A DNA stretch of 64,000 bases from Gammaproteobacteria bacterium (GTDB taxonomy: Bacteria; Pseudomonadota; Gammaproteobacteria; SZUA-152), in NCBI GenBank assembly GCA_029882975.1, contig JAOUJW010000004.1, forward strand, positions 62,001-126,000, in the 5' to 3' direction. A program made the position numbers and the translations under genes. This document shows positions 1-64,000 of this stretch, piece after piece. Each line of letters opens with the position of its first letter. Position 1 is the stretch's first letter. Below the pieces are notes generated by a model. The model was not told the origin of the DNA. It worked only from the letters and a program-made list of their open reading frames with translations, and made no database searches.

Positions 1-126
1 CAGCGTCAACGGGTCCTGGAACGATTGGCGGAGCAGGGAGTGGTGATTACCGATTCCCTGGCCAAACATTTTCATATCGATCTGGCCAATCAATACCTGA
101 ACTTAAAACGCAGCGGTAGGATTTAA
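1..126 (+). CDS. C-terminal fragment of an unidentified protein
   Basis: An open frame enters from the left edge and ends at TAA 124-126, giving 41 residues that finish in NQYLNLKRSGRI. The fragment is helical and basic at its end, with no signature motif. It is vaguely reminiscent of the tail of DUF58-type proteins, but I cannot assign it. It is convergent with the peroxiredoxin-glutaredoxin gene, and the 107-nt gap between them holds no obvious hairpin. Confidence 0.55.
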   Translation, partial: QRQRVLERLAEQGVVITDSLAKHFHIDLANQYLNLKRSGRI

Positions 127-233
127 AGTCAAAAAAAATGGTGACTCCGGGGGAGGAGTCACCGGCCATGGTAACAAACGATGTCTGCAAACTATGGCAA
201 AAAGCAACGGGTAAAAACCCGACGCGACTAGGT

Positions 234-962
234 TTAGGCCAAGTAGCGCTCCAAATCCTCCGCACCACCAATGTGCTCTCCGTCAATAAACACTTGCGGT
301 ACAGTGGAAGTTTTGGAAATCGCACGTAAAGTGGCCTCGGTATAGTCCCGGTTAAGGACCAACTCTTCATAGCTCAGTCCGGCATCATTGAGCAGGCCTT
401 TTGCACGAACACAATATTCACATCCCGGACGGGTAAAAATACTGACGCTTTTAGGTTTGGTCGCGTCAGGGGCGATATAATTCAACATGGTATCAGCGTC
501 AGAAACTTCAAACGGATCGCCCGGTTTGTTGGGTTCGATAAACATTTTTTCTACCACACCGTCTTTAACCAACATGGAGTAGCGCCAGGAGCGTTTGCCG
601 AATCCCAGGTCTTCCTTGTCCACCAACATGCCCATGCCTTCACTAAAGTGACCGTTGCCATCGGGCAGGAAGGTGAGGTTATGCGCTTTTTGTTCTGCTT
701 TCCATTCATTCATGACAAAGGCATCGTTCACGGAAATGCAAATCACTTCATCGACACCGTTTTGTTTGAATACAGGCGCCAATTGATTGTAGCGAGGAAC
801 ATGGGTGGACGAGCAAGTGGGCGTAAAGGCACCCGGCAGGGAAAAAACCACAACCGTTTTACCCTTGAAGATTTCGTCCGAACTTACATTGAGCCATTCG
901 TGGTTACGCCGAGTGCGAAAAGTAACCGCCGGAACTTTTTGACCTTCACGATTCTCCATCAT
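234..962 (-). CDS. Peroxiredoxin-glutaredoxin fusion (Prx5/Grx hybrid)
   Basis: Thiol peroxidase that reduces H2O2 and alkyl hydroperoxides, with its own glutaredoxin domain for glutathione-dependent recycling. The N-terminal ~160 residues are a Prx5-type domain with the peroxidatic Cys in [14 protein letters not shown]. The C-terminal ~75 residues are a glutaredoxin with CEYC, TVPQVF and GGAEDL motifs. About 242 aa, the usual length of the family known from Haemophilus and Chromatium. ATG at 962 is chosen because GGAG lies 4-8 nt upstream; the next codon is also ATG. Presumably cytoplasmic oxidative-stress defence. A single half-site resembling an OxyR box (ATAG-N7-CTGT, 981-995) lies just upstream, but this is weak evidence. 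Confidence 0.95.
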
Positions 963-1367
963 TTTTCTCCAATATATCAAATAGTTATAAACTGTTTCAC
1001 TGAGACAAACACTGCAATTCTTGAGACAAATTATCGGACCTGGATGATGAAAGGTAAAATCGTTTAATCGAATGAAAACGAAAGGTAATACCGATTATCT
1101 CTCGATGTCGCTGGAGTTTACCGCGGTGGTAAGCCTCCTGTTGTTTCATCAGTAAAATCAGAGATTCTTGCGGGTGCTTTGCCTACGTATAAACTAAGTA
1201 ATTAGCTAATTGCTTCAAAAACCGAAGGAAAGGATACGACGAAGAACCGGGTCATCGAATTCATGGATAGTGAAAGTGGTTATTGCTTGAACAATTCCCA
1301 ATTTTCTTTGTTATGCTTTTTTGTAATGAGCCCGGAACAATCGGCTCACAGCATCTAGGAGGTCCAC
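963..1367. other. 405-nt intergenic stretch between divergent genes
   Basis: No convincing gene. It should hold the divergent promoters for the peroxiredoxin-glutaredoxin gene and the small membrane protein. Towards the right, TTGAAC (1287-1292) and TTATGC (1311-1316), 18 nt apart, are a plausible sigma70 promoter for the gene at 1368. Confidence 0.5.
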
Positions 1368-1745
1368 ATGAAAGCGAGTGTTTGCCAAGTCAACAAAACT
1401 CAGGCGGTCATTCTGTGGGGCAGCTATTTATCGTATGTTTTATTTATCCCCGCTTTTTTTGGCTGCGCCGTCAGTCACTTTAAATCCAAACAATACGAAC
1501 ATTGTTTAGGGCGAGTCGAAGTCGCGAATAAAACGGACTTGAACCTGCTGGCCAGTCATCACCATTGGTTAATTCGAACGTTTATTTTTGTATCGGTATT
1601 GGTGATGGCAGGTATGGGTACCCTGTTCTATGGCGTTGGCTACCTTATTACAATTGTGGCACTAGTATGGTGGTTTGTGCGTGTATTTCAAGGCATTTGG
1701 TTTTTGGCTTTGGGAAAGGCAATGCCGGGATGGAAGCAAGGATAA
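1368..1745 (+). CDS. Small DUF4870-like inner-membrane protein
   Basis: 125-aa protein with about three hydrophobic segments: residues ~12-36, then ~68-88 and ~90-112, separated by a short polar stretch. The sequence SHHHWLIRTF before the second segment resembles the conserved H-x-W-x-IRTF stretch of DUF4870/TIC20-like bacterial membrane proteins. The start is well supported by AGGAGG 5 nt upstream of ATG. Function unknown. It stands alone, and a strong terminator follows at 1818-1848. Confidence 0.75.
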   Translation: MKASVCQVNKTQAVILWGSYLSYVLFIPAFFGCAVSHFKSKQYEHCLGRVEVANKTDLNLLASHHHWLIRTFIFVSVLVMAGMGTLFYGVGYLITIVALVWWFVRVFQGIWFLALGKAMPGWKQG

Positions 1746-1817
1746 GTGAGATCATCGGGGCGGCGTACCGTGCAGGTGATTACTACGAAAGCATATTCCT
1801 GGGGGCAGTAGCGGACT

Positions 1818-1848
1818 ACAGGGGGTAGAATAACCCCCTGTCTTTTTT
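1818..1848 (+). terminator. Rho-independent terminator
   Basis: Perfect 8-bp stem ACAGGGGG / CCCCCTGT with an 8-nt loop, followed by C and six T. It lies 73 nt past the stop of the small membrane protein and directly before the end of the convergent cupredoxin gene. Confidence 0.9.
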
Positions 1849-1858
1849 GCCCGCCGGC

Positions 1859-2320
1859 TTATTCCACTTCCAATAATGCACGCATACCCATGGAATAGTG
1901 GGCTTCCACGGAACCATCGGGCTCGGTTTCCTGGATATTGCAGACTACCGCATAACGACCGGGTGCCAGTTTAAAATGCTTGCTGGCTTTGTTGCCGGAG
2001 ACGATGTCCTCAATTTCACCCACAACTTCACCGAAGTTCATATTGTCTTCGTCGATACCGCCGTGTTTGTTGACGGGTAACTTACCCACATCCGCCATCA
2101 TTTTATTATCCAGCCGGATAATAGCCAGTTCATGTGTTTCCTTACCGCTGTTCAGCACATCAAAGCTAATGGAACCGGCCTTGATTTTGGATTTGTTGAT
2201 TTTTAAACTCCATTCATTCACATCAATATTAATTTCATTGCCCCCGGCGAATGCAGTTGTGCATGCAAATGCAAGAAAGCAAATTGTGATTAATTTTGCC
2301 GTAACGCTTGCTATTTTCAT
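1859..2320 (-). CDS. Periplasmic cupredoxin (type 1 copper protein)
   Basis: 153-aa exported protein with a signal peptide (cleavage probably after AFA, ~residue 25) and one cupredoxin domain. Candidate type 1 copper ligands are His63 (THEL), Cys127 (YAVVCN), His141 and Met144 or Met146 (HYSMGM), in the order H...C...H..M typical of blue copper proteins of the plastocyanin/sulfocyanin kind. Likely a periplasmic electron carrier or copper-binding protein; the partner is not evident from its neighbours. AAGAAGGGG serves as ribosome site. Monocistronic. Confidence 0.85.
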   Translation of the reverse strand: MKIASVTAKLITICFLAFACTTAFAGGNEINIDVNEWSLKINKSKIKAGSISFDVLNSGKETHELAIIRLDNKMMADVGKLPVNKHGGIDEDNMNFGEVVGEIEDIVSGNKASKHFKLAPGRYAVVCNIQETEPDGSVEAHYSMGMRALLEVE

Positions 2321-2600
2321 GATGAAAAACCCCTTCTTATACGTTAGTTATATGAGCTATGTGCAACTACCCCTAAGAGGATAGCCCCCTTTTTTGACTG
2401 CTTTGACTGGCCCCCGAAAACTCCAGGTCTTAAGATGTAAACGAGCATCCCTATAGCGTCTATGCGTTTGACGGTCTTAAAGATCTCCTGCAATTCACAT
2501 GGTTTATGAGGCGAATCTCGGTGGTCCATTAGTCAACCATCGACCGAGCCAAAACTACACCAGTATGAAATTTTAGACAATACGTATTCGGCGTGCTTAA

Positions 2601-2616
2601 TTTGAAATTATTCAAA
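2601..2616. promoter_or_regulatory. Inverted repeat, possible operator
   Basis: TTTGAA ATTA TTCAAA is a perfect 6-bp inverted repeat with a 4-nt spacer in AT-rich DNA, 226 nt upstream of the LbtU-type porin start. It is not a canonical Fur box. The binding protein is unknown. Confidence 0.3.
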
Positions 2617-2730
2617 GTGAGATCAAATATTGTACAAATTGGATGGTGTGTTACTGAGTTGTAACAATTAAGAAAGGAAAATGCTAACCCATTTATGGAT
2701 ATATCTTTACATTCAGAAAGAAATCAGTAG

Positions 2731-2777
2731 CATCCTTTTATCAGAAGTAAATGGATTTATGAATCCGCAAAAGGATG
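2731..2777 (+). promoter_or_regulatory. Nested hairpin in 5' leader of the LbtU-type porin
   Basis: Outer stem CATCCTTTT (2731-2739) / AAAAGGATG (2769-2777) encloses an inner stem GGATT / GAATCC (within 2753-2766). It lies 64 nt upstream of the porin ATG, so it may sit in the mRNA leader. No ribosome site lies inside it and no T-tract follows, so it is not a simple terminator. Confidence 0.4.
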
Positions 2778-2841
2778 AAAACATAATAAGTAGAATCCGG
2801 GCTTGCGTACCGGAAAATGAAGACTCCGAGGAGATCATAAT

Positions 2842-3894
2842 ATGAATCGTAATTCTGTTGGAAGTAAACTGGTTTTGGGTTCCATTTTGGGGGGGTTGGC
2901 TTTGGGGGCGGAAGCCGCTGAAAACCGGGATTGGACCCGAACCATGTCCATCAGTGGGGTAGTGGAAGTGGAAGCCAATATGGGCACTGAAGACACTGTG
3001 GATGTGAGCGGTGTGGCCTTGGCGACAGTAGAAATCGGCATCGAAACCCAAATTAACGAGAATGTGTCGGCGCAAGTGGTCATGTTGCACGAGGATCCGG
3101 ATACCTGGGAAGTTGACACCGGCACTATTACCATGAAAACCGATATGGTGGATGTCCTAGGCGGCCGTCAATATGTGCCCTTTGGGGCCTTTGAAAGTCA
3201 TATGGTTTCCGATCCTCTGACCTTGGAGTTGGCGGAAACTCGTGAAGCGGCCTTTTTGTTTTCAACGGATATGGGGCCACTGAGCGCGTCTTTTTATGTA
3301 TTTAACGGCGACAGTATAGACACATCGGGTGAGGATACCTTGTCGCAATACGGTGCCAGTGTATCTTACAGTTCAGAATCGGAAAGCATGAATTACGGCG
3401 TGGGGTTTGACTATATCTCCTCTTTTGCCGATTCGGACGGTTTGCAGGATGCCTTGGATTTTGCCGGTGGTACAACACTCACCAGTTATGTGGCAGGCTA
3501 TGCTGTCCACGGACGTTTGGAAATGGGGGATCTGAGTGTCTTTGGAGAATACGTTACGGCGATGGACAAATTTGATCCGTTGGAGATAGCTCACAACGGC
3601 GGGGGAGCCACACCGTCGGCCATGGGTGTGGAAGTGGGCTACAAACTGGGTGACGATACGGTGGCGGCCGGCTATCAACATACGGCGCAAGCTCTTGCTT
3701 TGGGACTGCCCGAATATCGTTTTCTGTTTGCTTACTCCTTTTCACCGGCGGACAGAACGACCGTATCTGTGGAATATATGCAAACCCAACAGTACTCGTC
3801 ATCTGTAGATGGTGAGTTGTTAGCCGGCGGGGCGTTTGTGGGCAGCGGCAACAGCGACAGTATGATTACGGTACAAATGGCGGTTGAGTTCTAA
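2842..3894 (+). CDS. LbtU-family outer-membrane porin
   Basis: 350-aa exported protein with a cleavable signal peptide (GAEAAEN) and a long series of alternating hydrophobic beta strands, ending in Phe (VEF) as outer-membrane barrels do. The stretch GRQYVPFGAFESHMVSDPLT resembles proteins annotated as LbtU-type siderophore porins. In Legionella, LbtU takes up legiobactin; here the substrate is unknown and no siderophore genes are nearby. GAGGAG precedes the ATG by about 8 nt. It has its own long leader and a hairpin after the stop. Confidence 0.8.
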   Translation: MNRNSVGSKLVLGSILGGLALGAEAAENRDWTRTMSISGVVEVEANMGTEDTVDVSGVALATVEIGIETQINENVSAQVVMLHEDPDTWEVDTGTITMKTDMVDVLGGRQYVPFGAFESHMVSDPLTLELAETREAAFLFSTDMGPLSASFYVFNGDSIDTSGEDTLSQYGASVSYSSESESMNYGVGFDYISSFADSDGLQDALDFAGGTTLTSYVAGYAVHGRLEMGDLSVFGEYVTAMDKFDPLEIAHNGGGATPSAMGVEVGYKLGDDTVAAGYQHTAQALALGLPEYRFLFAYSFSPADRTTVSVEYMQTQQYSSSVDGELLAGGAFVGSGNSDSMITVQMAVEF

Positions 3895-3915
3895 AGGCAT
3901 TCCAAATTAAGTTGT

Positions 3916-3940
3916 CAGCGTGTCCGTTACGGACACGCTG
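3916..3940. terminator. Hairpin terminator between convergent genes
   Basis: Perfect 11-bp stem CAGCGTGTCCG / CGGACACGCTG with a TTA loop, in the 55-nt gap between the convergent porin and nfeD genes. It lacks a clean T-tract on either strand, so it may act with Rho or as an mRNA 3' end protector. Confidence 0.6.
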
Positions 3941-3949
3941 ATCTCTTGG

Positions 3950-4429
3950 TTAAACAATTTTGGGTTTAACTTTGAACAGACCCACGTTCACCTCGGATAC
4001 CACCACGGGTGTGCCGTTGGCGATCTGATCCAATCCAGTGTCGGTGTCTATTTCCACTTTCCAGGTAATGCCGGAGTATTTATGGCTGCCCGGCTGGGTC
4101 AGGCTGATGTCGCTGTTGCACACAAATTCCAGCCCCACAAAATCACTGCTTTGTTTGTTTTGCGGTTCCGACTTGTCTTGAAAGCGTTTCATCGGCCCCC
4201 ACAAAAGCGCGGATAGTACTCCTGTACTGATACCGAAGGTTGCAATCCCTGCCAGCCAGGTTTGAGGTAATATTCCTGCCATTATCAACAAGCCGGTGGC
4301 GACCGCACCCAGGCCGGCGAACAATAAAACAATAGTGCTGAAGCCGGTGATGAGTACTTCCACTGCCAGTAGTAAAAATCCCAGCGCAATCCAAAAACCG
4401 GCTTGGTGTGCTTGAATGTACTCTATCAT
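3950..4429 (-). CDS. NfeD-family membrane protein
   Basis: 159-aa partner of the SPFH protein encoded just upstream. Two or three membrane segments (~10-75) precede a soluble C-terminal domain of about 65 residues (GLEFVCNSDI... to ...VGLFKVKP), corresponding to the NfeD OB-fold that faces SPFH partners. Its ATG overlaps the stop of the stomatin gene (ATGA), so the two are translationally coupled. The short-NfeD/SPFH pair is a widespread membrane microdomain quality-control unit. Confidence 0.9.
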   Translation of the reverse strand: MIEYIQAHQAGFWIALGFLLLAVEVLITGFSTIVLLFAGLGAVATGLLIMAGILPQTWLAGIATFGISTGVLSALLWGPMKRFQDKSEPQNKQSSDFVGLEFVCNSDISLTQPGSHKYSGITWKVEIDTDTGLDQIANGTPVVVSEVNVGLFKVKPKIV

Positions 4430-5376
4430 TGTGTCGTTCCGCCGCTTTGGTTGAGGCGGTTAATAATGGTCATGGCTTCCGTTACGATACTGGCAGCACC
4501 GGTATTATTGTCCGGCAACAGCACCACGGATGACTCTCTGGCGATAGCCTCTTTAGCGTCAATGGCCCGACCCGCCAGATCCAATTGAATGGCTTTTTGG
4601 CCTTCTTCGGTTTTTGCTACATTACCTACCACTTCCAGAGCCTTGGCTTTGGCGTCCGCAACCGCAATGATGGCTTGGGCCTCACCCTCGGCCTTAAGAA
4701 TTTGTTCGGCTTTGTCTGCCTCCGCAGCCAGTACTCGGGCTCGTTTGTCGCCCTCGGCGCGGTTGATGGATGACTGGCGTTCACCTTCTGATTCCAGTAT
4801 GACGGCACGTTTTTCCCGTTCCGCTTTCATTTGTCGTTCCATCGCTTCCAGTACAGAGCGGGGTGGTTCGATATCTTTGATCTCATAACGCAGGACCTGT
4901 ACGCCCCAGGGTGCGGAGGCTTCATTGATGGCGCTGACAATATTGGTGTTGAGGCTCTCGCGTTCTTCAAAGGTTTTGTCCAGATCGATTTTACCGATTT
5001 CCGAACGCATGGTGGTCTGGGCCAATTGGGTGACGGCGTAGCGGTAGTTGTCTACGCCATAAGAGGCTCTATAAGGATCCAAAACCTTGATGTACAAAAC
5101 ACCGTCCACCACCAGTTGGATATTGTCCTTGGTTATAGCGGCTTGGCTGGGAACATCCAGCGCTTGTTCCTTCAAGGTGCGGTCGTAGGCTACTTTATCG
5201 ATAAACGGTACAATGAAGTTCAGACCTGCTTCCATGGATTTGTTGTACTTACCAAAGCGTTCCACTACATAAGCCATGTTTTGGGGTACAAATTTGATTG
5301 AGGATTTAACCAGGATAATCAGCAGGATGGCGAGTCCTACCCAAAAACTGAAAACAATATCCAGAATATCAACCAT
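4426..5376 (-). CDS. SPFH/Band 7 stomatin-like protein (QmcA type)
   Basis: 316 aa. One N-terminal transmembrane anchor (~10-25) is followed by the Band 7 domain (VVERFGKYNKSMEAGLNFIVP through DIEPPRSV), a long Ala/Glu/Lys-rich coiled coil (~185-255) and a C-terminal tail. This is the arrangement of E. coli QmcA. It oligomerises in the inner membrane and scaffolds microdomains and protease regulation. First gene of a two-gene operon with nfeD. Confidence 0.93.
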   Translation of the reverse strand: MVDILDIVFSFWVGLAILLIILVKSSIKFVPQNMAYVVERFGKYNKSMEAGLNFIVPFIDKVAYDRTLKEQALDVPSQAAITKDNIQLVVDGVLYIKVLDPYRASYGVDNYRYAVTQLAQTTMRSEIGKIDLDKTFEERESLNTNIVSAINEASAPWGVQVLRYEIKDIEPPRSVLEAMERQMKAEREKRAVILESEGERQSSINRAEGDKRARVLAAEADKAEQILKAEGEAQAIIAVADAKAKALEVVGNVAKTEEGQKAIQLDLAGRAIDAKEAIARESSVVLLPDNNTGAASIVTEAMTIINRLNQSGGTTQ

Positions 5377-5523
5377 TTTTTTGTCCTTCTTTTAATTTGT
5401 TGAAATAATTATATGCGCTTTTTACGAAATTTAAACGCTTGGGGCTTGAATCACCCGCTTTTCCGTAAGACATCCGCCAATCAATTTTGTTCAGTTGCTA
5501 CGGAATGTGATAGGAAGGAAGAA

Positions 5524-5557
5524 AAAACCCCATCGCATTGAGCCGGGATGGGGTTTT
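5524..5557 (-). terminator. Rho-independent terminator
   Basis: Stem AAAACCCCATC / GATGGGGTTTT around a 12-nt loop. Read on the minus strand it ends in a run of T directly downstream of the small secreted protein gene. The position separates that gene from the SPFH/nfeD operon. Confidence 0.85.
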
Positions 5558-5611
5558 AGAGCTATTCATCAGGTTCAAATTTAATACAATTCATCGAGCC
5601 GATCAGGAACC

Positions 5612-5995
5612 TTATTTGTAGTCGACTTGCTGGACCAGATAAACCAAAAAGTCTTTTCTTAGATTGCCCAGCCATGACTCTCTGGGTTCATCGGCACCCT
5701 TAACCGTGGTAATGGTCACTTTGTTACCGTTCAGAATAAATTGGGCTTTCGTATTTTCACGTTCAGCGAAGTGTCCCACAAAACGGCTGGTGCTTACCTC
5801 ATCAACTATCCAGCCACGATTAAGAAAAGATAAAAAAATCGCCTTTTTAACCTTGCCCGGATCACCGCCATACATAGTGGTGTCTACCTCAAGTTTTAAA
5901 TTGGAAGAGCCCCATTCATTGTCATCAGCGGAAACGCTAAAGGATAATAACAGGCCCAAAAGACCGGCTGTGCAGGCCCTGGTGATTGCATTCAT
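5612..5995 (-). CDS. Small secreted protein of unknown function
   Basis: 127-aa protein with a clear signal peptide (hydrophobic LLGLLLSFSVSA, cleavage near SADD). The mature part has alternating strands and helices (LKLEVDTTMYGG, KKAIFLSFLNRGWIVDEVS, AQFILNGNKVTITT), suggesting a compact alpha/beta fold. I do not recognise the family. The ATG at 5995 is preferred because GGGAG lies 7 nt upstream, whereas codons further upstream have no ribosome site. Monocistronic, with its own terminator. Confidence 0.75.
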   Translation of the reverse strand: MNAITRACTAGLLGLLLSFSVSADDNEWGSSNLKLEVDTTMYGGDPGKVKKAIFLSFLNRGWIVDEVSTSRFVGHFAERENTKAQFILNGNKVTITTVKGADEPRESWLGNLRKDFLVYLVQQVDYK

Positions 5996-6308
5996 TGTTT
6001 TTCTCCCTATTATTTTTCTCCACGGGTCCGTGGATCGAGAATTGTTACACAACTGTTCACTGTTGCCAATAACAACCGAACGTGCCTATTTACGACTAAG
6101 GAACCGTGGCGACGCAGTAGTGTGCCACATGAGCGAATGTTAATGCATAGTTCCTCCATTGAAATGCGCTCCGATTGTAGGGCGGGCTGGTAAAGCTAAA
6201 CCGCCACGCGAAAGGCGGATTTTGCAACTTCCGCTGTAATAACCTGCTTTATCTCCTACCGGTGGTTTTCACCACCGGTACGATAAGCGCTGTTGTGACG
6301 GATGTCCT
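5996..6308. other. 313-nt intergenic region with a strong hairpin
   Basis: No gene. A 10-bp perfect hairpin TACCGGTGGT / ACCACCGGTA (6257-6280) lies 29 nt past the stop of the Calx-beta protein gene (minus strand). It is probably its transcription end, although no T-tract follows. Confidence 0.55.
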
Positions 6309-8834
6309 TCAGGGATTGAGTTCACAAACATTGTCGCCATTATAGTAGTTCAGTATGTTGCTCAGTAGAGGCGATAAGGTTATGCCATCACAGTTACCAT
6401 TGAGAGTGGCATCTCTCATCTTGATGCGATCATAGGTGCCCACCGCTGCAGTAGCCGGAACCGTGATTCGATAGGAGCCGTCACCGCGAGTGCGGGTTTG
6501 CTGGAAACGATCATCCAGCGTATTACCCGTTCCTGTAGTGCTTAAGTCATCGTCGTCTCGCAATTGAACTCGAAAGTTGGCTATGCCGCTGAGACTGACG
6601 CTATCGGAACTTTCTGCATAAACATGACCGTTTAGGGTGACACCGTCCGGCAGGTTGATGGTGCCGAGGCTTTGGTGGGAACCCACGCTCGTGATGGTAA
6701 CCGGGTCTCCACTCAAAAGGCGAGTGTGACCGTTATAGACGGTTCCGGCAATATCGGACGTGTGTAAGATTCGGAACAGAATCAGATGGTCGCCGGTCTG
6801 ATTGCTGTGTGCAGTGAAACTGCCATTGGCCCAAGAGATTTCACTGTCAATAAGCGTACCGACGGCGTCCATAATCCGGATTTCCACGTATCGGGGTGTG
6901 ACAGTCCCTGTTGCGTTGCGCAAGCTGCCGTTGATGCGAGTGACTGCGGTATTGAAATTGACAACTTGACCTGAGGTGCTCAAATCTGTTGCTGGATTTT
7001 GTTGGCCGTAGGCATATACATCATAAATGTCCGGAAGCAACCAAAGTGAGTAATCACCCAAATTGTTTGTTCTGATGCGGTTGGCGGCGGAGCCGTTGAT
7101 ATCTATTACTACCCGTGTATTTGTTTGTGGTGTGCCATTTTCCGACACATTGCCGCTGAGTAGATATCCCGGTTCCAGGGTAAAGTCGATGCTGATCTCA
7201 TCCCCCGTCGCTAATGTTACCGGTATACCAATATTGCGATTATTGCTGCCGTCAATACCGGCGTAGGTCTCAGAGGCGTATGCCTTAATGGTTTGGTTTT
7301 GTGCTTCCAAGAGGTATCGTCCTGCAATGACATTGAAACTGAATTGGCCGTTGGTTTCACTGCGTCCGACAGCGACGACATAGCGGTTGTCGAAATCTCG
7401 AATCCTAATTTGAACGCCCTCCAGTGCCGCATTGGTGTCTGCTGCCGTTACTGTGCCGGCAATACGAGCGCCGTTTTCCAGTTGGAGATTAATGCCCGAT
7501 ACCGTGGTCGAACTGTTTACATTGACCACTTCCGCGTCAATAGGGTTATAGGCGACTCCACCGGCGCTATACCACTCGCTGGCCGAACGGGAAGGGTCAT
7601 TGCTGTCATCGCTTGTATTGACGGCTCCGACAATATAGCTGCCAAAGGGGACGTTGACGCAGTAATTGCCATCGTTCTGGCTGTAGGTTTGGGCACGCAT
7701 GGTTCGGTCGAGATAGTCTCGCACTTTGATTTTGATATTGGACAAGGGTGCGGCACCGCTGTTGCTGATGTTTCCGCAAATCGTACCCGCGGCCGCCATA
7801 GAACTAATTTGGTTGTTTGTGCCAATGTGATTATTGGATTCCTGAACCAAGCGATCTGTCAGCTGTAAGGTTGTGGCCCCTGCGCTTTGGATATCAGGTA
7901 GCCTTTCCGCAACCAGCTCATGAATCAGAACAACCTCATTGTTACTTATAACGCTGAGGTCCGCCGTGACATCAGTAATTAGACGACTGGCAGCATCGCT
8001 AACGGGGTCCACATCCACTGTGCTTGAATGGATACGGCTGTCCAAATGTCCCGCGCCACCTAATGCCCGCACAATATATTTTACTGCGGGAGCGTCTAAC
8101 GGTGCGGCCAGTGCATAGCTACCGTTGCCATCGGTGGTGGATGTTGTGATGGGGTTGGGATTGACCAAATCACCATTGGCGTTCACTTCAAATACGCTTA
8201 CCGTGGCACTGGGTACAGGTGAGACCAGATCGGCGATGGCGGCAGTCACCGGTTTTCCCCAAAGTAAGGTTAGAAGCCTGTCCGTTAGGCGCTCCATTAG
8301 GTTTGGTTCCGTAATCGCGATTACACCGTTTGGAGCCTTTACTGTACCAATTATGCTGATAGAGTCATTATCGTTGACCGTAACTACAGCACTGGAACCG
8401 GCTCCCAGGGTTGCGCCGGAGACATTGCTCAGAACCACAGAAAAAGATTCGGTCAGTTCCACGGCGGTGTCATCAGTAATGGCAATGCTAAACGTTTTAG
8501 TCACCGAGTCTGAATCGCCCCAGCTTAAGGTGCCGCTGTTGGCGGTGTAATCGGATGCAGCGACAGCTGTTCCGTCTTCAGTGGCAAAGTCCACACTGAC
8601 GCTGCCATCATCACCCGAGGTACGAGTGACGCTGATGAGTAAATCTGCAGAGCTTTCACTGACGCTAAAGGCGGTAACACTCAATTGCAGAACACCCGGT
8701 TTAGGTGGGTCATCGCCATTGCCACCGGTGGCCAGGATGGTGAACAGGCCCAGTAGTACAATTACGGTGAAACCGATCCGTTGAAGCAGCTTGCTTGAAA
8801 ATGTCAGAGGGGTGGAAATGGGATTAATTTTCAT
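6309..8834 (-). CDS. Large exported Calx-beta / carboxypeptidase-regulatory-like repeat protein
   Basis: 841-aa surface or secreted protein. After an N-terminal hydrophobic segment (IGFTVIVLLGLFTILATGG) comes a Calx-beta domain (~45-150: FSVSESSADLLISVTRTSG, VDFATEDGTAVAASDY, VVLSNVSGATLG). A region of carboxypeptidase regulatory-like beta-sandwich repeats follows (GTVTAADTNAALEGVQIRI, GNVSENGTPQTNTRVVI, GHVYAESSDSVSLSGI). No enzyme motif is visible. Likely an adhesive or structural calcium-binding protein. ATG 8834 is chosen because GGAGG lies 7 nt upstream. Monocistronic. Confidence 0.8.
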   Translation of the reverse strand: MKINPISTPLTFSSKLLQRIGFTVIVLLGLFTILATGGNGDDPPKPGVLQLSVTAFSVSESSADLLISVTRTSGDDGSVSVDFATEDGTAVAASDYTANSGTLSWGDSDSVTKTFSIAITDDTAVELTESFSVVLSNVSGATLGAGSSAVVTVNDNDSISIIGTVKAPNGVIAITEPNLMERLTDRLLTLLWGKPVTAAIADLVSPVPSATVSVFEVNANGDLVNPNPITTSTTDGNGSYALAAPLDAPAVKYIVRALGGAGHLDSRIHSSTVDVDPVSDAASRLITDVTADLSVISNNEVVLIHELVAERLPDIQSAGATTLQLTDRLVQESNNHIGTNNQISSMAAAGTICGNISNSGAAPLSNIKIKVRDYLDRTMRAQTYSQNDGNYCVNVPFGSYIVGAVNTSDDSNDPSRSASEWYSAGGVAYNPIDAEVVNVNSSTTVSGINLQLENGARIAGTVTAADTNAALEGVQIRIRDFDNRYVVAVGRSETNGQFSFNVIAGRYLLEAQNQTIKAYASETYAGIDGSNNRNIGIPVTLATGDEISIDFTLEPGYLLSGNVSENGTPQTNTRVVIDINGSAANRIRTNNLGDYSLWLLPDIYDVYAYGQQNPATDLSTSGQVVNFNTAVTRINGSLRNATGTVTPRYVEIRIMDAVGTLIDSEISWANGSFTAHSNQTGDHLILFRILHTSDIAGTVYNGHTRLLSGDPVTITSVGSHQSLGTINLPDGVTLNGHVYAESSDSVSLSGIANFRVQLRDDDDLSTTGTGNTLDDRFQQTRTRGDGSYRITVPATAAVGTYDRIKMRDATLNGNCDGITLSPLLSNILNYYNGDNVCELNP

Positions 8835-9174
8835 GGCACAACCTCCATGGAACTGCATGTGCCGATATCACTTCTGTTATTGGAGAGTGAAACAAGTTTC
8901 CTGCCGCACTCCATGTGTTATTACCAATATCGTGCAACGTTTCTATAAACTTACTCTTAGTATGAGTATAGCAAAGGGCTTCTGTGACATTGGGTACGGG
9001 CAACTGGGTACAGTGACTATCTTATTGATTAGAAACAAATTAGAGCCTAGTGTATACAGGCTTGACGTAAATCAATTGGGCGCCGAAAAATCAACTCCTC
9101 GTGTAATTCTATGGTACATATTTTATCATGCGCTTCTACATCCGGTTTTGGATGCTGATTTGGGGGTCTATCTT
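8835..9174. other. 340-nt divergent promoter region
   Basis: Lies between the Calx-beta gene and the CoA-binding protein gene. No short gene is convincing. It holds an FNR/ANR-like site at 9062-9075, with AT-rich DNA suitable for a promoter after it. Confidence 0.45.
9062..9075 (+). promoter_or_regulatory. Candidate FNR/ANR box
   Basis: TTGAC GTAA ATCAA matches the FNR consensus TTGAT-N4-ATCAA at 9 of 10 defined positions. It sits about 35 nt before a possible -10 (TAATTC, 9104-9109), close to the -41.5 position of a class II activator site, and 100 nt before the CoA-binding protein start. No fnr gene is in the window. Confidence 0.35.
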
Positions 9175-9603
9175 ATGAGTTTCACCAATCCGACGACCGA
9201 AGACATTAAAACACTGCTGCGACAGGCCCAGCGTATCGCTATAGTGGGTTTGTCTCCCAAGACTTCCCGCCCCAGTCATACGGTCGCAAAAGCACTGCAG
9301 CAATTCGGCTATGAAATCGTTCCCGTGAGACCGGCTGTGGATCATGTGTTGGGCGAAAAAGCCTATGCCGATTTGATGCAGGTACCGGGCGAAATTCATA
9401 TCGTGGATGTTTTTCGTCATCCGGACTCCATTGCACCCATTGTCGATGCCTGTATCAAGCGCGGGGTTCCGGTCCTGTGGTTGCAGGATGGGGTGGTTAA
9501 CGAGATCGAGGCGCAACGGGCTCAAGCCGCAGGCATTACGGTGGTGATGGATCGCTGCATCTACAGGGATAGTGTCAATCTGTTGGGATTGACCACCCGG
9601 TAG
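9175..9603 (+). CDS. CoA-binding domain protein (YccU type)
   Basis: 142-aa single-domain Rossmann-like protein of the CoA_binding_2 family: IAIVGLSPKTSRPSHTVAKALQ (nucleotide-binding loop), YEIVPVRP, HIVDVFRH, PVLWLQDGV and the C-terminal MDRCIYRD. These stand-alone proteins bind CoA or acyl-CoA; the physiological role is unknown. The ATG at 9175 starts directly before the conserved domain. A weak G-run lies upstream. A possible FNR box lies in its promoter. Confidence 0.88.
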   Translation: MSFTNPTTEDIKTLLRQAQRIAIVGLSPKTSRPSHTVAKALQQFGYEIVPVRPAVDHVLGEKAYADLMQVPGEIHIVDVFRHPDSIAPIVDACIKRGVPVLWLQDGVVNEIEAQRAQAAGITVVMDRCIYRDSVNLLGLTTR

Positions 9604-9714
9604 GCGGTTGGTTTTGTTGAAGAAAGTATTTCGATGGAATAAAAACGGTTGGCAGCCGTTTATTGGACATGGACGCGGCCTGATGTGGCACAGTTTAACC
9701 GGAAGGGGGCGTTT

Positions 9715-10251
9715 TTGTTCAGGACATCGTTAACATCGGAGCAACAGCTACTGCTGGTGGAGTGTATCCCCCATTTGCGGGCCTATGCTCGTTCTTTAAA
9801 CCGCCATCCGGAATCGGCTGACGATCTGGTACAAGACTGCCTGTCGCGTGCTGTGGAAAAAATGCATCAATGGCAACCGGGTTCCAATATGCGAGCCTGG
9901 TTGTTTTCCATTATGCACAATATGCATGTGGATCGCATAAAACGTGATGTTAACGGCCCGACCTTTGTTTCCAGTGATGAATATAGTGCAGTCCTGAGCG
10001 CGGTCAGCAGCGGTGCTAATCCTGAGATCGCGCCTATGATGGACGATTTGGAACGGGCCTTGGACGGTTTGGCTCCCGAGCAGCGGGAGGTGATTCACCT
10101 GGTGTGTATGGAGGAGTTGAAATACGTGGATGTGGCACATATTCTTCAAGTTCCCGTAGGTACGGTGATGTCACGATTAAGTCGTGCCCGGGAACAGCTG
10201 CGGGCTATGATGTTTGATAACAAGCCAAACAATCTGAGGAGGGTCAAATGA
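9715..10251 (+). CDS. ECF-type RNA polymerase sigma factor
   Basis: 178 aa with sigma region 2 (LLVECIPHLRAYARSL, ADDLVQDCLSRAVEKMHQW, NMRAWLFSIMHNMHVDRIKR) and region 4 (LAPEQREVIHLVCMEELKYVDVAHILQVPVGTVMSRLSRAREQL). I place the start at TTG 9715, preceded by AAGGGGG at good spacing; an upstream in-frame GTG at 9685 is the alternative. It overlaps the anti-sigma gene by 4 nt (ATGA), the usual arrangement for a sigma factor held by its membrane anti-sigma. Confidence 0.93.
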   Translation: MFRTSLTSEQQLLLVECIPHLRAYARSLNRHPESADDLVQDCLSRAVEKMHQWQPGSNMRAWLFSIMHNMHVDRIKRDVNGPTFVSSDEYSAVLSAVSSGANPEIAPMMDDLERALDGLAPEQREVIHLVCMEELKYVDVAHILQVPVGTVMSRLSRAREQLRAMMFDNKPNNLRRVK

Positions 10252-11012
10252 GTGAGCAATTAAGACCCGTTTCCGAGGAGGATCTGCATGCGTTTCTGGA
10301 TGGGCAACTGGATTCAGAGCGGCAAGCACAAGTGGTGCGTTGGCTGGAGGATAACCCGCAAGAGAAAATTCGTTTGCAGCAATTGCGGCAGTTAAACCAA
10401 CTACTGCAGTTGCGCCACCGCGAACAGCTGGTGCAGCCCATTCCCAGCAGTATGGAACTGGATTTCAATCCCGGTGTAGGCCAAAAACCCTTACTTATTG
10501 CTGCGTCCGTTACTTGGTTGCTTATTGGTTTGGTCGTGGGGTGGTTATGGCATGGGGATTTGTTGTCAGAGGAAGGTTTGCAAGTCAATTTGGTCCGTCC
10601 TGCTATGGTAGCCCACGCTACATATATACCGGAAGTAGTACATCCGGTGGAGGTGGCAGCGGAACAGGAAGCCCATTTGATTAAATGGCTGTCCAAGCGC
10701 CTGGGCGTAACGGTGCATGCCGCTGACCTTACATCATTGGGCTTTAATTTGGTTGGGGGACGCTTGTTGCCCGCAGGTACTGACCCGGCAGCTCAGTTTA
10801 TGTACGAAAATAATCTGGGCAGACGTTTAACCCTGTACGTGCGCGTCAAAACTGAAGCCGTAGTGGATACTTCGTTTCGGTTTGCGCAAGATCAGGGTAT
10901 CAGTACATTTTACTGGATCGACGGAAACCTGGGGTATGCTTTGTCCGGTGAGCTGACACGGGAGCATCTATTGCAAGTGGCTAATCTCATTTACCGTCAA
11001 TGGGAACCATGA
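10248..11012 (+). CDS. Transmembrane anti-sigma factor
   Basis: 254 aa. The N-terminal cytoplasmic part (EEDLHAFLDGQLDSERQ) is the helical sigma-binding domain common to anti-sigma factors, without the Cys/His zinc site. One transmembrane helix follows (~81-103, ASVTWLLIGLVVGWLWHG), then a periplasmic domain of about 150 residues with no Cys. Coupled to the sigma gene by an ATGA overlap and preceded by GAGGAGGG. It should release the sigma factor on an envelope signal not identifiable here. A hairpin follows the stop. Confidence 0.9.
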   Translation: MSEQLRPVSEEDLHAFLDGQLDSERQAQVVRWLEDNPQEKIRLQQLRQLNQLLQLRHREQLVQPIPSSMELDFNPGVGQKPLLIAASVTWLLIGLVVGWLWHGDLLSEEGLQVNLVRPAMVAHATYIPEVVHPVEVAAEQEAHLIKWLSKRLGVTVHAADLTSLGFNLVGGRLLPAGTDPAAQFMYENNLGRRLTLYVRVKTEAVVDTSFRFAQDQGISTFYWIDGNLGYALSGELTREHLLQVANLIYRQWEP

Positions 11013-11065
11013 ACCCGGTTAATGTAAATACCATCCTGCTCACCATCGTAATCCGCCAAGCCAAT

Positions 11066-11092
11066 CGGGGCAGCACCCACAGAGCTGCCCCG
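11066..11092. terminator. Hairpin between convergent transcription units
   Basis: Perfect 9-bp stem CGGGGCAGC / GCTGCCCCG with a 9-nt loop, in the gap between the anti-sigma gene and the His-rich protein gene. No T-tract, but the position and strength fit a shared 3' end. Confidence 0.6.
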
Positions 11093-11105
11093 AAATGCTC
11101 AAAAC

Positions 11106-11573
11106 TTACTTGCCGCTATAGTTCGCAGCCACATATTCCCCGCTCAGGCTCAGAAAAACATATAGGGTTTTTTTACCGGAGTCTTTGATTTTATCGTTGT
11201 TAAAACTGATTACCCACTCCAGTTTTTTACCGAACTTTCTTTTCTCCGCCTTAGCGAGTTTAGCCTGGTTCCAACTGGCGTCTATTTTTCCTTTCTTTAC
11301 CAGCCGCTTGATTTGGGAAAAAGCGGCTTTTTCCGCTTGATCTTGACTCACAGGGCCATGGGCATGCCCGTGGCCGTCATCGTGACCGCTGTCGCCGTGG
11401 CTGTGGCCGCCCTTATCGTTATCATGGCCGTGTCCACTGCCATTGTGTCCTTGGCTTTTATCATCATGGCCGTGTCCATCATTGTCGTGACTGTGGCTAT
11501 GGTTGCCACCGGCCATGACCGGCATGGACACTAGGCCGATTAAAAATAAGCTGATGGTAATTAGCTTTTTCAT
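11106..11573 (-). CDS. His-rich periplasmic DUF6488-like protein
   Basis: 155 aa: signal peptide (cleavage near VMAGG), then a stretch of about 50 residues dominated by His, Asp and Gly (HSHSHDNDGHGHDD and similar), then a conserved domain beginning GPVSQDQAEKAAFSQIKRLVKKGKID and ending TLYVFLSLSGEYVAANYSG, which matches my memory of DUF6488. The His/Asp tract should bind Ni, Co, Zn or Cu in the periplasm. Last gene of the HupE locus, 31 nt after hupE. A GGAGAC-type ribosome site lies upstream. Confidence 0.85.
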   Translation of the reverse strand: MKKLITISLFLIGLVSMPVMAGGNHSHSHDNDGHGHDDKSQGHNGSGHGHDNDKGGHSHGDSGHDDGHGHAHGPVSQDQAEKAAFSQIKRLVKKGKIDASWNQAKLAKAEKRKFGKKLEWVISFNNDKIKDSGKKTLYVFLSLSGEYVAANYSGK

Positions 11574-11604
11574 TTTATGTCTCCTATTTAAAACTTAAAA
11601 AAAA

Positions 11605-12750
11605 TTAAAGACTGTCGTGTACATAAGTTTCAGCATCCGCTCCAGCTTTATCCGCGTCCAAGCGGGCGTAATCGCCACTGACCTTTAAAGTCACGGTGAC
11701 GGCTTTGTTGCTGTTATTTTTCCAATACCATCCATGGGTGCCTTCGAAACTCGCAGTGAGTGTTCCTGTGGATTTGTTTAAAGTATTTTTCTGGAAACTC
11801 TGGAATGAACCCGTACTATCCGCAGCCGGTTCCCCGTGAAAATCAAAAAACAAATCTTTACCGTCGGTTTGCCAGGCATAGCTAAATGTGGCTCCTTGGG
11901 TTAGGTACAGCTTGTACTCCTTGTCGCCTCGCGCCGGTATCAGCACTTCGATAGTGTCGCTCCATGTAAGCTGGTTTTGATCTACCGGTTCCACTGTCGC
12001 TGCAACGGCTGCACCTCCACGCAGTTCTTCATTAGTAGCGTGTTCATAGCCGTGCATTTGCATCAAAAACAAATAGGCTCCTACCACAACCAAACTTGTA
12101 TTCGTTATGCTGCTGAAAGTCTGGAAAAAGTGGCTTTTGCGCCAGGCGGCGATCAATAATAGCATTATTGCCAGGGCACTGATCTGTCCCAATTCTATGC
12201 CCACATTAAAGGAAATAATATTTAGCAAGAGCTGGTCTTCACTCAAGGGCAGTTCCTGCAAACGGGTGGACAGGCCAAAGCCGTGAATGAGCCCCAGGGT
12301 GACGATCATAAACATCATATTGGGCGGATTGACGTTAAAATATTTACGAAAGCCGTCCAGGTTGGCAAAAGCAATATAGCTGACACTCAAGCCGATGATG
12401 GCGTCAATCAGAAAATAATTGAGCTGGATGGCGTTAAAGGTAGCAAAGATCAGGGTGATGCTGTGGCCAACCGTAAAGGCAGTGACATACTTGGCGATGT
12501 CACGAAATGTGGTTAGAAAAAAGATAATCCCAAACACAAAAGCCAGATGGTCATAGCCGGAGAGCATATGCGTGGCACCCAGCCACATATAGCGCAAATT
12601 ACCGCCGGCGATAACGGCCTGTTTTTCTTCTTCAGACATACCGTGCGCAAAAGCCGCACTGCTGAACAAGAGTAAAATGGCGGCGACAAACCAGAAAAAC
12701 ATAAGCGTATTGTCGCGTTTGGGAAACTGGTGGATTTGAAAATACTTCAT
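11605..12750 (-). CDS. HupE/UreJ-family metal permease fused to a periplasmic beta domain
   Basis: 381 aa. After an N-terminal signal-like helix (FFWFVAAILLLFSSAAFAHG) the first ~235 residues form the HupE/UreJ permease: GATHMLSGYDHLAFVFGIIFF, FTVGHSITLIFA, GLIHGFGLS and FNVGIELGQ, with conserved His, Asp and Glu in the membrane. The last ~130 residues are soluble and beta-rich (TWSDTIEVLIPARGDKEYK, GATFSYAWQTDGKDLFFDFHG, HGWYWKNNSNKAVTVTLKV). They resemble the separately encoded 'transmembrane anchor' proteins of metal loci. HupE proteins import nickel or cobalt. Its ATG at 12750 overlaps the stop of the DUF3240 gene by one base (TGATG). Confidence 0.87.
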   Translation of the reverse strand: MKYFQIHQFPKRDNTLMFFWFVAAILLLFSSAAFAHGMSEEEKQAVIAGGNLRYMWLGATHMLSGYDHLAFVFGIIFFLTTFRDIAKYVTAFTVGHSITLIFATFNAIQLNYFLIDAIIGLSVSYIAFANLDGFRKYFNVNPPNMMFMIVTLGLIHGFGLSTRLQELPLSEDQLLLNIISFNVGIELGQISALAIMLLLIAAWRKSHFFQTFSSITNTSLVVVGAYLFLMQMHGYEHATNEELRGGAAVAATVEPVDQNQLTWSDTIEVLIPARGDKEYKLYLTQGATFSYAWQTDGKDLFFDFHGEPAADSTGSFQSFQKNTLNKSTGTLTASFEGTHGWYWKNNSNKAVTVTLKVSGDYARLDADKAGADAETYVHDSL

Positions 12751-13058
12751 CACAGCAAATGCCCTCCCTGTTCCACAGGAGTCACCCAAAAAACGCCTTG
12801 CCCCACACCGGCATCCTGGTCGCGTATGTGTGATAAAACCGAATCCACATGCTCATCCTGCAATAAAATATCAACCCGTACTCTGGGTACATGGCCCACC
12901 GCATCGTCCTTGGCGGCCAAATAGGATTCTTTTTCAATTTCCATACCATGCCCTTCCACCGCGCTGAAACTAAAGCCCGATACCATTTCCATAGACCGCA
13001 ACAATGCAGTCAAATCTTGCTGCACTTGAGTGTGCACAATAATTGTGAGTAATTTCAT
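12750..13058 (-). CDS. DUF3240-type PII-like protein
   Basis: 102-aa ferredoxin-fold protein resembling DUF3240/PII-like small proteins encoded beside heavy-metal transporters: MKLLTIIVHTQVQQDLTALL, GFSFSAVEGHGME, RVRVDILLQDEHVDSVLSHI and the terminal VFWVTPVEQGG. Such proteins are thought to form trimers and to modulate the adjacent transporter. Strong ribosome site AGGAGGAG 5 nt before ATG. Translationally coupled to the HupE fusion, which suggests it regulates that permease. Confidence 0.8.
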   Translation of the reverse strand: MKLLTIIVHTQVQQDLTALLRSMEMVSGFSFSAVEGHGMEIEKESYLAAKDDAVGHVPRVRVDILLQDEHVDSVLSHIRDQDAGVGQGVFWVTPVEQGGHLL

Positions 13059-13123
13059 ATACTCCTCCTGTATTGCAATAATCTAGAACGGCGCTGCTGC
13101 GCCCTAACTGTTTCAATTTCGAG

Positions 13124-13582
13124 TTACTGCAGGGTAACGGGGGGAGCTCTGGAGGGGGGGGTGAAATGGGGGCGCCAACAACGCCGCTGTTTTCCGGTAA
13201 CGAAGCGCGCTTGTCGGGACTTGCTGGGTATTTGTAACAGCAAGATCAACACAAGTATCAATGCCAGCAATGGTGCCTTGGGATTCTCCTTGGAAACCAC
13301 CCCATTCGGACTCACATCACTCTCGGACATCACTTGATCATGGTGTGAATCGTGGGAATCGTCCGAGGATAAATGCGCATTACTGACATGGGTATGGTTA
13401 ACGGAATCATCACTAAGGACTGGGTCAATATTGTCCTCATGAATATGAACTTGCGAATGCTCATGGGCATGACCCAATTGATGTAAATGCAAGGTGGTCT
13501 CCCGAGCACACACCAGGGCCAGGCATACATAGAACACCCAAAAATACAGGGAGAAAGAGGTGTTTTTACCAGACCATTGCAT
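13124..13582 (-). CDS. His-rich membrane protein of the metal locus
   Basis: 152 aa. N-terminal hydrophobic segment (FSLYFWVFYVCLALVCA), then a His/Asp/Ser-rich extracytoplasmic loop (HLHQLGHAHEHSQVHIHED, DDSHDSHHDQ), a second membrane helix (APLLALILVLILLLQI) and a short basic tail ending SRAPPVTLQ, reminiscent of the RAPP endings of small proteins near metal efflux genes. No clear Shine-Dalgarno, so the start is uncertain. Lies 65 nt upstream of the PII-like gene on the same strand. Probably a metal-binding accessory of the locus. Confidence 0.65.
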   Translation of the reverse strand: MQWSGKNTSFSLYFWVFYVCLALVCARETTLHLHQLGHAHEHSQVHIHEDNIDPVLSDDSVNHTHVSNAHLSSDDSHDSHHDQVMSESDVSPNGVVSKENPKAPLLALILVLILLLQIPSKSRQARFVTGKQRRCWRPHFTPPSRAPPVTLQ

Positions 13583-13717
13583 GGCGATAGTTTAGACACA
13601 TGCTTGGCTAAAGGCAATGAGTAGGGTGTTTTTATAAGTTATTGTTTTATGGAATTATAATTCGCTATTACAATACGGCGCTGCGAATATCTGCACAACT
13701 GCAAGGAGTGGTCTAAT

Positions 13718-13739
13718 GTGGGCACGTTTTTGTGCCCAC
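13718..13739. repeat. Perfect hairpin in an intergenic gap
   Basis: GTGGGCAC GTTTTT GTGCCCAC lies between the copper oxidase 3' end and the metal locus. A second inverted repeat GGACTAGTT (13760-13768) / AACTAGTCC (13797-13805) follows, ending 9 nt short of the copper oxidase stop. The second pair is probably the end of the copper oxidase transcript; the first could be a second stop or a regulator site for the metal operon. Confidence 0.5.
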
Positions 13740-13813
13740 GCAGAAGCAAGCAATGCGATGGACTAGTTCAGCAAATAAGAACTAAAGCTGGAAATTAACT
13801 AGTCCTACACGTT

Positions 13814-15523
13814 TCACCGTGTCACCTGAACGATTTTCGCTACCGATGGAATTCTATTTTCATCGAGTACAAACAGCATATACATACCCGGCGGTGTGGC
13901 GCGATTGTCGAAAAAATTGTAGCCCCAAACGACACCAGGCGTTGTATTGTAGGCGTAAACTTGGATACTGCGAGTATTTTGATCAAAGGAGTGTGTCATA
14001 GAACCCAGCCCGATTAATACGATTTCGCTTATATTGCTTGTGCCATGGTAAAGCAGTGGGAAAGCTTGTTGATTTTTAATGACATCGGGTGCGTAGTCGA
14101 TCACAGGGCGAGTGGGTGAGTCAAGGTAGGGCGGAGAATAGATTTCCATCGTGGGTTGTTCATCGTTGATGCCGGTCGCCCCTCCGCTTCGTCCTCCCGC
14201 CACCAGTACCCGACCATCCGGAAGCAGCAGGGAAACCGTATGGTAGCCTCGGGGCGTGGCCATTTGTCCTGAGGACACCACTGAAAAGTTCTGTTGCGGA
14301 TCGATAAGCAAGGCGTTTTGAGGTTTTTGAGTGTTGGCTTTTGGATGTCCGCCCACAACAAAGATTTTTCCATCCGGCAAAATGGTGGTGGAGGGGTGGT
14401 GGCGTTCGCTATCCAGCGCGACGCGGTGCGTCCAACCGCCGCCGCCAAAGTCAAAGACATCGGCAGATGCCAACTGGCTATCCCTGCCACCTCCGACCAT
14501 CATGATGGCACCTGTTTGATAGCCCGATGCGGTTGGATCGAGCCGTAAAGGCAGCATGAGTGTCGAAGCACCATTGCCTCCGTTTGCCGGGCCGGGACGA
14601 GGTAAGTTAAATTCGGCAAAGTTTCCCCCCAGTGCAGTATTGGCCTGCATCAAAACCGGAGTGGCCGCTTCGCCAAAAATCACAATGTCTTGACCGGTTT
14701 CAGCGCTCCATGGCAATTGGAACACATGTGCGTAATCGGGGTTAAATATGGCTTGTGGCGTTGCGCCCACCGCGGAGATGAGTTCGCGCTCCCCATTGGC
14801 GGGGTTGTAAATCTCTGTGCTGATATTCAACTCCACCGCCTCAGGGATGGGAACGGGCGTATTATTGTATTGTTTTTGGACGACGTCATATCCTCCGGTC
14901 AATAAAATGCGGCCGTCATGCAGCCGAGTGCTGGTTCCATACCACCTTCCACCGCCGAATTTTGGTCCCGACCCTTTAGATAACAAATAACCGGGAACTC
15001 GGTTCCAGCTGTTGGTTGCAGCAGTGAACGTCATATTGTAATTCAGTCCTGACATTTCGGTAGCTGTTTGACCGTCTGCGCCCAGGTAGGCGCTGAACCG
15101 AGTACCGGAAAGGGTGAAAAGCCTGCCATCATCCAGCAGGGTGTGTCCGGAACAAAATAGCATATCGAAGACAAAGGCACTGTTGCCCTGGTTGTCGCTG
15201 AATACACAAGCGCCGGGTTCGCTACATTCCAAGGGGGCGTTTTCCAAGTCTAGGTGGACTGTGTCGGGGAACGGGGCAAGATTGGGTGGAACAGATAATA
15301 CGGCCTCAAAAGGACCGTCGGTCGTTACCGTATTTCCATCACGTTGAGCACTGCCAAAAAACATGATACGCCCATCGGGCAACAGCGTGCCGTGCACGGG
15401 CGACAAGCCTAGGTCAGGTTGCTGACTGTGCTTCAACTGTATTAACGTTGAAAAGCCCTCGGCCGGCAGCGACGAAGACAGGAACAGAGAAGTTGTAAAG
15501 ACAAGACCGAGACCAGGCCGCAT
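13814..15523 (-). CDS. Secreted galactose/glyoxal-oxidase-like copper radical oxidase
   Basis: 569 aa with signal peptide. A seven-bladed kelch-type propeller is followed by the DUF1929 C-terminal domain. The copper radical site is complete: Cys124 (LFCSGHT) and Tyr195 (GGRWYGTS) would form the cross-linked Cys-Tyr cofactor, Tyr427 and His428 (RGYHTVS) and His511 (LGSMTHSFDQ) ligate copper. Spacing follows fungal glyoxal oxidase more than galactose oxidase. It would oxidise primary alcohols or aldehydes with O2 and release H2O2 outside the cell. AGGAGG lies before the ATG. Monocistronic. Confidence 0.88.
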   Translation of the reverse strand: MRPGLGLVFTTSLFLSSSLPAEGFSTLIQLKHSQQPDLGLSPVHGTLLPDGRIMFFGSAQRDGNTVTTDGPFEAVLSVPPNLAPFPDTVHLDLENAPLECSEPGACVFSDNQGNSAFVFDMLFCSGHTLLDDGRLFTLSGTRFSAYLGADGQTATEMSGLNYNMTFTAATNSWNRVPGYLLSKGSGPKFGGGRWYGTSTRLHDGRILLTGGYDVVQKQYNNTPVPIPEAVELNISTEIYNPANGERELISAVGATPQAIFNPDYAHVFQLPWSAETGQDIVIFGEAATPVLMQANTALGGNFAEFNLPRPGPANGGNGASTLMLPLRLDPTASGYQTGAIMMVGGGRDSQLASADVFDFGGGGWTHRVALDSERHHPSTTILPDGKIFVVGGHPKANTQKPQNALLIDPQQNFSVVSSGQMATPRGYHTVSLLLPDGRVLVAGGRSGGATGINDEQPTMEIYSPPYLDSPTRPVIDYAPDVIKNQQAFPLLYHGTSNISEIVLIGLGSMTHSFDQNTRSIQVYAYNTTPGVVWGYNFFDNRATPPGMYMLFVLDENRIPSVAKIVQVTR

Positions 15524-15687
15524 AATAAACCTCCTTGCTTAATATTTGTAATTGGAAGCGCTATTGATCGCTGTATACGCTTACAAAAGACACTAAATGG
15601 TGGCCATTTTGAAAAGGTTTATGAATTGTGGCGGTTAAAATACTATTATTCGGAAAATTATGAAGCAGTATTAAACAAAAACTTGTA

Positions 15688-16104
15688 TCAACGACCACTA
15701 CGCCGCTTGGTTTTGTATTGCATCACGGTTTCTTGAATAGTCTCAAAGGGCAGTTCATCCAATTGGGAGAACTTGCTAGCCAATTGATCCATCAGTGCTG
15801 CAATGTTTTCTATGGATGCGTGCTTTTCTTGTGAACTGTTAAGCAGATTGTGTATGGCCAACAGGCTGCCGTATTGAATCTTCACCCAGGTGTTGTGGGG
15901 CACGCTGAGTAAATCGTCTTCCAGGTTCATAGCGGATAAACAGGCTTGTTTGAGTTTTCCATACAGTTCCAGGCAACGAGTATGGGCTGCGGTATCCTGG
16001 CAGGCGTATTCGGAGCCGCCGCGGCGGACGATCTCCTCAGCATGGCAGCAGTCGTAATCCTTTTTGATCTGCGGCGCACTGAAAGGGCAAATAAGATCAG
16101 TCAT
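15688..16104 (-). CDS. Conserved Cys-rich cytoplasmic protein, unknown function
   Basis: 138 aa. The N-terminal half carries Cys in LICPFSAP, YDCCHAEEI, EYACQD and HTRCLELY, a spacing that could hold a metal ion or Fe-S cluster. The C-terminal half is helical. There is no signal peptide. I recall similar uncharacterised proteins in sulfur- and iron-oxidising gammaproteobacteria but cannot name a family. GGAG precedes the ATG by 9 nt. It lies 37 nt downstream of the methyltransferase-like gene and may be the last gene of that operon. Confidence 0.7.
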   Translation of the reverse strand: MTDLICPFSAPQIKKDYDCCHAEEIVRRGGSEYACQDTAAHTRCLELYGKLKQACLSAMNLEDDLLSVPHNTWVKIQYGSLLAIHNLLNSSQEKHASIENIAALMDQLASKFSQLDELPFETIQETVMQYKTKRRSGR

Positions 16105-16141
16105 AGTATTAGCTCCTTAGTATGATTTCCTTAATATCAAT

Positions 16142-16762
16142 TCAATAGCAATAGGGCAGCAATCGATCTGTGCGTTTTGCATAGTGTTCGTATTCCGGGA
16201 AATGCAGTTTTAAATACTGCTCTTCAATGGCAATAATTCGCAATACAAAAACCAAACCGGTCAGTGCGCACAGCAAAACCAATACCGAGCCGGACGCCAG
16301 AGCCAGGCCGAAACTGACAAACAGGTTAAACAAATAAACCGGGTGGCGAACGAGATGGTACATGCCTTGGGTCAGCAAAGTAGCGGGTATGTAAGCGTCA
16401 AAGGAGGGGGAGTAGTTTTGTCCCAGTTGGCGAAACGTTTTTTGTAAACCCAGAAAACCCATGAAGACCATCATGCTGCCCCACAATTGCATGAAGCTGC
16501 TATCGTGTAGTTTGAGCAGCCATGGTGCGTCCAGCCAGAGGCTCAGTAAAGTCAAAACCATGCTGCCGACGAACAGCGATTTACTAATGATTCCGAAACC
16601 CTTAAGTGACGGCGCGGCGAGGCGTGTTTGGGCATAGTGCCGCCGAGCTCTTTTACGAGTGTAAACCAGGCTCATGCCGGCAAAGACTGTGCTCACCAGC
16701 AGTGTTGCGGTGAGACGTGCCGCTTGGTCTAGCCCAGCACTAAATAGCTCAGCAGTGAACAT
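16142..16762 (-). CDS. Isoprenylcysteine carboxyl methyltransferase-like membrane protein
   Basis: 206 aa with about five membrane segments. The C-terminal signature GMYHLVRHPVYLFNLFV ... IEEQYLKLHFPEYEHYAKRTDRLLPY is that of the ICMT/phospholipid methyltransferase superfamily, in which RHP and the EE-x-Y segment form the SAM site. Substrate unknown; lipid head groups or thiols are typical. The ATG at 16762 lies inside the 3' end of the SnoaL-like gene (34-nt overlap), indicating tight coupling. The ribosome site is weak. Confidence 0.8.
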   Translation of the reverse strand: MFTAELFSAGLDQAARLTATLLVSTVFAGMSLVYTRKRARRHYAQTRLAAPSLKGFGIISKSLFVGSMVLTLLSLWLDAPWLLKLHDSSFMQLWGSMMVFMGFLGLQKTFRQLGQNYSPSFDAYIPATLLTQGMYHLVRHPVYLFNLFVSFGLALASGSVLVLLCALTGLVFVLRIIAIEEQYLKLHFPEYEHYAKRTDRLLPYCY

Positions 16763-17268
16763 AAAGCACCACCCACAATAAAGGCCAATGCGCCGGTTTG
16801 CAGGACTTTGGATTTGACCGCGTGTACCAGCATGGGGTTGGAAAAAGGGTCCAGGCTGTTGTGGGCTCGGAGCACTTTCCAATCCCCAGCGCTTTTTTTC
16901 ATGACCACGGTCCAGTGGGAACTGAACGTAAAGGATTGGCCGCGCTTGTCCACCATGGTATTTTCCGAGTTACCGGTACACACGGCAATGTCTCCCAGAA
17001 ACAGGGACGGTTGCGGGTTCAACTGCGTGGTAAAGCTGCCATTACCCACCATTTCCTTGCGGGTCAAGTCCCATTGTTTGCTGAATGCGTCAAAATCGGC
17101 AAAGCTGCGATCAGTGAAAGAGACATAGGAAAACTCCGGGTCCGTATGGGGACGCAACGCTTCTATATTGTTGCTTGCCACCGCTTGTTCAAATACGACC
17201 TGTATGGCTCGCAGTTTCTCGCGTTCGGATTCGTTCAGATCTGTTTTCTGCGCTTCCTGTAGGTCCAT
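16729..17268 (-). CDS. SnoaL-like (NTF2 fold) protein with C-terminal membrane anchor
   Basis: 179 aa. Residues ~15-135 match the SnoaL/DUF4440-type NTF2 fold (KLRAIQVVFEQAVASNNIEAL, TDPEFSYVSFTDRSF, FTFSSHWTVVMKKSAGDWKVLRAHNSLDPF). A hydrophobic C-terminal helix (ALAFIVGGALCSLLSYLVLG) anchors it facing the cytoplasm. AGGAG lies 6 nt upstream of the ATG. It overlaps the preceding hydrolase-methyltransferase by 80 nt and the following ICMT-like gene by 34 nt. Could be an enzyme or a ligand-binding accessory. Confidence 0.8.
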   Translation of the reverse strand: MDLQEAQKTDLNESEREKLRAIQVVFEQAVASNNIEALRPHTDPEFSYVSFTDRSFADFDAFSKQWDLTRKEMVGNGSFTTQLNPQPSLFLGDIAVCTGNSENTMVDKRGQSFTFSSHWTVVMKKSAGDWKVLRAHNSLDPFSNPMLVHAVKSKVLQTGALAFIVGGALCSLLSYLVLG

Positions 17269-19012
17269 AGGGACTCCTGGTCTTCGTGGGTTTTACAGCA
17301 CAGGATACAGTGAAAATGCCAAAATATTCCGATTCTGTACTGAGTTTTTCAAATCCGGCCGATTCCACCAATTGATCCATTTCTGACTGAATGCGGCGGC
17401 GCATGGTCCAGGCTTGTCCGTGGCGGTTGTTCAATACCCGGCCGATCATTTCTATCTGTGGATGCCAGGGTTGTCCGGTGTAGACCAAATAGCCTCCCTC
17501 ATCCAACAATGTGTAAAGTCTGCGAATGACATTATGGATCTGATGATTGTTTTCATATAATTCAAACAAACCTGAGATTACAATTACATTGGGTCTGGGC
17601 GAAAAGGTTTCCTGTTGAAACAGCGTGAACACATCGGAGTTGGAATAGCTGACGTGTTCTGCTTGCATCTCTTGTTGCAGTTGTTGCGCTTGCGCTATGC
17701 AGTTTTGATCCAGGTCGTTTAAGTGTAAATAGATAGTAAAGTTTTGCTGTTTTTGCACTTCAAACAAATAACGTCCTACGCCGGATGCTACATCCAAAAT
17801 GGTCGGGGTTTTGCCCCGGCTGTGCATCATTTCGCTGAGGTTTAACAAGGTTTGCTGTAGATGTGCTTTACGCAGGCGTATGCCTCGCCAACCTATGGCG
17901 TTTAAATAGATGCGGTCCAGCAACGGGCCAAGCAAATAAGCACCGCCGGCTTGATTGCGGTAGACATAGTCCAAACATAAGCCGGAGTCAAAACCGCTTT
18001 GTAAGCCTGTGCGTATACCATGGCTGAGTGGGCCTAAACGGTGAAACAATTGCCGGTAGAGAGTGTAATAGACATGTTTTATCCGTGTTGGCTTTGATTG
18101 CAGTTGTTCATACTCGCGCACCGTGTGGTCTTTGGCTTGAGGCATGACGGCGGGTAGTTGTTTTCCATCTTGTTGGTACAGCAGATCAAGAAATTTCTGC
18201 GTTGCCTGAGTCAGAATGTGTTGTTCTTTTTCGTGAAATACGGCATGGCGGAAATTTTTCAGTATAACCTGTTTTTTAATGCGGCTGCTGATACCGTGAA
18301 GGAACGTACTGTGTTTACGATTGTCAACTATATAGTCCTTTTCTGCGGTAAACAGTAGAACCGGTACTTCAAAATCCTGTAGACGTTGAAAACAGTTGTT
18401 TGCGGCATCGAATAAACCGACTAACACATTGACGCCGATTTGCCGGGTAATCAAAGGGTCATCGTCATACGCTTTTGCTTCTGCACGATCACGGGTCAGC
18501 AGGCCGGAGCGTACGTAACTGCTGACAAACAGGTGTGGCGAAAACCGCTTAAATACGCGCAGAAAGGGTAGTGCGAAGGGAATGTACAGTTTAATGGAAA
18601 ACGCCGGAGCGCCCAGAATACAACCCTTGACGTTAGCGCCATAGTTAAGAATCCAACGCACCGCCATCACCGAGCCCACGCTATTGGCTACCAAAACCGT
18701 ATCGCGCACTTGGATTCCATAGGTTTGACGAATATGGCCTGCAAAACTGTTGAGATCTTTTACCCACACATCAAAGTTTTCCGCCCAGGCACGTCGACCT
18801 TGGGAGCGACCGTGACCGCGTAAGTCAAAGGCAAAACACCAGTAGTTGTTGTCGCTGACACGATCAGCAAAATCCACAATACGACCGGAATGCTCGTGGC
18901 CGCGGTGCAGAAAAAGTAAGGCATTGGTACCGGGGCCTTCAGGTGTTTTAAACCTGTAAAACAGTTTTAAACCGTCAAAGCTGTGAAAGGTGGATGTTTG
19001 CCAGCGTGACAT
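17189..19012 (-). CDS. Bifunctional alpha/beta hydrolase / SAM methyltransferase (YnbC-like)
   Basis: 607 aa. The N-terminal hydrolase (~1-290) has HRGHEHSG, the RGHGRSQGRR loop, nucleophile Ser in VANSVGSV (Ala instead of the first Gly of GxSxG), Asp in TAEKDYIVD and His in FRHAVFHE. The C-terminal class I methyltransferase has motif I ILDVASGVGRYLFEV and the post-motif LNDLD. The same fusion follows the CDP-alcohol transferase and CdsA homologue in E. coli ynbABC, so it probably remodels an unusual phospholipid. ATG 19012 is chosen over an upstream TTG. Confidence 0.85.
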   Translation of the reverse strand: MSRWQTSTFHSFDGLKLFYRFKTPEGPGTNALLFLHRGHEHSGRIVDFADRVSDNNYWCFAFDLRGHGRSQGRRAWAENFDVWVKDLNSFAGHIRQTYGIQVRDTVLVANSVGSVMAVRWILNYGANVKGCILGAPAFSIKLYIPFALPFLRVFKRFSPHLFVSSYVRSGLLTRDRAEAKAYDDDPLITRQIGVNVLVGLFDAANNCFQRLQDFEVPVLLFTAEKDYIVDNRKHSTFLHGISSRIKKQVILKNFRHAVFHEKEQHILTQATQKFLDLLYQQDGKQLPAVMPQAKDHTVREYEQLQSKPTRIKHVYYTLYRQLFHRLGPLSHGIRTGLQSGFDSGLCLDYVYRNQAGGAYLLGPLLDRIYLNAIGWRGIRLRKAHLQQTLLNLSEMMHSRGKTPTILDVASGVGRYLFEVQKQQNFTIYLHLNDLDQNCIAQAQQLQQEMQAEHVSYSNSDVFTLFQQETFSPRPNVIVISGLFELYENNHQIHNVIRRLYTLLDEGGYLVYTGQPWHPQIEMIGRVLNNRHGQAWTMRRRIQSEMDQLVESAGFEKLSTESEYFGIFTVSCAVKPTKTRSPYGPTGSAENRSERIRTRETASHTGRI

Positions 19013-19026
19013 ACGTGATATAAAAA

Positions 19027-19902
19027 TTAACCCAGCAAACTCAGACAAAGCCCAAAACCCGGGGCGGTAAGTGTAAGGCTGTCGATGCGGTCCAGCAAGC
19101 CACCGTGGCCCGGCAGAGAAGCGCCACTATCTTTGATGCCTGATAAACGTTTGTAGTGGGAAAAACATAAGTCGCCGGTGATGCCCAATACGGAGATCGT
19201 GAAACCAATCAGCAGTGCGGTGGTTTTTTCTATGGCTAAAAGCATGGGCAGGGTAGCGCCGGTAAGTAGTACCGTGAATACAATACCCCCCAGTGCACCC
19301 TGGAGCGTTTTGTGGGGACTTAAAGTGGGCGCCAGAGGTGTGCGTCCCCAAAGCTGTCCGCAAAAGTATTGGGCAATATCGTTCAAGGCGGTCAGTAAAA
19401 ATAAATACAATAAGATCAAGCCGGGTTCATAAGCGGCGCTTTGGCTCCATTGGGCGATGAGCAAAACCGATTCAATGGCGGTTAAACAAAACAACAATAA
19501 AAAACTAAAACGCAATCCGGGCGCTGGTAGTAACAGGAACCCTGCCAATAGCAATAACGGTAGGGCAAAGTGAATGGCCGATGGTTGCAGATTGGCATAG
19601 AATCGGGTGGTTAATAACAGTGATACCAACATCAGGCATGCGACTAACGCAGGGTGGTAATTTATTTTTTCCATTCGCAACAGTTCCAGCCAGGCCCAGC
19701 AGACCAAAGTAAAAATCAAGGCTTGTAGGGCCCAGTCACCGTAATAAAACACGGTTATACATATTGCGCTGATGATCCACCAAGTGTGGATGCGGCGACG
19801 GTTGTTGAACAATTCCGGGGACGGTCGACTGCGTAGTCGGTAGGACACAGTGCAGGCTGAAATAGTGAGTAATAGCAGTATGGCTATGGATAGTGCCAAC
19901 AT
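19027..19902 (-). CDS. Phosphatidate cytidylyltransferase-like protein (YnbB-like CdsA homologue)
   Basis: 291-aa polytopic membrane protein ending in the CdsA signature, spread over SHYKRLSGIKDSGASLPGHG and GLLDRIDS (Lys-Arg, Lys-Asp, HGG, DRxD). It would activate phosphatidate as CDP-diacylglycerol for the neighbouring CDP-alcohol transferase. The ATG directly abuts the TGA of that gene (TGAATG). A dedicated CdsA beside a dedicated head-group transferase suggests an inducible lipid pathway separate from housekeeping cdsA. Confidence 0.88.
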   Translation of the reverse strand: MLALSIAILLLLTISACTVSYRLRSRPSPELFNNRRRIHTWWIISAICITVFYYGDWALQALIFTLVCWAWLELLRMEKINYHPALVACLMLVSLLLTTRFYANLQPSAIHFALPLLLLAGFLLLPAPGLRFSFLLLFCLTAIESVLLIAQWSQSAAYEPGLILLYLFLLTALNDIAQYFCGQLWGRTPLAPTLSPHKTLQGALGGIVFTVLLTGATLPMLLAIEKTTALLIGFTISVLGITGDLCFSHYKRLSGIKDSGASLPGHGGLLDRIDSLTLTAPGFGLCLSLLG

Positions 19903-20541
19903 TCAGTTTGCTTCCAACAAGTTTAAACGGTTGGTAAAAGTCAATAAGGCCAGCACAATACCTATCCAAATATATGTTTGAACGAGCCAATGACTTTGAG
20001 ATAAGACCAGCAATAAGACGGCCAATACTCCCAGATAAACGGCCCGGTCACTTTTGCCGAAGGGCCCTTGATTGGGTCGTTGTCCTAAAGCGGGTATTAA
20101 CGCCAGGCTGGTAAATTCAATCAATAGCCCCAACAGCATGAGCAGTGCCCATGGTATTATGTGATTGGATAGCAGAATCAAAAATCCGCCAAAAAGAAAC
20201 AAATCGGCTATGACATCACCCAGTTCGTTGAATACCTGACCTTTAGGGCTGCAACTGTTGGTGTGTTTGGCCACCATGCCATCCAGGGCATTTAACGCCA
20301 TGCGCAGAAGCAGAAAAAAAGGTAATAGAATGAGACCCAGGGTAGCCGTCATTTGTAAAACAATCAGTTGTAAAACAAAGAGCAGTGAAAACAACACGCA
20401 CAGTGCTACAGTGGCTACCGTGATTTGGTTAGCTGATACTCCGTGAGAAATTAACCGATCGCGCAGGGGCAGTAACAGGGTCTGAAACCCTGATTTCCAT
20501 GCATAGGTGCTGAATTGACGGGCAGAAATTTCCTTGTCCAT
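19903..20541 (-). CDS. CDP-alcohol phosphatidyltransferase (YnbA-like)
   Basis: 212-aa inner-membrane protein with about six helices. The family motif D-x2-DG-x2-AR-x8-G-x3-D-x3-D appears as NALDGMVAK ... GQVFNELGDV: the first and third Asp are Asn and the Arg is Lys, as I recall for E. coli YnbA. GPFGKSDRA further on is also YnbA-like. It would transfer an alcohol head group from CDP-diacylglycerol. First gene of the operon; ATG 20541 chosen, a GTG two codons upstream is possible. No strong Shine-Dalgarno. Confidence 0.85.
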   Translation of the reverse strand: MDKEISARQFSTYAWKSGFQTLLLPLRDRLISHGVSANQITVATVALCVLFSLLFVLQLIVLQMTATLGLILLPFFLLLRMALNALDGMVAKHTNSCSPKGQVFNELGDVIADLFLFGGFLILLSNHIIPWALLMLLGLLIEFTSLALIPALGQRPNQGPFGKSDRAVYLGVLAVLLLVLSQSHWLVQTYIWIGIVLALLTFTNRLNLLEAN

Positions 20542-20726
20542 TGCCACTTGTGGGGTATGAGTGAAAAATAATTATACACACAAACGTGCGCAAGAGGCGA
20601 TGGAATTGATCCTGTCTATTGGGTTTTCCAGATCGACGGGGGATCCGGTTAGGTCCTTGTGGCGAGAGTGGTGGATTATTGATCAGTTTGTGTTTGCTAT
20701 TGAGATGCGCCCGTTTCATTGAGGGT

Positions 20727-21212
20727 CTAGCGTAGCGACTTCCAGAATCGATTGGCAAACTGCCGCCTATGGTCTTCTTGCTGTAGTTTTTTCATACCCA
20801 TGGCCAGAAAGAATGCAACCGCATCTTTTTGAGCCTTTACCAACAAACCATCACAATGTTGTTTTTGTGCGGCCACTTCAGCCCAATGAAATAGTTGAGT
20901 ACCTATGTTTTTCCTCTGCAGCCTCGTGCTTACATAGATGCCGTGTAACAATAAAGCCGGTTTCTGATCGGGCGTGTCTTTGGGATCGGCGTTTTCCCAG
21001 GCGGCGACGCCAATGACATGTTTCTGTTCATCTTCAGCCACCACCATGTCCAGGTGTTGAACATCGATGTCATTGTAGCGGTAACTGGATAAGGATAATC
21101 GCTTCACCCGTTCCGGCAGATTCCAGCTCATAACGGCGCTTTCGATTACCCGGTTTATGGCCTCTAAATCAGCCGGGTGAGCCGGCCGTATGTGCAGTTT
21201 ATCCGAGCTCAT
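20727..21212 (-). CDS. GNAT-family N-acetyltransferase
   Basis: 161 aa: LHIRPAHPADLEAINRVI (motif C start), LLLHGIYVSTRLQRKNIGTQLFHWAE (acetyl-CoA loop, Q/R-x-x-G-x form) and the C-terminal VAFFLAMGMKKL. Substrate unknown. It lies 29 nt downstream of the glutathione reductase gene on the same strand, so the two may be cotranscribed, and about 185 nt upstream of the lipid operon. Confidence 0.85.
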   Translation of the reverse strand: MSSDKLHIRPAHPADLEAINRVIESAVMSWNLPERVKRLSLSSYRYNDIDVQHLDMVVAEDEQKHVIGVAAWENADPKDTPDQKPALLLHGIYVSTRLQRKNIGTQLFHWAEVAAQKQHCDGLLVKAQKDAVAFFLAMGMKKLQQEDHRRQFANRFWKSLR

Positions 21213-21241
21213 GGTGCTTATTGTTTAGCTCTCTTGTTTGT

Positions 21242-22651
21242 TCATGCGTGCTCATGCCAGGAAAGGCCATCATCCACCGGGTGCAGAATTTCATCCTGTG
21301 TGACCGGCGTTTTCATAGTGACTAACTCCTCGGCGCTGCTGGGGTGAATGGCAATGGTGGCATCAAAGTCGGCTTTACTGGCACCCATTTTTACAGCGAC
21401 GGCAAAACCTTGCAATATTTCATCGGCATTGTCACCAATGATATGCACGCCCACCACTTTTTCATCACGACCGACGCACACCAGTTTCATGGCCGTGGTC
21501 ACACCATGCTCTGACAGGGCGTGGCGCATGGGGGTGAATTCCGCCTGGTAAACAGTAAGATCATCACCGAATTTTCGCCGCGATTCGAGTTCAGTTAAAC
21601 CAACCGTGCCAATCGGCGGGTGTGAAAACACCACGCTGGGTATATTGTCATAGTCGACTTTGCTGTTGGGTTCGTGATTAAACAAACGTTGGGCTAATTT
21701 GCGACCGGCGGCGATAGCCACAGGTGTTAAAGCAGCTTTTCCGGTGACGTCGCCAATGGCGTAAATACCCTCCACATTAGTATTTTCATACTTATCGACC
21801 GGAATGTTACCGTTGTCCAGGGTGTTAACACCGGCGGCCTTTAAATCCAGGTAACGGGTGTTTGCCACGCGGCCGGTGGCCCAGATGACTGAATCATAGC
21901 CGAATAAGGTTTGGTCGTCGTCGGAGCTAATGGATATGCATTCGCCATCTTGAGTCAGCGCGCTGACCCGAAATTGCGAATGAACACGTATCCCTTGTTT
22001 TTGCATTTCCTGACTTAATACACGGCTCACCAGTGTATCGAAACGGGGTAACAATTCGCTTTGCACAATCAGGGAAACATTCGAGCCCAAGGCACGCAGG
22101 ACTCCGGCCAGTTCCACACCTATATAGCCGCCACCAACAATTGCGACACGTCTGGGTTGCTGTTCCAGCTGAAAAAAGCCATCGGAACTCATGCCCAGCT
22201 CAGCGCCGGGAACCGAAGGTATGCGCGGCTGGCCGCCGGTGGCAATCACTATATGATCGGCGCCGTAGTGGTGCCCATTGACCTCCACTGTGTGAGCATC
22301 TATAAACCGGGCGTACCCCTTAATGTGGTCGATTCCGCTGTCGACAATGTAGCTGTCCCAATAAGCGTTGATATTGCGTATGTATTGCTCGCGAGCAGAG
22401 ACTAAACGGGCCCAGTCAGTCTTACCCCGTTGCGCCGGAATACCAAAGGCAGTGGCGTCATCCACCGCATGAGCCAGATTGGCGGCAATCCACATGATCT
22501 TTTTTGGAACACAACCGTTGTTAACACAAGTACCACCTATTTTATTGCCTTCGATAATGGCGACTCTTTTACCCAGTTGTGCGGCAGTCTCGGCTACGGC
22601 CAGCCCGCCGCTACCGCCGCCGATAGCGATCAAATCATAGGGTGTATTCAT
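21242..22651 (-). CDS. gor: Glutathione-disulfide reductase-like flavoprotein
   Basis: 469-aa FAD disulfide oxidoreductase: FAD fold [11 protein letters not shown], redox pair Cys42/Cys47 in [13 protein letters not shown] exactly as in glutathione reductases, second Rossmann fold [21 protein letters not shown]-binding ATG/IGD segments and the C-terminal catalytic [13 protein letters not shown]. The residue after the second fold ([12 protein letters not shown]) is Gln where E. coli Gor has NADPH-binding Arg198; the second Arg seems kept. Would keep glutathione reduced, which suits the glutaredoxin fusion at 234-962. Confidence 0.88.
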
Positions 22652-22831
22652 GCCAAACTCCGGTCGCTCATCAATGCAAGGATTATCGATTCAGAATAAT
22701 GATAAGTACAATCGTTTATTAGTATGAAAAACATAGGTATTACCAATTTACCTCTTAGCCTTAAAGCTATGGGGCGTATAGGCCGAAGTAGCCAGTGAGT
22801 GTGCAATTTAAATGGTCCGGTCGAGGTAGAA

Positions 22832-24250
22832 ATGTCTTTTATAAACAAGCTCTTGCTGGCTTATTTAAGCCTGAGCCTGTTGGCTTGTGGTGGCGTAGAC
22901 AGCAAACGGATGATGTCCCCGAGCAGCATAATCGCGGGAAAACAGCATGTCATGTTGGTATTGAAACAAAAGGGCGTGAAGGATGGCGACGAGATCGTTG
23001 TCCGTTTTGGCAGTCACTCTCTGTATGAAGGTCGATACGACCGCAAAGGCTCATCAGGGGATAAACTCAGCCTGTTGACACAAGTTGCACACAATCATCG
23101 AAGCTATCTCAATTTATCGTACGACAGTATTCGTGCCGTGTATCTGCCGCGTGAGGCCGAGGCGGTAAAGCGCAAAATGGCTGAAACCAAACAACAGCAC
23201 TTGAGCGAAAATCTGCTGCGCGAAGGTATTCGTGATAATCAGGGCGATAAAGTCCGCCAGGCGGTGAAGCAGGGCGCGGCCCTGAATCCGAACACGTACC
23301 GCACACCGTTGCTGGAAGCGGCGAGTATTGAAAACCGCGCCGATATTATTCGGCTGTTGGCGCGACTGGGTGCAAAGCCTAACCATACGGACAAGAATGG
23401 GCGTACACCCTTACATGCCGCCATCCAAATGCAGCACTTTGACAATGCGCGGGCTTTGATCGAGGCCGGGGCGGACCCTATGTTTCGTTCTTCGTCCAAC
23501 GGTCTGCCGCCAGCCGTTGAGGCATTTACGGGTTTGCGCTGGGCCAACAAAGAGCAGCTAGAGGCCATAACGGCGTTTGTGGACTATCTTGTGAAAGAAA
23601 AACACGTCGACCCGAACGTGCAGTGGGAGGACCCGGTTTATAAGGCAGACAACGCTCTGGGAATGAGCAATGAACGTTTGCTGTTGTTGTCTCAAAAAGA
23701 TTGCTTGGCCTTATTGGATAAGCATTCCGTACAATATGAACTGTTGGACAACACCAAGGGCGTTGGTATTCCATTGCGGTTGAAATCCACAGTGGCCGGT
23801 GTGGCTTATCGTCACACCGGGAACTCCAAAAAATTTTCCGTTATGGATTGTCGGCTGGTGGTTGCTTTAATTGGTATCGGGCCCGTATTGCAAAAATACA
23901 ATATTGTGGACATACAACACATGCGTGCTTATGCTCCCGATGCGCGCATCGGCGGCAAAGGCAATGTCAGTGGTCACAGTTTTGCCTTGGCTATCGATTT
24001 TGCCGTGGCAACCACCTCGGAGGGTGACGAGTACAGTGTGGTAGAAGATTGGACGGATCGTCGCCGTGGGGTCAGCCCTTGCGAAGCGCAAGACGGCGAT
24101 GGTGAAAAACAAATCCTGTTGCGTCAACTGATATGCGATATTAATAAACAAGGCTTGTTCCACTGGGTATTAACACCGCATTATAACAAAGCCCACCACG
24201 ACCACTTTCACATCGAATTGCGTGACGGTGGCGGTGAGTTTATGTCATAA
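22832..24250 (+). CDS. Lipoprotein with ankyrin repeats and a C-terminal LAS/extensin-like peptidase domain
   Basis: 472 aa. Signal II lipobox LLAC with Cys19. An N-terminal beta domain (HVMLVLKQKGVKDGDEIVV) is followed by two or three ankyrin repeats (~145-220: YRTPLLEAASIENRADIIRL, NGRTPLHAAIQMQHFDNARA). The last ~130 residues match the extensin-like/LAS metallopeptidase fold: GHSFALAID (His382-x6-Asp389) and HDHFH (His458, His460) supply the zinc ligands. Probably an envelope-anchored murein endopeptidase or carboxypeptidase. GAGGT lies 6 nt before ATG 22832. Divergent from gor. Confidence 0.82.
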   Translation: MSFINKLLLAYLSLSLLACGGVDSKRMMSPSSIIAGKQHVMLVLKQKGVKDGDEIVVRFGSHSLYEGRYDRKGSSGDKLSLLTQVAHNHRSYLNLSYDSIRAVYLPREAEAVKRKMAETKQQHLSENLLREGIRDNQGDKVRQAVKQGAALNPNTYRTPLLEAASIENRADIIRLLARLGAKPNHTDKNGRTPLHAAIQMQHFDNARALIEAGADPMFRSSSNGLPPAVEAFTGLRWANKEQLEAITAFVDYLVKEKHVDPNVQWEDPVYKADNALGMSNERLLLLSQKDCLALLDKHSVQYELLDNTKGVGIPLRLKSTVAGVAYRHTGNSKKFSVMDCRLVVALIGIGPVLQKYNIVDIQHMRAYAPDARIGGKGNVSGHSFALAIDFAVATTSEGDEYSVVEDWTDRRRGVSPCEAQDGDGEKQILLRQLICDINKQGLFHWVLTPHYNKAHHDHFHIELRDGGGEFMS

Positions 24251-24262
24251 AGAAGAGTAGTT

Positions 24263-25006
24263 TCAGTAACAATAGCTCTGTACAAATCGTTTGAGGATTT
24301 CCTGTGCATACGGGGTCGGTTTTCTACTCACCTGTTGTTTTAATTCCTCTGCTTCATGAGGCTCGAAATAGCCGTGATGTTGGTAGACGTCAATTCGCAA
24401 AGCAAATTCTTCCGCGTCACCTTCGGGATGAAATTGAGTGGCATAAACGTTTTTGCCCACACGAAACATTTGCACCGGGCAGTCCTGCCCGGTCATCAGT
24501 AAGGTGGCGCCTTCGGGCGTGGAATCCACCGCTTCTTTGTGGCCCAGCAATACGTCAATTTGAGGCGGGAACCCTTGCAGTAGTTTGTCGAGACGACCCG
24601 CTTCAGTAATGGTTAAGGTCACGCAGCTGACCGGCTCACCATAGCGGGTGGAAATAGACGTGCCCAGATAATTACCCAAGAGACCGTTGCCGGAACAAGC
24701 GCCTAAAAATGGAAAGTCCCGGCTCACCACTTGCTGTAGCAGCCGATTAAAATCCGCTTCTATTTTTTTCTGGATCTCTGACTTTTTGTGTTCCGGCGTG
24801 CTGATGTCAAACGGACTGCCGCCAACGATAATGGCGCAATAATCATCTAAGTTGAGATTATCCGGGATGCCGTGCGTTTCGATGCGTATTCTGTGCGTAT
24901 CCTCACTATCTAAACCACCGTACTTCAACAAACAGGCGTATTCGCTGTCGGAAGTTGCCGTTTCGGGGCGCAGTTGTAAAATCAGAACGGGTTTGTTGGT
25001 TGCCAT
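24263..25006 (-). CDS. Class I glutamine amidotransferase, stand-alone
   Basis: 247-aa GATase1 domain: oxyanion strand CAIIVGGSPFD, nucleophile Cys in FLGACSGNGLLGNYLG, and the His-Glu of YATQFHPEGD. Gln is absent after the nucleophile elbow (GACSGNGL versus GxCxGxQ), so glutamine may not be the only substrate. Related to GuaA-like GATases that act on gamma-glutamyl compounds. Monocistronic; convergent with the LAS lipoprotein gene. Confidence 0.85.
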   Translation of the reverse strand: MATNKPVLILQLRPETATSDSEYACLLKYGGLDSEDTHRIRIETHGIPDNLNLDDYCAIIVGGSPFDISTPEHKKSEIQKKIEADFNRLLQQVVSRDFPFLGACSGNGLLGNYLGTSISTRYGEPVSCVTLTITEAGRLDKLLQGFPPQIDVLLGHKEAVDSTPEGATLLMTGQDCPVQMFRVGKNVYATQFHPEGDAEEFALRIDVYQHHGYFEPHEAEELKQQVSRKPTPYAQEILKRFVQSYCY

Positions 25007-25095
25007 GGTTGTATTATTGCAGCTATGGCATAGAAAAACGATATCTCTCCACCTCGGTATATTGTGGCGGCAAAGTCGATGCTTGACTATAAAGT

Positions 25096-25140
25096 AAAAG
25101 CCCGGCTATACACTAAACTGCGGTATATGCCGGGCTTTTT
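25096..25140 (-). terminator. Terminator after the SBBP-repeat gene
   Basis: Long stem AAAAGCCCGGC-TATAC / GTATA-(T)GCCGGGCTTTTT around an 11-nt loop, 16 nt past the stop of the SBBP protein gene. It is flanked by A and T runs, so it could work in both directions. Confidence 0.88.
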
Positions 25141-25155
25141 GCAGTGATAAAGCGA

Positions 25156-27681
25156 TTATCGTGTCACGGTAATGCTTACCTGGTCCGTATCGGTGACACC
25201 GGCGTCATCTGTGACGGTCAACTCAAACACCAGCACGCGAGTTTTTCCTCGACGAGTTCCGGGTGCAGTAAATGAAGCTACAGGGCTGTTGGAATTCTGT
25301 ATGCTGACGCTTCTGCCGGAAACCTGTTCCCAGCGATAACTGATAATGCTGCCGTCGCTATCGCTGGAGTTTCTGCCATCCAGTGTTACCGTGGTTTTTT
25401 GAGTTACGCTCTGGTCTGGCCCGGCATTGGCAGTAGGGGCTTCATTGGCCGGAGCCGGGTCGGGGGTCGGTTCCGGTGCAGGATCGGGTGTGGGTTCGGG
25501 TGTGGGTTCGGGTGTAGGTTCCGGTGTAGGTTCCGGTGTAGGTTCCGGTGTAGGTTCCGGGGCCGGCTCAGCACCACCACCGCTGCCGTTTGCAATGGCC
25601 CAAAGTGACACATAGGCATCTTTGTCTCCGCCATTAAAGGATGTGTCATAAGCCCCTTGAGTTACCGGAAAAGAGGCGTCAGCGGAGCCCGCAAAATAGA
25701 CGTTGCCGTTTGCCGTTAAGTGCGTGGCTCCAACCAAGGCTGGTGTGTCAAGATAGCTGCTGTACAACAACCCCGTCATGCTTGCGTTGAACCTGGCAAC
25801 AAAAGTGTCACTGCTGCCGGATAAGGAACCGGACTCGGCATCATTGGTCGTAGGAAAGTCAGAAGAGGCCGTGCTGCCTAACAGTAAGTAAGAACCGCTG
25901 GGCTCATAATAGATCTTGCCGATAACCTCAGCTTTTGTTCCGCCAAAATAACTTAAAGTATTGGTGGTCTGCAGGTCCAGCGTATATTGAGCAATGAAAC
26001 CGTCGGCGGTTAAATAGTTGGTGGTGCCAGTGGGATTGCAGGCGCCGTCCGTACCGCAACCCGAATCATAGGCATTACCCGTTACCGGCAAATTGGGGTC
26101 GCGTGAGGAGCCGACAATGGCAACGGCAGTATCATTAACGGCCAATGCACTGATGGTGTTGTTGTAGCGATATGAAATGCCACCAAATGAACTGCTCAGG
26201 TTGGCATCCAGACCGATTACGGCGGCACCCACAACAACATCGCCCACCGAAATGGCGTATACATTGGAATTGCTGCCTACTGCAATATCATTACCACCGG
26301 ATCGACCTAAATACGTGGCCGCCATAATATTAGTAAGTCCCGTTTCCATTCGCACAATATAGCCGTAATACTTTGGCGTACTAAAACTGCCCGAAGGGTC
26401 ACAAGAACCATCACCAGCGCAGGTGCTGTCCCAGGAACTCTCATTGGTGGGAACGTTGGGTGAATTGGTGCGGCCACTAATATACAAGCTGTTATTGGCC
26501 AGTAACAGTTTCCTTGGATAGGATTTGCTGCTAATGGGAATGCTGCTCACTAAAATCGTGCTCAAATCATTGCTGAGCTTGGCAACAAAGGTTCCGTTAC
26601 TATAAGGACTTGTATCGATACCGCCACCTACAATTGGAAATCCCGTGGCAGAACCGATGGCAATACCGGCGACATAGACATTGCCGCTATCGTCCACTGC
26701 CAACGCATCGCCCGTATCCGGTCCTGTGCTGCCCAGGAAGGTAGCGGCCTCCAGCGTAGACAAATCGGCGCTGAATTTGGCCACATAAGCATCGTAATAG
26801 CTGCCTTGATAAGTGGTAAACCCCGTGGTTACCGGAAAGTCGGTTGAGTCGGTGGTGCCGGTGATAAAAACTGACCCATTGTGTTCTACGATGTCGGCGA
26901 CACTTTCAAAATCACTAATTGACGACGTATTGGTGCCACCGATAAACGTTGCTGCCAACAACGGATCGATGATCAATTCTTTGGATGGGTCATATGCGCC
27001 TACCCGGAATCCATAGCTGTTTTCATGAACCGTATAGGCTACGTCTACAGGGACTTGTTGATTATTAATCACCTGGAACGCAACCGGTGCGGTAAATGTT
27101 ACTGCACCGATGTCGGTGTTTAACACCAACTGCTTGTGTTCGTTGATCTCAAGCGTGTCGACGCCGTCAACTTGAAGTCGAATCTGTTCCACGTTGGCAT
27201 GGGGTTGGACATAAAACAGTTTTTCGATATTAGCGCTTTTCGCTTGCAGTTGTACCTTAATGCCTGGGTAGGCATTGTTGAGTCTTACGTTTTCAAAGCT
27301 CGATACCGTAGACTGCCAATCGCGCCGCTTCCCTACAAAGTAATTGATGTTCGCCTTGGAAGAGGCTCCTCCCTCGGGCGTGATTTCTCTTGCACCAAGC
27401 AATTTTTCCTTAATAACCCAGGCATTGCTGCGATCGGCCTGTGTTGTTGGCAGCGAATAAATGAGCTCTCCCTGCTTATTGATAAACACGGTACCGCCGA
27501 AGGTTTTTGCATAATAGGCAACGTCCTGATGTTGTTGCCCCTGGTTTTTGATAAAAGGGATGGTTAATTTGGAAAGTTGATTATTTTTTTCTGCACTTGT
27601 GGCTATAGGAATCGTTTTAGCGAAACCCGTACTACAAAAAACCGCTGTGATACAAACCGCAAAAACATGCTTAGCTACCAT
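25156..27681 (-). CDS. Secreted SBBP-repeat beta-propeller protein with PEPT linker and PKD-type domain
   Basis: 841 aa. Signal peptide (CITAVFCSTGFA), N-terminal beta domain typical of SBBP proteins (IPFIKNQGQQHQDVAYYAKTF, YPGIKVQLQA, LIIDPLLAATFIGG), then repeated SBBP units with TDFPVT/GTYDT-like motifs and two Cys pairs (CxxDGxC). A Pro-Glu-Thr repeat linker of about 40 residues follows, then a PKD-like domain (AGPDQSVTQKTTVTLDGR, DSDGSIISYRWEQ). A surface or extracellular protein; ligand unknown. GGAGGG lies 7 nt before ATG 27681. Monocistronic. Confidence 0.85.
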   Translation of the reverse strand: MVAKHVFAVCITAVFCSTGFAKTIPIATSAEKNNQLSKLTIPFIKNQGQQHQDVAYYAKTFGGTVFINKQGELIYSLPTTQADRSNAWVIKEKLLGAREITPEGGASSKANINYFVGKRRDWQSTVSSFENVRLNNAYPGIKVQLQAKSANIEKLFYVQPHANVEQIRLQVDGVDTLEINEHKQLVLNTDIGAVTFTAPVAFQVINNQQVPVDVAYTVHENSYGFRVGAYDPSKELIIDPLLAATFIGGTNTSSISDFESVADIVEHNGSVFITGTTDSTDFPVTTGFTTYQGSYYDAYVAKFSADLSTLEAATFLGSTGPDTGDALAVDDSGNVYVAGIAIGSATGFPIVGGGIDTSPYSNGTFVAKLSNDLSTILVSSIPISSKSYPRKLLLANNSLYISGRTNSPNVPTNESSWDSTCAGDGSCDPSGSFSTPKYYGYIVRMETGLTNIMAATYLGRSGGNDIAVGSNSNVYAISVGDVVVGAAVIGLDANLSSSFGGISYRYNNTISALAVNDTAVAIVGSSRDPNLPVTGNAYDSGCGTDGACNPTGTTNYLTADGFIAQYTLDLQTTNTLSYFGGTKAEVIGKIYYEPSGSYLLLGSTASSDFPTTNDAESGSLSGSSDTFVARFNASMTGLLYSSYLDTPALVGATHLTANGNVYFAGSADASFPVTQGAYDTSFNGGDKDAYVSLWAIANGSGGGAEPAPEPTPEPTPEPTPEPTPEPTPEPTPDPAPEPTPDPAPANEAPTANAGPDQSVTQKTTVTLDGRNSSDSDGSIISYRWEQVSGRSVSIQNSNSPVASFTAPGTRRGKTRVLVFELTVTDDAGVTDTDQVSITVTR

Positions 27682-27704
27682 CACACACCCTCCGTAGAAT
27701 TTTA

Positions 27705-27738
27705 GATAGTCATGGATCTTTCTGGATCCAGAACTATC
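27705..27738. repeat. Imperfect inverted repeat upstream of the SBBP gene
   Basis: GATAGTCATGGATC / GGATCCAGAACTATC pair around TTTCT, 24 nt upstream of the SBBP gene start and about 100 nt past the tetR stop. It could be an operator of the SBBP gene or the end of the tetR transcript. No T-tract. Confidence 0.35.
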
Positions 27739-27839
27739 GCTGAAACAATTTACGGGAAGGTCACGAATTATTCACAAAAGTGTCGCAGGATGTAGCCATG
27801 GCGAACCATGACTAAGGAAAAATGGCACTAACTTTCCAT

Positions 27840-28424
27840 TTATTGGATCAGGGTTCGGGCAACGACTTGCTGAAGGTGTGTCACATAGTGTTTCTGTTTC
27901 CAGCCACATTCACGGATAAGTAATTCCCAATTGCATACGGATAATAGTGTCCACAACAGCTCGGTGGCGGTTGCCGTGGACCAGTGTGGTTGTAAGTGTC
28001 CTTCGGATTCGATTGTTTCAATGGTGAGTTTGCAGACTTCGCGCAGGCAATGCATGCCGTTGTCCCATGCGGCAGCCATGGCTTCATCACTGTCTTTGCC
28101 TGCGAGCATGGCCTTGGCCATGCCGTAAATCTCCGGAATGTAATTCCCCCAGGTATCCACCAGGGCCATGAGCATGTCCTTACCACTGGAGCTTTGCTGT
28201 AATTTCGCCAAGCGTTTATCCAGACCCTTTAATTCATCGACATAGGCCATGGTGGCAATGAGCAGGTCCGTACGGGTAGGGAAGTGCAGATACACGGCCT
28301 GTCGTGAAATACCGACCTGGCGGGCAATATCACTCATTTTAACTCCCTGGCCCAGTTGCTGTTCCAGCAACTGCCAGGTGGTGTAGAGGATGCGGCTGCG
28401 AGTATCGGCTGGTTCACTTGACAT
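27840..28424 (-). CDS. TetR-family transcriptional regulator
   Basis: 194 aa. N-terminal helix-turn-helix MSDIARQVGISRQAVYLHFPTRTDLL; the rest is an all-helical ligand-binding domain (AWDNGMHCLREVCKLTIETIE). It faces a palindromic operator cluster and the remnant of an SDR-type gene, its probable former target. No good Shine-Dalgarno is visible. Probably autoregulated. Confidence 0.9.
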   Translation of the reverse strand: MSSEPADTRSRILYTTWQLLEQQLGQGVKMSDIARQVGISRQAVYLHFPTRTDLLIATMAYVDELKGLDKRLAKLQQSSSGKDMLMALVDTWGNYIPEIYGMAKAMLAGKDSDEAMAAAWDNGMHCLREVCKLTIETIESEGHLQPHWSTATATELLWTLLSVCNWELLIRECGWKQKHYVTHLQQVVARTLIQ

Positions 28425-28426
28425 GC

Positions 28427-28481
28427 TGTAAAGTCTAGATTACGCTTTACACTATGTCAATTGACACGGTGTCAAGTGACA
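28427..28481. promoter_or_regulatory. Operator cluster for the TetR regulator
   Basis: Three nested symmetric elements within 60 nt of the tetR start: TGTAAAG (28427-28433) / CTTTACA (28445-28451); TGTCAATTGACA (28455-28466), a perfect palindrome; and TTGACACGGTGTCAA (28461-28475), also symmetric and followed by GTCAAGTGACA. Position between tetR and the divergent SDR remnant fits a TetR operator that covers both promoters. Confidence 0.7.
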
Positions 28482-28532
28482 ATCCAAAAAGTAATCCAAT
28501 GAAAAGTGATAAGCCTTTGAAAAGGAGAAAGT

Positions 28533-28706
28533 GTCCGTCCCGGTGCTTTTACCGATGGTGACTATACCGGCGCCTATCGCCAAGGATTCGCCGCAACAGA
28601 CCGGACGACAAAACTAAAAATCTCCAGACAGGATGTGGCCGACTTCATCCTCAGGCAATTGAGTGATAAAACCTACTTACATCAATCGCCGGGGATATCC
28701 TATTAG
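28533..28706 (+). pseudogene. Remnant of an NAD(P)-binding SDR-type oxidoreductase gene
   Basis: A 57-codon frame ending at TAG 28704-28706 translates as VRPGAFTDGDYTGAYRQGF ... ISRQDVADFILRQL ... YLHQSPGISY. This is the C-terminal quarter of atypical SDR (NmrA-like NAD(H)-binding) proteins: VRPG motif, ISR-x-DVADF and terminal TPGISY. The N-terminal Rossmann part is missing, and upstream sequence is unrelated and interrupted by a stop in the other frame. It lies divergent to tetR behind its operators, the usual place for a TetR target, so a deletion probably removed most of the gene. Confidence 0.75.
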
Positions 28707-28843
28707 TCTTACATTGCATTAGCTCTCATGTCCTGTCCAGCCTCGTTTATGGCGAGGCGTGGAGACCATGGATGACATAATGCCTTGCGACTTCGGTCGA
28801 TCTAATCGCAGCCGCTAGGTATTCAGCGGACTAAATTACACGA

Positions 28844-28885
28844 TGCTATCATTGCTTGCACTATTGTGCAGGAGTGCTATCATTG
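28844..28885 (+). promoter_or_regulatory. Operator of the FitAB-type toxin-antitoxin operon
   Basis: Direct repeats TGCTATCATTG at 28844-28854 and 28875-28885, 31 bp apart (three helical turns), flank a palindrome TGCAC TATT GTGCA (28857-28870). It lies 31 nt upstream of the antitoxin start, where antitoxin-toxin complexes usually bind to repress their own promoter. Confidence 0.6.
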
Positions 28886-28915
28886 ATATCAGTTGTTTTG
28901 TGTTGGAGTATTAAT

Positions 28916-29149
28916 ATGGCGCGGCTATTAGTTAGGGACTTAGATCCAGAAATAGCGAAAGCACTCAAAAAGCAAGCTGCAAAACATGGTCGTAGCGCGG
29001 AAGCTGAGCATCGAGAAATACTAAAACAAGCGCTGCTAGGCCCTAAGAAAAAATCGTTTGCCCAGGTTCTGTTATCAATGCCGAATGTAGGGCAGGACAG
29101 TGATTTTGAGCGAGTGGATGACTCTGAGAGCGACAGTGTATTTAATTGA
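28916..29149 (+). CDS. FitA-like ribbon-helix-helix antitoxin
   Basis: 77 aa: N-terminal Arc/FitA ribbon-helix-helix (MARLLVRDLDPEIAKALKKQ, HGRSAEAEHREIL) and a C-terminal toxin-binding tail rich in Asp and Ser. ATG 28916 is chosen for GGAG 8 nt upstream and because the family begins just before the beta strand. It overlaps the toxin gene by 32 nt, assuring coupled translation. Confidence 0.9.
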   Translation: MARLLVRDLDPEIAKALKKQAAKHGRSAEAEHREILKQALLGPKKKSFAQVLLSMPNVGQDSDFERVDDSESDSVFN

Positions 29150-29555
29150 TACCAATGTTATTAGCGAAATCCGCAAGAAACAAAAGGCGAACAAAGGTGT
29201 ACGGCGATATTTCGACTCAGTCATAAATAGCGAAGATAAGCTATACATCTCTGTAGTCAGTATCGGTGAGTTAAGGCGTGGGATTGAATTGATCCGCCAT
29301 CGTAGTGATATTCGGCAAGCTAAGCAACTCGAAAAATGGCTGCAAGTGATCCTGGAAAATTATCAGAATAATATATTGGATATCAATGAGGATATTGCTC
29401 AACTATGGGGCAAACTAAGAGTGCCGCATCCGGAAAATGCGCTGGACAAGCTGATAGCAGCGACAGCACTCATTAACGGATTAACAGTTGTAACAAGAAA
29501 TACTAAAGACTTTAGCAAAACCGGGGTGACTGTCTTGAATCCGTTCGAAGAATGA
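29118..29555 (+). CDS. FitB/VapC-like PIN-domain toxin
   Basis: 145-aa PIN-domain ribonuclease. Acidic site: Asp in YLIDTNVISE, Glu in SIGELRRGIE, Asp in NALDKLIAATA, and TRNTKDF near the end. FitB-type toxins cleave RNA (many target tRNA) when free of antitoxin. ATG 29118 lies inside the antitoxin frame; an in-frame ATG six codons upstream is less likely. The pair sits next to a tRNA-Leu gene. Confidence 0.9.
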   Translation: MTLRATVYLIDTNVISEIRKKQKANKGVRRYFDSVINSEDKLYISVVSIGELRRGIELIRHRSDIRQAKQLEKWLQVILENYQNNILDINEDIAQLWGKLRVPHPENALDKLIAATALINGLTVVTRNTKDFSKTGVTVLNPFEE

Positions 29556-29664
29556 TTAGCATCTATTATGGCTGCGAAGATAACCAGCAATAAACATTTA
29601 CCCCAGCCTCAGTGGTAATGAAATTTTACTCACGCTATATCTTCTCTAAGGAAATGACGAGGCT

Positions 29665-29705
29665 AAAAAGTTACTTGTGAAAATAATTTACTATCAGCAA
29701 GTTAC
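29665..29705 (-). terminator. Terminator of the tRNA-Leu gene
   Basis: On the minus strand GTAACTTG ... CAAGTAAC (7 of 8 paired) followed by TTTTT, starting 3 nt after the CCA end of the tRNA. Confidence 0.65.
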
Positions 29706-29707
29706 AA

Positions 29708-29794
29708 TGGTGCCGAGGAGAGGACTTGAACCTCCACGGGGTTTCCCCCACTAGCACCTGAAGCTAGCGCGTCTACCAATTTCGCCACCTCGGC
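29708..29794 (-). tRNA. tRNA-Leu (anticodon CAG)
   Basis: 87-nt class II tRNA including encoded CCA. Acceptor stem GCCGAGG / CCTCGGC, D-arm with GGTAGACGCG, anticodon stem CTAGC / GCTAG with loop TTCAGGT (anticodon CAG), long variable arm GTGGGGGAAACCCCGT and T-arm GGTTCAAGTCC. Reads CUG codons. It has its own promoter and terminator. Confidence 0.97.
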
Positions 29795-30149
29795 CGAGGA
29801 CGGGAAAGGGCGCCACTGTACCGGGAGAGGGCACGCTTGTCAATATTTGGGAGGGCTGCCGGGGCGGGGGAACGGGTTGTGACGGGGGGTGTGAGACAGG
29901 GGATTTTTCCAATGCCTGCTCCTATACTTACTATATGTGTATATGTGCTTAAGAGTCTGTATAATCGGCGCATTGCCGGAGCTTGTCCGGGTCTTGCCAC
30001 ACTAAACCCGCTACAACAGCTCACTACAACAGGCCATGATTAGGCCACTACAAACCGGGCGGATTTCCAAACAGAGCCTCCGATGACAATTCTATTGTGA
30101 ACTCATACGAAATCCAACGACAAACGAAATTCAAAATAAAGAGAAGAAT
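29795..30149. other. Divergent promoter region of tRNA-Leu and rnr
   Basis: No gene. It contains the tRNA promoter at 29815-29843 (minus strand) and, for rnr, a -10-like TATAAT at 29960-29965 without a good -35. The rnr leader would be about 180 nt long. Confidence 0.5.
29815..29843 (-). promoter_or_regulatory. Sigma70 promoter of tRNA-Leu
   Basis: On the minus strand a perfect -35 TTGACA (29843-29838), a 17-nt spacer and -10 TACAGT (29820-29815). A GC-rich discriminator follows, typical of stable RNA promoters under stringent control; initiation is expected near 29808. Confidence 0.8.
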
Positions 30150-32687
30150 TTGACTAAGGACCAACACGCCGAACGCGAGGCGGAAAAGTACGAACGTCCC
30201 ATTCCCAGTCGGGAATACATCATGGAAATCCTGGCTCAGAAAGGGCGGCCGCTGTCACGGGAACAATTGGCACAAGCTTTGGAGCTCGAAGAGCCCCAGG
30301 ACCTGGACGCCTTGCGGCGGCGTTTACGCGCCATGGAACGGGATGGACAGTTAATACGTAACCGTAAAAAAGGATACGGGCTGGTGGATAAAATGGATCT
30401 GGTGCGAGGCCGGGTTTTGGCGCATCCGGACGGATTCGGGTTTTTGGTGCCGGATGAAGGTGGTGAGGATTTGTTTTTATCCGGGCGGCAAATGCGACAG
30501 TTGTTCCATCGCGACAAGGTGCTGGTCCATGTGGCCGGGATCGATCGACGCGGGCGCCGCGAAGGGGCGGTGGTGGAGGTGCTGGAACGCAATACCCATC
30601 ATGTAGTAGGACGCTATTACCAGGATCGGGGTCTGGCCTATGTGACGCCGGACAATAAACGCGTGACTCATGAGATTGTGATTCCGCAGGAAGACAGTGC
30701 CGGTGCCAGGAACGGCCAGATTGTGGTGGTGGAAATTGTGGAGCAGCCGACCATGCGGCGTCAGCCCATCGGTCGGGTGATGGAAATACTGGGCGAGCAC
30801 ATGGCGGCGGGTATGGAAATTGATGTGGCGATACGCTCCCATGACATACCCTTTGAATGGCCGCAAGCGGTGACGGATGAAGCGGATGCCATTGGTCCTT
30901 TGGTACAGGATTCGGCTAAAAGCGGCCGCGAAGATTTACGTGAGCTGCCCCTGGTCACCATAGACGGAGCCGATGCCAAGGATTTTGACGATGCGGTGTA
31001 CTGTGAGCCGGCGGGTAATAACTGGCGTTTGTTTGTTGCCATTGCCGATGTGGCTCACTATGTACGGCCCGGCTCAGCCTTGGACGATGAAGCTCAAAAC
31101 AGGGGGAATTCAGTGTATTTCCCCGGCCGAGTCATTCCTATGTTGCCCGAAATTTTGTCCAACGGTTTGTGTTCCTTAAGACCGGAGGTGGATCGTCTCA
31201 CCATGGTGTGTGAAATGCTGGTGAGCAACAGCGGTAAAATCAAATCACACCGGTTTTATAATGCCGTCATTCGCTCCCATGCCCGTTTAATCTACGACGA
31301 TGTGGCCGCCCTGCTGGCTGGGGATGCGGCGTTGCAGCAAAAGTACTCGAATTTGGAACCGCACCTGCGCAATCTTTATTCCCTATATCACGCTTTAGTG
31401 AAACAACGCAACATTCGCGGCGCGATCGAATTTGAAACCACCGAAACCGTAATTGAGTTTGGTGAAAATAAAAAAATCGAAAAGATTCGGCCGCTGGTTC
31501 GCAATGATGCCCATAAGATTATTGAAGAGTGCATGATTGCCGCCAATGTGTGTGCCGCGCAGTTTCTGTCTGAAAACGATATGCCGGTGTTATACCGGGT
31601 TCATGATGTTCCCAAGCTGGAAAAGCTGACCGACTTACGGGATTTTTTGCGCGGTTTTGGTTTAACTTTGGGGCGAGGAGAAAAACCGGAAGGCAAAGAT
31701 TACACCCGCTTGCTTGAACAAATCCAAGGCAGGCCGGATTGGCATTTGATTCAAACCGTGATGTTACGCAGTTTGAACCAGGCTGTGTACAGTCCGGACA
31801 ATGTGGGCCACTTTGGTTTGGCTTTGGAAGAGTACGCTCACTTTACTTCACCCATACGTCGCTATCCGGATTTATTGGTGCACCGCGCTTTAAAACATGT
31901 GATTGCCGCCAAACCGCCGCAGCGATTTTTCTACAACCTGGGTGATATGCAAAGCCTGGGGGAAAGTTGTTCCATGACCGAACGTCGCGCAGATGAGGCT
32001 ACCCGGGATGTGGTGGATTGGCTCAAGTGCGAATACATGATGGACCGAGTGGGGGAAGTTTTCGACGGTATCGTAACCAGTGTTACCAGCTTTGGGTTGT
32101 TTGTGGAGTTGGAAAACATCTATGTAGAAGGTTTGGTACACGTGACCTCCTTGAAAAGTGACTACTATCATTTTGACCCGGTCCGTCACTGCCTGTTGGG
32201 GGAGCGTAGCAACACCAAATATCGACTTGCCGACCGGGTGCAAGTACAGCTGGTACGCGTGGATCTGGACGATAAGAAAATCGATTTTGAATTGGTCAGT
32301 GATCTTGGCCCTGCTTCGGCAGATTCATTGAAGACTCGTGAGGAGTTGCAAAAGTCATCCAAGCGAGGCAAAAAAGACAAAAATAAAGATAAAAAGAAGG
32401 ACAAAGCCAGAGACAAAGGCAAAGGGAATTCCCGCACGAAAAAGAAAACTGCAGCGGCGAGAAATACACCAAAGAAAAAAGCGCCCAAGCAGGCGGGCAA
32501 AAAGTCTGAACCGCAAAAAACTTCCTCAAATGCCGAAAAAGAGACCTCGAAAGGGACTAAAGATGGTGCTAAGAAAGGGGCTAAGAGGGTCAGAAAGGCG
32601 GTACCCAAAACCAAACCGAAAAAGACGGCATCAAAAAAGGCTGGGGTCAAAAAAGCCAGAACGCCTAAGTCTCGTGGAACCCCATAA
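30150..32687 (+). CDS. rnr: Ribonuclease R
   Basis: 845-aa 3'-5' exoribonuclease. N-terminal RNase R helix-turn-helix (EREAEKYERPIPSREYIMEIL), two cold-shock domains (~65-230), RNB catalytic domain with TIDGADAKDFDDAVY (the Asp cluster that binds Mg), S1 domain (GEVFDGIVTSVTSFGLFVEL) and a Lys/Ala-rich tail of about 110 residues (KKDKNKDKKKDKARDKGKG and on). It starts at TTG, preceded by GAGAAGA; the frame aligns with E. coli RNase R from the first residues, so TTG is preferred to later ATGs. Coupled to rlmB through TAATG. Confidence 0.95.
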   Translation: MTKDQHAEREAEKYERPIPSREYIMEILAQKGRPLSREQLAQALELEEPQDLDALRRRLRAMERDGQLIRNRKKGYGLVDKMDLVRGRVLAHPDGFGFLVPDEGGEDLFLSGRQMRQLFHRDKVLVHVAGIDRRGRREGAVVEVLERNTHHVVGRYYQDRGLAYVTPDNKRVTHEIVIPQEDSAGARNGQIVVVEIVEQPTMRRQPIGRVMEILGEHMAAGMEIDVAIRSHDIPFEWPQAVTDEADAIGPLVQDSAKSGREDLRELPLVTIDGADAKDFDDAVYCEPAGNNWRLFVAIADVAHYVRPGSALDDEAQNRGNSVYFPGRVIPMLPEILSNGLCSLRPEVDRLTMVCEMLVSNSGKIKSHRFYNAVIRSHARLIYDDVAALLAGDAALQQKYSNLEPHLRNLYSLYHALVKQRNIRGAIEFETTETVIEFGENKKIEKIRPLVRNDAHKIIEECMIAANVCAAQFLSENDMPVLYRVHDVPKLEKLTDLRDFLRGFGLTLGRGEKPEGKDYTRLLEQIQGRPDWHLIQTVMLRSLNQAVYSPDNVGHFGLALEEYAHFTSPIRRYPDLLVHRALKHVIAAKPPQRFFYNLGDMQSLGESCSMTERRADEATRDVVDWLKCEYMMDRVGEVFDGIVTSVTSFGLFVELENIYVEGLVHVTSLKSDYYHFDPVRHCLLGERSNTKYRLADRVQVQLVRVDLDDKKIDFELVSDLGPASADSLKTREELQKSSKRGKKDKNKDKKKDKARDKGKGNSRTKKKTAAARNTPKKKAPKQAGKKSEPQKTSSNAEKETSKGTKDGAKKGAKRVRKAVPKTKPKKTASKKAGVKKARTPKSRGTP

Positions 32688-33457
32688 TGTCCGAGGTGTG
32701 GGTCTATGGTATACACGCTGTTCAGGCGGCTTTAAAAGCCAATCGGGTAGAGAGTCTGTGGCTTGATCGCAGTCGTCATGACAAACGGATGACCCAGTTA
32801 TTGGAATTGGCCGGGCATAATGTGGCCACACATTATCTGGAGCGGCCGGAGCTGGAGCAGCGGTTGACTCAAACTTTGGGTGGACATAAACCCGGCAATG
32901 CTCCAGTGAAACATCAAGGGGTGTTGGCTCGGCTCAAACCACAGGTGGGCTTGGATGAGTCCGGTTTGTTGCAATGGTTGCAACAGGTATCGGAACAGGG
33001 AAGGCCACCTCTGGTATTGGCTCTGGATGGGGTGCAGGATCCGCACAATCTGGGAGCTTGTTTACGCAGTGCCGATGCGGCGGGGGTGCACGTGGTCATC
33101 GCACCGCGGGATCGCAGTGTGGATTTAACCCCGGTGGTGCGGAAGGTGGCCTGTGGAGCTGCCGAGGCCCTGCCGTTTGTTACGGTCACTAATCTGGCTC
33201 GAACCTTGGAGCAGTTGAAGCAGATGGGGTTATGGACCGTGGGGCTGGATGGGGCGGCGGAACAGTCTTTGTACGAGCACGATTTGCGTGGCCCTGTGGT
33301 GCTGGTATTGGGTGCTGAAGGGCAGGGTTTGCGGCGCTTGACCAAGGAAAAGTGTGATTTCCTGGCTCAATTACCCATGGCGGGCGTGGTGGAAAGTCTC
33401 AATGTGTCTGTGGCCACCGGAATTTGTCTGTTTGAAGCGGTGCGGCAGCGACTTTAG
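32687..33457 (+). CDS. rlmB: 23S rRNA (guanosine-2'-O-)-methyltransferase RlmB
   Basis: 256-aa SpoU/TrmH-family methyltransferase that modifies Gm2251. N-terminal substrate-binding domain (VYGIHAVQAALKANRVESLW), then the knotted SPOUT domain: LALDGVQDPHNLGACLRSADAAG, VVLVLGAEGQGLRRL and AGVVESLNVSVATGICLFEAVRQR, all three motifs intact. The ATG overlaps the rnr stop, the standard gammaproteobacterial rnr-rlmB pair. Confidence 0.96.
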   Translation: MSEVWVYGIHAVQAALKANRVESLWLDRSRHDKRMTQLLELAGHNVATHYLERPELEQRLTQTLGGHKPGNAPVKHQGVLARLKPQVGLDESGLLQWLQQVSEQGRPPLVLALDGVQDPHNLGACLRSADAAGVHVVIAPRDRSVDLTPVVRKVACGAAEALPFVTVTNLARTLEQLKQMGLWTVGLDGAAEQSLYEHDLRGPVVLVLGAEGQGLRRLTKEKCDFLAQLPMAGVVESLNVSVATGICLFEAVRQRL

Positions 33458-33511
33458 CGGCCCATTCCATTAAACCGTTCCCTTTAATTGGACGATTCAT
33501 CGCTCTAGACA

Positions 33512-33541
33512 TTGCTATTTGGCGTCTTTTTGCAGTAGAAT
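33512..33541 (+). promoter_or_regulatory. Probable promoter of the rpsF operon
   Basis: TTGCTA (33512-33517), 18-nt spacer, TAGAAT (33536-33541). Initiation would fall near 33548, leaving a leader of about 97 nt that contains two hairpins before rpsF. Confidence 0.5.
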
Positions 33542-33558
33542 CGCACGTTTTTACGGTT

Positions 33559-33622
33559 TCCGGGCTGAGCCCGGACTTTCTCCTTGCCTCACCGCTTCCG
33601 GCACATCCGGCTGGTGGGAGGC
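33559..33622 (+). promoter_or_regulatory. rpsF leader with candidate S6:S18 autoregulatory element
   Basis: A first hairpin TCCGGGC / GCCCGGA (33559-33575) is followed by a second structure: GCCTC / GAGGC closing stem (33586-33622), ACC / GGT with a bulge, and an inner CCGG / CCGG stem. Loops exposing CCG next to a stem are the hallmark of the S6:S18-binding motif known in bacterial rpsF leaders, where excess S6:S18 represses its own operon. The assignment to that motif is inference. Confidence 0.5.
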
Positions 33623-33644
33623 TGGTAACCCATGAGGAGTCTTA

Positions 33645-34052
33645 ATGAGACACTATGAAATTGTGTTTCTGGTCCATCCTGACCAGAGTGAACAAGTACC
33701 TGCCATGACTGATCGCTACAAAGCGATTATTGAAGCGGACGGTGGCAGCATCCACCGCCTGGAAGATTGGGGCCGCAGACAGCTGGCTTACCCTATCAAT
33801 AAAATCCACAAAGCGCACTATGTGTTGATGAACGTAGAATGTGGCGGTGATGCTTTGGAAGAAATCCGTAGTGCATTTCGTTTTAATGATGCCGTATTGC
33901 GCGAAATGGTCATTGCCCGTAAGGAAGCCATTACTGAAGCTTCTCCCTTCGCCAAGCAAAAAGAATCTGAAGATGCGGAACCGATTCGCAGTGCAGATAC
34001 AGATGATGATTTGGAAGAAGGTGATGAAATTGCCGAAGACGCTGTGATTTAA
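33645..34052 (+). CDS. rpsF: 30S ribosomal protein S6
   Basis: 135 aa. Canonical start [19 protein letters not shown], then [23 protein letters not shown] and [13 protein letters not shown]. An acidic tail ([17 protein letters not shown]) follows, as in E. coli S6, which receives added glutamates. AGGAG lies 7 nt upstream. First gene of the rpsF-rpsR-DUF2232-rplI cluster. Confidence 0.98.
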
Positions 34053-34095
34053 GCAGTCACGGCTTCCTAACTAATTTGATATAGAGGTTAAGCAT

Positions 34096-34326
34096 ATGTC
34101 TCGTTTTTTTCGCCGCAAAAAGTTCTGTCGATTCACCGCAGAAGGTGTTAAGGAAATCGATTACAAAGATTTAGGAACATTGCGTTCTTATGTCACTGAA
34201 ACCGGTAAAATCGTACCCAGCCGCATTACGGGTACCAGCGCCAAGTATCAGCGCCAATTGTCTACTGCAATTAAGCGCGCACGCTATTTGGCTCTGTTAC
34301 CGTACAGCGATTCACATCGCAATTAA
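34096..34326 (+). CDS. rpsR: 30S ribosomal protein S18
   Basis: 76 aa, the family's usual length: [21 protein letters not shown], then [29 protein letters not shown]. It partners S6 on the 30S platform. Forty-three nt downstream of rpsF with AGAGG as ribosome site. Confidence 0.98.
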
Positions 34327-34387
34327 TCAAAGCGTCGAGTTTTCAGGCCTGGTCCCGGTCTCCGGGTCCGGGTGTGCAGCTCACGCT

Positions 34388-34476
34388 TAGAACCTCAAAA
34401 TGGCGAAGTTTGACAGCCTTGCTTGTCGGGGCTTGTTTTTGCGACAACTTCGGAAGCGGATTTTGAGTAGGTTCTA
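34388..34476. repeat. 89-bp long inverted-repeat element between rpsR and the DUF2232 gene
   Basis: Arms TAGAACC-TCAAAAT-GG-CGAAGTT (34388-34410) and AACTTCG-GAAGCGG-ATTTTGA-GTA-GGTTCTA (34446-34476) can fold into one long stem with internal loops; the centre carries GACA / TGTC. The ends are complementary to the last base, which suggests a small mobile or REP/MITE-like element, or an mRNA processing hairpin. It ends 6 nt before the next ATG and so donates the ribosome site AGGAAGG. Confidence 0.6.
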
Positions 34477-34482
34477 GGAAGG

Positions 34483-35415
34483 ATGAAAGCGTTAGTCTCA
34501 TACATAATGCGGGGTCGGCTAGAAGCCATAGCCGCGGTGGCGGGTTTTACCGTCTTATCGTTGGTGATTTCTCCGTTTATGTATCTTAGTGTGCCGGCGG
34601 TCGCTTTGGTGGCTCTGCGACACGGTCTGAAAGAGGTGTTACCGCCTCTGGCAACGGCTGTGATTATACTGACGATGGCTTCGCTTTCACCGTACGCCAT
34701 AGCGTTGGCCTTTGTAGTGTTGTTAGCGCTCATAGTGAGACTTACACGCTCACTGGCGCTGACCTTAGTGGTGGCGTCGGGCATATTGTGTCTTACCGTT
34801 GCAGTGGTTCATGTTGCGGTAGGCGATGTGGGTGCCTGGTGGTTGTCCATGGTTAAAGAAATGGATACTGCCGCCTTACGCCAGGAAGATTTGCCCAATC
34901 GGGAGCAACTCTATGCAAACCTGGAGTTGATGGCGCCTCAAATTGTCGGCATTTTTGCCGCGGCGTTTTTAATGCACAGCCTGCTATGCCTGTTTATTGC
35001 CAGAGCCTGGCAAGCCATGCTGTACAACCCCGGAGGATTTCGTCAGGAATTTTATAGTCTGAATCTGGGTAAAGTCTTTGCTGTGGTGGTCGCTGCTCTG
35101 ATTGGCTTGGCTATGTGGGATTTGGGTTTGATTAGCATTATTGCCAAAGATGCAATCATGATGGCGGCGATATTGTACCTTTTACAAGGTGTTTCTGTGC
35201 TGCATGTGCTGTTTCATGTGAAGAAACTGCCGCCGGGTGTTTTATACGGTATGTATGGCTTTATCGCTCTATCGGTGATTATGGCGCCGGTATTTCAGGG
35301 ATTGTTGCAGTATGTTTTAGTGTTTACCCTGCTGCTCATGGTGCAGGGGTATGTGGAAACATGGGCCAATTTGCGCGGCCGTATGCAGGCGCAGTTTCCT
35401 AATGATCCACAGTAA
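34483..35415 (+). CDS. DUF2232 polytopic membrane protein
   Basis: 310 aa with about eight transmembrane helices. DUF2232/YybS-type proteins are regularly encoded between rpsR and rplI in gammaproteobacteria; function unknown. Visible features are the N-terminal IMRGRLEAIAAVAGFTVLSL, a soluble loop around residues 120-145 (MVKEMDTAALRQEDLPNREQ) and the C-terminal MVQGYVETWANLRGRM. Start with AGGAAGG 6 nt upstream. Confidence 0.85.
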   Translation: MKALVSYIMRGRLEAIAAVAGFTVLSLVISPFMYLSVPAVALVALRHGLKEVLPPLATAVIILTMASLSPYAIALAFVVLLALIVRLTRSLALTLVVASGILCLTVAVVHVAVGDVGAWWLSMVKEMDTAALRQEDLPNREQLYANLELMAPQIVGIFAAAFLMHSLLCLFIARAWQAMLYNPGGFRQEFYSLNLGKVFAVVVAALIGLAMWDLGLISIIAKDAIMMAAILYLLQGVSVLHVLFHVKKLPPGVLYGMYGFIALSVIMAPVFQGLLQYVLVFTLLLMVQGYVETWANLRGRMQAQFPNDPQ

Positions 35416-35484
35416 GGGATTCGCCATTGGATTTTGTGTGAACTATAAATTTGGAACGATTATATAGAACTAGAGGTGTGAACG

Positions 35485-35931
35485 ATGAATGTTATTCTGT
35501 TAGAAAAAGTCCACAAATTGGGTAACTTGGGTGATAATGTTTCCGTAAAGGCGGGATATGGTCGCAATTTTCTAATTCCCAAAGGAATTGCCGTTCCGGC
35601 AACTGCCGACAATGTGGCTAAATTTGAGGCACGACGTGCTGAACTGGAAAAAGTAGCCGGTGAAAAACTGGCGGCAGCAGAAGCCCGCAAACAGCAGTTG
35701 ACGGACTTAGTCGTGACTATCCAGCACAAAGCCGGCGACGAAGGTAAGTTGTTCGGATCTGTGGGTACTCCCGATATTGCTGACGCTATTAACAACGCCG
35801 GAGTGGAAGTGGCCAAGCGTGAAGTTCGTTTGCCCCAAGGTGTGATTCGCCAAGTGGGTGAGCACAATATCGATATTGAATTGCACAGCGATGTGGTGGC
35901 GACTATCAAGATCAACGTGGTTGCCGAGTAA
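35485..35931 (+). CDS. rplI: 50S ribosomal protein L9
   Basis: 148 aa. The N-terminal domain [32 protein letters not shown] is diagnostic; a long connecting helix ([24 protein letters not shown]) and C-terminal domain ([22 protein letters not shown]) follow. Last ribosomal gene of the cluster; two hairpins lie after the stop. Confidence 0.98.
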
Positions 35932-35965
35932 TCAGTTCGTCAGGAAGCTCACACCTTTTTGGTTT

Positions 35966-36021
35966 AACCGTGCTTTGCGGTTATGCCTGGTTCAAAGTGG
36001 GGCGTTCAACGCCCTGCTTTG
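35966..36021 (+). terminator. Hairpins after rplI, probable transcription end
   Basis: AACCG TGCTTTG CGGTT (35966-35982), then CAAAGTGGGGCG TTCAA CGCCCTGCTTTG (35993-36021), a long stem with small internal mismatches. Neither has a T-tract, but both lie right after the ribosomal operon. Confidence 0.45.
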
Positions 36022-36380
36022 ATGCCGTCTAAGCAGTCTTGCATTGTGGCACTGCAAAAATATTTTTCTATCTATTATCCTCAGCGACCGGTTTTTACTC
36101 TTTTGTCACTATTAACGACAAGCGCCTGAATCTATGCGATATAACACTGGGATTAAAAGAATACCTTGATCCCGATGTCTGATTTGAGCTTAAGATTGCT
36201 CCTTGTCAAGTCAATAAGGGAAAATAAAGTCGAAAAACGCTCTATGAAATTCGCTCGGAATTATTTAACATCAGTTCTCTAAATTTTGTGACGATGCCGA
36301 GCATACGTGAAAATACTGGAATACCAGTATATTCGTCAACATTGATAGGCTAGCTGTACTTTTACACAAAGCTAAGCGAC

Positions 36381-36420
36381 ATAGTGGAACTGATCGCTTA
36401 ATAGTGGAACTGATCGCTTA
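36381..36420. repeat. Exact 20-bp tandem duplication
   Basis: ATAGTGGAACTGATCGCTTA occurs twice without gap. The flanking CTATCGCT(C/T)A copies share the ATCGCT core with it. Confidence 0.9.
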
Positions 36421-36707
36421 TCCGGGTTGACGCTATCGCTCACTTTTATAAGGCTATCGCTTACAATGATATAAAAAATGTAATGACGGAACCTTTGCAG
36501 CTATTGTATTTCAAAAAAATAGTGACTTGTGTAGAAAAAACACCAAAGTCACTGAATAAACGGGGCCTACTTGCTCACTATTACGATAAACCCACAGAGC
36601 GGGGTTTGATGTAAGAGAATTGGGCTACTCCCGTGCATTGCTCAAGCGGTACTGTCGCTGGTAATACACGCAATTTGAATCACTATCGCTCGTTTGATAA
36701 AGACACA

Positions 36708-38102
36708 ATGCAAGAACCAGCCTATTTATCTGAATTGAAAGACCCGGCGATGGCCGCTTTAAAAGTAGCGCCTCATTCTATAGAAGCGGAACAAGCCGTG
36801 TTGGGCGGTTTGATGCTGGATAATAGCGCTTGGGATAAGATCGCCGATTTTATCACTGAAGGGGATTTTTACCGGCGCGATCACCAAAGCATCTTTCGTG
36901 CTATCGCCGCACTGGTCGATAAGCAAAGCCCCTATGACGTGGTCACTTTGTCCGAATGGTTGGAGAAAAACAATCAATTGGAAGATGTGGGTGGATTGGT
37001 GTATTTGGGTAACTTGGCGAAAAACACACCAAGTGCCGCCAATATTATCGCTTACGCAAAAATCGTACGGGAACGTTCAGTGTTACGACAACTGATTACC
37101 GTGGGTAACACCATCAGTTCCAGTTGCTATGAAACAGAGGGACGCAGCAGTGAGGAACTTCTGGATTCAGCCGAAAAACTGGTGTTCGAAATTGCTGAGA
37201 AAGGTTCCCGTGGCCGTGCCGGGTTTGTTGCGATTAAAGATTTGTTGGTCAAAGCGGTTGATCGTATCGATGCCTTGTTTCAGCAGGACAGCCCGATTAC
37301 CGGCTTACCGACTGGATACACCGATTTTGACGACAAGACCTCAGGGTTACAGAAAGGGGACTTGGTTATTGTTGCCGGTCGGCCTTCCATGGGTAAAACC
37401 ACCTTTGCCATGAACCTGGCTGAAAATGCCGCCATCCATGCACAGGCTCCCGTAGCGGTATTCAGTATGGAAATGCCTGGTGAGCAGTTGACTATGCGCT
37501 TGCTTTCTTCCATTGGTCGAATTGATCAACACCGGGTACGGACTGGAAAATTGGATGATGATGACTGGCCCCGATTGACTCAGGCTGTGGGTTTGTTGGC
37601 GGAAGCCCGATTGTTCATTGATGATACCCCGGCCCTCACGCCTAATGAATTACGCGCCCGCTCACGGCGTTTGGCCAGGGAACACGGTTTGGGTTTGATT
37701 GTGATTGACTATTTGCAGTTGATGCAGGTCCATGGCAGTCGAGAGAATCGTACCAATGAAATTTCTGAAATTTCCCGCTCGCTCAAAGCGTTAGCTAAAG
37801 AGCTCAATGTGCCCGTCATCGCCTTGTCGCAGTTGAACCGAAGTTTGGAACAGCGTCCCAATAAACGCCCCGTGATGTCTGATCTGCGGGAGTCCGGCGC
37901 GATTGAGCAGGACGCGGATGTGATTGTATTTATCTACCGTGACGAGGTTTATAACGAAGACAGTCCAGATAAAGGAACGGCGGAAATCATTATCGGAAAA
38001 CAACGTAATGGTCCCATAGGTTCTTTGCGCTTGACCTTCTTGGGGCAATATACCCGCTTTGAAAATCACATATCCCATGTGTACGAAGAAGGATATGCAT
38101 GA
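36708..38102 (+). CDS. dnaB: Replicative DNA helicase DnaB
   Basis: 464-aa hexameric helicase of the replication fork. N-terminal domain VAPHSIEAEQAVLGGLMLDN; RecA-like C-terminal domain with Walker A GRPSMGKTTFAMN, Walker B GLIVIDYLQLM, and the LSQLNRSLEQRPNKRP and RESGAIEQDADVI motifs. ATG 36708 gives a length and N-terminus like E. coli DnaB; the frame extends 25 codons upstream without a better ribosome site. It overlaps alr by 4 nt (ATGA). No intein. Confidence 0.97.
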   Translation: MQEPAYLSELKDPAMAALKVAPHSIEAEQAVLGGLMLDNSAWDKIADFITEGDFYRRDHQSIFRAIAALVDKQSPYDVVTLSEWLEKNNQLEDVGGLVYLGNLAKNTPSAANIIAYAKIVRERSVLRQLITVGNTISSSCYETEGRSSEELLDSAEKLVFEIAEKGSRGRAGFVAIKDLLVKAVDRIDALFQQDSPITGLPTGYTDFDDKTSGLQKGDLVIVAGRPSMGKTTFAMNLAENAAIHAQAPVAVFSMEMPGEQLTMRLLSSIGRIDQHRVRTGKLDDDDWPRLTQAVGLLAEARLFIDDTPALTPNELRARSRRLAREHGLGLIVIDYLQLMQVHGSRENRTNEISEISRSLKALAKELNVPVIALSQLNRSLEQRPNKRPVMSDLRESGAIEQDADVIVFIYRDEVYNEDSPDKGTAEIIIGKQRNGPIGSLRLTFLGQYTRFENHISHVYEEGYA

Positions 38103-39181
38103 GCCGAGCTACACGCGCCGGCATCAATTTATCCGCATTACAGCATAACCTTGAGTGTGCGCGCCAATACGCGCCGGGTCGACGCATTGTTGCCATAATT
38201 AAAGCCAATGCCTATGGTCATGGTGTGCTCCGTGTAGCCAATGCTTTACACACGGCCGATGCCTATGGTGTAGCGAGTTTGGACGAGGCCTTGCTACTTC
38301 GCTTGAGTGGTATCACTTCTCCCATATTACTCCTGGAAGGTTTTTTCCATACTTCGGAGCTGGCGGAGATTGACCACAACAAGCTGGACATGGTGATTCA
38401 CAGTCTGGAACAAATTCGCGGTCTGCAACAAAACGGTTTTTTTGAGCGACCACAACAATCCACTTTGTGGCTGAAACTGGACAGCGGCATGCATCGTCTG
38501 GGATTTTCCGTTGAAGAATTTCACCAAGCGCTGACTGTGGTGCAACAATCCGGTTTTAAATTTGTGCTTATGTCTCACTTGGCCTGTGCAGACGATACCG
38601 ATAACTCGACCACAGAAAAACAGATCCGCTTTTTTGATGACCACACCCATGAGGTGAACGCACCTCGTTCACTGGCTAATTCCGCCGGCATATTGGCTTG
38701 GCCCCAAAGCCATAGGGATTGGGTGCGTCCGGGGATTATGCTCTATGGCGGCAGTCCACTGTTGGATCAAAGCGCACAGGCATTGGGATTGCGACCGGTG
38801 ATGACGCTGAGCACGGAATTGATCGCAATTAAGCAACTGAAAAAAGGTGATGCCATTGGTTATGGCGGCACCTGGGTTTGTCCGGAGCAGATGTCGGTGG
38901 GAGTGGCAGCCATTGGTTACGGTGACGGCTATCCACGTCATGCTCCCACCGGTACCCCTGTGCTGGTCAATGGGGTACGTTGCCAGTTGCTGGGGCGGGT
39001 TTCCATGGATATGATTACTGTGGACTTGCGTGCTTGCCCACAGGCCAGAGTCGGTGACAATGTCACCTTATGGGGTGATGGATTGCCCGCCGATGAAATC
39101 GCGTTGCAAGCGGGTACCATTTCGTATGAATTGTTTTGTGGTATCACCGGGCGTGTTGAGTTTACCGAGACCGAGGTTTGA
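38099..39181 (+). CDS. alr: Alanine racemase
   Basis: 360-aa PLP enzyme making D-Ala for peptidoglycan. Catalytic Lys in IKANAYGHG, substrate Tyr near the dimer interface in GYGGTWVCPEQMSVGVAAIGYGDGYPRH, and the C-terminal RVSMDMITVDL and GTISYELFCGI. Coupled to dnaB through ATGA, the usual gammaproteobacterial dnaB-alr order. Confidence 0.96.
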   Translation: MSRATRAGINLSALQHNLECARQYAPGRRIVAIIKANAYGHGVLRVANALHTADAYGVASLDEALLLRLSGITSPILLLEGFFHTSELAEIDHNKLDMVIHSLEQIRGLQQNGFFERPQQSTLWLKLDSGMHRLGFSVEEFHQALTVVQQSGFKFVLMSHLACADDTDNSTTEKQIRFFDDHTHEVNAPRSLANSAGILAWPQSHRDWVRPGIMLYGGSPLLDQSAQALGLRPVMTLSTELIAIKQLKKGDAIGYGGTWVCPEQMSVGVAAIGYGDGYPRHAPTGTPVLVNGVRCQLLGRVSMDMITVDLRACPQARVGDNVTLWGDGLPADEIALQAGTISYELFCGITGRVEFTETEV

Positions 39182-39220
39182 TAGTAGCGGTGTCCAGGGC
39201 CTTTAAAGCGATCATTTAAT

Positions 39221-40573
39221 ATGGCAAAACAAAAATCTGCATTTGTGTGCACCGACTGTGGCGGTGAGCATACCAAGTGGCAAGGGCAGTGTGATCACTG
39301 TGGTGTGTGGAACACCTTGAAAGAGGTGCGATTGGGTAAAGCTTCGCGAAATATCGATGGTTATGCGGGGTCAACCCAAGCCCGCTTGTGTACTCTGGAC
39401 AGTATTGATGTTGCCAATCATCCCCGAATTGACAGCGGAATCAGCGAACTGAACCGAGTCTTGGGTGGTGGTTTTGTGCCCGGTTCTGCCATAGTGATCG
39501 GCGGAAATCCGGGGGCGGGAAAGAGTACGCTGTTATTACAAGTTTTATGTCAATTGCCGTCGGATTTAAACGCGGTTTACATCACCGGCGAGGAATCTTT
39601 GCAGCAAGTGGCCTTGCGGGCTAAACGTCTGGGTCTGGCCACCAATCGATTGCATTTGCTTACCGAAACCAATGTCGAGACCATATGCTCGGTGATAGAA
39701 CCGGTTAAGCCCAAAGTGTTGGTTATCGATTCGATTCAGGTGATGCATTTGGCTGAGGTGGCATCGGCACCGGGGGCGGTGGGGCAGGTGCGAGAAAGTG
39801 CGGCTTATTTAACGCGCTACGCCAAACAAAGTGATACTGTGTTATTAATTGTAGGGCATGTGACCAAAGACGGTTCTCTGGCCGGACCCAAGGTTTTAGA
39901 GCACCTGATCGATTGTTCTTTAATGCTCGAAAGCTCCACCGACAATCGTTACCGAACCCTGCGCAGCAACAAAAATCGATTTGGTGCAGTGAACGAATTA
40001 GGGGTGTTCGCCATGACCGACAAGGGCTTGCGCGAGGTGAATAATCCTTCTGCAATTTTTCTGAGTCGCGGTGATGCAGCTTCTTCCGGCAGTGTGGTCA
40101 TGGTGGTGTGGGAAGGATCACGTCCATTGTTGGTGGAACTGCAGGCTTTGGTGGATGAAAACCGTCACGGCCACCCTCGGCGTTTGGCGGTGGGAGTGGA
40201 TCAGAATCGATTGGTTTTGTTGCTGGCTGTGTTACACCGACATGGTGCCGTGGCTGCCGGGGATCAGGATGTTTTTATCAACGTGGTGGGCGGGGTAAAA
40301 ATCGTGGAGACCAGTGCGGATTTAGCTGTGTTGTTGGCAGTGGTTTCCAGTTTGCGTGATCGGCCTTTACCGCAGGATTTGGTGGTGTTTGGGGAAGTGG
40401 GTTTGTCCGGGGAGATTCGGCCCGTACCCAGCGGTCAAGAGCGGCTGCGTGAAGCCGCAAAACACGGCTTTAAGCGCGCAATTGTTCCTGCAGCGAACAA
40501 ACCTAAGACTGCCATAGAGTCTATGGAAGTAATGGCGGTGAGCAAACTCAGTGAAGCTTTAGCTTTGATTTGA
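39221..40573 (+). CDS. radA: DNA repair protein RadA
   Basis: 450 aa. N-terminal zinc finger FVCTDCGG ... GQCDHCGVWNT, RecA-like ATPase with Walker A GGNPGAGKST, Walker B VLVIDSIQ, the RadA-specific KNRFGAVNELGVF, and a Lon-like C-terminal domain (RLAVGVDQNRLVLLLAVLHRHG). A branch-migration helicase in recombination. Convergent with the PilZ gene, only 9 nt apart. Confidence 0.96.
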   Translation: MAKQKSAFVCTDCGGEHTKWQGQCDHCGVWNTLKEVRLGKASRNIDGYAGSTQARLCTLDSIDVANHPRIDSGISELNRVLGGGFVPGSAIVIGGNPGAGKSTLLLQVLCQLPSDLNAVYITGEESLQQVALRAKRLGLATNRLHLLTETNVETICSVIEPVKPKVLVIDSIQVMHLAEVASAPGAVGQVRESAAYLTRYAKQSDTVLLIVGHVTKDGSLAGPKVLEHLIDCSLMLESSTDNRYRTLRSNKNRFGAVNELGVFAMTDKGLREVNNPSAIFLSRGDAASSGSVVMVVWEGSRPLLVELQALVDENRHGHPRRLAVGVDQNRLVLLLAVLHRHGAVAAGDQDVFINVVGGVKIVETSADLAVLLAVVSSLRDRPLPQDLVVFGEVGLSGEIRPVPSGQERLREAAKHGFKRAIVPAANKPKTAIESMEVMAVSKLSEALALI

Positions 40574-40582
40574 AGCTCATTC

Positions 40583-40945
40583 TTAACCCAATGCGGACAA
40601 TTCTCGCTTTAACATAAGGGCATCGCCCAGATTCAGTTCCACCAGGCGGCGCAAATGAGTGATGCTGTCCAGATCTATATGTTTGCACTGTAAGCCCACG
40701 CGGTCTTTCTCTTCATGAGCGATTACAGCTTCCATACGTATATCCACATCGCTGTTGGTGAGGTCCAGGACTAACATAAAGTGCTCGTCGGTTTTACCGG
40801 GCCAATTGTCGGGTTTCCTGATTAGAGCTCCGTTTAGGGAAATGTCCAATAGATCTGTATCCCATTTACCGTTAACACTGGTAACGTGGACCGGCCCCTG
40901 GAAAGGTATGCGGGAAAAATGACGTTTTTCGGATGGCTGTTCCAC
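40583..40945 (-). CDS. PilZ-domain protein
   Basis: 120-aa single PilZ domain. The c-di-GMP motif RxxxR is RHFSR near the N-terminus, and (D/N)xSxxG is DISLNGAL at ~35. Both halves are intact, so c-di-GMP binding is expected. A PilZ gene after radA is common in gammaproteobacteria. Target process unknown. Confidence 0.93.
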   Translation of the reverse strand: MEQPSEKRHFSRIPFQGPVHVTSVNGKWDTDLLDISLNGALIRKPDNWPGKTDEHFMLVLDLTNSDVDIRMEAVIAHEEKDRVGLQCKHIDLDSITHLRRLVELNLGDALMLKRELSALG

Positions 40946-41038
40946 TGCCTGTACTCCTCAATTGAATTTGCTGCAAATAATATCGGCTGAACCAATACTT
41001 TTGTTAACCCATTTGGTGAACACCGGCACCTTCGTGAA

Positions 41039-41680
41039 CTACAATGCCTTCGTAGAGATAAGCAATTTGTGTACCGCAGTGGCTATCCGTGCATAGCCTT
41101 TGGCATTGGGGTGGATAGGGTCGGATTTCAGATCCGAATCGCTTAACACTTCTGCAATAATCTCGGCCTCAAAAGGAACTTGTAATTCCGTGGCCAGCTC
41201 TTGATAGAATGCTGCAGGCTTTAAAGACAACAGTTTGGGTTTAGGTACGCCCAGCAACACCACTGCCACCCCCCGGCTTTTGGCTTCCCGGATCATATCG
41301 CGTAAGTGGGATTGTGTTTCACTGAGGTTTTTCTTACGCAGCATGTCATTACCTCCGTGGCAGAGGATCAATAGCGCCGGTTGGTGTTGGTCCAATAAGG
41401 CAGGCAAACGTTGGACGCCGTCAGCGCTGATTTCCCCCGGCTTACCGGCGTTGATGACCGGCAGTCCACTGAGTTGCTGCAACAAGGCCGGGTAGCTGCT
41501 TTGCGGGTTGGCGCCGGTGCCAAAGGTGAGGCTGTCACCGAAACTTAAGATAGTACTTCCGGGGGCCAGTTTGGGCAGCAGCGGTTGGTTCTTACCGCCG
41601 CACGCCGCCAATAAGGTCAAACAGAAAAACAGGGCCGGAAAATACCGGAGTTTTTTCGGTGTTATGCTTTGAAATATCAT
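41039..41680 (-). CDS. SGNH/GDSL esterase lipoprotein (TesA-like)
   Basis: 213 aa. Signal II with lipobox LLAAC, so membrane-anchored on the periplasmic side. SGNH blocks: ILSFGDSLTFGTG (Ser nucleophile), NAGKPGEIS (Gly), CHGGNDML (Asn) and DPIHPNAKGY (Asp/His). Relatives hydrolyse aryl or thioesters or lysophospholipids. ATG 41680 lies directly before the signal peptide, with GTAGG nearby; the frame upstream encodes no sensible leader. Confidence 0.9.
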   Translation of the reverse strand: MIFQSITPKKLRYFPALFFCLTLLAACGGKNQPLLPKLAPGSTILSFGDSLTFGTGANPQSSYPALLQQLSGLPVINAGKPGEISADGVQRLPALLDQHQPALLILCHGGNDMLRKKNLSETQSHLRDMIREAKSRGVAVVLLGVPKPKLLSLKPAAFYQELATELQVPFEAEIIAEVLSDSDLKSDPIHPNAKGYARIATAVHKLLISTKAL

Positions 41681-41845
41681 AGGCCTACAATAGGTGATCG
41701 GTGTACCTACAAGTTTAACCAAGAATTGACAATAAACAGGGATCCAATGCACAGAATTTGTGAATTTGAAGAGAGGGAAGGGAAAGGAAATAGAAAGTAG
41801 GGCAAAATGCTCTGTTCGCACAACTCGCGCTTCTTTAGCGAGGTG

Positions 41846-42466
41846 TTATGGGTATGGATTGGCAAATATCATATCCAAACTATTTTCATACAGCTGTTCC
41901 AGATCCAATCCCGCCGTATGGGCAAGGATCACATCCCCATAAAAACTGGAAGCCAAATGCAATAAGGTCGCAGTATGGTCCTTGTCGGATTCAATTTCCG
42001 CTAAGTGTTGCAGTATGGTGTCGTTACCTGTGGGAATTCTGATTTCATACAAATCGGGCGCATCCGGATAGCGCAAGTAGCGATCCGCGCCTTCTATTTC
42101 CATGGCATGGGGTTCGATTTCATTACTGAGTAAAGAGGCAACGAAACTGGCGAGAAGCCGTGGGTGCTTGTTGACCAAGCCTGCAGTGTGGGCGAACAAG
42201 CGCCGAATGGCCGCTTCACCTGCGAGGGGTGCTTGTCGCTGCAAATAAAGCAAGTTCAAACCCCAATGCCCCATCATGTATTTGAGGATATCTTCCTTTT
42301 TTTGAAAATAATTGAAAAACGTCATTTCCGTGATGCCAACGGATTCTGCAATTCGCATGACTTTCAAATCGCGGAAATTTACCGTCGAACTCAGTTCGTA
42401 AACGGCATTGAGAATATTCAGCCGGGTTCGAGCCTTGTTCAGTTCTCGTTTGCCAAATTCGGTCAT
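41846..42466 (-). CDS. TetR-family regulator of the CPBP/Omp85 operon
   Basis: 206 aa with helix-turn-helix VMRIAESVGITEMTFFNYFQKKEDILKY and a helical C-terminal domain. Divergent from the CPBP-protease/Omp85 operon, with 165 nt between starts carrying a promoter overlapped by palindromes. Likely represses that operon and itself. Inducer unknown. Confidence 0.9.
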   Translation of the reverse strand: MTEFGKRELNKARTRLNILNAVYELSSTVNFRDLKVMRIAESVGITEMTFFNYFQKKEDILKYMMGHWGLNLLYLQRQAPLAGEAAIRRLFAHTAGLVNKHPRLLASFVASLLSNEIEPHAMEIEGADRYLRYPDAPDLYEIRIPTGNDTILQHLAEIESDKDHTATLLHLASSFYGDVILAHTAGLDLEQLYENSLDMIFANPYP

Positions 42467-42527
42467 GATGGGGTATTCCTCGTCGGAATTATATCTTTGA
42501 TATTACAAAAGAAAGATATATAAATTA

Positions 42528-42590
42528 TAGTCGACTAAATAATTATTGACAAGCATGGCGTTAAAGACTAAACTTTTAGTCAGCTAAAAG
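42528..42590 (+). promoter_or_regulatory. Promoter with overlapping TetR operators
   Basis: -35 TTGACA (42546-42551), 17-nt spacer, -10 TAAACT (42569-42574) directed at the CPBP gene. Palindrome TAGTCGACTA (42528-42537) lies just upstream of the -35, and CTTTTAG TCAG CTAAAAG (42573-42590) covers the end of the -10 and the start site. Both share a TAGTC core, as expected for two sites of one TetR protein. Confidence 0.72.
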
Positions 42591-42630
42591 AAAAAGTTTT
42601 CGCCAGGTTTTCCACCACTTGGAGGTCATC

Positions 42631-43509
42631 ATGGTCACACATTACCGCTTCGCTTTTCGCTTCTATGGCTATAGCGCGCTGACTGCCTGGGCCTGTTGGG
42701 CACCGGCCGCTTATCTCAGCCACCGAGCCGATGCTGCGGACTACAGCGCTTACGTCAGTTTTTTCGGCTTGTTGGGCTTATGCGGCCCCTTGTTGGTCGC
42801 GTTGTATTATTCGGCCAAAGATAAAAAGGTGATGAGGGATGTCGTATCGCGCCTGACGAATTTCCAAAAATCCACGTTGCCCTATTTACTACTTTCTGTG
42901 TTACTCATGCCGCTAAGTATTCTGCTGTCCATGCTCCTTTCGCTCTTAATAGGGCATAGTAGTGATCAATTCATCATCAGCGGACAGGCGAGCTTTAGCT
43001 CGGGAGTATTGCCTGTCTGGTTTATCTTGATCATGGCCCCCGTTATTGAAGAATTGGCCTGGCATTCCTATGGTACCGACTGCCTGCGTAGGCGCTACAG
43101 CCTGTTTACCACGTCAATGCTGTTTGCCGTGTATTGGGCCATTTGGCATTTACCCCTGGCGTTTGTTAATGGCTACTACCACAGTAACTTGGTGGTGGAT
43201 GGGGTTATTTACAGTATAAATTTTTTGCTGAGTCTGTTCCCGTTCGTGCTGCTGATGAATTGGCTGTATTACAAAGCCAATCGCAACATACTCGTCGCGG
43301 TGTTACTGCATCTGACGGCCAATGTGTTTAACGAGATCTTTGCGACGCATCCCGACAGTAAAGTCATCCAGACGGTGTTCTTACTGGCACTGACGGTATT
43401 CTTGTTGATCAGTCAAAAATCCTATTTTTTCAGCAAAGACGTAGCGGATGAGCCGACAAATTCGCAATCCACGGCCGGGGTAGCTGGCTTATCCCTGCTA
43501 AAATCCTAG
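42631..43509 (+). CDS. CPBP-family (CAAX/Rce1-like) intramembrane protease homologue
   Basis: 292 aa with about eight membrane helices. CPBP motifs: EELAWHSYGTDCLRRR (motif 1, EExxxR with His in place of Arg), VYWAIWHLPLAF (motif 2) and VLLHLTANVFNEIF (motif 3). The Glu pair and the His residues for zinc are present. GGAGG lies 5 nt before ATG 42631. Cotranscribed with the Omp85-like barrel 62 nt downstream. Substrate unknown. Confidence 0.85.
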   Translation: MVTHYRFAFRFYGYSALTAWACWAPAAYLSHRADAADYSAYVSFFGLLGLCGPLLVALYYSAKDKKVMRDVVSRLTNFQKSTLPYLLLSVLLMPLSILLSMLLSLLIGHSSDQFIISGQASFSSGVLPVWFILIMAPVIEELAWHSYGTDCLRRRYSLFTTSMLFAVYWAIWHLPLAFVNGYYHSNLVVDGVIYSINFLLSLFPFVLLMNWLYYKANRNILVAVLLHLTANVFNEIFATHPDSKVIQTVFLLALTVFLLISQKSYFFSKDVADEPTNSQSTAGVAGLSLLKS

Positions 43510-43571
43510 TAACCTGTTTATAAGACTCTATGCTTTTAGAAGGACATAAAAGGTCTTAAAAGGATATCAAG

Positions 43572-44819
43572 ATGAATCACAAAAGCACATACCTCGCAAT
43601 AGTTTGCACAATGCTCTTGCTGCAAGCGCAAAGCGCAGTGGCAGACGTACAGATACCGGAAAGACGAACCGATCAATACATCACTCAGAGCGGCTACGTG
43701 GTGCTTCCCTTGCCCTACAGTGTGCCAGGTATTGGTTCGGGGCTTACGGTATTGGGCAGTTTCTCCAATGTCTATGGGACCACCATCGACATAGATGCAT
43801 TAGCCATCGGTGGTGATGCCGGTGGTTCCATGCTTTTTCTGCACGAAATTCCCTTGGCCGGTAAGTGGCTCAGTATGGAAGCGGCCTATCAGAATATCAC
43901 TAAAGCCAGCATCAACTTCTATTCCAAACGCGGCATGGAGGGCGCCAAGAATGATTTTAACATTATGGAAGTCGGGTTCTTTAAAAGTCTCCACAATGCC
44001 CTGGTCTTTAGTTTTTATGACAAGCGATTCAACTTTCGCATTAACCACAACCGGATGGAATATCGCATTGATGCATTAAGAGACAGCAATGGTGAGTTTC
44101 TTAACAGCGTAAATATCCAGGAAAAAAACACCCAAAACAGCTTATCTTTTCAGCTGGATTTAACCGACGACCATTTCGACCCCAGGCGAGGCTTCAGGTT
44201 GGACCTGAATTACAGTAAGCACAAAGCCAGAGACATTAAATCACCGGACCTGTGGGTGATGGATACCAGTCTTTTTGGTTACATTCCCGTAGGCAAATAC
44301 AACACACTGGCGTTAAACTATTTTCAATCCGACGCCCATGTCACTCGCGAAGGCGAAACCAATATGACAGCGATTCTTGCTGAGCTGGAACCCTGCACCC
44401 CCGGCGACACTGCCTGCGAGGATGCGCGCAATGCGTTGGCATTGACTACCTACAATGAAAGAAAATACGGCACCGCCCGCGACATGGGGGGTGACCAACG
44501 CTTGCGTTCCTATCCCGGCAGCCGTTACAAAGGCGCTCATTCGGCTTATTTGGGCGTAGAGTTTCGTTGGAATTTCTTTCAGGAAGCCACACCCTTCGAC
44601 TACTGGATATGGCGAGACGTACGCACCGGCATCCAAACCGCTTTCTTCGTGGAAGCTGCATCTGTCTCCGAAACCACATCGGCCCTGTGGCGCGAAAAAC
44701 GTGTCAGCGTAGGTACCGGCGTCAGACTCATTACTGCTTCCGGTGGTGTATACCGTGCTGACGTAGCCAGCGGCAGCGAAGGAACCGAGTTGACGGTTGT
44801 GTTTAATTATCCGTGGTAG
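43572..44819 (+). CDS. Omp85/BamA-type outer-membrane barrel without POTRA domains
   Basis: 415 aa with signal peptide (LLLQAQSAVA). From residue ~35 on it is all beta strands. LTDDHFDPRRGFRLDLNYS matches the D-x-P-x-G signature of surface-antigen (D15) barrels, and GGDQRLRSYPGSRYKG corresponds to the loop-6 VRGF-type motif. The last residue is Trp (FNYPW), an acceptable C-terminal signal. There is no room for POTRA domains, so it resembles barrel-only Omp85 homologues. Operon with the CPBP protease. Confidence 0.85.
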   Translation: MNHKSTYLAIVCTMLLLQAQSAVADVQIPERRTDQYITQSGYVVLPLPYSVPGIGSGLTVLGSFSNVYGTTIDIDALAIGGDAGGSMLFLHEIPLAGKWLSMEAAYQNITKASINFYSKRGMEGAKNDFNIMEVGFFKSLHNALVFSFYDKRFNFRINHNRMEYRIDALRDSNGEFLNSVNIQEKNTQNSLSFQLDLTDDHFDPRRGFRLDLNYSKHKARDIKSPDLWVMDTSLFGYIPVGKYNTLALNYFQSDAHVTREGETNMTAILAELEPCTPGDTACEDARNALALTTYNERKYGTARDMGGDQRLRSYPGSRYKGAHSAYLGVEFRWNFFQEATPFDYWIWRDVRTGIQTAFFVEAASVSETTSALWREKRVSVGTGVRLITASGGVYRADVASGSEGTELTVVFNYPW

Positions 44820-45040
44820 TTATTGGTAACAATAATTTCTCTGAAATTTTATAGGTGGGTGGTTCAGCCAAGCGATTCGCTGGAGTTTCAGTCTGCACTT
44901 AGATCAACAAATACCTTTCAGATTCGAAAACACAGTTGTCTGTCAAACGACGAAGTAGAATGGGTCGGCTGATCATTTGGATTCCAAATTTTCAATGCAG
45001 GCAGCACGCCTTAACGGTTGCCTGACAACTAGGTTGTGAC

Positions 45041-45068
45041 TTGTATTGAATTCAAATGTAGCTACAAT
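45041..45068 (+). promoter_or_regulatory. Promoter of the restriction-modification island
   Basis: TTGTAT, 16-nt spacer, TACAAT (45063-45068). The -10 directly abuts the palindromic operator that follows, so a bound protein would block initiation. Confidence 0.5.
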
Positions 45069-45088
45069 GGATACACAAATGTGTATCC
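45069..45088. promoter_or_regulatory. Perfect 20-bp palindrome, probable operator
   Basis: GGATACAC AAAT GTGTATCC is symmetric over 8+8 bp and lies at the expected transcription start, 14 nt before the ribbon-helix-helix gene. Such proteins commonly repress their own promoter through sites like this. Confidence 0.75.
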
Positions 45089-45102
45089 AAAACGGCTAAA
45101 AA

Positions 45103-45294
45103 ATGATCAAAAGTTCTTCAATTAGAATTAGGATTGACCCGGACTTGCATAGCGAGTTCTTAACAACATGCAGAAATCAAGACAAACCAGCTGCTCAGGT
45201 TTTAAGAGAATTTATGCGCGAGTATGTTGCCAAATATCCTCCGGTTGAGCAGCGCGAGCTTTTTGTGGCCGAAGAAGAAATAGAATACAAATAA
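45103..45294 (+). CDS. Ribbon-helix-helix regulator of the restriction-modification island
   Basis: 63 aa: beta strand SSSIRIRIDPDLHSEF and helices KPAAQVLREFMREYVAKY form a RelB/DinJ-like ribbon-helix-helix; the acidic end (VAEEEIEYK) is short. It takes the place held in many restriction-modification operons by a helix-turn-helix controller protein. The gene follows a perfect palindrome and is 11 nt upstream of the methyltransferase start. A toxin partner is absent, so I favour a transcription regulator over an antitoxin. Confidence 0.78.
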   Translation: MIKSSSIRIRIDPDLHSEFLTTCRNQDKPAAQVLREFMREYVAKYPPVEQRELFVAEEEIEYK

Positions 45295-45305
45295 CAGAGG
45301 TGCCA

Positions 45306-46385
45306 ATGGAGTTAAAGTTGATTGATTTGTTTGCGGGAGCGGGCGGACTGACTTTGGGTTTCACTGATAACAGATATGGTGGAGGATTTAACTGCATTTT
45401 CAGTTTGGATAATAATATCAGTGCCGTGGAGTCTCACAAGGAAAACTTTAAAAATTGTGAGCCGGTATGTGAGGATATTGAAGCTTGGTTGGCTCGTAAA
45501 CCGAAAGTCCCGAAAGCTGATGTTGTTGTCGGTGGGCCACCTTGCCAAGGATTCAGTTTGCTGAACAAAAAAAGAAAGGGCGACAAAAGGAGGGAGTTGT
45601 GGGAGCCTTTTATGGATGTAGTGGAATTATCCGGTGCACAGGCATTTGTTATTGAAAATGTGCAGGGTTTATTGAAGTCGCCGGAGTATTCCGCTATATG
45701 CGAGCGGGCATCTTCTCTTGGATTCAACACCGCGGCGGATGTTTTAAATGCTGCTGACTACGGTGCTCCTCAAACCAGAAAACGAGCCATTATAATAGGT
45801 TGGAAGTCCGGTAAGTCCGATGCGTTTATTTCATTTCCGCCAAAACAAACTCATTCGAAGGATGGTAAAGACGGTAGATTAAAGTGGAAAACTGTAGCTG
45901 AATGTATTAAAGATTTGCCAAAGCCTTTGGGCACGGAAATTCGTTCTTGCGATCCTCCTTTGAATTTACACTTTGGTCGCAACCCAACAAAACTGAGCCA
46001 AGAACGATATAGAGCAGTTCCCAAGGGAGGGAACAGATTTAGTTTACAGAAAAATGCGCCACACTTGACACCAAAGTGTTGGATAAAGAAAAAAACCGGC
46101 GGTACAGATCTTTTTGGAAGACTGTGGTGGGATCGACCTTCAGTAACGATTCGAACAGAATTTTTTAAACCTGAAAAGGGAAGGTATCTTCATCCGGATC
46201 AGCATAGGCCTATAACCCACAGAGAAGCGGCGAGATTGATGGGGTTCCCTGATGAGTTTAAATTCGTAGGGTCAAAAATTGAAATCGCCAAGCAAATAGG
46301 AAATGCAGTTCCTCCTCAACTTGGAGGTGCGGTTGCGAAAGTGGTTTTGGAATTGTTACGAAAGAAACATCGACGCGTAGCATAG
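45306..46385 (+). CDS. DNA (cytosine-5-)-methyltransferase
   Basis: 359-aa m5C methyltransferase with all key motifs: I (LIDLFAGAGGLTLGF), IV (VVVGGPPCQGFS, catalytic Cys), VI (FVIENVQG), VIII (QTRKRAIIIG), a target-recognition region (~200-290, KSQ/N-rich) and IX-X (REAARLMGFPDEF, IAKQIGNAVPPQ). It protects host DNA from the linked nuclease; recognition site not readable from sequence. GAGG upstream supports ATG 45306. Five nt separate it from the nuclease gene. Confidence 0.95.
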   Translation: MELKLIDLFAGAGGLTLGFTDNRYGGGFNCIFSLDNNISAVESHKENFKNCEPVCEDIEAWLARKPKVPKADVVVGGPPCQGFSLLNKKRKGDKRRELWEPFMDVVELSGAQAFVIENVQGLLKSPEYSAICERASSLGFNTAADVLNAADYGAPQTRKRAIIIGWKSGKSDAFISFPPKQTHSKDGKDGRLKWKTVAECIKDLPKPLGTEIRSCDPPLNLHFGRNPTKLSQERYRAVPKGGNRFSLQKNAPHLTPKCWIKKKTGGTDLFGRLWWDRPSVTIRTEFFKPEKGRYLHPDQHRPITHREAARLMGFPDEFKFVGSKIEIAKQIGNAVPPQLGGAVAKVVLELLRKKHRRVA

Positions 46386-46390
46386 ATGCT

Positions 46391-47338
46391 ATGACGAAGC
46401 ACTCCGGTTGGTCACCTGAAGAACTAAGAAAAGAGCTGGTTGATCTATTGCTTGATTTCGAAAGGAAGTTGGCCTCGGGTGGTTTGAGGAATCAGGTAAA
46501 AGGATTGGTTCCTGCACACTATTTATTGTGGGAGTTGGGAAGTTCATTGATTTCCACTGATAAGTCGTCTGCGCGTGATCGAATTCTCCACTACTTGTTA
46601 GAGTATCCCGATACAGTAATCGAAGGTGAAGAGTTAATGGTGGTGGCAGGTATAAGTGAGTGGGCCAGAAGGGTTCGGGAGCTTCGAGTACAGTTTGGGT
46701 GGCCTATTATGTCCGGTGTAACCTACCAAGAAATGGCAAAAGAAGAATATGTAAAGGATCTTTCAGGACAAGATATAGCAAATTTGCGGCCTGACCAATA
46801 CATTATGTTGAGTACAGGACAAGATTTAGAGGGCGCGCATCGCTGGAACGAAGCCAATGCCATACGTAATATGAAAGATATAGGAGTACGTGCAAGACTT
46901 CTGAAGTATTTGAGAATGAATGTAGGAAAATTGGTGACTGGTGAAGAGCTTCGTTACTTAGCAAAAAACCGCTCCGAATGGGCTAGGAGGGTAAGGGAGT
47001 TGCGAACTGAGTTTGGTTGGCCCGTGGTCACTAAACAAACGGGTATGCCGGAACTGCCGGTCGGTACCTATTTATTGGAAATGGACAGACAGTCGCATGA
47101 ACATGACAGGCGGATTTCAGACCAAACTCGTCGTGAAGTTTTACGCCGTGACGGATATAAATGTCAGGTTTCGGAATGCGGGTGGCATATAAGTGAATAT
47201 AATCGCGCTGACCCAAGGATATTGGAGTTGCATCATAAAGTTCATCATGCAGAGGGTGGTTCGAATACTGTGGAAAATCTAATAACTCTATGCAACTTAT
47301 GTCACGATAGAGTCCATGCGAATTCAATCCAACTTTAG
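46391..47338 (+). CDS. HNH restriction endonuclease with duplicated N-terminal domain
   Basis: 315 aa. The last ~75 residues are an HNH nuclease: RRDGYKCQVSECGW, ILELHHKVHHAEGGSNTVENLITLCNLCHDRVH, with CxxxxC and CxxC zinc pairs and the catalytic His pair. Two copies of a ~50-residue module precede it: ILHYLLEYPDTVIEGEEL ... SEWARRVRELRVQFGWPI and LLKYLRMNVGKLVTGEEL ... SEWARRVRELRTEFGWPV, probably winged-helix DNA-binding domains. Five nt after the methyltransferase, so it is the cognate type II enzyme by context. No good ribosome site, so probably coupled. Confidence 0.85.
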   Translation: MTKHSGWSPEELRKELVDLLLDFERKLASGGLRNQVKGLVPAHYLLWELGSSLISTDKSSARDRILHYLLEYPDTVIEGEELMVVAGISEWARRVRELRVQFGWPIMSGVTYQEMAKEEYVKDLSGQDIANLRPDQYIMLSTGQDLEGAHRWNEANAIRNMKDIGVRARLLKYLRMNVGKLVTGEELRYLAKNRSEWARRVRELRTEFGWPVVTKQTGMPELPVGTYLLEMDRQSHEHDRRISDQTRREVLRRDGYKCQVSECGWHISEYNRADPRILELHHKVHHAEGGSNTVENLITLCNLCHDRVHANSIQL

Positions 47339-47346
47339 AATCGACT

Positions 47347-47847
47347 ATGGTTGACAGCCTGACCAAGGAACAGAGAAAGTTTTGCATGTCCAGGGTCAAG
47401 GCGGGGGATACGAAGCCGGAGTTGGTTATCAGGAAGGGCTTATTCAAAAAAGGTTTTCGATATTTACTACATGATAAACGGTTACCGGGAAAGCCTGATT
47501 TAGTATTTCCCAAATACAATGCAGTTATATTTATAAATGGTTGTTTTTGGCATCAACACGATTGCCCGGCATTCACTTGGCCCAAAAAGAATAAAAATTT
47601 CTGGCGAAAAAAATTATCCCGCAATAAAGAATTGGATGGGCTCAATTGTGAAAAGTTGAAAGCCGGGGGTTGGTATGTATTAACGGTGTGGGAGTGCGCT
47701 CTCAAAGGGACGGCGAAATTAGGACGAGACACTCTAATTAACCGAATTTCCTTGTGGTTGGTTTCTGAAGCTTGTGACCTGGAGATACGTGGCCATATTC
47801 AATCTGGAAGTGAAACAACCATTCGAGTCAAGTCGCTTGCTTTATAA
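47347..47847 (+). CDS. vsr: Very short patch repair endonuclease Vsr
   Basis: 166 aa. Vsr motifs: RSRVKAGDTKPELVIRKGLFKKGFRY-like start (read here as MSRVKAGDTKPEL), KRLPGKPDLVFPKYNAVIFI (catalytic Asp), GCFWHQHDCP (zinc Cys/His) and WYVLTVWECAL. It nicks T:G mismatches that arise when m5C is deaminated, which suits its place 8 nt after a C5 methyltransferase/nuclease pair. Last gene of the island. Confidence 0.95.
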   Translation: MVDSLTKEQRKFCMSRVKAGDTKPELVIRKGLFKKGFRYLLHDKRLPGKPDLVFPKYNAVIFINGCFWHQHDCPAFTWPKKNKNFWRKKLSRNKELDGLNCEKLKAGGWYVLTVWECALKGTAKLGRDTLINRISLWLVSEACDLEIRGHIQSGSETTIRVKSLAL

Positions 47848-47995
47848 TACATCGCGAATGTATCACTGTGATGAGCGCGACTATAGGTATTGGAAATCGT
47901 GTGCCAATGAAAGATTGAGGGGGGCCTTCAAGCGTGTCACCGGATTACGCTGAGCTAATCCAGTCTACTGATGGTTAAAATGAAGTGTGACTTGT

Positions 47996-49123
47996 TTAAG
48001 CCAGCATATGCACCATAATCCGCTCGTACATGGCGGACAAATCATCCAGGTCCTGGATTTTGACGCATTCGTCGATTTTGTGGATGGTGGCGTTGCAGGG
48101 GCCCAGTTCCAGTACTTGAGCACCGGTAGGCGCGATGAAGCGGCCATCGGAGGTGCCGCCGCTGGTGGATAACTCCGTATCACGTCCGCTGACTTCATGC
48201 ACAGCCTGAGTGGCTGCGGTTACCAGTGTGCCGCTGGGGGTTAGAAAGGGCATACCGGATAGGTTCCAGTCCAGCTGGTATTTGATGCCGTGATGGTTTA
48301 GCACTTGTTCCACTTTTTGTTGCAGTTGTTCCGGTGTGGTTTCGGTAGAGAAGCGAAAATTAAACAGCAGTTTCAATTCGCCGGGAATGACATTGGTGGC
48401 ACCGGTGCCGCCGTTGATGTTGGACACTTGAAAGGTGGTGGGCGGGAAAAACTCGTTGCCCATATCCCATTGCATGGCGGTTAACTCTTGCAATGCCGGG
48501 GCAAAATGATGAATGGGGTTTTGTGCCAAATGTGGGTAGGCCACATGACCTTGTACACCATAAACGGTCAGTTCAGCACCCAGGGAACCGCGGCGACCGT
48601 TTTTAATCACATCACCCACATGCTGAGTGCTGGTGGGTTCGCCCACCACACAAGCAGTGATTTTTTCATTCCGGGCTTCCAAAGCTTCAATTACTTTCAC
48701 TGTGCCGTCCACGGCGGGGCCTTCTTCGTCGCTGGTGATGAGAAAACCGATGCTGCCTTTGTGCTGTGGATGTTGGGCCAGGAAAGATTCGCACGCCGTT
48801 AACATGGCGGCCAAAGAGCCTTTCATATCGGCAGCGCCGCGACCGTACAAATAGCCATCGTGCTCTGTGGGTTCGAAGGGCGGGAAGCGCCATTGCTGTT
48901 CCGGTCCGGTGGGGACTACGTCCGTGTGTCCGGCAAAGACCAACAAGGGTTCTGCGGTGCCTTTGCGCGCCCACAGATTGTCCACCTCACCAAAGCGCAT
49001 GGGTTCCACATCAAAGCCCAAGGGTTGGAGAAATTGGCCCATCATCTCCTGGCAACCGGCATCGGCGGGAGTAACGGAGTTTCTGGCGATGAGGTCTTTA
49101 GCCAGTTCTAAGGTCTTGGACAC
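47996..49123 (-). CDS. dapE: Succinyl-diaminopimelate desuccinylase
   Basis: 375-aa M20-family di-zinc amidase of lysine/meso-DAP synthesis. Metal and catalytic residues in [34 protein letters not shown] and NATIHKIDE. Also carries the [14 protein letters not shown] dimerisation segment. Hydrolyses N-succinyl-LL-DAP to LL-DAP and succinate. Last gene of the dapC/dapD/yffB/dapE series; a 15-bp tandem repeat separates it from yffB. Confidence 0.96.
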
Positions 49124-49178
49124 GGACTTTCCTTTTTGCTATCGGTCTTTGCGTTTTTATTTGTGCGTGTATTTCCGC

Positions 49179-49296
49179 AACTCAGTCTCTAACAACTCAG
49201 TCTCTAACAACTCAGTCTCTAACAACTCAGTCTCTAACAACTCAGTCATTAACAACATCAGTCTTTAACAACTTAAGTCTTTAACAGCTCAGTGTA
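49179..49296. repeat. 15-bp tandem repeat (VNTR) between dapE and yffB
   Basis: Unit CAACTCAGTCTCTAA, about five near-identical copies, then three or four degenerate 15-16-nt copies that run into the 3' end of yffB. On the minus strand the unit reads ACTGAGTTGTTAGAG, i.e. Thr-Glu-Leu-Leu-Glu, matching the last codons of yffB (TELLK). Confidence 0.92.
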
Positions 49297-49620
49297 ATTA
49301 GATTCCGAAAATCCTACCTGTAATATGCCCGGTCCTTGCAGTACCGGGCGTTTGATTAAAGCAGGATGTTGGCTGATCAGAGTCAGGGCTTTGTTGTTGT
49401 CCATGGCGTCTTTGTCACCGGCGTCTAACTGTCGCCACGTTGTGCCGCGGCGATTGACCACGGTTTCCCAGCCTAACTGTTGCAGCCATTGTTGCAACTG
49501 TTGTTGCGGTACGGCCTGTTCGCGCAAGTCCTGGAATGCATATGCCACCGCTTGAGCATCCAGCCACTTGCGGGCTTTACGTACCGTATCGCAGTTTTTA
49601 ATGCCGTACAACGTCAGCAT
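49273..49620 (-). CDS. yffB: ArsC/Spx-family protein YffB
   Basis: 115-aa thioredoxin-like protein: N-terminal YGIKNCDTVRKARKWLD (single Cys), NRRGTTWRQL, and KRPVLQGPGILQVGFSE. Typical YffB/Spx relative; YffB binds glutathione, but its role is unknown. The ATG overlaps the dapD stop (TAATG), so it is translated with dapD, a linkage common in gammaproteobacteria. The stop at 49273 falls inside the tandem repeat. Confidence 0.92.
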   Translation of the reverse strand: MLTLYGIKNCDTVRKARKWLDAQAVAYAFQDLREQAVPQQQLQQWLQQLGWETVVNRRGTTWRQLDAGDKDAMDNNKALTLISQHPALIKRPVLQGPGILQVGFSESNYTELLKT

Positions 49621-50441
49621 TAAATGTCTCGCAATAACTCATTGATGCCCACTTTGCTGCGGGTTTTCTCATCCACTTGCTTCACAATGACTGCGCAGTA
49701 GAGGCTGTATTTGCCGTCTTTGGAGGGCAGGTTGCCGGAGACCACAACCGAACCCGCGGGGATACGACCGTAGGTGATTTCGCCGGTGTCACGGTTGTAA
49801 ATGCGCGTGCTTTGACCGATGTAAACCCCCATGGAAATAACCGAGCCTTTTTCCACAATCACCCCTTCCACCACTTCGGAACGAGCGCCGATGAAGCAAT
49901 CGTCTTCGATAATGGTGGGGTTGGCTTGTACAGGTTCCAACACACCACCAATGCCGACGCCCCCGGACAAGTGTACGTTTTTACCAATCTGTGCACAGGA
50001 GCCTACGGTGGCCCAGGTGTCCACCATAGTGCCGCTGTCTACATAAGCACCGATGTTGACGTAAGAGGGCATTAACACCACATTGGGAGCAATGTAAGAA
50101 CCGCGCCGAGCGGTGGCCGGCGGTACAATGCGGACACCGCTTTCACGGAATTCACGCGAGTTGGTATCGGCGAACTTGGAGTCCACTTTATCAAAATAGT
50201 TGGTGAAACCGCCTTTCATAAAGCGGTTGTCTTCAATGCGAAAAGACAGTAATACCGCTTTTTTCAGCCATTGATTCACCACCCACTCGCCGTCAATTTT
50301 TTCGGCAACGCGCAAGCGGCCTTTATCCAGTTGGTCGATAGCCATGGTTACGGCTTCTTTCACATGGGTGTCTACGCTGCGAGGGGTAATGTCGGCACGG
50401 TGTTCAAATGCCTCTTCAATGACGTTTTGTAAATCGGTCAT
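49620..50441 (-). CDS. dapD: Tetrahydrodipicolinate N-succinyltransferase
   Basis: 273 aa, normal length. Left-handed beta helix of hexapeptide repeats ([57 protein letters not shown]). Uses succinyl-CoA to acylate tetrahydrodipicolinate. ATG preceded by GGAG-type sequence. Coupled to yffB. Confidence 0.97.
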
Positions 50442-50526
50442 TCTGCTTGCTCCTGATGTCAGTAATGTTCGTTTAAACTGTTTTAATAAATGTTAAGCAC
50501 TAGTTCGCTTAATTGCGGATAATCTC

Positions 50527-51726
50527 TTAGATTCCTTTTTGTATGAAACTCACCATGCGATTGGCTGCTTCCAGGCACTGTGACTCGGTGGCGACCAGGG
50601 CAATGCGGACTCGGTTTTTACCGGGATTGCCGTCGCTGGTATCGCGGGACAAATACGTACCGGGTAATACGGTTATGTTTTGGCTGCGATACAATTCTTT
50701 TGCAAAGGTTTCGTCATCGCTGGGTGTTTGCGGCCACAAGTAAAATCCGGCTTGTGGGTGCTCCACTTGCAAATGGGGTTGTAACACTTTTAATACGGAG
50801 TCGAACTTGTGTCGGTATATATCCCGGTTTTGTCGCACATGTTCCTCGTCATTCCACAAAGCGATGCTCGTAGCTTGGATAAACAATGGTACTGCACAGC
50901 CGTGATAAGTCCGGTACAGTAAAAATTTCTTCAAGACGGCGGCGTCGCCGGCGACAAAGCCGGATCGTAGTCCGGGCACATTGGAACGTTTGGACAAACT
51001 GTGAAATACCACGCAACGTTTGAAATCGGTCCGGCCCATCGCCTGTGCTGCCTGTAATAAGCCTGGTGGCGGTGCGGTTTCATCAAAATAAATTTCCGAA
51101 TAACACTCATCCGAGGCGATAATAAAATCGTGTTCGTCAGCCAGTTGAATCAGCTTTTGCAAAGACGGCAAGTCCATGACGGCTCCGGTGGGGTTGCCGG
51201 GTGAACACAAATACAGCAGTTGACAGCGGGACCACACTTGGGCCGGGACTTGCTCAAAATCTGGAACGAAATGTGTTTCTGCTACAGTATTAAGGTAATA
51301 GGGTTCGGCGCCGGCCAATAAGGCGGCTCCTTCATAAATCTGGTAAAAGGGATTGGGCATGATGACAAGCGGGTTTTGCTGTCGGTCGACCACCGCCTGG
51401 GCGAAGGCAAACAAGGCTTCGCGAGTGCCATTGACTGGAATGACATGCTCGGCGGGGCTTACGCTGCCTTCGTTCAGATGGAAACGACGCGTCAGCCAGT
51501 CACTAATGCATTGGCGTAATTCGTCCGTGCCTTTGCTCAAGGGGTATTGCCCCAGACTGCTCAGGTGTTTGAGCAATTCGGGAGCGACAAAATTCGGCAC
51601 TTCGTGTTTGGGCTCGCCAATGGACAACGCAATTGGCTCCAAACCCTCTGGCGGAGTGATGCCCGTTTTCAATTGCAACAATTTCTCAAACGGGTAGGAT
51701 TTTAATTTGTTCAGGTCCGGATTCAT
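50527..51726 (-). CDS. dapC: Succinyldiaminopimelate transaminase DapC
   Basis: 399-aa class I aminotransferase: N-terminal PDLNKLKSYPFEKLLQLKTGITPPEGL, YLCSPGNPTGAVM, SDECYSEIYFDE, PLP Lys in FHSLSKRSNVPGLRSGFVAGD and the substrate Arg in NRVRIALVA. The GITPPEG start and the linkage to dapD/dapE identify it as DapC rather than AspC or ArgD. ATG 51726 matches the usual start. The gene is only 61 nt from the divergent EamA gene. Confidence 0.93.
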   Translation of the reverse strand: MNPDLNKLKSYPFEKLLQLKTGITPPEGLEPIALSIGEPKHEVPNFVAPELLKHLSSLGQYPLSKGTDELRQCISDWLTRRFHLNEGSVSPAEHVIPVNGTREALFAFAQAVVDRQQNPLVIMPNPFYQIYEGAALLAGAEPYYLNTVAETHFVPDFEQVPAQVWSRCQLLYLCSPGNPTGAVMDLPSLQKLIQLADEHDFIIASDECYSEIYFDETAPPPGLLQAAQAMGRTDFKRCVVFHSLSKRSNVPGLRSGFVAGDAAVLKKFLLYRTYHGCAVPLFIQATSIALWNDEEHVRQNRDIYRHKFDSVLKVLQPHLQVEHPQAGFYLWPQTPSDDETFAKELYRSQNITVLPGTYLSRDTSDGNPGKNRVRIALVATESQCLEAANRMVSFIQKGI

Positions 51727-51770
51727 TGATTCTGGTTTTTGCCACGATGTGGTTTCGCAAAACTGTGTAG

Positions 51771-51776
51771 TATAAA
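51771..51776 (+). promoter_or_regulatory. Possible -10 element giving a near-leaderless mRNA
   Basis: TATAAA 12 nt before the EamA ATG (51788). Initiation would fall at about 51783, giving a 5-nt leader. No Shine-Dalgarno is present. The -35 is not clear. Confidence 0.35.
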
Positions 51777-51787
51777 TCATTCACTCT

Positions 51788-52678
51788 ATGTCAACCAATC
51801 CTAATACCCAAAATCAATTTTGGCCCATTATTTCACTATTGGTAGCCGCCACCCTGTGGGGGGTGTCCTGGTATCCCTTGAGGTTTCTCGAAACGCGCGG
51901 ACTGAGTGGGCTTTGGATCACATTAATGGTCTATAGTGTCGCTCTATCCGTAGGTATGTTGTTTTATTACAAACACTTGAAAGAGTTTTCTCGATTGCCC
52001 CACATTGTGTTTCTGGTAGCGGCAGGTAATGCCTGGTGCAATGTGGCCTTTATTCTGGCGATATTGGAAGGCAATGTGATGCGGGTGTTACTGCTGTTTT
52101 ACCTCTCGCCGGTGTGGGCGACCTTACTGAGTCGCTGGTGGCTGGGGGAACGGCTCACATGGTTGTCCTGGTCGACGTTGGTTGTGGCTATTGTGGGGGC
52201 GTTGATCATGTTGTGGGACCCGGCTATAGGATTCCCCTGGCCCCAGTCCAGGGCGGATGTGTTGGCTATCACCTCGGGGATGGCATTTGCGTTGGGCAAT
52301 GCAGCGGTGCGTAAATTACAGGAAACCTCGGTACCGGCAAAAAATCTGGCGGCATGGTTGGGAGTCACCGTACTTAGCGCGGTTTTGCTACTGGTGCAGG
52401 GCGCCAGTGTGCCCCAGATAAGTGCCGGTGTGGTGACCGGTACTTTGTTTATTGGTGGAGCGCTGGTTATGCTCATGACGTTCACAGTGCAGTATGGAGT
52501 CACCCATTTACCCCTGCACCGTTCAGCCATAATATTGCTGTTCGAGTTGGTTGCGGCGGCACTGTCATCCCACTGGTTAAGTCATGAACGCATGAGCCAA
52601 GAGGAATGGTTGGGTGGCTTACTCATTGTTTTGGCGGGGTATTTGTCAGCTCGATCGCAAATGTCGCCACAATCGTAA
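51788..52678 (+). CDS. EamA/DMT-family transporter
   Basis: 296 aa with ten predicted membrane helices arranged as two EamA repeats (~10-140 and ~155-290). Drug/metabolite superfamily exporters of this kind often move amino acids or metabolites; the substrate is unknown. Start MSTNPNTQNQFWPIIS with no Shine-Dalgarno in front of it. Divergent from dapC. Confidence 0.88.
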   Translation: MSTNPNTQNQFWPIISLLVAATLWGVSWYPLRFLETRGLSGLWITLMVYSVALSVGMLFYYKHLKEFSRLPHIVFLVAAGNAWCNVAFILAILEGNVMRVLLLFYLSPVWATLLSRWWLGERLTWLSWSTLVVAIVGALIMLWDPAIGFPWPQSRADVLAITSGMAFALGNAAVRKLQETSVPAKNLAAWLGVTVLSAVLLLVQGASVPQISAGVVTGTLFIGGALVMLMTFTVQYGVTHLPLHRSAIILLFELVAAALSSHWLSHERMSQEEWLGGLLIVLAGYLSARSQMSPQS

Positions 52679-52739
52679 ATTCCGCCGCGCCGGGTAAAAG
52701 CGTTTTGCCCGTTTACTAATAAAACTATCGGATGGAACT

Positions 52740-53108
52740 ATGACCATTTCTACCTTGCTACACGTCAGCTTATTGGTGGCGGACACTGTCGTATCAGAGC
52801 GATTTTACCAGGAGATTATCGGCCTGGAAAAATCCTCAGATCGACCGGATTTGGGTTATCCCGGTGTTTGGTTTGAGTTGGGCCCACAACAGCTTCACCT
52901 GATTCAGCAGCCCAACCCCGACCCGGTTGAGGGACGGCCGCTTCACGGCGGCTATGACCGCCATGTGGCTTTTGCAGCGGATGATATAGAGGCATTGATA
53001 CAACGCTTGGAGCAACACGGGATCTCCTTTACCCGCAGCCGGTCCGGGCGCAATGCGTTGTTTTTACGCGATCCGGACGGTAATGCCTTGGAGTTCGTAG
53101 GGGGTTAA
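52740..53108 (+). CDS. VOC-superfamily (glyoxalase-like) protein
   Basis: 122-aa protein with two beta-alpha-beta modules: STLLHVSLLVADTVVSERFYQEIIGL (His metal ligand), WFELGPQQLHLI, RHVAFAADDIEALIQRLEQ and FLRDPDGNALEFVG (Glu ligand). Could be a dioxygenase, glyoxalase or fosfomycin-type thiol transferase relative; substrate not predictable. 61 nt downstream of the EamA gene. Confidence 0.9.
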   Translation: MTISTLLHVSLLVADTVVSERFYQEIIGLEKSSDRPDLGYPGVWFELGPQQLHLIQQPNPDPVEGRPLHGGYDRHVAFAADDIEALIQRLEQHGISFTRSRSGRNALFLRDPDGNALEFVGG

Positions 53109-53233
53109 GAATTCCCTGTAAATCATTGTGTTGAGAATGTGAAGCTTGTCTGCGCTCAAGGGTCTAAGGTTTGGGTGTGGGAAGTCGTTATAAATTGAGA
53201 TTGGGTTCAGAAATTCCGGAGTTTACGGTGGTT

Positions 53234-54865
53234 ATGAAGGCGCTTGGTTTTTTGCATTTATTACCCGCAGGTTTATTGCTATTCAACACTCCGGTGTTTG
53301 CCAATCTATCCGGATCTGAGCCGGCAGATACCCGCCCGGATGGGGTGAGTCAATATGTACACATTGACCGCCATGTTTTGAACACGCCGCGACAACAGAC
53401 CCGTTCCATTAAACATTTAGTACCTTATTTAATAAAACCGGCGCGCTCTGAACGTGAAAAAGCCAGGGCTATATACCGCTGGATCACCGAGAACATTGCT
53501 TACGACACCAAATCCTATTTTTCAGGGCGGTACCGCAATCGTGCTGTAAAAACAGCTCATGTATTGAAACGCCGCCGAGGGGTCTGTGATGCGTACTCGC
53601 GCTTGTTTATCGATATGGCCGCGATTGCGGGTTTAAAGGCCGTTAAAATCAGCGGTTATGCCAAAGGTTTTGGGTATCAGGCAGGTGACGCGGACAGCAA
53701 TGAGAACCACGCATGGAATGCCGTCCGTATCGATGGTGAGTGGTACCTGGTGGACGCCACTTGGGGTGCCGGAACCATTGATCGAAAGTCCAAACGTTTT
53801 AAAAAGCGCTTTCGTGAGTTTTATTTTCTAAGTGAGCCGCAGCAGTTTATTTTCAGTCACTATCCTAAAGAACAACGTTGGCAGCTGTTGGAACGTCCCA
53901 AGAGTTTTACCGATTTTAATCGTACTGTGTATTTGAATTCAGAATTTTTTGAACACGGTCTACGTTTGGACAGTCACAATGAGGCGGTCATTCGCACCAA
54001 TGAGCAGCTGAATTTGTCACTCTATGTTCCGGAGCAGTCTGAGATAACAGCCTATTTGTATTTAACTGACACACCCTTGGATCGGCATCAATTTTACTGG
54101 ACCCAGGCAAGGGGCAAAACGGCCATTAGTGCGGTGTTTCCTCAAGAGGGGGAATACCGGTTACAGGTTTTTACCAAGGACCGGAAGCTCGATTCCAGTT
54201 TCACCCGGGCCTTGGAATACAAAATCGTAGCTCAACGGGGATCGCAAAAAACCTTTCCCATGTTCCACGATGCTTATTTCGACAGCGGTATCCAAGTGGA
54301 CAGCCATCCGGAAGGGGTCATCTATACCAACGGCCGTTTGGAAATGTCTTTAAAAGTACCTCCGGGTATAAAAATTTCCGCCCAGTTACAGCAGGATCGA
54401 CAGGTGTTGTCACGGGATCAAGTGTTTTTGCAACGAGAAGGTGATCGTTACCGAATCTACTCTCTGTTTCCCCAGGCAGGTGAATACGTTCTACATTTTT
54501 TCTCGCAGGCCGCCCAAAATAACAGCCCAAAGATATCCACATTGGAATACACCGTCGTGGCGCAAACGGGAGATGGCAGGGTGCGCTTTCCCACTCGATA
54601 CAAAAAATACACTGAACAAGATGTCTTTCTCTATAGCCCCATTGACAATCAATTGGCCAGTGGTCAGCCTGAATTGTTCAAAATTCGAGTGCCGGAGGCG
54701 GTCGAGGTAGCGGTGACTATTGGGGATCAATGGTATTTTCTGGAACAGGCGGGCAACGTGTTTTCCGGTTATGTGCCCATCGGTGAGGGTGAGATAGCCA
54801 TTGTTGCCCGTTTTGATAAATCTAAAGCAAAATACAGCAGCTTGTTGAAATACAAAGGAATATAG
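53234..54865 (+). CDS. Secreted transglutaminase-like protein with three C-terminal beta repeats (KY-peptidase type)
   Basis: 543 aa with signal peptide (MKALGFLHLLPAGLLLFNT). Transglutaminase-like fold with Cys118 (RRGVCDAYSRLF), His159 (SNENHAWNAV) and Asp174 (YLVDATWG): the catalytic triad is intact. Three ~110-residue repeats follow, each starting like FFEHGLRLDSHNEAVI, YFDSGIQVDSHPEGVI or YTEQDVFLYSPIDNQL, as in kyphoscoliosis-peptidase Ig-like regions. Probably a periplasmic or surface cysteine peptidase or crosslinking enzyme. Start at ATG 53234 by the signal peptide. Confidence 0.85.
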   Translation: MKALGFLHLLPAGLLLFNTPVFANLSGSEPADTRPDGVSQYVHIDRHVLNTPRQQTRSIKHLVPYLIKPARSEREKARAIYRWITENIAYDTKSYFSGRYRNRAVKTAHVLKRRRGVCDAYSRLFIDMAAIAGLKAVKISGYAKGFGYQAGDADSNENHAWNAVRIDGEWYLVDATWGAGTIDRKSKRFKKRFREFYFLSEPQQFIFSHYPKEQRWQLLERPKSFTDFNRTVYLNSEFFEHGLRLDSHNEAVIRTNEQLNLSLYVPEQSEITAYLYLTDTPLDRHQFYWTQARGKTAISAVFPQEGEYRLQVFTKDRKLDSSFTRALEYKIVAQRGSQKTFPMFHDAYFDSGIQVDSHPEGVIYTNGRLEMSLKVPPGIKISAQLQQDRQVLSRDQVFLQREGDRYRIYSLFPQAGEYVLHFFSQAAQNNSPKISTLEYTVVAQTGDGRVRFPTRYKKYTEQDVFLYSPIDNQLASGQPELFKIRVPEAVEVAVTIGDQWYFLEQAGNVFSGYVPIGEGEIAIVARFDKSKAKYSSLLKYKGI

Positions 54866-54978
54866 ACCATTCTACGTCCGCTTGCCGGTTTTCCCTAAGG
54901 CGTCAATATTTAGTATGATAGTTCAGGTGCAGGTTTTTGCGGTATTTGCACTAACAACAATACGACTAGGGGTAGGTG

Positions 54979-55593
54979 ATGGGCTTGTTTCAAATGCTGG
55001 GTGCCATAGTTTTACCGGCGATCATTACGGTTTTTCCTGTTAAATCCTATGGTGACGTGTTTGCCGGGGCAGGGGGCGGAACGGCACAGTACAATTACCA
55101 GGATGTTAATGAAAGTGTGCAGAAAAAGCTGATTCTGGGGTATCGATTTTATAATCACAAGGCCAATGCGTTTTCCGGATATTTGGAGCTGTTTAATATG
55201 GGGCAGGCCGATGTTAGCTGGACGGGGCGGGATGTTTTTTTGCATATGCAGGGTGGGAGCCTGTTGTTCTCTTACAGCGTGTTGTCCTCGCGCAGTCTAA
55301 CCAGTTTCATGAATTTTAAAGCCGGTGTGTACAAAATTCGTACCGAAGTTCAGGACAGAGTCGATGGGAGTGCGGATTCCTTGGGCAGCACTGGATTCGT
55401 GTTAGGGACTTCAATTGGCACTTTCTTAATGGATAAACGCTTGGCTTTACATGCCGAACTGATGCAGTATTTTAATGTAAAGGATACCCAGAAAAATAAC
55501 TCCGTAATGGCTTACAGTTTCAATGCAGTGTACTATTTTAACGACGCCGATGCTCAAAAGTCTCACAAACGCATTAAGGGGTCTCAAAGATAA
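54979..55593 (+). CDS. Outer-membrane beta-barrel protein, unknown
   Basis: 204 aa with a signal peptide (cleavage near SYGDV) and eight or so amphipathic strands (VFAGAGGGTAQYNYQDV, KLILGYRFYNHKANAFSGYLEL, LFSYSVLSSRSL, MAYSFNAVYYF). A C-terminal basic tail (AQKSHKRIKGSQR) is unusual for a barrel. Probably an OmpW/OmpA-like small porin. AGGGG is upstream. Convergent with the second barrel gene across a bidirectional terminator. Confidence 0.75.
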   Translation: MGLFQMLGAIVLPAIITVFPVKSYGDVFAGAGGGTAQYNYQDVNESVQKKLILGYRFYNHKANAFSGYLELFNMGQADVSWTGRDVFLHMQGGSLLFSYSVLSSRSLTSFMNFKAGVYKIRTEVQDRVDGSADSLGSTGFVLGTSIGTFLMDKRLALHAELMQYFNVKDTQKNNSVMAYSFNAVYYFNDADAQKSHKRIKGSQR

Positions 55594-55630
55594 AAACACC
55601 AGGGAAAGTTTAATAGGCGCTGGTGTTTTT
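55592..55630. terminator. Bidirectional terminator
   Basis: Perfect 11-bp stem AAAAACACCAG / CTGGTGTTTTT around a 17-nt loop, flanked by A and T tracts. It lies 1 nt before the stop of the upstream barrel gene and 27 nt past the stop of the minus-strand barrel gene. Confidence 0.9.
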
Positions 55631-55656
55631 AATGCATTTATTTTCTGGGGCAAATA

Positions 55657-56397
55657 TTAAAACATATGAGCTCGGTCTTTGTTGAAACTCATTAAGAGAA
55701 AAAACTCAGTATTATTACCGTCATATGCATCACTGCCGTCATGGAGATCGAGGAGGGATTTGCGCAGTTCCATGCTCAAAACAAAACGCGGTGCGATTTG
55801 TATTTTCATGCCGGCGGTGGCACCTTGAATGTTTCCTCTTAAAATGGCATTGGGTTCAGAACTATTCCCATGGATGTTGAGCCGTCCCCGTCCAAAACCT
55901 CCGCCGGCATAAAACCGAACTTTTCGTACCGGTGGAAAATAATATTTCGCCTGGAGCAGGTACCGATAGTAGCTGGCGTATGCGTCCGGTGAGCCGCTAA
56001 GGTCCATCGTTTGATAATAAATGTCGCTGCCAAATGCGAGGCCGTTGGAAATTAGATAGTGATATTCCAGTCCCACCGGGCGCACTTTATGGGAGTTAAT
56101 ATCCACTGTGGTACCTTGCACGGTAATGGTGTCCTCGCCCCAATTCACTTGTCCGGTTTTTAAAGCAAAAATACTATCGGCATAGACGGAATGACAAATA
56201 AGCATCGGGAAGAGTAGAGCCATTGTACGTAGAGCTATTGTTCCTATAGGTTTTGTTTTTAGTGACATTGTTTTTAGAGATATTGTTTTTAGAGATATTG
56301 TTTTTAGAGATATTGTTTTTAGAGATATTGCTTTGAGAGTCATGCTTCTTATGGTTGTCGGAATGGAGTGAATATTGGTTTTTATATCGGCATTCAT
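55657..56397 (-). CDS. Outer-membrane beta-barrel protein with pentapeptide-repeat N-terminal extension
   Basis: 246 aa. Residues ~22-48 are tandem ISLKT repeats (five copies, with MSLKT variants). A hydrophobic segment (LRTMALLFPMLICHSVYA) then looks like the true signal peptide. The rest is an OmpW-like barrel (VRPVGLEYHYLISNGLAFGSDIYY, VRKVRFYAGGGFGRGRL, FVLSMELRKSLLDLHDG, EFFLLMSF). ATG 56397 has GAGAG 7 nt upstream, the best ribosome site; downstream ATGs would shorten or remove the repeats. Confidence 0.75.
   Translation of the reverse strand: MNADIKTNIHSIPTTIRSMTLKAISLKTISLKTISLKTISLKTMSLKTKPIGTIALRTMALLFPMLICHSVYADSIFALKTGQVNWGEDTITVQGTTVDINSHKVRPVGLEYHYLISNGLAFGSDIYYQTMDLSGSPDAYASYYRYLLQAKYYFPPVRKVRFYAGGGFGRGRLNIHGNSSEPNAILRGNIQGATAGMKIQIAPRFVLSMELRKSLLDLHDGSDAYDGNNTEFFLLMSFNKDRAHMF
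56258..56338. repeat. 15-bp tandem repeat inside the barrel gene
   Basis: About five copies of a 15-bp unit reading TTTTTAGAGATATTG on the plus strand, in frame, encoding ISLKT on the minus strand. Length is a multiple of 3, so copy-number change keeps the frame and alters the N-terminal extension. Confidence 0.92.
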
Positions 56398-56531
56398 GGT
56401 TTTCTCTCGATCGATAGTAAACGAATAGGCCGTAACTATACACCGCAGTTTGAGGAAAGCAACCCACTCGAATTGCTTAGTACTTATGGGTTAGCCGTTC
56501 TCAGAGGTTATTTGGCAAATGAACTGCCCTG

Positions 56532-57533
56532 TTATCCTTTGTCTTCAATTTCCTGTTCAAACAGTTCTTCGCTGTCCTTGAGAAAATCTGCAAACTCTTC
56601 GCTGGGGACTACTTTGGCAAACGGTGGTTTGAGTACAGAGGGGAAGTTAGGGGAGTGTCTGAAGTCCGGCTTGTTGGCATAACTTAAGAACATACCGGCC
56701 AACAAGATGCCCCAGGCGACACCGTGGCTGGTCCAAAGGCGGGTTTTCATAGAGGTGTTGGTGCTGTTTTCCATATTGATATACAACAGAGTGGCCAGCA
56801 ACATTCCGGTGGCCAGGGTTTCCACAATCATGCTGATGGTGCTGCTGCCGGAGTTATATAGAAGATACTCCTTGGTATTGCTGAGTAATAAAATGCTTAA
56901 GGTAAATAGTAGGGTAATACTGAACTGGACGCTGAAATTCGCTTCGTGCTTCAATACGCGACCAACAAAGGCCCAAATACCTGCCCACGCCAGTGATATG
57001 AACACTGGCGGTAAGGACATGGCGATCAGCTTGTCCGCGGAAAGGGGCTTGCTGCTACTGAGTTGATGGTTCAGGATATAGAACAATATGAAGCCGAGTA
57101 AAATTGTGGAAGTCACCAAGGGTTTGCCTACCACCCGGGAGAGGGCGTCCTGTTTAGGTAACATTTGCGTTTCTGCCACCGGATGGTCTGTGGAGTAGAA
57201 TCGCAACCGGGTTTTGCCAATAATAACCTCATCGCCCGAATCCATATCAACCCAGTCCAGTGTCTCGTCTACACGCTTTACCGTGCTGTTGGCGCGTTTG
57301 AGAAACATGCCATTGTGACTGCCTTGATCGTGGATTTTCCAGGTGGCACTTTGTTCACCTTGCTGTCCCTGTTCTCCCTGCGATATCAACAAGTGCTGCG
57401 GCGAGACATGTTGGTCCGCAATGATGAGGTCATTTCGATAGGATCGTCCCACCGTAACCGGTAAGTGTTCAAACTTGTGACGTTCCGAAACATGCCCCAG
57501 GCGGTTCAGAACTTCTATGATTATTTCTGCCAA
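56532..57533 (-). CDS. FHA-domain membrane protein
   Basis: 333 aa. N-terminal FHA domain (VTVGRSYRNDLIIADQHVSPQHLLI, IHDQGSHNGMFL) with the phosphothreonine-binding Gly, Arg, Ser, His and Asn residues. A membrane part of about five helices follows (~150-290), with a cytoplasmic acidic tail (SEELFEQEIEDKG). It reads a phosphorylated partner at the membrane; the kinase is not in the window. Overlaps the upstream serine-protease gene by 13 nt, so the two are coupled. Confidence 0.88.
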   Translation of the reverse strand: MAEIIIEVLNRLGHVSERHKFEHLPVTVGRSYRNDLIIADQHVSPQHLLISQGEQGQQGEQSATWKIHDQGSHNGMFLKRANSTVKRVDETLDWVDMDSGDEVIIGKTRLRFYSTDHPVAETQMLPKQDALSRVVGKPLVTSTILLGFILFYILNHQLSSSKPLSADKLIAMSLPPVFISLAWAGIWAFVGRVLKHEANFSVQFSITLLFTLSILLLSNTKEYLLYNSGSSTISMIVETLATGMLLATLLYINMENSTNTSMKTRLWTSHGVAWGILLAGMFLSYANKPDFRHSPNFPSVLKPPFAKVVPSEEFADFLKDSEELFEQEIEDKG

Positions 57534-58807
57534 TGGATTTCCTTGGAAAACTTGTCGATAAATTTCAGCGCTAAATCGCGACTAACCCCGGCTAATGCCA
57601 GTTGGATGATGATGCCTTTTACTGAGTCGTTAACCAAGGCCATTTCCAGAGATACATCCCACAAGGATGGGTACTTCTTGTACCTGCGTACGCACAGGGC
57701 AGACTTCCAGTCCTTGTCTGCAAGCCGGGTAAATCGGGTGTGACAGTCGTAATTGTTCACGTCCTCTTTGCCGGCGGAATTCACTCGTAAATCTTGGCCG
57801 AAATTTTTTTTATAAAGATTATAAAAATGCATCGAAGAGAGTTCCGATGCTTGATATAAATCATAGGAGTAGGAAATCCCTCCTGTGCTAAATGCGTGAG
57901 ACAGATAAATGCGGTCATCGCTGCTGCATTGACTGTAAGAATGTTGCAAATAGGACTCTTTATCGTTACTGCGGTCACCCCAGCATTTAAACAGATCCGC
58001 CAGTTGGCCCGGAAGTTTGAAACCGCCAAATTCTGTGCTGGGCCATTCGCTATCCAGAAATTTTTGCATGTACAGCGCCTGATTGTCACGTAACTGGATT
58101 TCTATGCGTTCAAAAAAATCAGCGGTGGGTTCCCCGTCACGGTGTTGTACTTGCTCAAACAAACGGCGCAAATATTGGACGGGCACCAAAAAACTGAGTT
58201 GGTTACCCGCGGTAGAAACATTAATGCCGGAAACTACGCCACTGGAATGGAGTGCGGGTCCGCCACTCATGCCGGGGTTCAAGGAGCCGCTGAAGAAGAT
58301 TTTGTCGTAGAGAGAGTGATCCAGCAGACCGTTATATGTGCCTTCAACAATGCTCATGCCCAGGTCATGAGGATTGCCTAAGGCATACAGTCTCATACCT
58401 TTGGCCAGTTTTAATTCTTTCAGTTTAAACACGGGGGCTTTGATCGGAGCGGCTTTGACGATTGCGAGGTCGTGTACAACGTCTATATCGGCAACACTGA
58501 GTTCGCCTGGGCTGGAATTTTGATTGATATATTCCAGGCGATATCGGTCCGGGTGTTGAATGAACTGCGAGATAACGTGGTAGTTAGTGGCAATGTGCCC
58601 TTGTTTGCTGATCAAAAAGCCTGAACCAATGGAGGTTTTGTTGCCCGATGCCAGTTCCATGACGCGAATTTGAAAAATGCTGGACTGAAAGGTTTCATAT
58701 AGATTCTTAGCTGAATTGGCCTGGGCCGAGTTTGCACAAAGAGCCAGTAATAATAGCAGTGAACCCATCACGGGGAGTGAGCGGAATACCGTTTGAGACT
58801 GAATCAT
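57521..58807 (-). CDS. Periplasmic trypsin-like serine protease
   Basis: 428 aa with signal peptide (SLLLLLALCANSAQA). Chymotrypsin-fold domain with a complete triad His77 (ATNYHVIS), Asp113 (VVHDLAIVKA) and Ser181 (NPGMSGGPAL). Unlike DegP/DegS it has no PDZ domain; the C-terminal ~190 residues (from ~230) are a separate region of unknown fold with Cys in FKCWGD, YSQCSSD, NYDCHTR and ALCVRRY. Operon with the FHA protein; may be part of a membrane signalling or secretion unit. Confidence 0.87.
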   Translation of the reverse strand: MIQSQTVFRSLPVMGSLLLLLALCANSAQANSAKNLYETFQSSIFQIRVMELASGNKTSIGSGFLISKQGHIATNYHVISQFIQHPDRYRLEYINQNSSPGELSVADIDVVHDLAIVKAAPIKAPVFKLKELKLAKGMRLYALGNPHDLGMSIVEGTYNGLLDHSLYDKIFFSGSLNPGMSGGPALHSSGVVSGINVSTAGNQLSFLVPVQYLRRLFEQVQHRDGEPTADFFERIEIQLRDNQALYMQKFLDSEWPSTEFGGFKLPGQLADLFKCWGDRSNDKESYLQHSYSQCSSDDRIYLSHAFSTGGISYSYDLYQASELSSMHFYNLYKKNFGQDLRVNSAGKEDVNNYDCHTRFTRLADKDWKSALCVRRYKKYPSLWDVSLEMALVNDSVKGIIIQLALAGVSRDLALKFIDKFSKEIHWQK

Positions 58808-58836
58808 TATAAAAGCCTGTAAGTCACATGTTCGTG

Positions 58837-61518
58837 TTATGTTGGATTGTGGTCGTTCAGCAAATCAACAATGGCGGTTTCTATTCGGCGCAACTGTTCT
58901 TTGTCAGTAATTTCCCTATGGTTTGAGTCTGTGACAAAAAATATATCCTCTGCCTTTTCTCCAAAGGTGGCGATTTTTGCGTTTTGTACTGTGACTCCGC
59001 AACGCAACAAAGCCAGGGCAATTTTAGCCAGTAAACCCGGCTGATCCAATGCCACTACTTCCATAATAGTGCGTTTATTGAGATTGTCACTACGGAAGCT
59101 GACTTCGGTGGGAATAGTGAAATGTTTTAGTTGGCGCGGAAGCTGAACTCTGGTTTTTTCGATAATGATGTTTTCCAGTTTCGGGCTGACCAAAAGCCAG
59201 GACAGAGATTCTATAAGATCGTCGATGCGGTGTTGATCCGAAATGACGTCGCCTGATTTTTCCAGAATAATAAACGTATATAGTTTATAGTCCAGCCGGG
59301 AAGAGCTAATGCGGGCGTTGGCGATGGTGAGGCCGGCTCGCTCCAAGGTGGCGGTAATTATGGCAAAGACTTCCGGATGGTCTTTGGCGCAAACAAAAAG
59401 TTCCGTGCCTCCGCGATGTGTTCGAGGGCGAACCAACACCAGCGGTAACCGTTCAATGGAGTGGTGTAGTATGGATTTGGTGTGCCAGACGATTTCGTCC
59501 ACTGAGTGACGGCCAAAATAATCCTGTTCCAGGCTGTTCCAATATTTATCGATTTGCTCAGGGTCAAATTCACGTTGCAATTGGCGCAGGGCCAGGGATT
59601 TGATCTCTAACTCTTTTTCCGATTGTTCGATCGGATTACCTAAACCTCGGCGAAAGGCACGTGTGGTGGTGTAGTATAGCTCCATCAACAGGGCATTTTT
59701 CCAGGAGTTCCACAAGCTGGGGCTGGTGGCGCGGATATCGGCTACGGTGAGCAGGTAGAGATAATCGAGGCGTTCTTGCGTGCCCACGGTGTGGGCAAAT
59801 TCCTGAATGACGGTGTTGTCACTAATATCCTTTCTTTGCGCCGTGGTAGACATGATCAGATGGTTTTCCACCAGCCAGGCAATGATATTGGTATCATAAT
59901 GACTCAATCCGTGGGTTTTACTAAATTCGATAGAATCCTGTGCCCCCAGAGTGGAGTGATCACCGCCGCGGCCTTTGGCTATATCGTGGAAAAAGCCGGC
60001 CAGGAACAACAATTCCGGTTTGGCGATGTTCTGAATGATTTCACTGCATAGTGGAAATTCATGGTAATGCCGGGGCACGGTAAAGCGACGTAAGTTTCGA
60101 ACCAAAGACAGGGTGTGTTCATCCACAGTAAATACGTGAAACAAATCGTGCTGCATCAGTCCTACGATATTGCCGAAAGCCGGTAAATAGGCAGCGAGCA
60201 CACCGTAACGGTTCATACGTCTGAGCTCATGAGTCAGGCCTTGAGGCTGCCGAAAAATTTCCATGAACAAACTTTGGCAGCGCAGGTCTTTGCGAAAATT
60301 TTCATCGATGAGATAGCAATGGTCACGAATCAGGCGTATGGTTTGTGCGCGGACGCCCTTTAAGTCCTGTCGTTGTGCCAGAATTAGAAATATCTCCAGC
60401 AGTGCAAAAGGATTGCGTTTAAATACCCGGTCGTGGTTGACTTCGATAAAACCGTAGCTTTCCTGGAAACGACGGTTAATGGGTTTGACATGAGCCGGCT
60501 GGCCTTCTTGTAATATATTTTCGTCAAATAATTGCAGCAACATTTCGTTGAGTCGGTTCAGATCCATCACCGTGCTGTAGTATTGCTTCATCATTTGTTC
60601 CACAGCCAGGCGGTGTTCGCTGTCTTTATAACCAAAACGGTGGGCTAAAACCCGTTGGTAGTCGAACAGCAGTCGGTCTTCTTTACGCGTCGCCAATAAG
60701 TGCAGGCCAAAGCGAATTTTCCAGAGAAAATCCTGGCTTTTTTCCAGCGTTTCAAATTCTTGAGGCGTCAGAAACCCTCTATCCACCAGATCTTTGAGGG
60801 TTGTAACCCCAAAGTGGCGTTTGGCGACCCAGCCAATCACCTGGATGTCACGCAGGCCACCCGGATTCTCCTTGATGTTGGGTTCCAGGTTATAGGAGGT
60901 GTCACCAAAACGATGATGACGTTGGATTTGTTCTTCAATTTTGGCTTGATAAAATTTCCGACCGGGCCAAATTTTTTCCGGGCCTGTGGCCTCCAGTAAC
61001 ACTTGATACAAATTCTTGTCGCCCGCCAGGAGCCTGGATTCCATCAGATTAGTCGCAATGGTGATGTCATTGTCTGCATGTTGGATGCATTCGGCCAGTG
61101 AGCGCACGCTATGGCCTACATCAAGTTTCATATCCCAGAGCAATGTTAGAAACTGTTCTATCTGAGAGTCGAGCATGCCGCTGTGTTCGTTGTGCAGCAG
61201 CACTAATATATCCACATCAGAGGCGGGGTGAAGCTCGCCGCGACCATAACCCCCCACGGCGATTAAGCTGGCGCTTTGGGGGTCTTCCAGGTAGTGGTTC
61301 CAGGCGCGACGCAGCAGCTGATCGATCAGCCGTGCTCGGAGCAGGACCAGCTCATGGACGGGAATATCTCTTTCAAATCGGGCCGCCAGAATCTTGTCGC
61401 CCTGCTGGGCAGCCTTTTTAAACAGAATGACCGGGTTGGCTCCGGCCTGCAGTGCCGTTTCAAAGGCCTGCGGATCCCACAGTTCCGCATCGATAATCTC
61501 GTTGTCAAGAAAATTCAA
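58837..61518 (-). CDS. glnD: Bifunctional PII uridylyltransferase/uridylyl-removing enzyme
   Basis: 893 aa, full length. Nucleotidyltransferase domain (GGYGRGELHPASDVDILVL), HD domain for uridylyl removal (LFLAGFFHDIAKGRGGDHS) and two C-terminal ACT domains (EVFAIITATLERAGLTIANARI, VVALDQPGLLAKIALALLRCG). It senses glutamine and modifies PII. Overlaps map by 4 nt (ATGA), the classic glnD-map arrangement. Confidence 0.97.
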   Translation of the reverse strand: MNFLDNEIIDAELWDPQAFETALQAGANPVILFKKAAQQGDKILAARFERDIPVHELVLLRARLIDQLLRRAWNHYLEDPQSASLIAVGGYGRGELHPASDVDILVLLHNEHSGMLDSQIEQFLTLLWDMKLDVGHSVRSLAECIQHADNDITIATNLMESRLLAGDKNLYQVLLEATGPEKIWPGRKFYQAKIEEQIQRHHRFGDTSYNLEPNIKENPGGLRDIQVIGWVAKRHFGVTTLKDLVDRGFLTPQEFETLEKSQDFLWKIRFGLHLLATRKEDRLLFDYQRVLAHRFGYKDSEHRLAVEQMMKQYYSTVMDLNRLNEMLLQLFDENILQEGQPAHVKPINRRFQESYGFIEVNHDRVFKRNPFALLEIFLILAQRQDLKGVRAQTIRLIRDHCYLIDENFRKDLRCQSLFMEIFRQPQGLTHELRRMNRYGVLAAYLPAFGNIVGLMQHDLFHVFTVDEHTLSLVRNLRRFTVPRHYHEFPLCSEIIQNIAKPELLFLAGFFHDIAKGRGGDHSTLGAQDSIEFSKTHGLSHYDTNIIAWLVENHLIMSTTAQRKDISDNTVIQEFAHTVGTQERLDYLYLLTVADIRATSPSLWNSWKNALLMELYYTTTRAFRRGLGNPIEQSEKELEIKSLALRQLQREFDPEQIDKYWNSLEQDYFGRHSVDEIVWHTKSILHHSIERLPLVLVRPRTHRGGTELFVCAKDHPEVFAIITATLERAGLTIANARISSSRLDYKLYTFIILEKSGDVISDQHRIDDLIESLSWLLVSPKLENIIIEKTRVQLPRQLKHFTIPTEVSFRSDNLNKRTIMEVVALDQPGLLAKIALALLRCGVTVQNAKIATFGEKAEDIFFVTDSNHREITDKEQLRRIETAIVDLLNDHNPT

Positions 61519-62285
61519 AACGGTGCTTCGTCGGGTCGCAGAGTAAGAACCTCAAAGCCGGTATCGGTTACCAGCAGAGTGTGTTCCCACTGTGCCGACA
61601 GGGTGCGGTCTTTGGTGACCACCGTCCAACCATCCGGAAGTGTTTTTACCCCCGGTTTGCCTGCATTCACCATAGGTTCAATGGTGAAGGTCATGCCTGC
61701 TTCCAGTACTTCGCCGGTACCCGGCGTGCCGTAGTGGGGCACTTGAGGCGCTTCGTGAAACTGGCGGCCAATGCCATGGCCGCAGTAATCACGTACGACT
61801 GAACAATTATTTTGTTCGGCGTGTTGCTGGATAGCGTGTCCAATGTCACCTAAGTGTACGCCGGGTTTTACTTTTTTAATGCCGATACTCAGGCATTCGT
61901 AGCTGATGCGGCTGACACGTTGGGCAATGATGGAAGGTTCGCCGATATAAAACATTTGGCTGGTATCACCATGAAAACCGTCTTTAATGACGGTGATATC
62001 CACATTGATTATGTCGCCATTTTTCAAACGCTTATTGCTGGGAATTCCATGACAGACCTGGTGGTTAATCGATGTGCAAATGGACTTCGGGAAACCGTGA
62101 TAATTGAGAGGGGCGGGGATGGCATGTTGCTCATTGACAATAAAATCATGACAAATTCGGTCCAGTTCCTCTGTGGTAATCCCGGCTTGCACATGGGGTT
62201 GTATCATGACCAATACGTCGGCGGCCAAACGCCCGGCAACGCGCATTTTCTCGACTTCTTCTGCATTTTTTATATGAATACCCAT
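61515..62285 (-). CDS. map: Type I methionine aminopeptidase
   Basis: 256-aa N-terminal methionine-removing enzyme. Metal ligands in NYHGFPKSICTSINHQVCHGIP, VDITVIKDGFHGDTSQMF, DYCGHGIGRQFHEAPQVPHYG, MTFTIEPMVN and WEHTLLV. Divergent from rpsB, as in E. coli. Start ATG preceded by weak sequence. Confidence 0.97.
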   Translation of the reverse strand: MGIHIKNAEEVEKMRVAGRLAADVLVMIQPHVQAGITTEELDRICHDFIVNEQHAIPAPLNYHGFPKSICTSINHQVCHGIPSNKRLKNGDIINVDITVIKDGFHGDTSQMFYIGEPSIIAQRVSRISYECLSIGIKKVKPGVHLGDIGHAIQQHAEQNNCSVVRDYCGHGIGRQFHEAPQVPHYGTPGTGEVLEAGMTFTIEPMVNAGKPGVKTLPDGWTVVTKDRTLSAQWEHTLLVTDTGFEVLTLRPDEAPF

Positions 62286-62333
62286 GATAATCGTCGAATC
62301 ACTCCGTTTTTTTAGCTAATGAACCCTGTCGGA

Positions 62334-62362
62334 TTGTTGTTATGTCTGTTTTATGGTATAAA
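62334..62362 (+). promoter_or_regulatory. Promoter of the rpsB-tsf operon
   Basis: TTGTTG (62334-62339), 17-nt spacer, TATAAA (62357-62362), then a GC-rich discriminator (GCCCGCGCC), typical of stringently controlled ribosomal promoters. Initiation near 62369. Confidence 0.72.
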
Positions 62363-62389
62363 GCCCGCGCCGATATGGCAATCTTGTTG

Positions 62390-62500
62390 CAGGTTTCGGC
62401 CTGCAGTTAATTTCACACATGTTCCGACACATATATCCGGGTGCCTGGGTTAACCCCCTGGTTGGTATATGGGGCACATGGAGGCATAACCCAACAGTGG
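62390..62500 (+). ncRNA. rpsB leader (t44-type S2 autoregulatory element)
   Basis: About 140 nt of leader precede rpsB. It contains CGGGTGCCTGGGTTAACCCCC and, near its 3' end, GGAGGCATAACCC, the hallmark sequence of the gammaproteobacterial rpsB leader known as t44 RNA, which binds S2 to repress translation. Hairpins GCAGGTTTCGGCCTGC (62390-62405) and CTGGGTTAACCCCCTGG form its stems. Boundaries are approximate. Confidence 0.65.
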
Positions 62501-62509
62501 AGTAAAAAT

Positions 62510-63418
62510 ATGTCAGCAGTTACTATGCGTCAAATGCTTGAGGCAGGTGTTCATTTTGGCCATCAAGCGCGTTATTGGAATCCCAAAATGGCTCCCTTTA
62601 TTTTTGGCGAGCGCAATAAAATTCATATTATCAATCTGGAAAAAACTTTGCCCGCATTTAATGATGCCGCAAATTTCCTCGGAAAAATTACCGCAAACAA
62701 AGGTAAGGTACTGATTGTCGGTACAAAAAGGGCAGCACGCGATGTGGTTAAAGAACAGGCTTCCCTGTGCAATATGCCTTTTGTTAACCATCGCTGGTTA
62801 GGCGGAATGCTCACCAATTTTCAGACAGTGAAACAGTCTATCAAACGTTTGCGTGAACTGGAAACCATGGAAACTGACGGTAGCTTTGCCCGTTTAAACA
62901 AAAAAGAAGCCTTGATGTTGACGCGGGAAAAGGAAAAGCTTGACCGTAGCTTGGGTGGTATCAAGGATATGGGTGGTCTGCCCAGCGCCTTGTTCGTGAT
63001 TGATGTGGGACACGAGAAAATCGCTGTAAACGAAGCTAAAAAACTGGGTATTCCAGTGGTGGGTGTCGTGGACACCAATAACAGTCCGGACGGAATCGAT
63101 TATGTCATCCCTGGCAATGACGACGCCATTCGCGCCATTCGCTTGTATGTCGAATCCATTTCTAAAGCCGTTCTGGAAAGTCGCCCCGACCCTATGCTGT
63201 TGAGTGGACCGGACGACGGATTTGTGGAGTTGGATGACAGCGGTGCTGTAGTGGCCGACGCAGCCCCCAAAAAGACGGCGGCGCCTAAGAAAAAAGCGAC
63301 TGTGAAAAAGAAAGCGACCGTGAAGAAAAAAGCTGCACCGAAGGAAGAAGCGGGTGATGCGGCAGCCAAGAAAAAAGCTGCACCCAAAAAAGCCGTTAAG
63401 AAAAAGACGGCTGAGTAA
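62510..63418 (+). CDS. rpsB: 30S ribosomal protein S2, with a Lys/Ala-rich tail
   Basis: 302 aa. Canonical S2 body: [62 protein letters not shown]-like [16 protein letters not shown] and [21 protein letters not shown]. The last ~60 residues are a basic repeat of KKKA/ATVKKK units absent from the 241-aa E. coli protein. ATG 62510 is chosen with GGAG 8 nt upstream. Confidence 0.97.
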
Positions 63419-63452
63419 TTCGGAAACTATCAGCGTTTTCGGCACGTAACAT

Positions 63453-63475
63453 AAGGGGGCCTGGCCCCCTTTTTC
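63453..63475 (+). terminator. Terminator/attenuator between rpsB and tsf
   Basis: GGGGG CCTGG CCCCC stem-loop followed by TTTTT. It should partly terminate transcription before tsf and tune the S2/EF-Ts ratio. Confidence 0.85.
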
Positions 63476-63534
63476 AGATAATTGGATGGATATTCCTGTC
63501 CATCACCGTTTAATGAATATGAGGAATTGGGAAT

Positions 63535-64000
63535 ATGGCGATTACAGCGGCATTGGTAAAAGAACTTCGTGAACGCACATCAGCTGGAATGATGGAGTGT
63601 AAAAAAGCTCTGGTGGAAACCAATGGAGATTTAGAAGCTGCCATCGAGCATTTGCGTAAAACAGGTATGGCGAAGGCGGATAAGAAAGCGGACCGTACAG
63701 CGGCCGATGGTTTGATTATCATCCGCATCAGCGATGATCAGAAATTGGCAGTCATGGTCGAGGTGAACTGCGAAACTGACTTCGTGGCAAAAGACGAGAA
63801 TTTTCAAAATTTCGCTAATGAAGTAGGTGATTTGACCCTGGCGAATCAACCGGCGGATTTGGACGCCTTGTTGGCGATGAAAATGAACAGCGGTGACAAT
63901 GTTTCCGACAGCACCAAGGCTTTAACCGCCAAAATTGGTGAGAAAATGGAAGTTCGCCGTTTTACCCTGCTCAAAGCCAGCGATGGTGCTTTCTCCAGTT
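63535..64000 (+). CDS. tsf: Elongation factor Ts (N-terminal part)
   Basis: 155 codons to the right edge. N-terminal UBA-like domain [26 protein letters not shown] and the core [17 protein letters not shown] (the TDFV motif that touches EF-Tu). It catalyses nucleotide exchange on EF-Tu. GAGGAATT precedes the ATG. The gene continues beyond the window. Confidence 0.97.

Follow-up and report, generated by a model that had tools for sequence, protein, structure and literature searches.

We analysed a 64,000-nucleotide stretch of a gammaproteobacterial contig (JAOUJW010000004.1), hereafter called the window. Four genes lie together at positions 11106-13582, all of them on the minus strand and read from 13582 toward 11106. 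An earlier note on this DNA had described a four-gene, His-rich metal operon, and the four ORFs were confirmed. The first (13124-13582, minus) encodes a His-rich protein of 152 amino acids, here called the leader, whose translation matched no family in Pfam or NCBIfam. It is followed by a DUF3240/PII-like protein of 102 amino acids (12750-13058, minus) that matches PF11582 (E 6e-14, 52.3 bits against a cut-off of 21) and PF00543 (E 2e-10, 41.6 bits, cut-off 25) in Pfam and, in a sequence search, distant PII structures. The third gene (11605-12750, minus) encodes a permease of 381 amino acids, of which residues 54-206 form the HupE_UreJ_2 domain (PF13795, E 6e-51, 172.6 bits, cut-off 24.5); its Pfam score against the HupE_UreJ family PF04955, 16.3 bits, is below the cut-off of 23. 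The last gene (11106-11573, minus) encodes a secreted His-rich protein of 155 amino acids belonging to DUF6488 (PF20098, E 7e-23, 81 bits, cut-off 27), on which a literature search found no papers. As the earlier note had seen, the stop of the PII-like gene and the start of HupE have one base in common (TGATG at 12750), so the two are probably translationally coupled. The operon is present once in the genome, and scans for promoters and terminators gave matches at chance level only.

Several features of the surroundings were observed in passing. The window copy of DUF6488 (11106-11573) carries an enlarged HDG-rich stretch and, at 155 amino acids, compares with about 110-125 in most relatives. 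Convergent with the operon, an ECF sigma factor gene overlaps that of an anti-sigma-like membrane protein (9649-11012, plus). Directly upstream and on the same strand lies a galactose/glyoxal-oxidase-like kelch protein (13814-15523, minus); proteins of this kind are a copper-radical enzyme family. An unusual pairing of ankyrin repeats with an extensin-like C-terminal domain occurs in a single protein at 22799-24250 (plus).

The permease and its C-terminal domain

The HupE protein carries a C-terminal extension of about 130 residues, which the earlier note had taken for an extra soluble domain. Structure prediction bears this out. Residues ~265-359 (11674-11958, minus) form an eight-stranded beta sandwich with pLDDT values of 92-98 over the two models made. 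When the whole permease was modelled with AlphaFold2, most of these residues had pLDDT 92-96, and the domain modelled alone had a mean pLDDT of 93; the membrane part of the model was of moderate quality only. The best matches of the predicted domain among solved structures were GOLD domains, with a Z score of 12.3 to p24beta1 (1.8 A over 87 residues) and of 12.0 to TMED1, while non-GOLD chains scored 9.9 and below. The domain is thus predicted to adopt a GOLD-type fold, a likeness that covers the fold and implies no function. In the alignment a W, a DxHG motif (H305) and a GWYW motif are invariant and H339 is nearly so. A search of the HupE profile against PDB chains by sequence gave no match. 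From the hydrophobic segments counted by eye, a signal plus six, the domain would be periplasmic. The N-terminus resembles a signal peptide ending in AxA, which is followed by an invariant His36-Gly37, and mature HupE may therefore start with His; only about 18 residues separate the presumed signal peptide from the HupE Pfam domain.

The domain is homologous to proteins that other bacteria encode separately, namely a 'transmembrane anchor protein' on a Pseudomonas plasmid (40% identity over 117 amino acids, E 3e-26) and a nameless gene on a Shewanella plasmid (51% over 96 amino acids, E 2e-36), so the comparison with anchor proteins that had been made from the sequence was right. The Shewanella homologue is flanked by HupE and DUF6488 and follows a CusA/CzcA gene. 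A literature search found no papers on HupE together with the transmembrane anchor protein.

The HupE-GOLD fusion is widespread. A scan of a species-genome collection gave 158 relatives, of which 80 were kept; these were nearly all fused, the search patterns favouring HupE-domain fusion, and came from Gammaproteobacteria, Nitrospirota, Nitrospinota, Mariprofundus, Desulforhopalus and others. In a class sample of 321 Gammaproteobacteria drawn evenly, the fusion was found at 14 places in 13 genomes. Seven close HupE proteins in this sample are without the domain, about nine have it as a separate neighbouring gene, and the rest are distant HupE proteins. Within the class the domain is therefore not a standard part of most HupE_UreJ_2 proteins, however widely the fusion has spread.

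The four genes are conserved together. Among 87 distinct fused-HupE loci, a His-rich leader stands upstream in 43, a PII gene in 37 and DUF6488 in 61, and the full set of leader, PII, fused HupE and DUF6488 is found in 14. In the other 44 loci the leader was not seen within the available sequence, some contigs or flanks being short. At 19 of the 87 an RND pump gene lies directly ahead of the fused HupE.

The leader family and its RAPP tail

The leader has an N-terminal hydrophobic segment, 13 His ahead of its tail, a second hydrophobic segment and the end ...PPSRAPPVTLQ*. The RAPP motif, encoded by AGA GCT CCC CCC at 13139-13150 (minus) and predicted from the conservation of the tail in relatives to be an arrest site, stands four codons plus the stop before the end of the ORF, with the His cluster about 62-113 residues ahead of it. 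That RAPP arrests ribosomes is established (PMC10951233). The motif is avoided in proteomes and yet occurs near the C-termini of small exported proteins that precede metal genes (PMC12992588).

Counting RAPP among leaders first chosen by RAPP is circular, so that count was not used and was repeated with profiles from which the tail had been left out. Among 48 leader relatives gathered in this way, 46 have RAPP at the end, with another one to six residues after it; of the other two, one has RSPP and one is truncated. Outside the conserved positions the relatives are 26-40% identical to the window copy, and besides a few His the RAPP residues are the most conserved of the family. Across the 46 loci the Arg, the Ala and both Pro are each encoded by at least four codons, so selection acts on the peptide and not on the RNA. 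The same codon variation rules out anti-Shine-Dalgarno codon bias as the cause of the motif.

The leaders fall into two types, each with invariant His. Type-1 leaders, the window's among them, have the second hydrophobic segment roughly one tunnel length ahead of RAPP; type-2 leaders are without a clear second segment. In the class sample, type-1 leaders occur in 33 genomes and type-2 leaders in six, and all six of the latter stand directly before HupE. A same-strand leader was found at 12 of the 14 fused-HupE places in the 321 genomes, close upstream at 11 and before an intervening RND operon at one. The other type-1 loci that were fetched all read leader-TolC-MFP-RND (16 of 16, with the RAPP tail in 14), which makes the window resemble an RND operon without its pump genes. 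PII, HupE or DUF6488 follow further on in four such loci (L136, L138, L143 and L145), and three others (L099, L101 and L102) have the order leader, RND genes, HupE. Of 26 RND proteins read, 17 carry DFG...DGA...VEN, which we take to be the divalent-cation pump motif of the CzcA/CnrA kind, and nine carry GGLAIAIG...VDA, presumably nearer to copper/silver pumps.

Other small ORFs were noted beside this family. At L043 two different RAPP leaders lie back to back (4395-4826, minus, and 5015-5464, plus) at the heads of divergent operons, one of TolC-MFP-RND and one of PII-HupE-DUF6488. In Nitrospirota a third His-rich leader family stands directly before fused HupE (L056:366-815, L060:5367-5810), in which RAPP is replaced by SAKT(A/S)SGLSPP, an arrest tail, perhaps, of separate evolutionary origin. 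Further small ORFs that begin with a hydrophobic stretch and close with RAPP were seen at L096:12188-12619 (minus), L036:8949-9278 and L012:3759-4058 (minus); two of these have Cys pairs and are possibly copper-type CutF-like leaders.

Proposed control of the operon by an arrest leader

We judge it fairly likely that the operon is a metal-homeostasis unit, probably for metal excess, headed by a metal-sensing arrest leader. Most likely, the product of the first gene acts as a nascent chain with a regulatory role. On this reading the leader ORF (13582-13124) would be translated and its nascent chain exported via Sec, and with RAPP at the peptidyl-transferase centre the ribosome could pause, as the established action of the motif suggests. 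From the lengths involved, the His cluster would during the pause be out of the tunnel, at or past the translocon, where a divalent metal bound to it may alter the length of the pause, by analogy with CutF and CruR. The metal would more likely be Ni, Co, Zn or Cd than Cu. The pause would set the expression of the coupled PII-HupE-DUF6488 genes, and HupE with its presumed periplasmic GOLD domain, DUF6488 and the PII-like protein would then handle the metal.

The RNA between leader and next gene bears on how a pause might act. In the window, the stretch from the arrest site to the start of the PII-like gene (13059-13150, minus), with the Shine-Dalgarno sequence AGGAGGAG at about 13069-13062, folds at -28.3 kcal/mol (z -2.28; four of 200 shuffles as good), and the predicted fold pairs the Ala-Pro-Pro codons of RAPP with the PII-like Shine-Dalgarno, a result that varies with the amount of upstream RNA taken. 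Should a pause uncover the ribosome-binding site that follows, pairing of an arrest region with its own Shine-Dalgarno would be expected to exceed its pairing with those of other loci, and the two were compared. For type-2 leaders before HupE, own pairing was -8.7 kcal/mol against -7.3 across loci (p=0.0002; p=0.0004 with 11 representatives); four upstream control regions gave p values of 0.39-0.59, and the HupE-DUF6488 junction gave 0.06. The consensus RNA structure of the type-2 intergenic regions was a short hairpin only, with three compensated pairs, and the long-range stem failed to align. Own pairing was weak for type-1 leaders before TolC (p=0.015) and not specific across loci for type-1 leaders before PII, the window's arrangement (p=0.55); for that arrangement, the window included, direct Shine-Dalgarno pairing was rejected as a general rule.

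For type-2 leaders before HupE, these sequence statistics support a model in which the paused ribosome would cover RNA that otherwise pairs with the next Shine-Dalgarno. Given the p value of 0.55, the dependence of the fold on its 5' limit and an unusual gap, the pause in the window's type may either mask the Shine-Dalgarno or, like CruR, govern transcription termination. That gap between leader and PII-like gene (13059-13123) measures 65 nt, compared with about 150 nt for the nearest relatives, and the window copy may be altered, with part of the control region lost.

The direction of control is a separate matter. The earlier note had read the set as a self-contained uptake or sensing system, and an uptake operon shut off by metal would fit if, as for CruR, metal relieved the pause and so led to termination. 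In R. leguminosarum, hydrogenase depends on HupE as a Ni transporter (cited in PMC12537917), and the gaps between type-1 leaders and PII (median 149 nt) are like the 162-nt cruR gap, without specific Shine-Dalgarno pairing. The same leader family, however, heads RND efflux pumps, where shut-off by metal makes little sense, and in Sphingobium exposed to 10 mM Ni the most induced gene is of the HupE/UreJ kind and lies next to an RND pump (PMC5557971). We therefore favour control that metal switches on and regard the CruR direction as unlikely. The leaders at the head of efflux operons and the fused HupE genes behind RND genes point to metal excess rather than uptake, and the reading as self-contained uptake was not supported.

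Nor was the view of the first protein as a membrane-bound capture protein supported. Such a stable His-rich membrane protein would pass captured metal to HupE, with RAPP incidental or structural, and its 13 His and two hydrophobic segments would suit the task; HupE_UreJ_2 proteins with attached metal-binding domains do exist in the anglerases (PMC12537917). A tail kept nearly invariant in otherwise divergent proteins, with its codons free to vary, marks an arrest leader instead, small RAPP proteins encoded ahead of metal genes have been established as arrest leaders (PMC12992588, PMC9426467), and the gene stands at the head of operons and not amid transporter genes, so that we consider the capture role quite unlikely. 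It is very improbable that the leader of a metal-handling operon senses the state of Sec or membrane insertion through a pull on the hydrophobic segment that type-1 leaders have near RAPP, as might be proposed from ApdA and ApdP, arrest peptides with RAPP whose presumed role concerns protein-localization genes (PMC10951233), since the His are conserved, the downstream genes are consistently metal-related and type-2 leaders have no clear second segment.

Relation to known systems and significance

A close known system is CutF of R. capsulatus, whose Pro-rich tail acts in a stalling-like way (PMC9973294). The leader resembles CutF as a small, presumably exported protein with putative metal ligands, a C-terminal Pro-Pro tail and a metal gene immediately downstream, but CutF senses Cu by CxxxC and controls a multicopper oxidase, whereas the window leader family conserves His only and is followed by PII-like, fused HupE, DUF6488 or RND pump genes. 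The CutF tail alone caused no stall in a reporter (PMC9973294), which counts against the arrest-leader reading. CutF-like proteins were selected in that study as those shorter than 150 aa that have an N-terminal signal for export, PP among the final 15 residues and a same-strand gene within 1000 nt. In the window leader the PP at 147-148 of 152 and the gap of 65 nt are within these limits and the export signal was judged by eye; its length of 152 aa from the first ATG is just above the filter, full-length relatives being mostly of 133-153. The window leader gave no match to the DUF2946 Pfam profile, which matched one of 14 relatives at E 0.004, and so falls outside that family; by analogy it nevertheless probably works like CutF or CruR.

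CruR of B. pertussis (PMC9426467) is likewise a metal-responsive leader ORF ending in RAPP, the metal response being here a prediction, but CruR senses copper through CxxC and acts by Rho-dependent termination, which shuts off the operon of a TonB-dependent transporter. In ApdA and ApdP (PMC10951233) the same four residues, RAPP, stand close to the C-terminal end of an ORF that lies upstream; these two serve protein-localization genes and, in contrast to the leader proposed here, are not known as metal sensors. The anglerases Ang-1 and Ang-2 (PMC12537917) resemble the predicted form of the fused permease in having a non-cytoplasmic soluble domain on HupE_UreJ_2 and an N-terminal His after the signal peptide; the anglerase domain, however, is N-terminal and binds metal, whereas that of the window HupE is C-terminal and of predicted GOLD type, and the window HupE has no N-terminal metal-binding domain before its HupE domain. 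PII-NG with czcABC (PMC7726332) also places a PII-like gene within a heavy-metal RND operon, while the window-type PII-like gene is coupled to HupE as well, often without any RND genes.

The claim that the combination is undescribed thus stands in part. RAPP leaders, metal-sensing leaders and PII with czc (PMC7726332) were known, and the link to HupE had been noticed: one sentence of a 2023 paper states that CutF-like proteins with His motifs only, in its SSN clusters 14 and 17, adjoin HupE/UreJ genes (PMC9973294). To our knowledge, the two leader types, the tie to RND operons, the pairing evidence, the GOLD-fold domain with its fusion to the permease, and the complete unit of four genes are new.

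In the literature considered, nascent-chain metal sensing has been shown for copper leaders only, CutF and CruR (PMC9973294, PMC9426467). If the reading is true, a His-only leader before divalent-metal pumps would widen this form of sensing to include Ni, Co, Zn or Cd. The leader is readily testable, being one short gene with a four-residue arrest motif and countable His, and the 'transmembrane anchor' domain, with its predicted GOLD fold, and DUF6488 are now placed with HupE in one conserved set. We propose tentatively, and with slightly more doubt than belief, that His-only RAPP leaders are widespread nascent-chain sensors of divalent metals other than Cu, through which metal would switch on RND pumps and HupE-GOLD permeases directly and in the course of translation, so that in many bacteria of marine and sediment habitats ribosome arrest would join DNA-binding regulators in gating the efflux of heavy metals.
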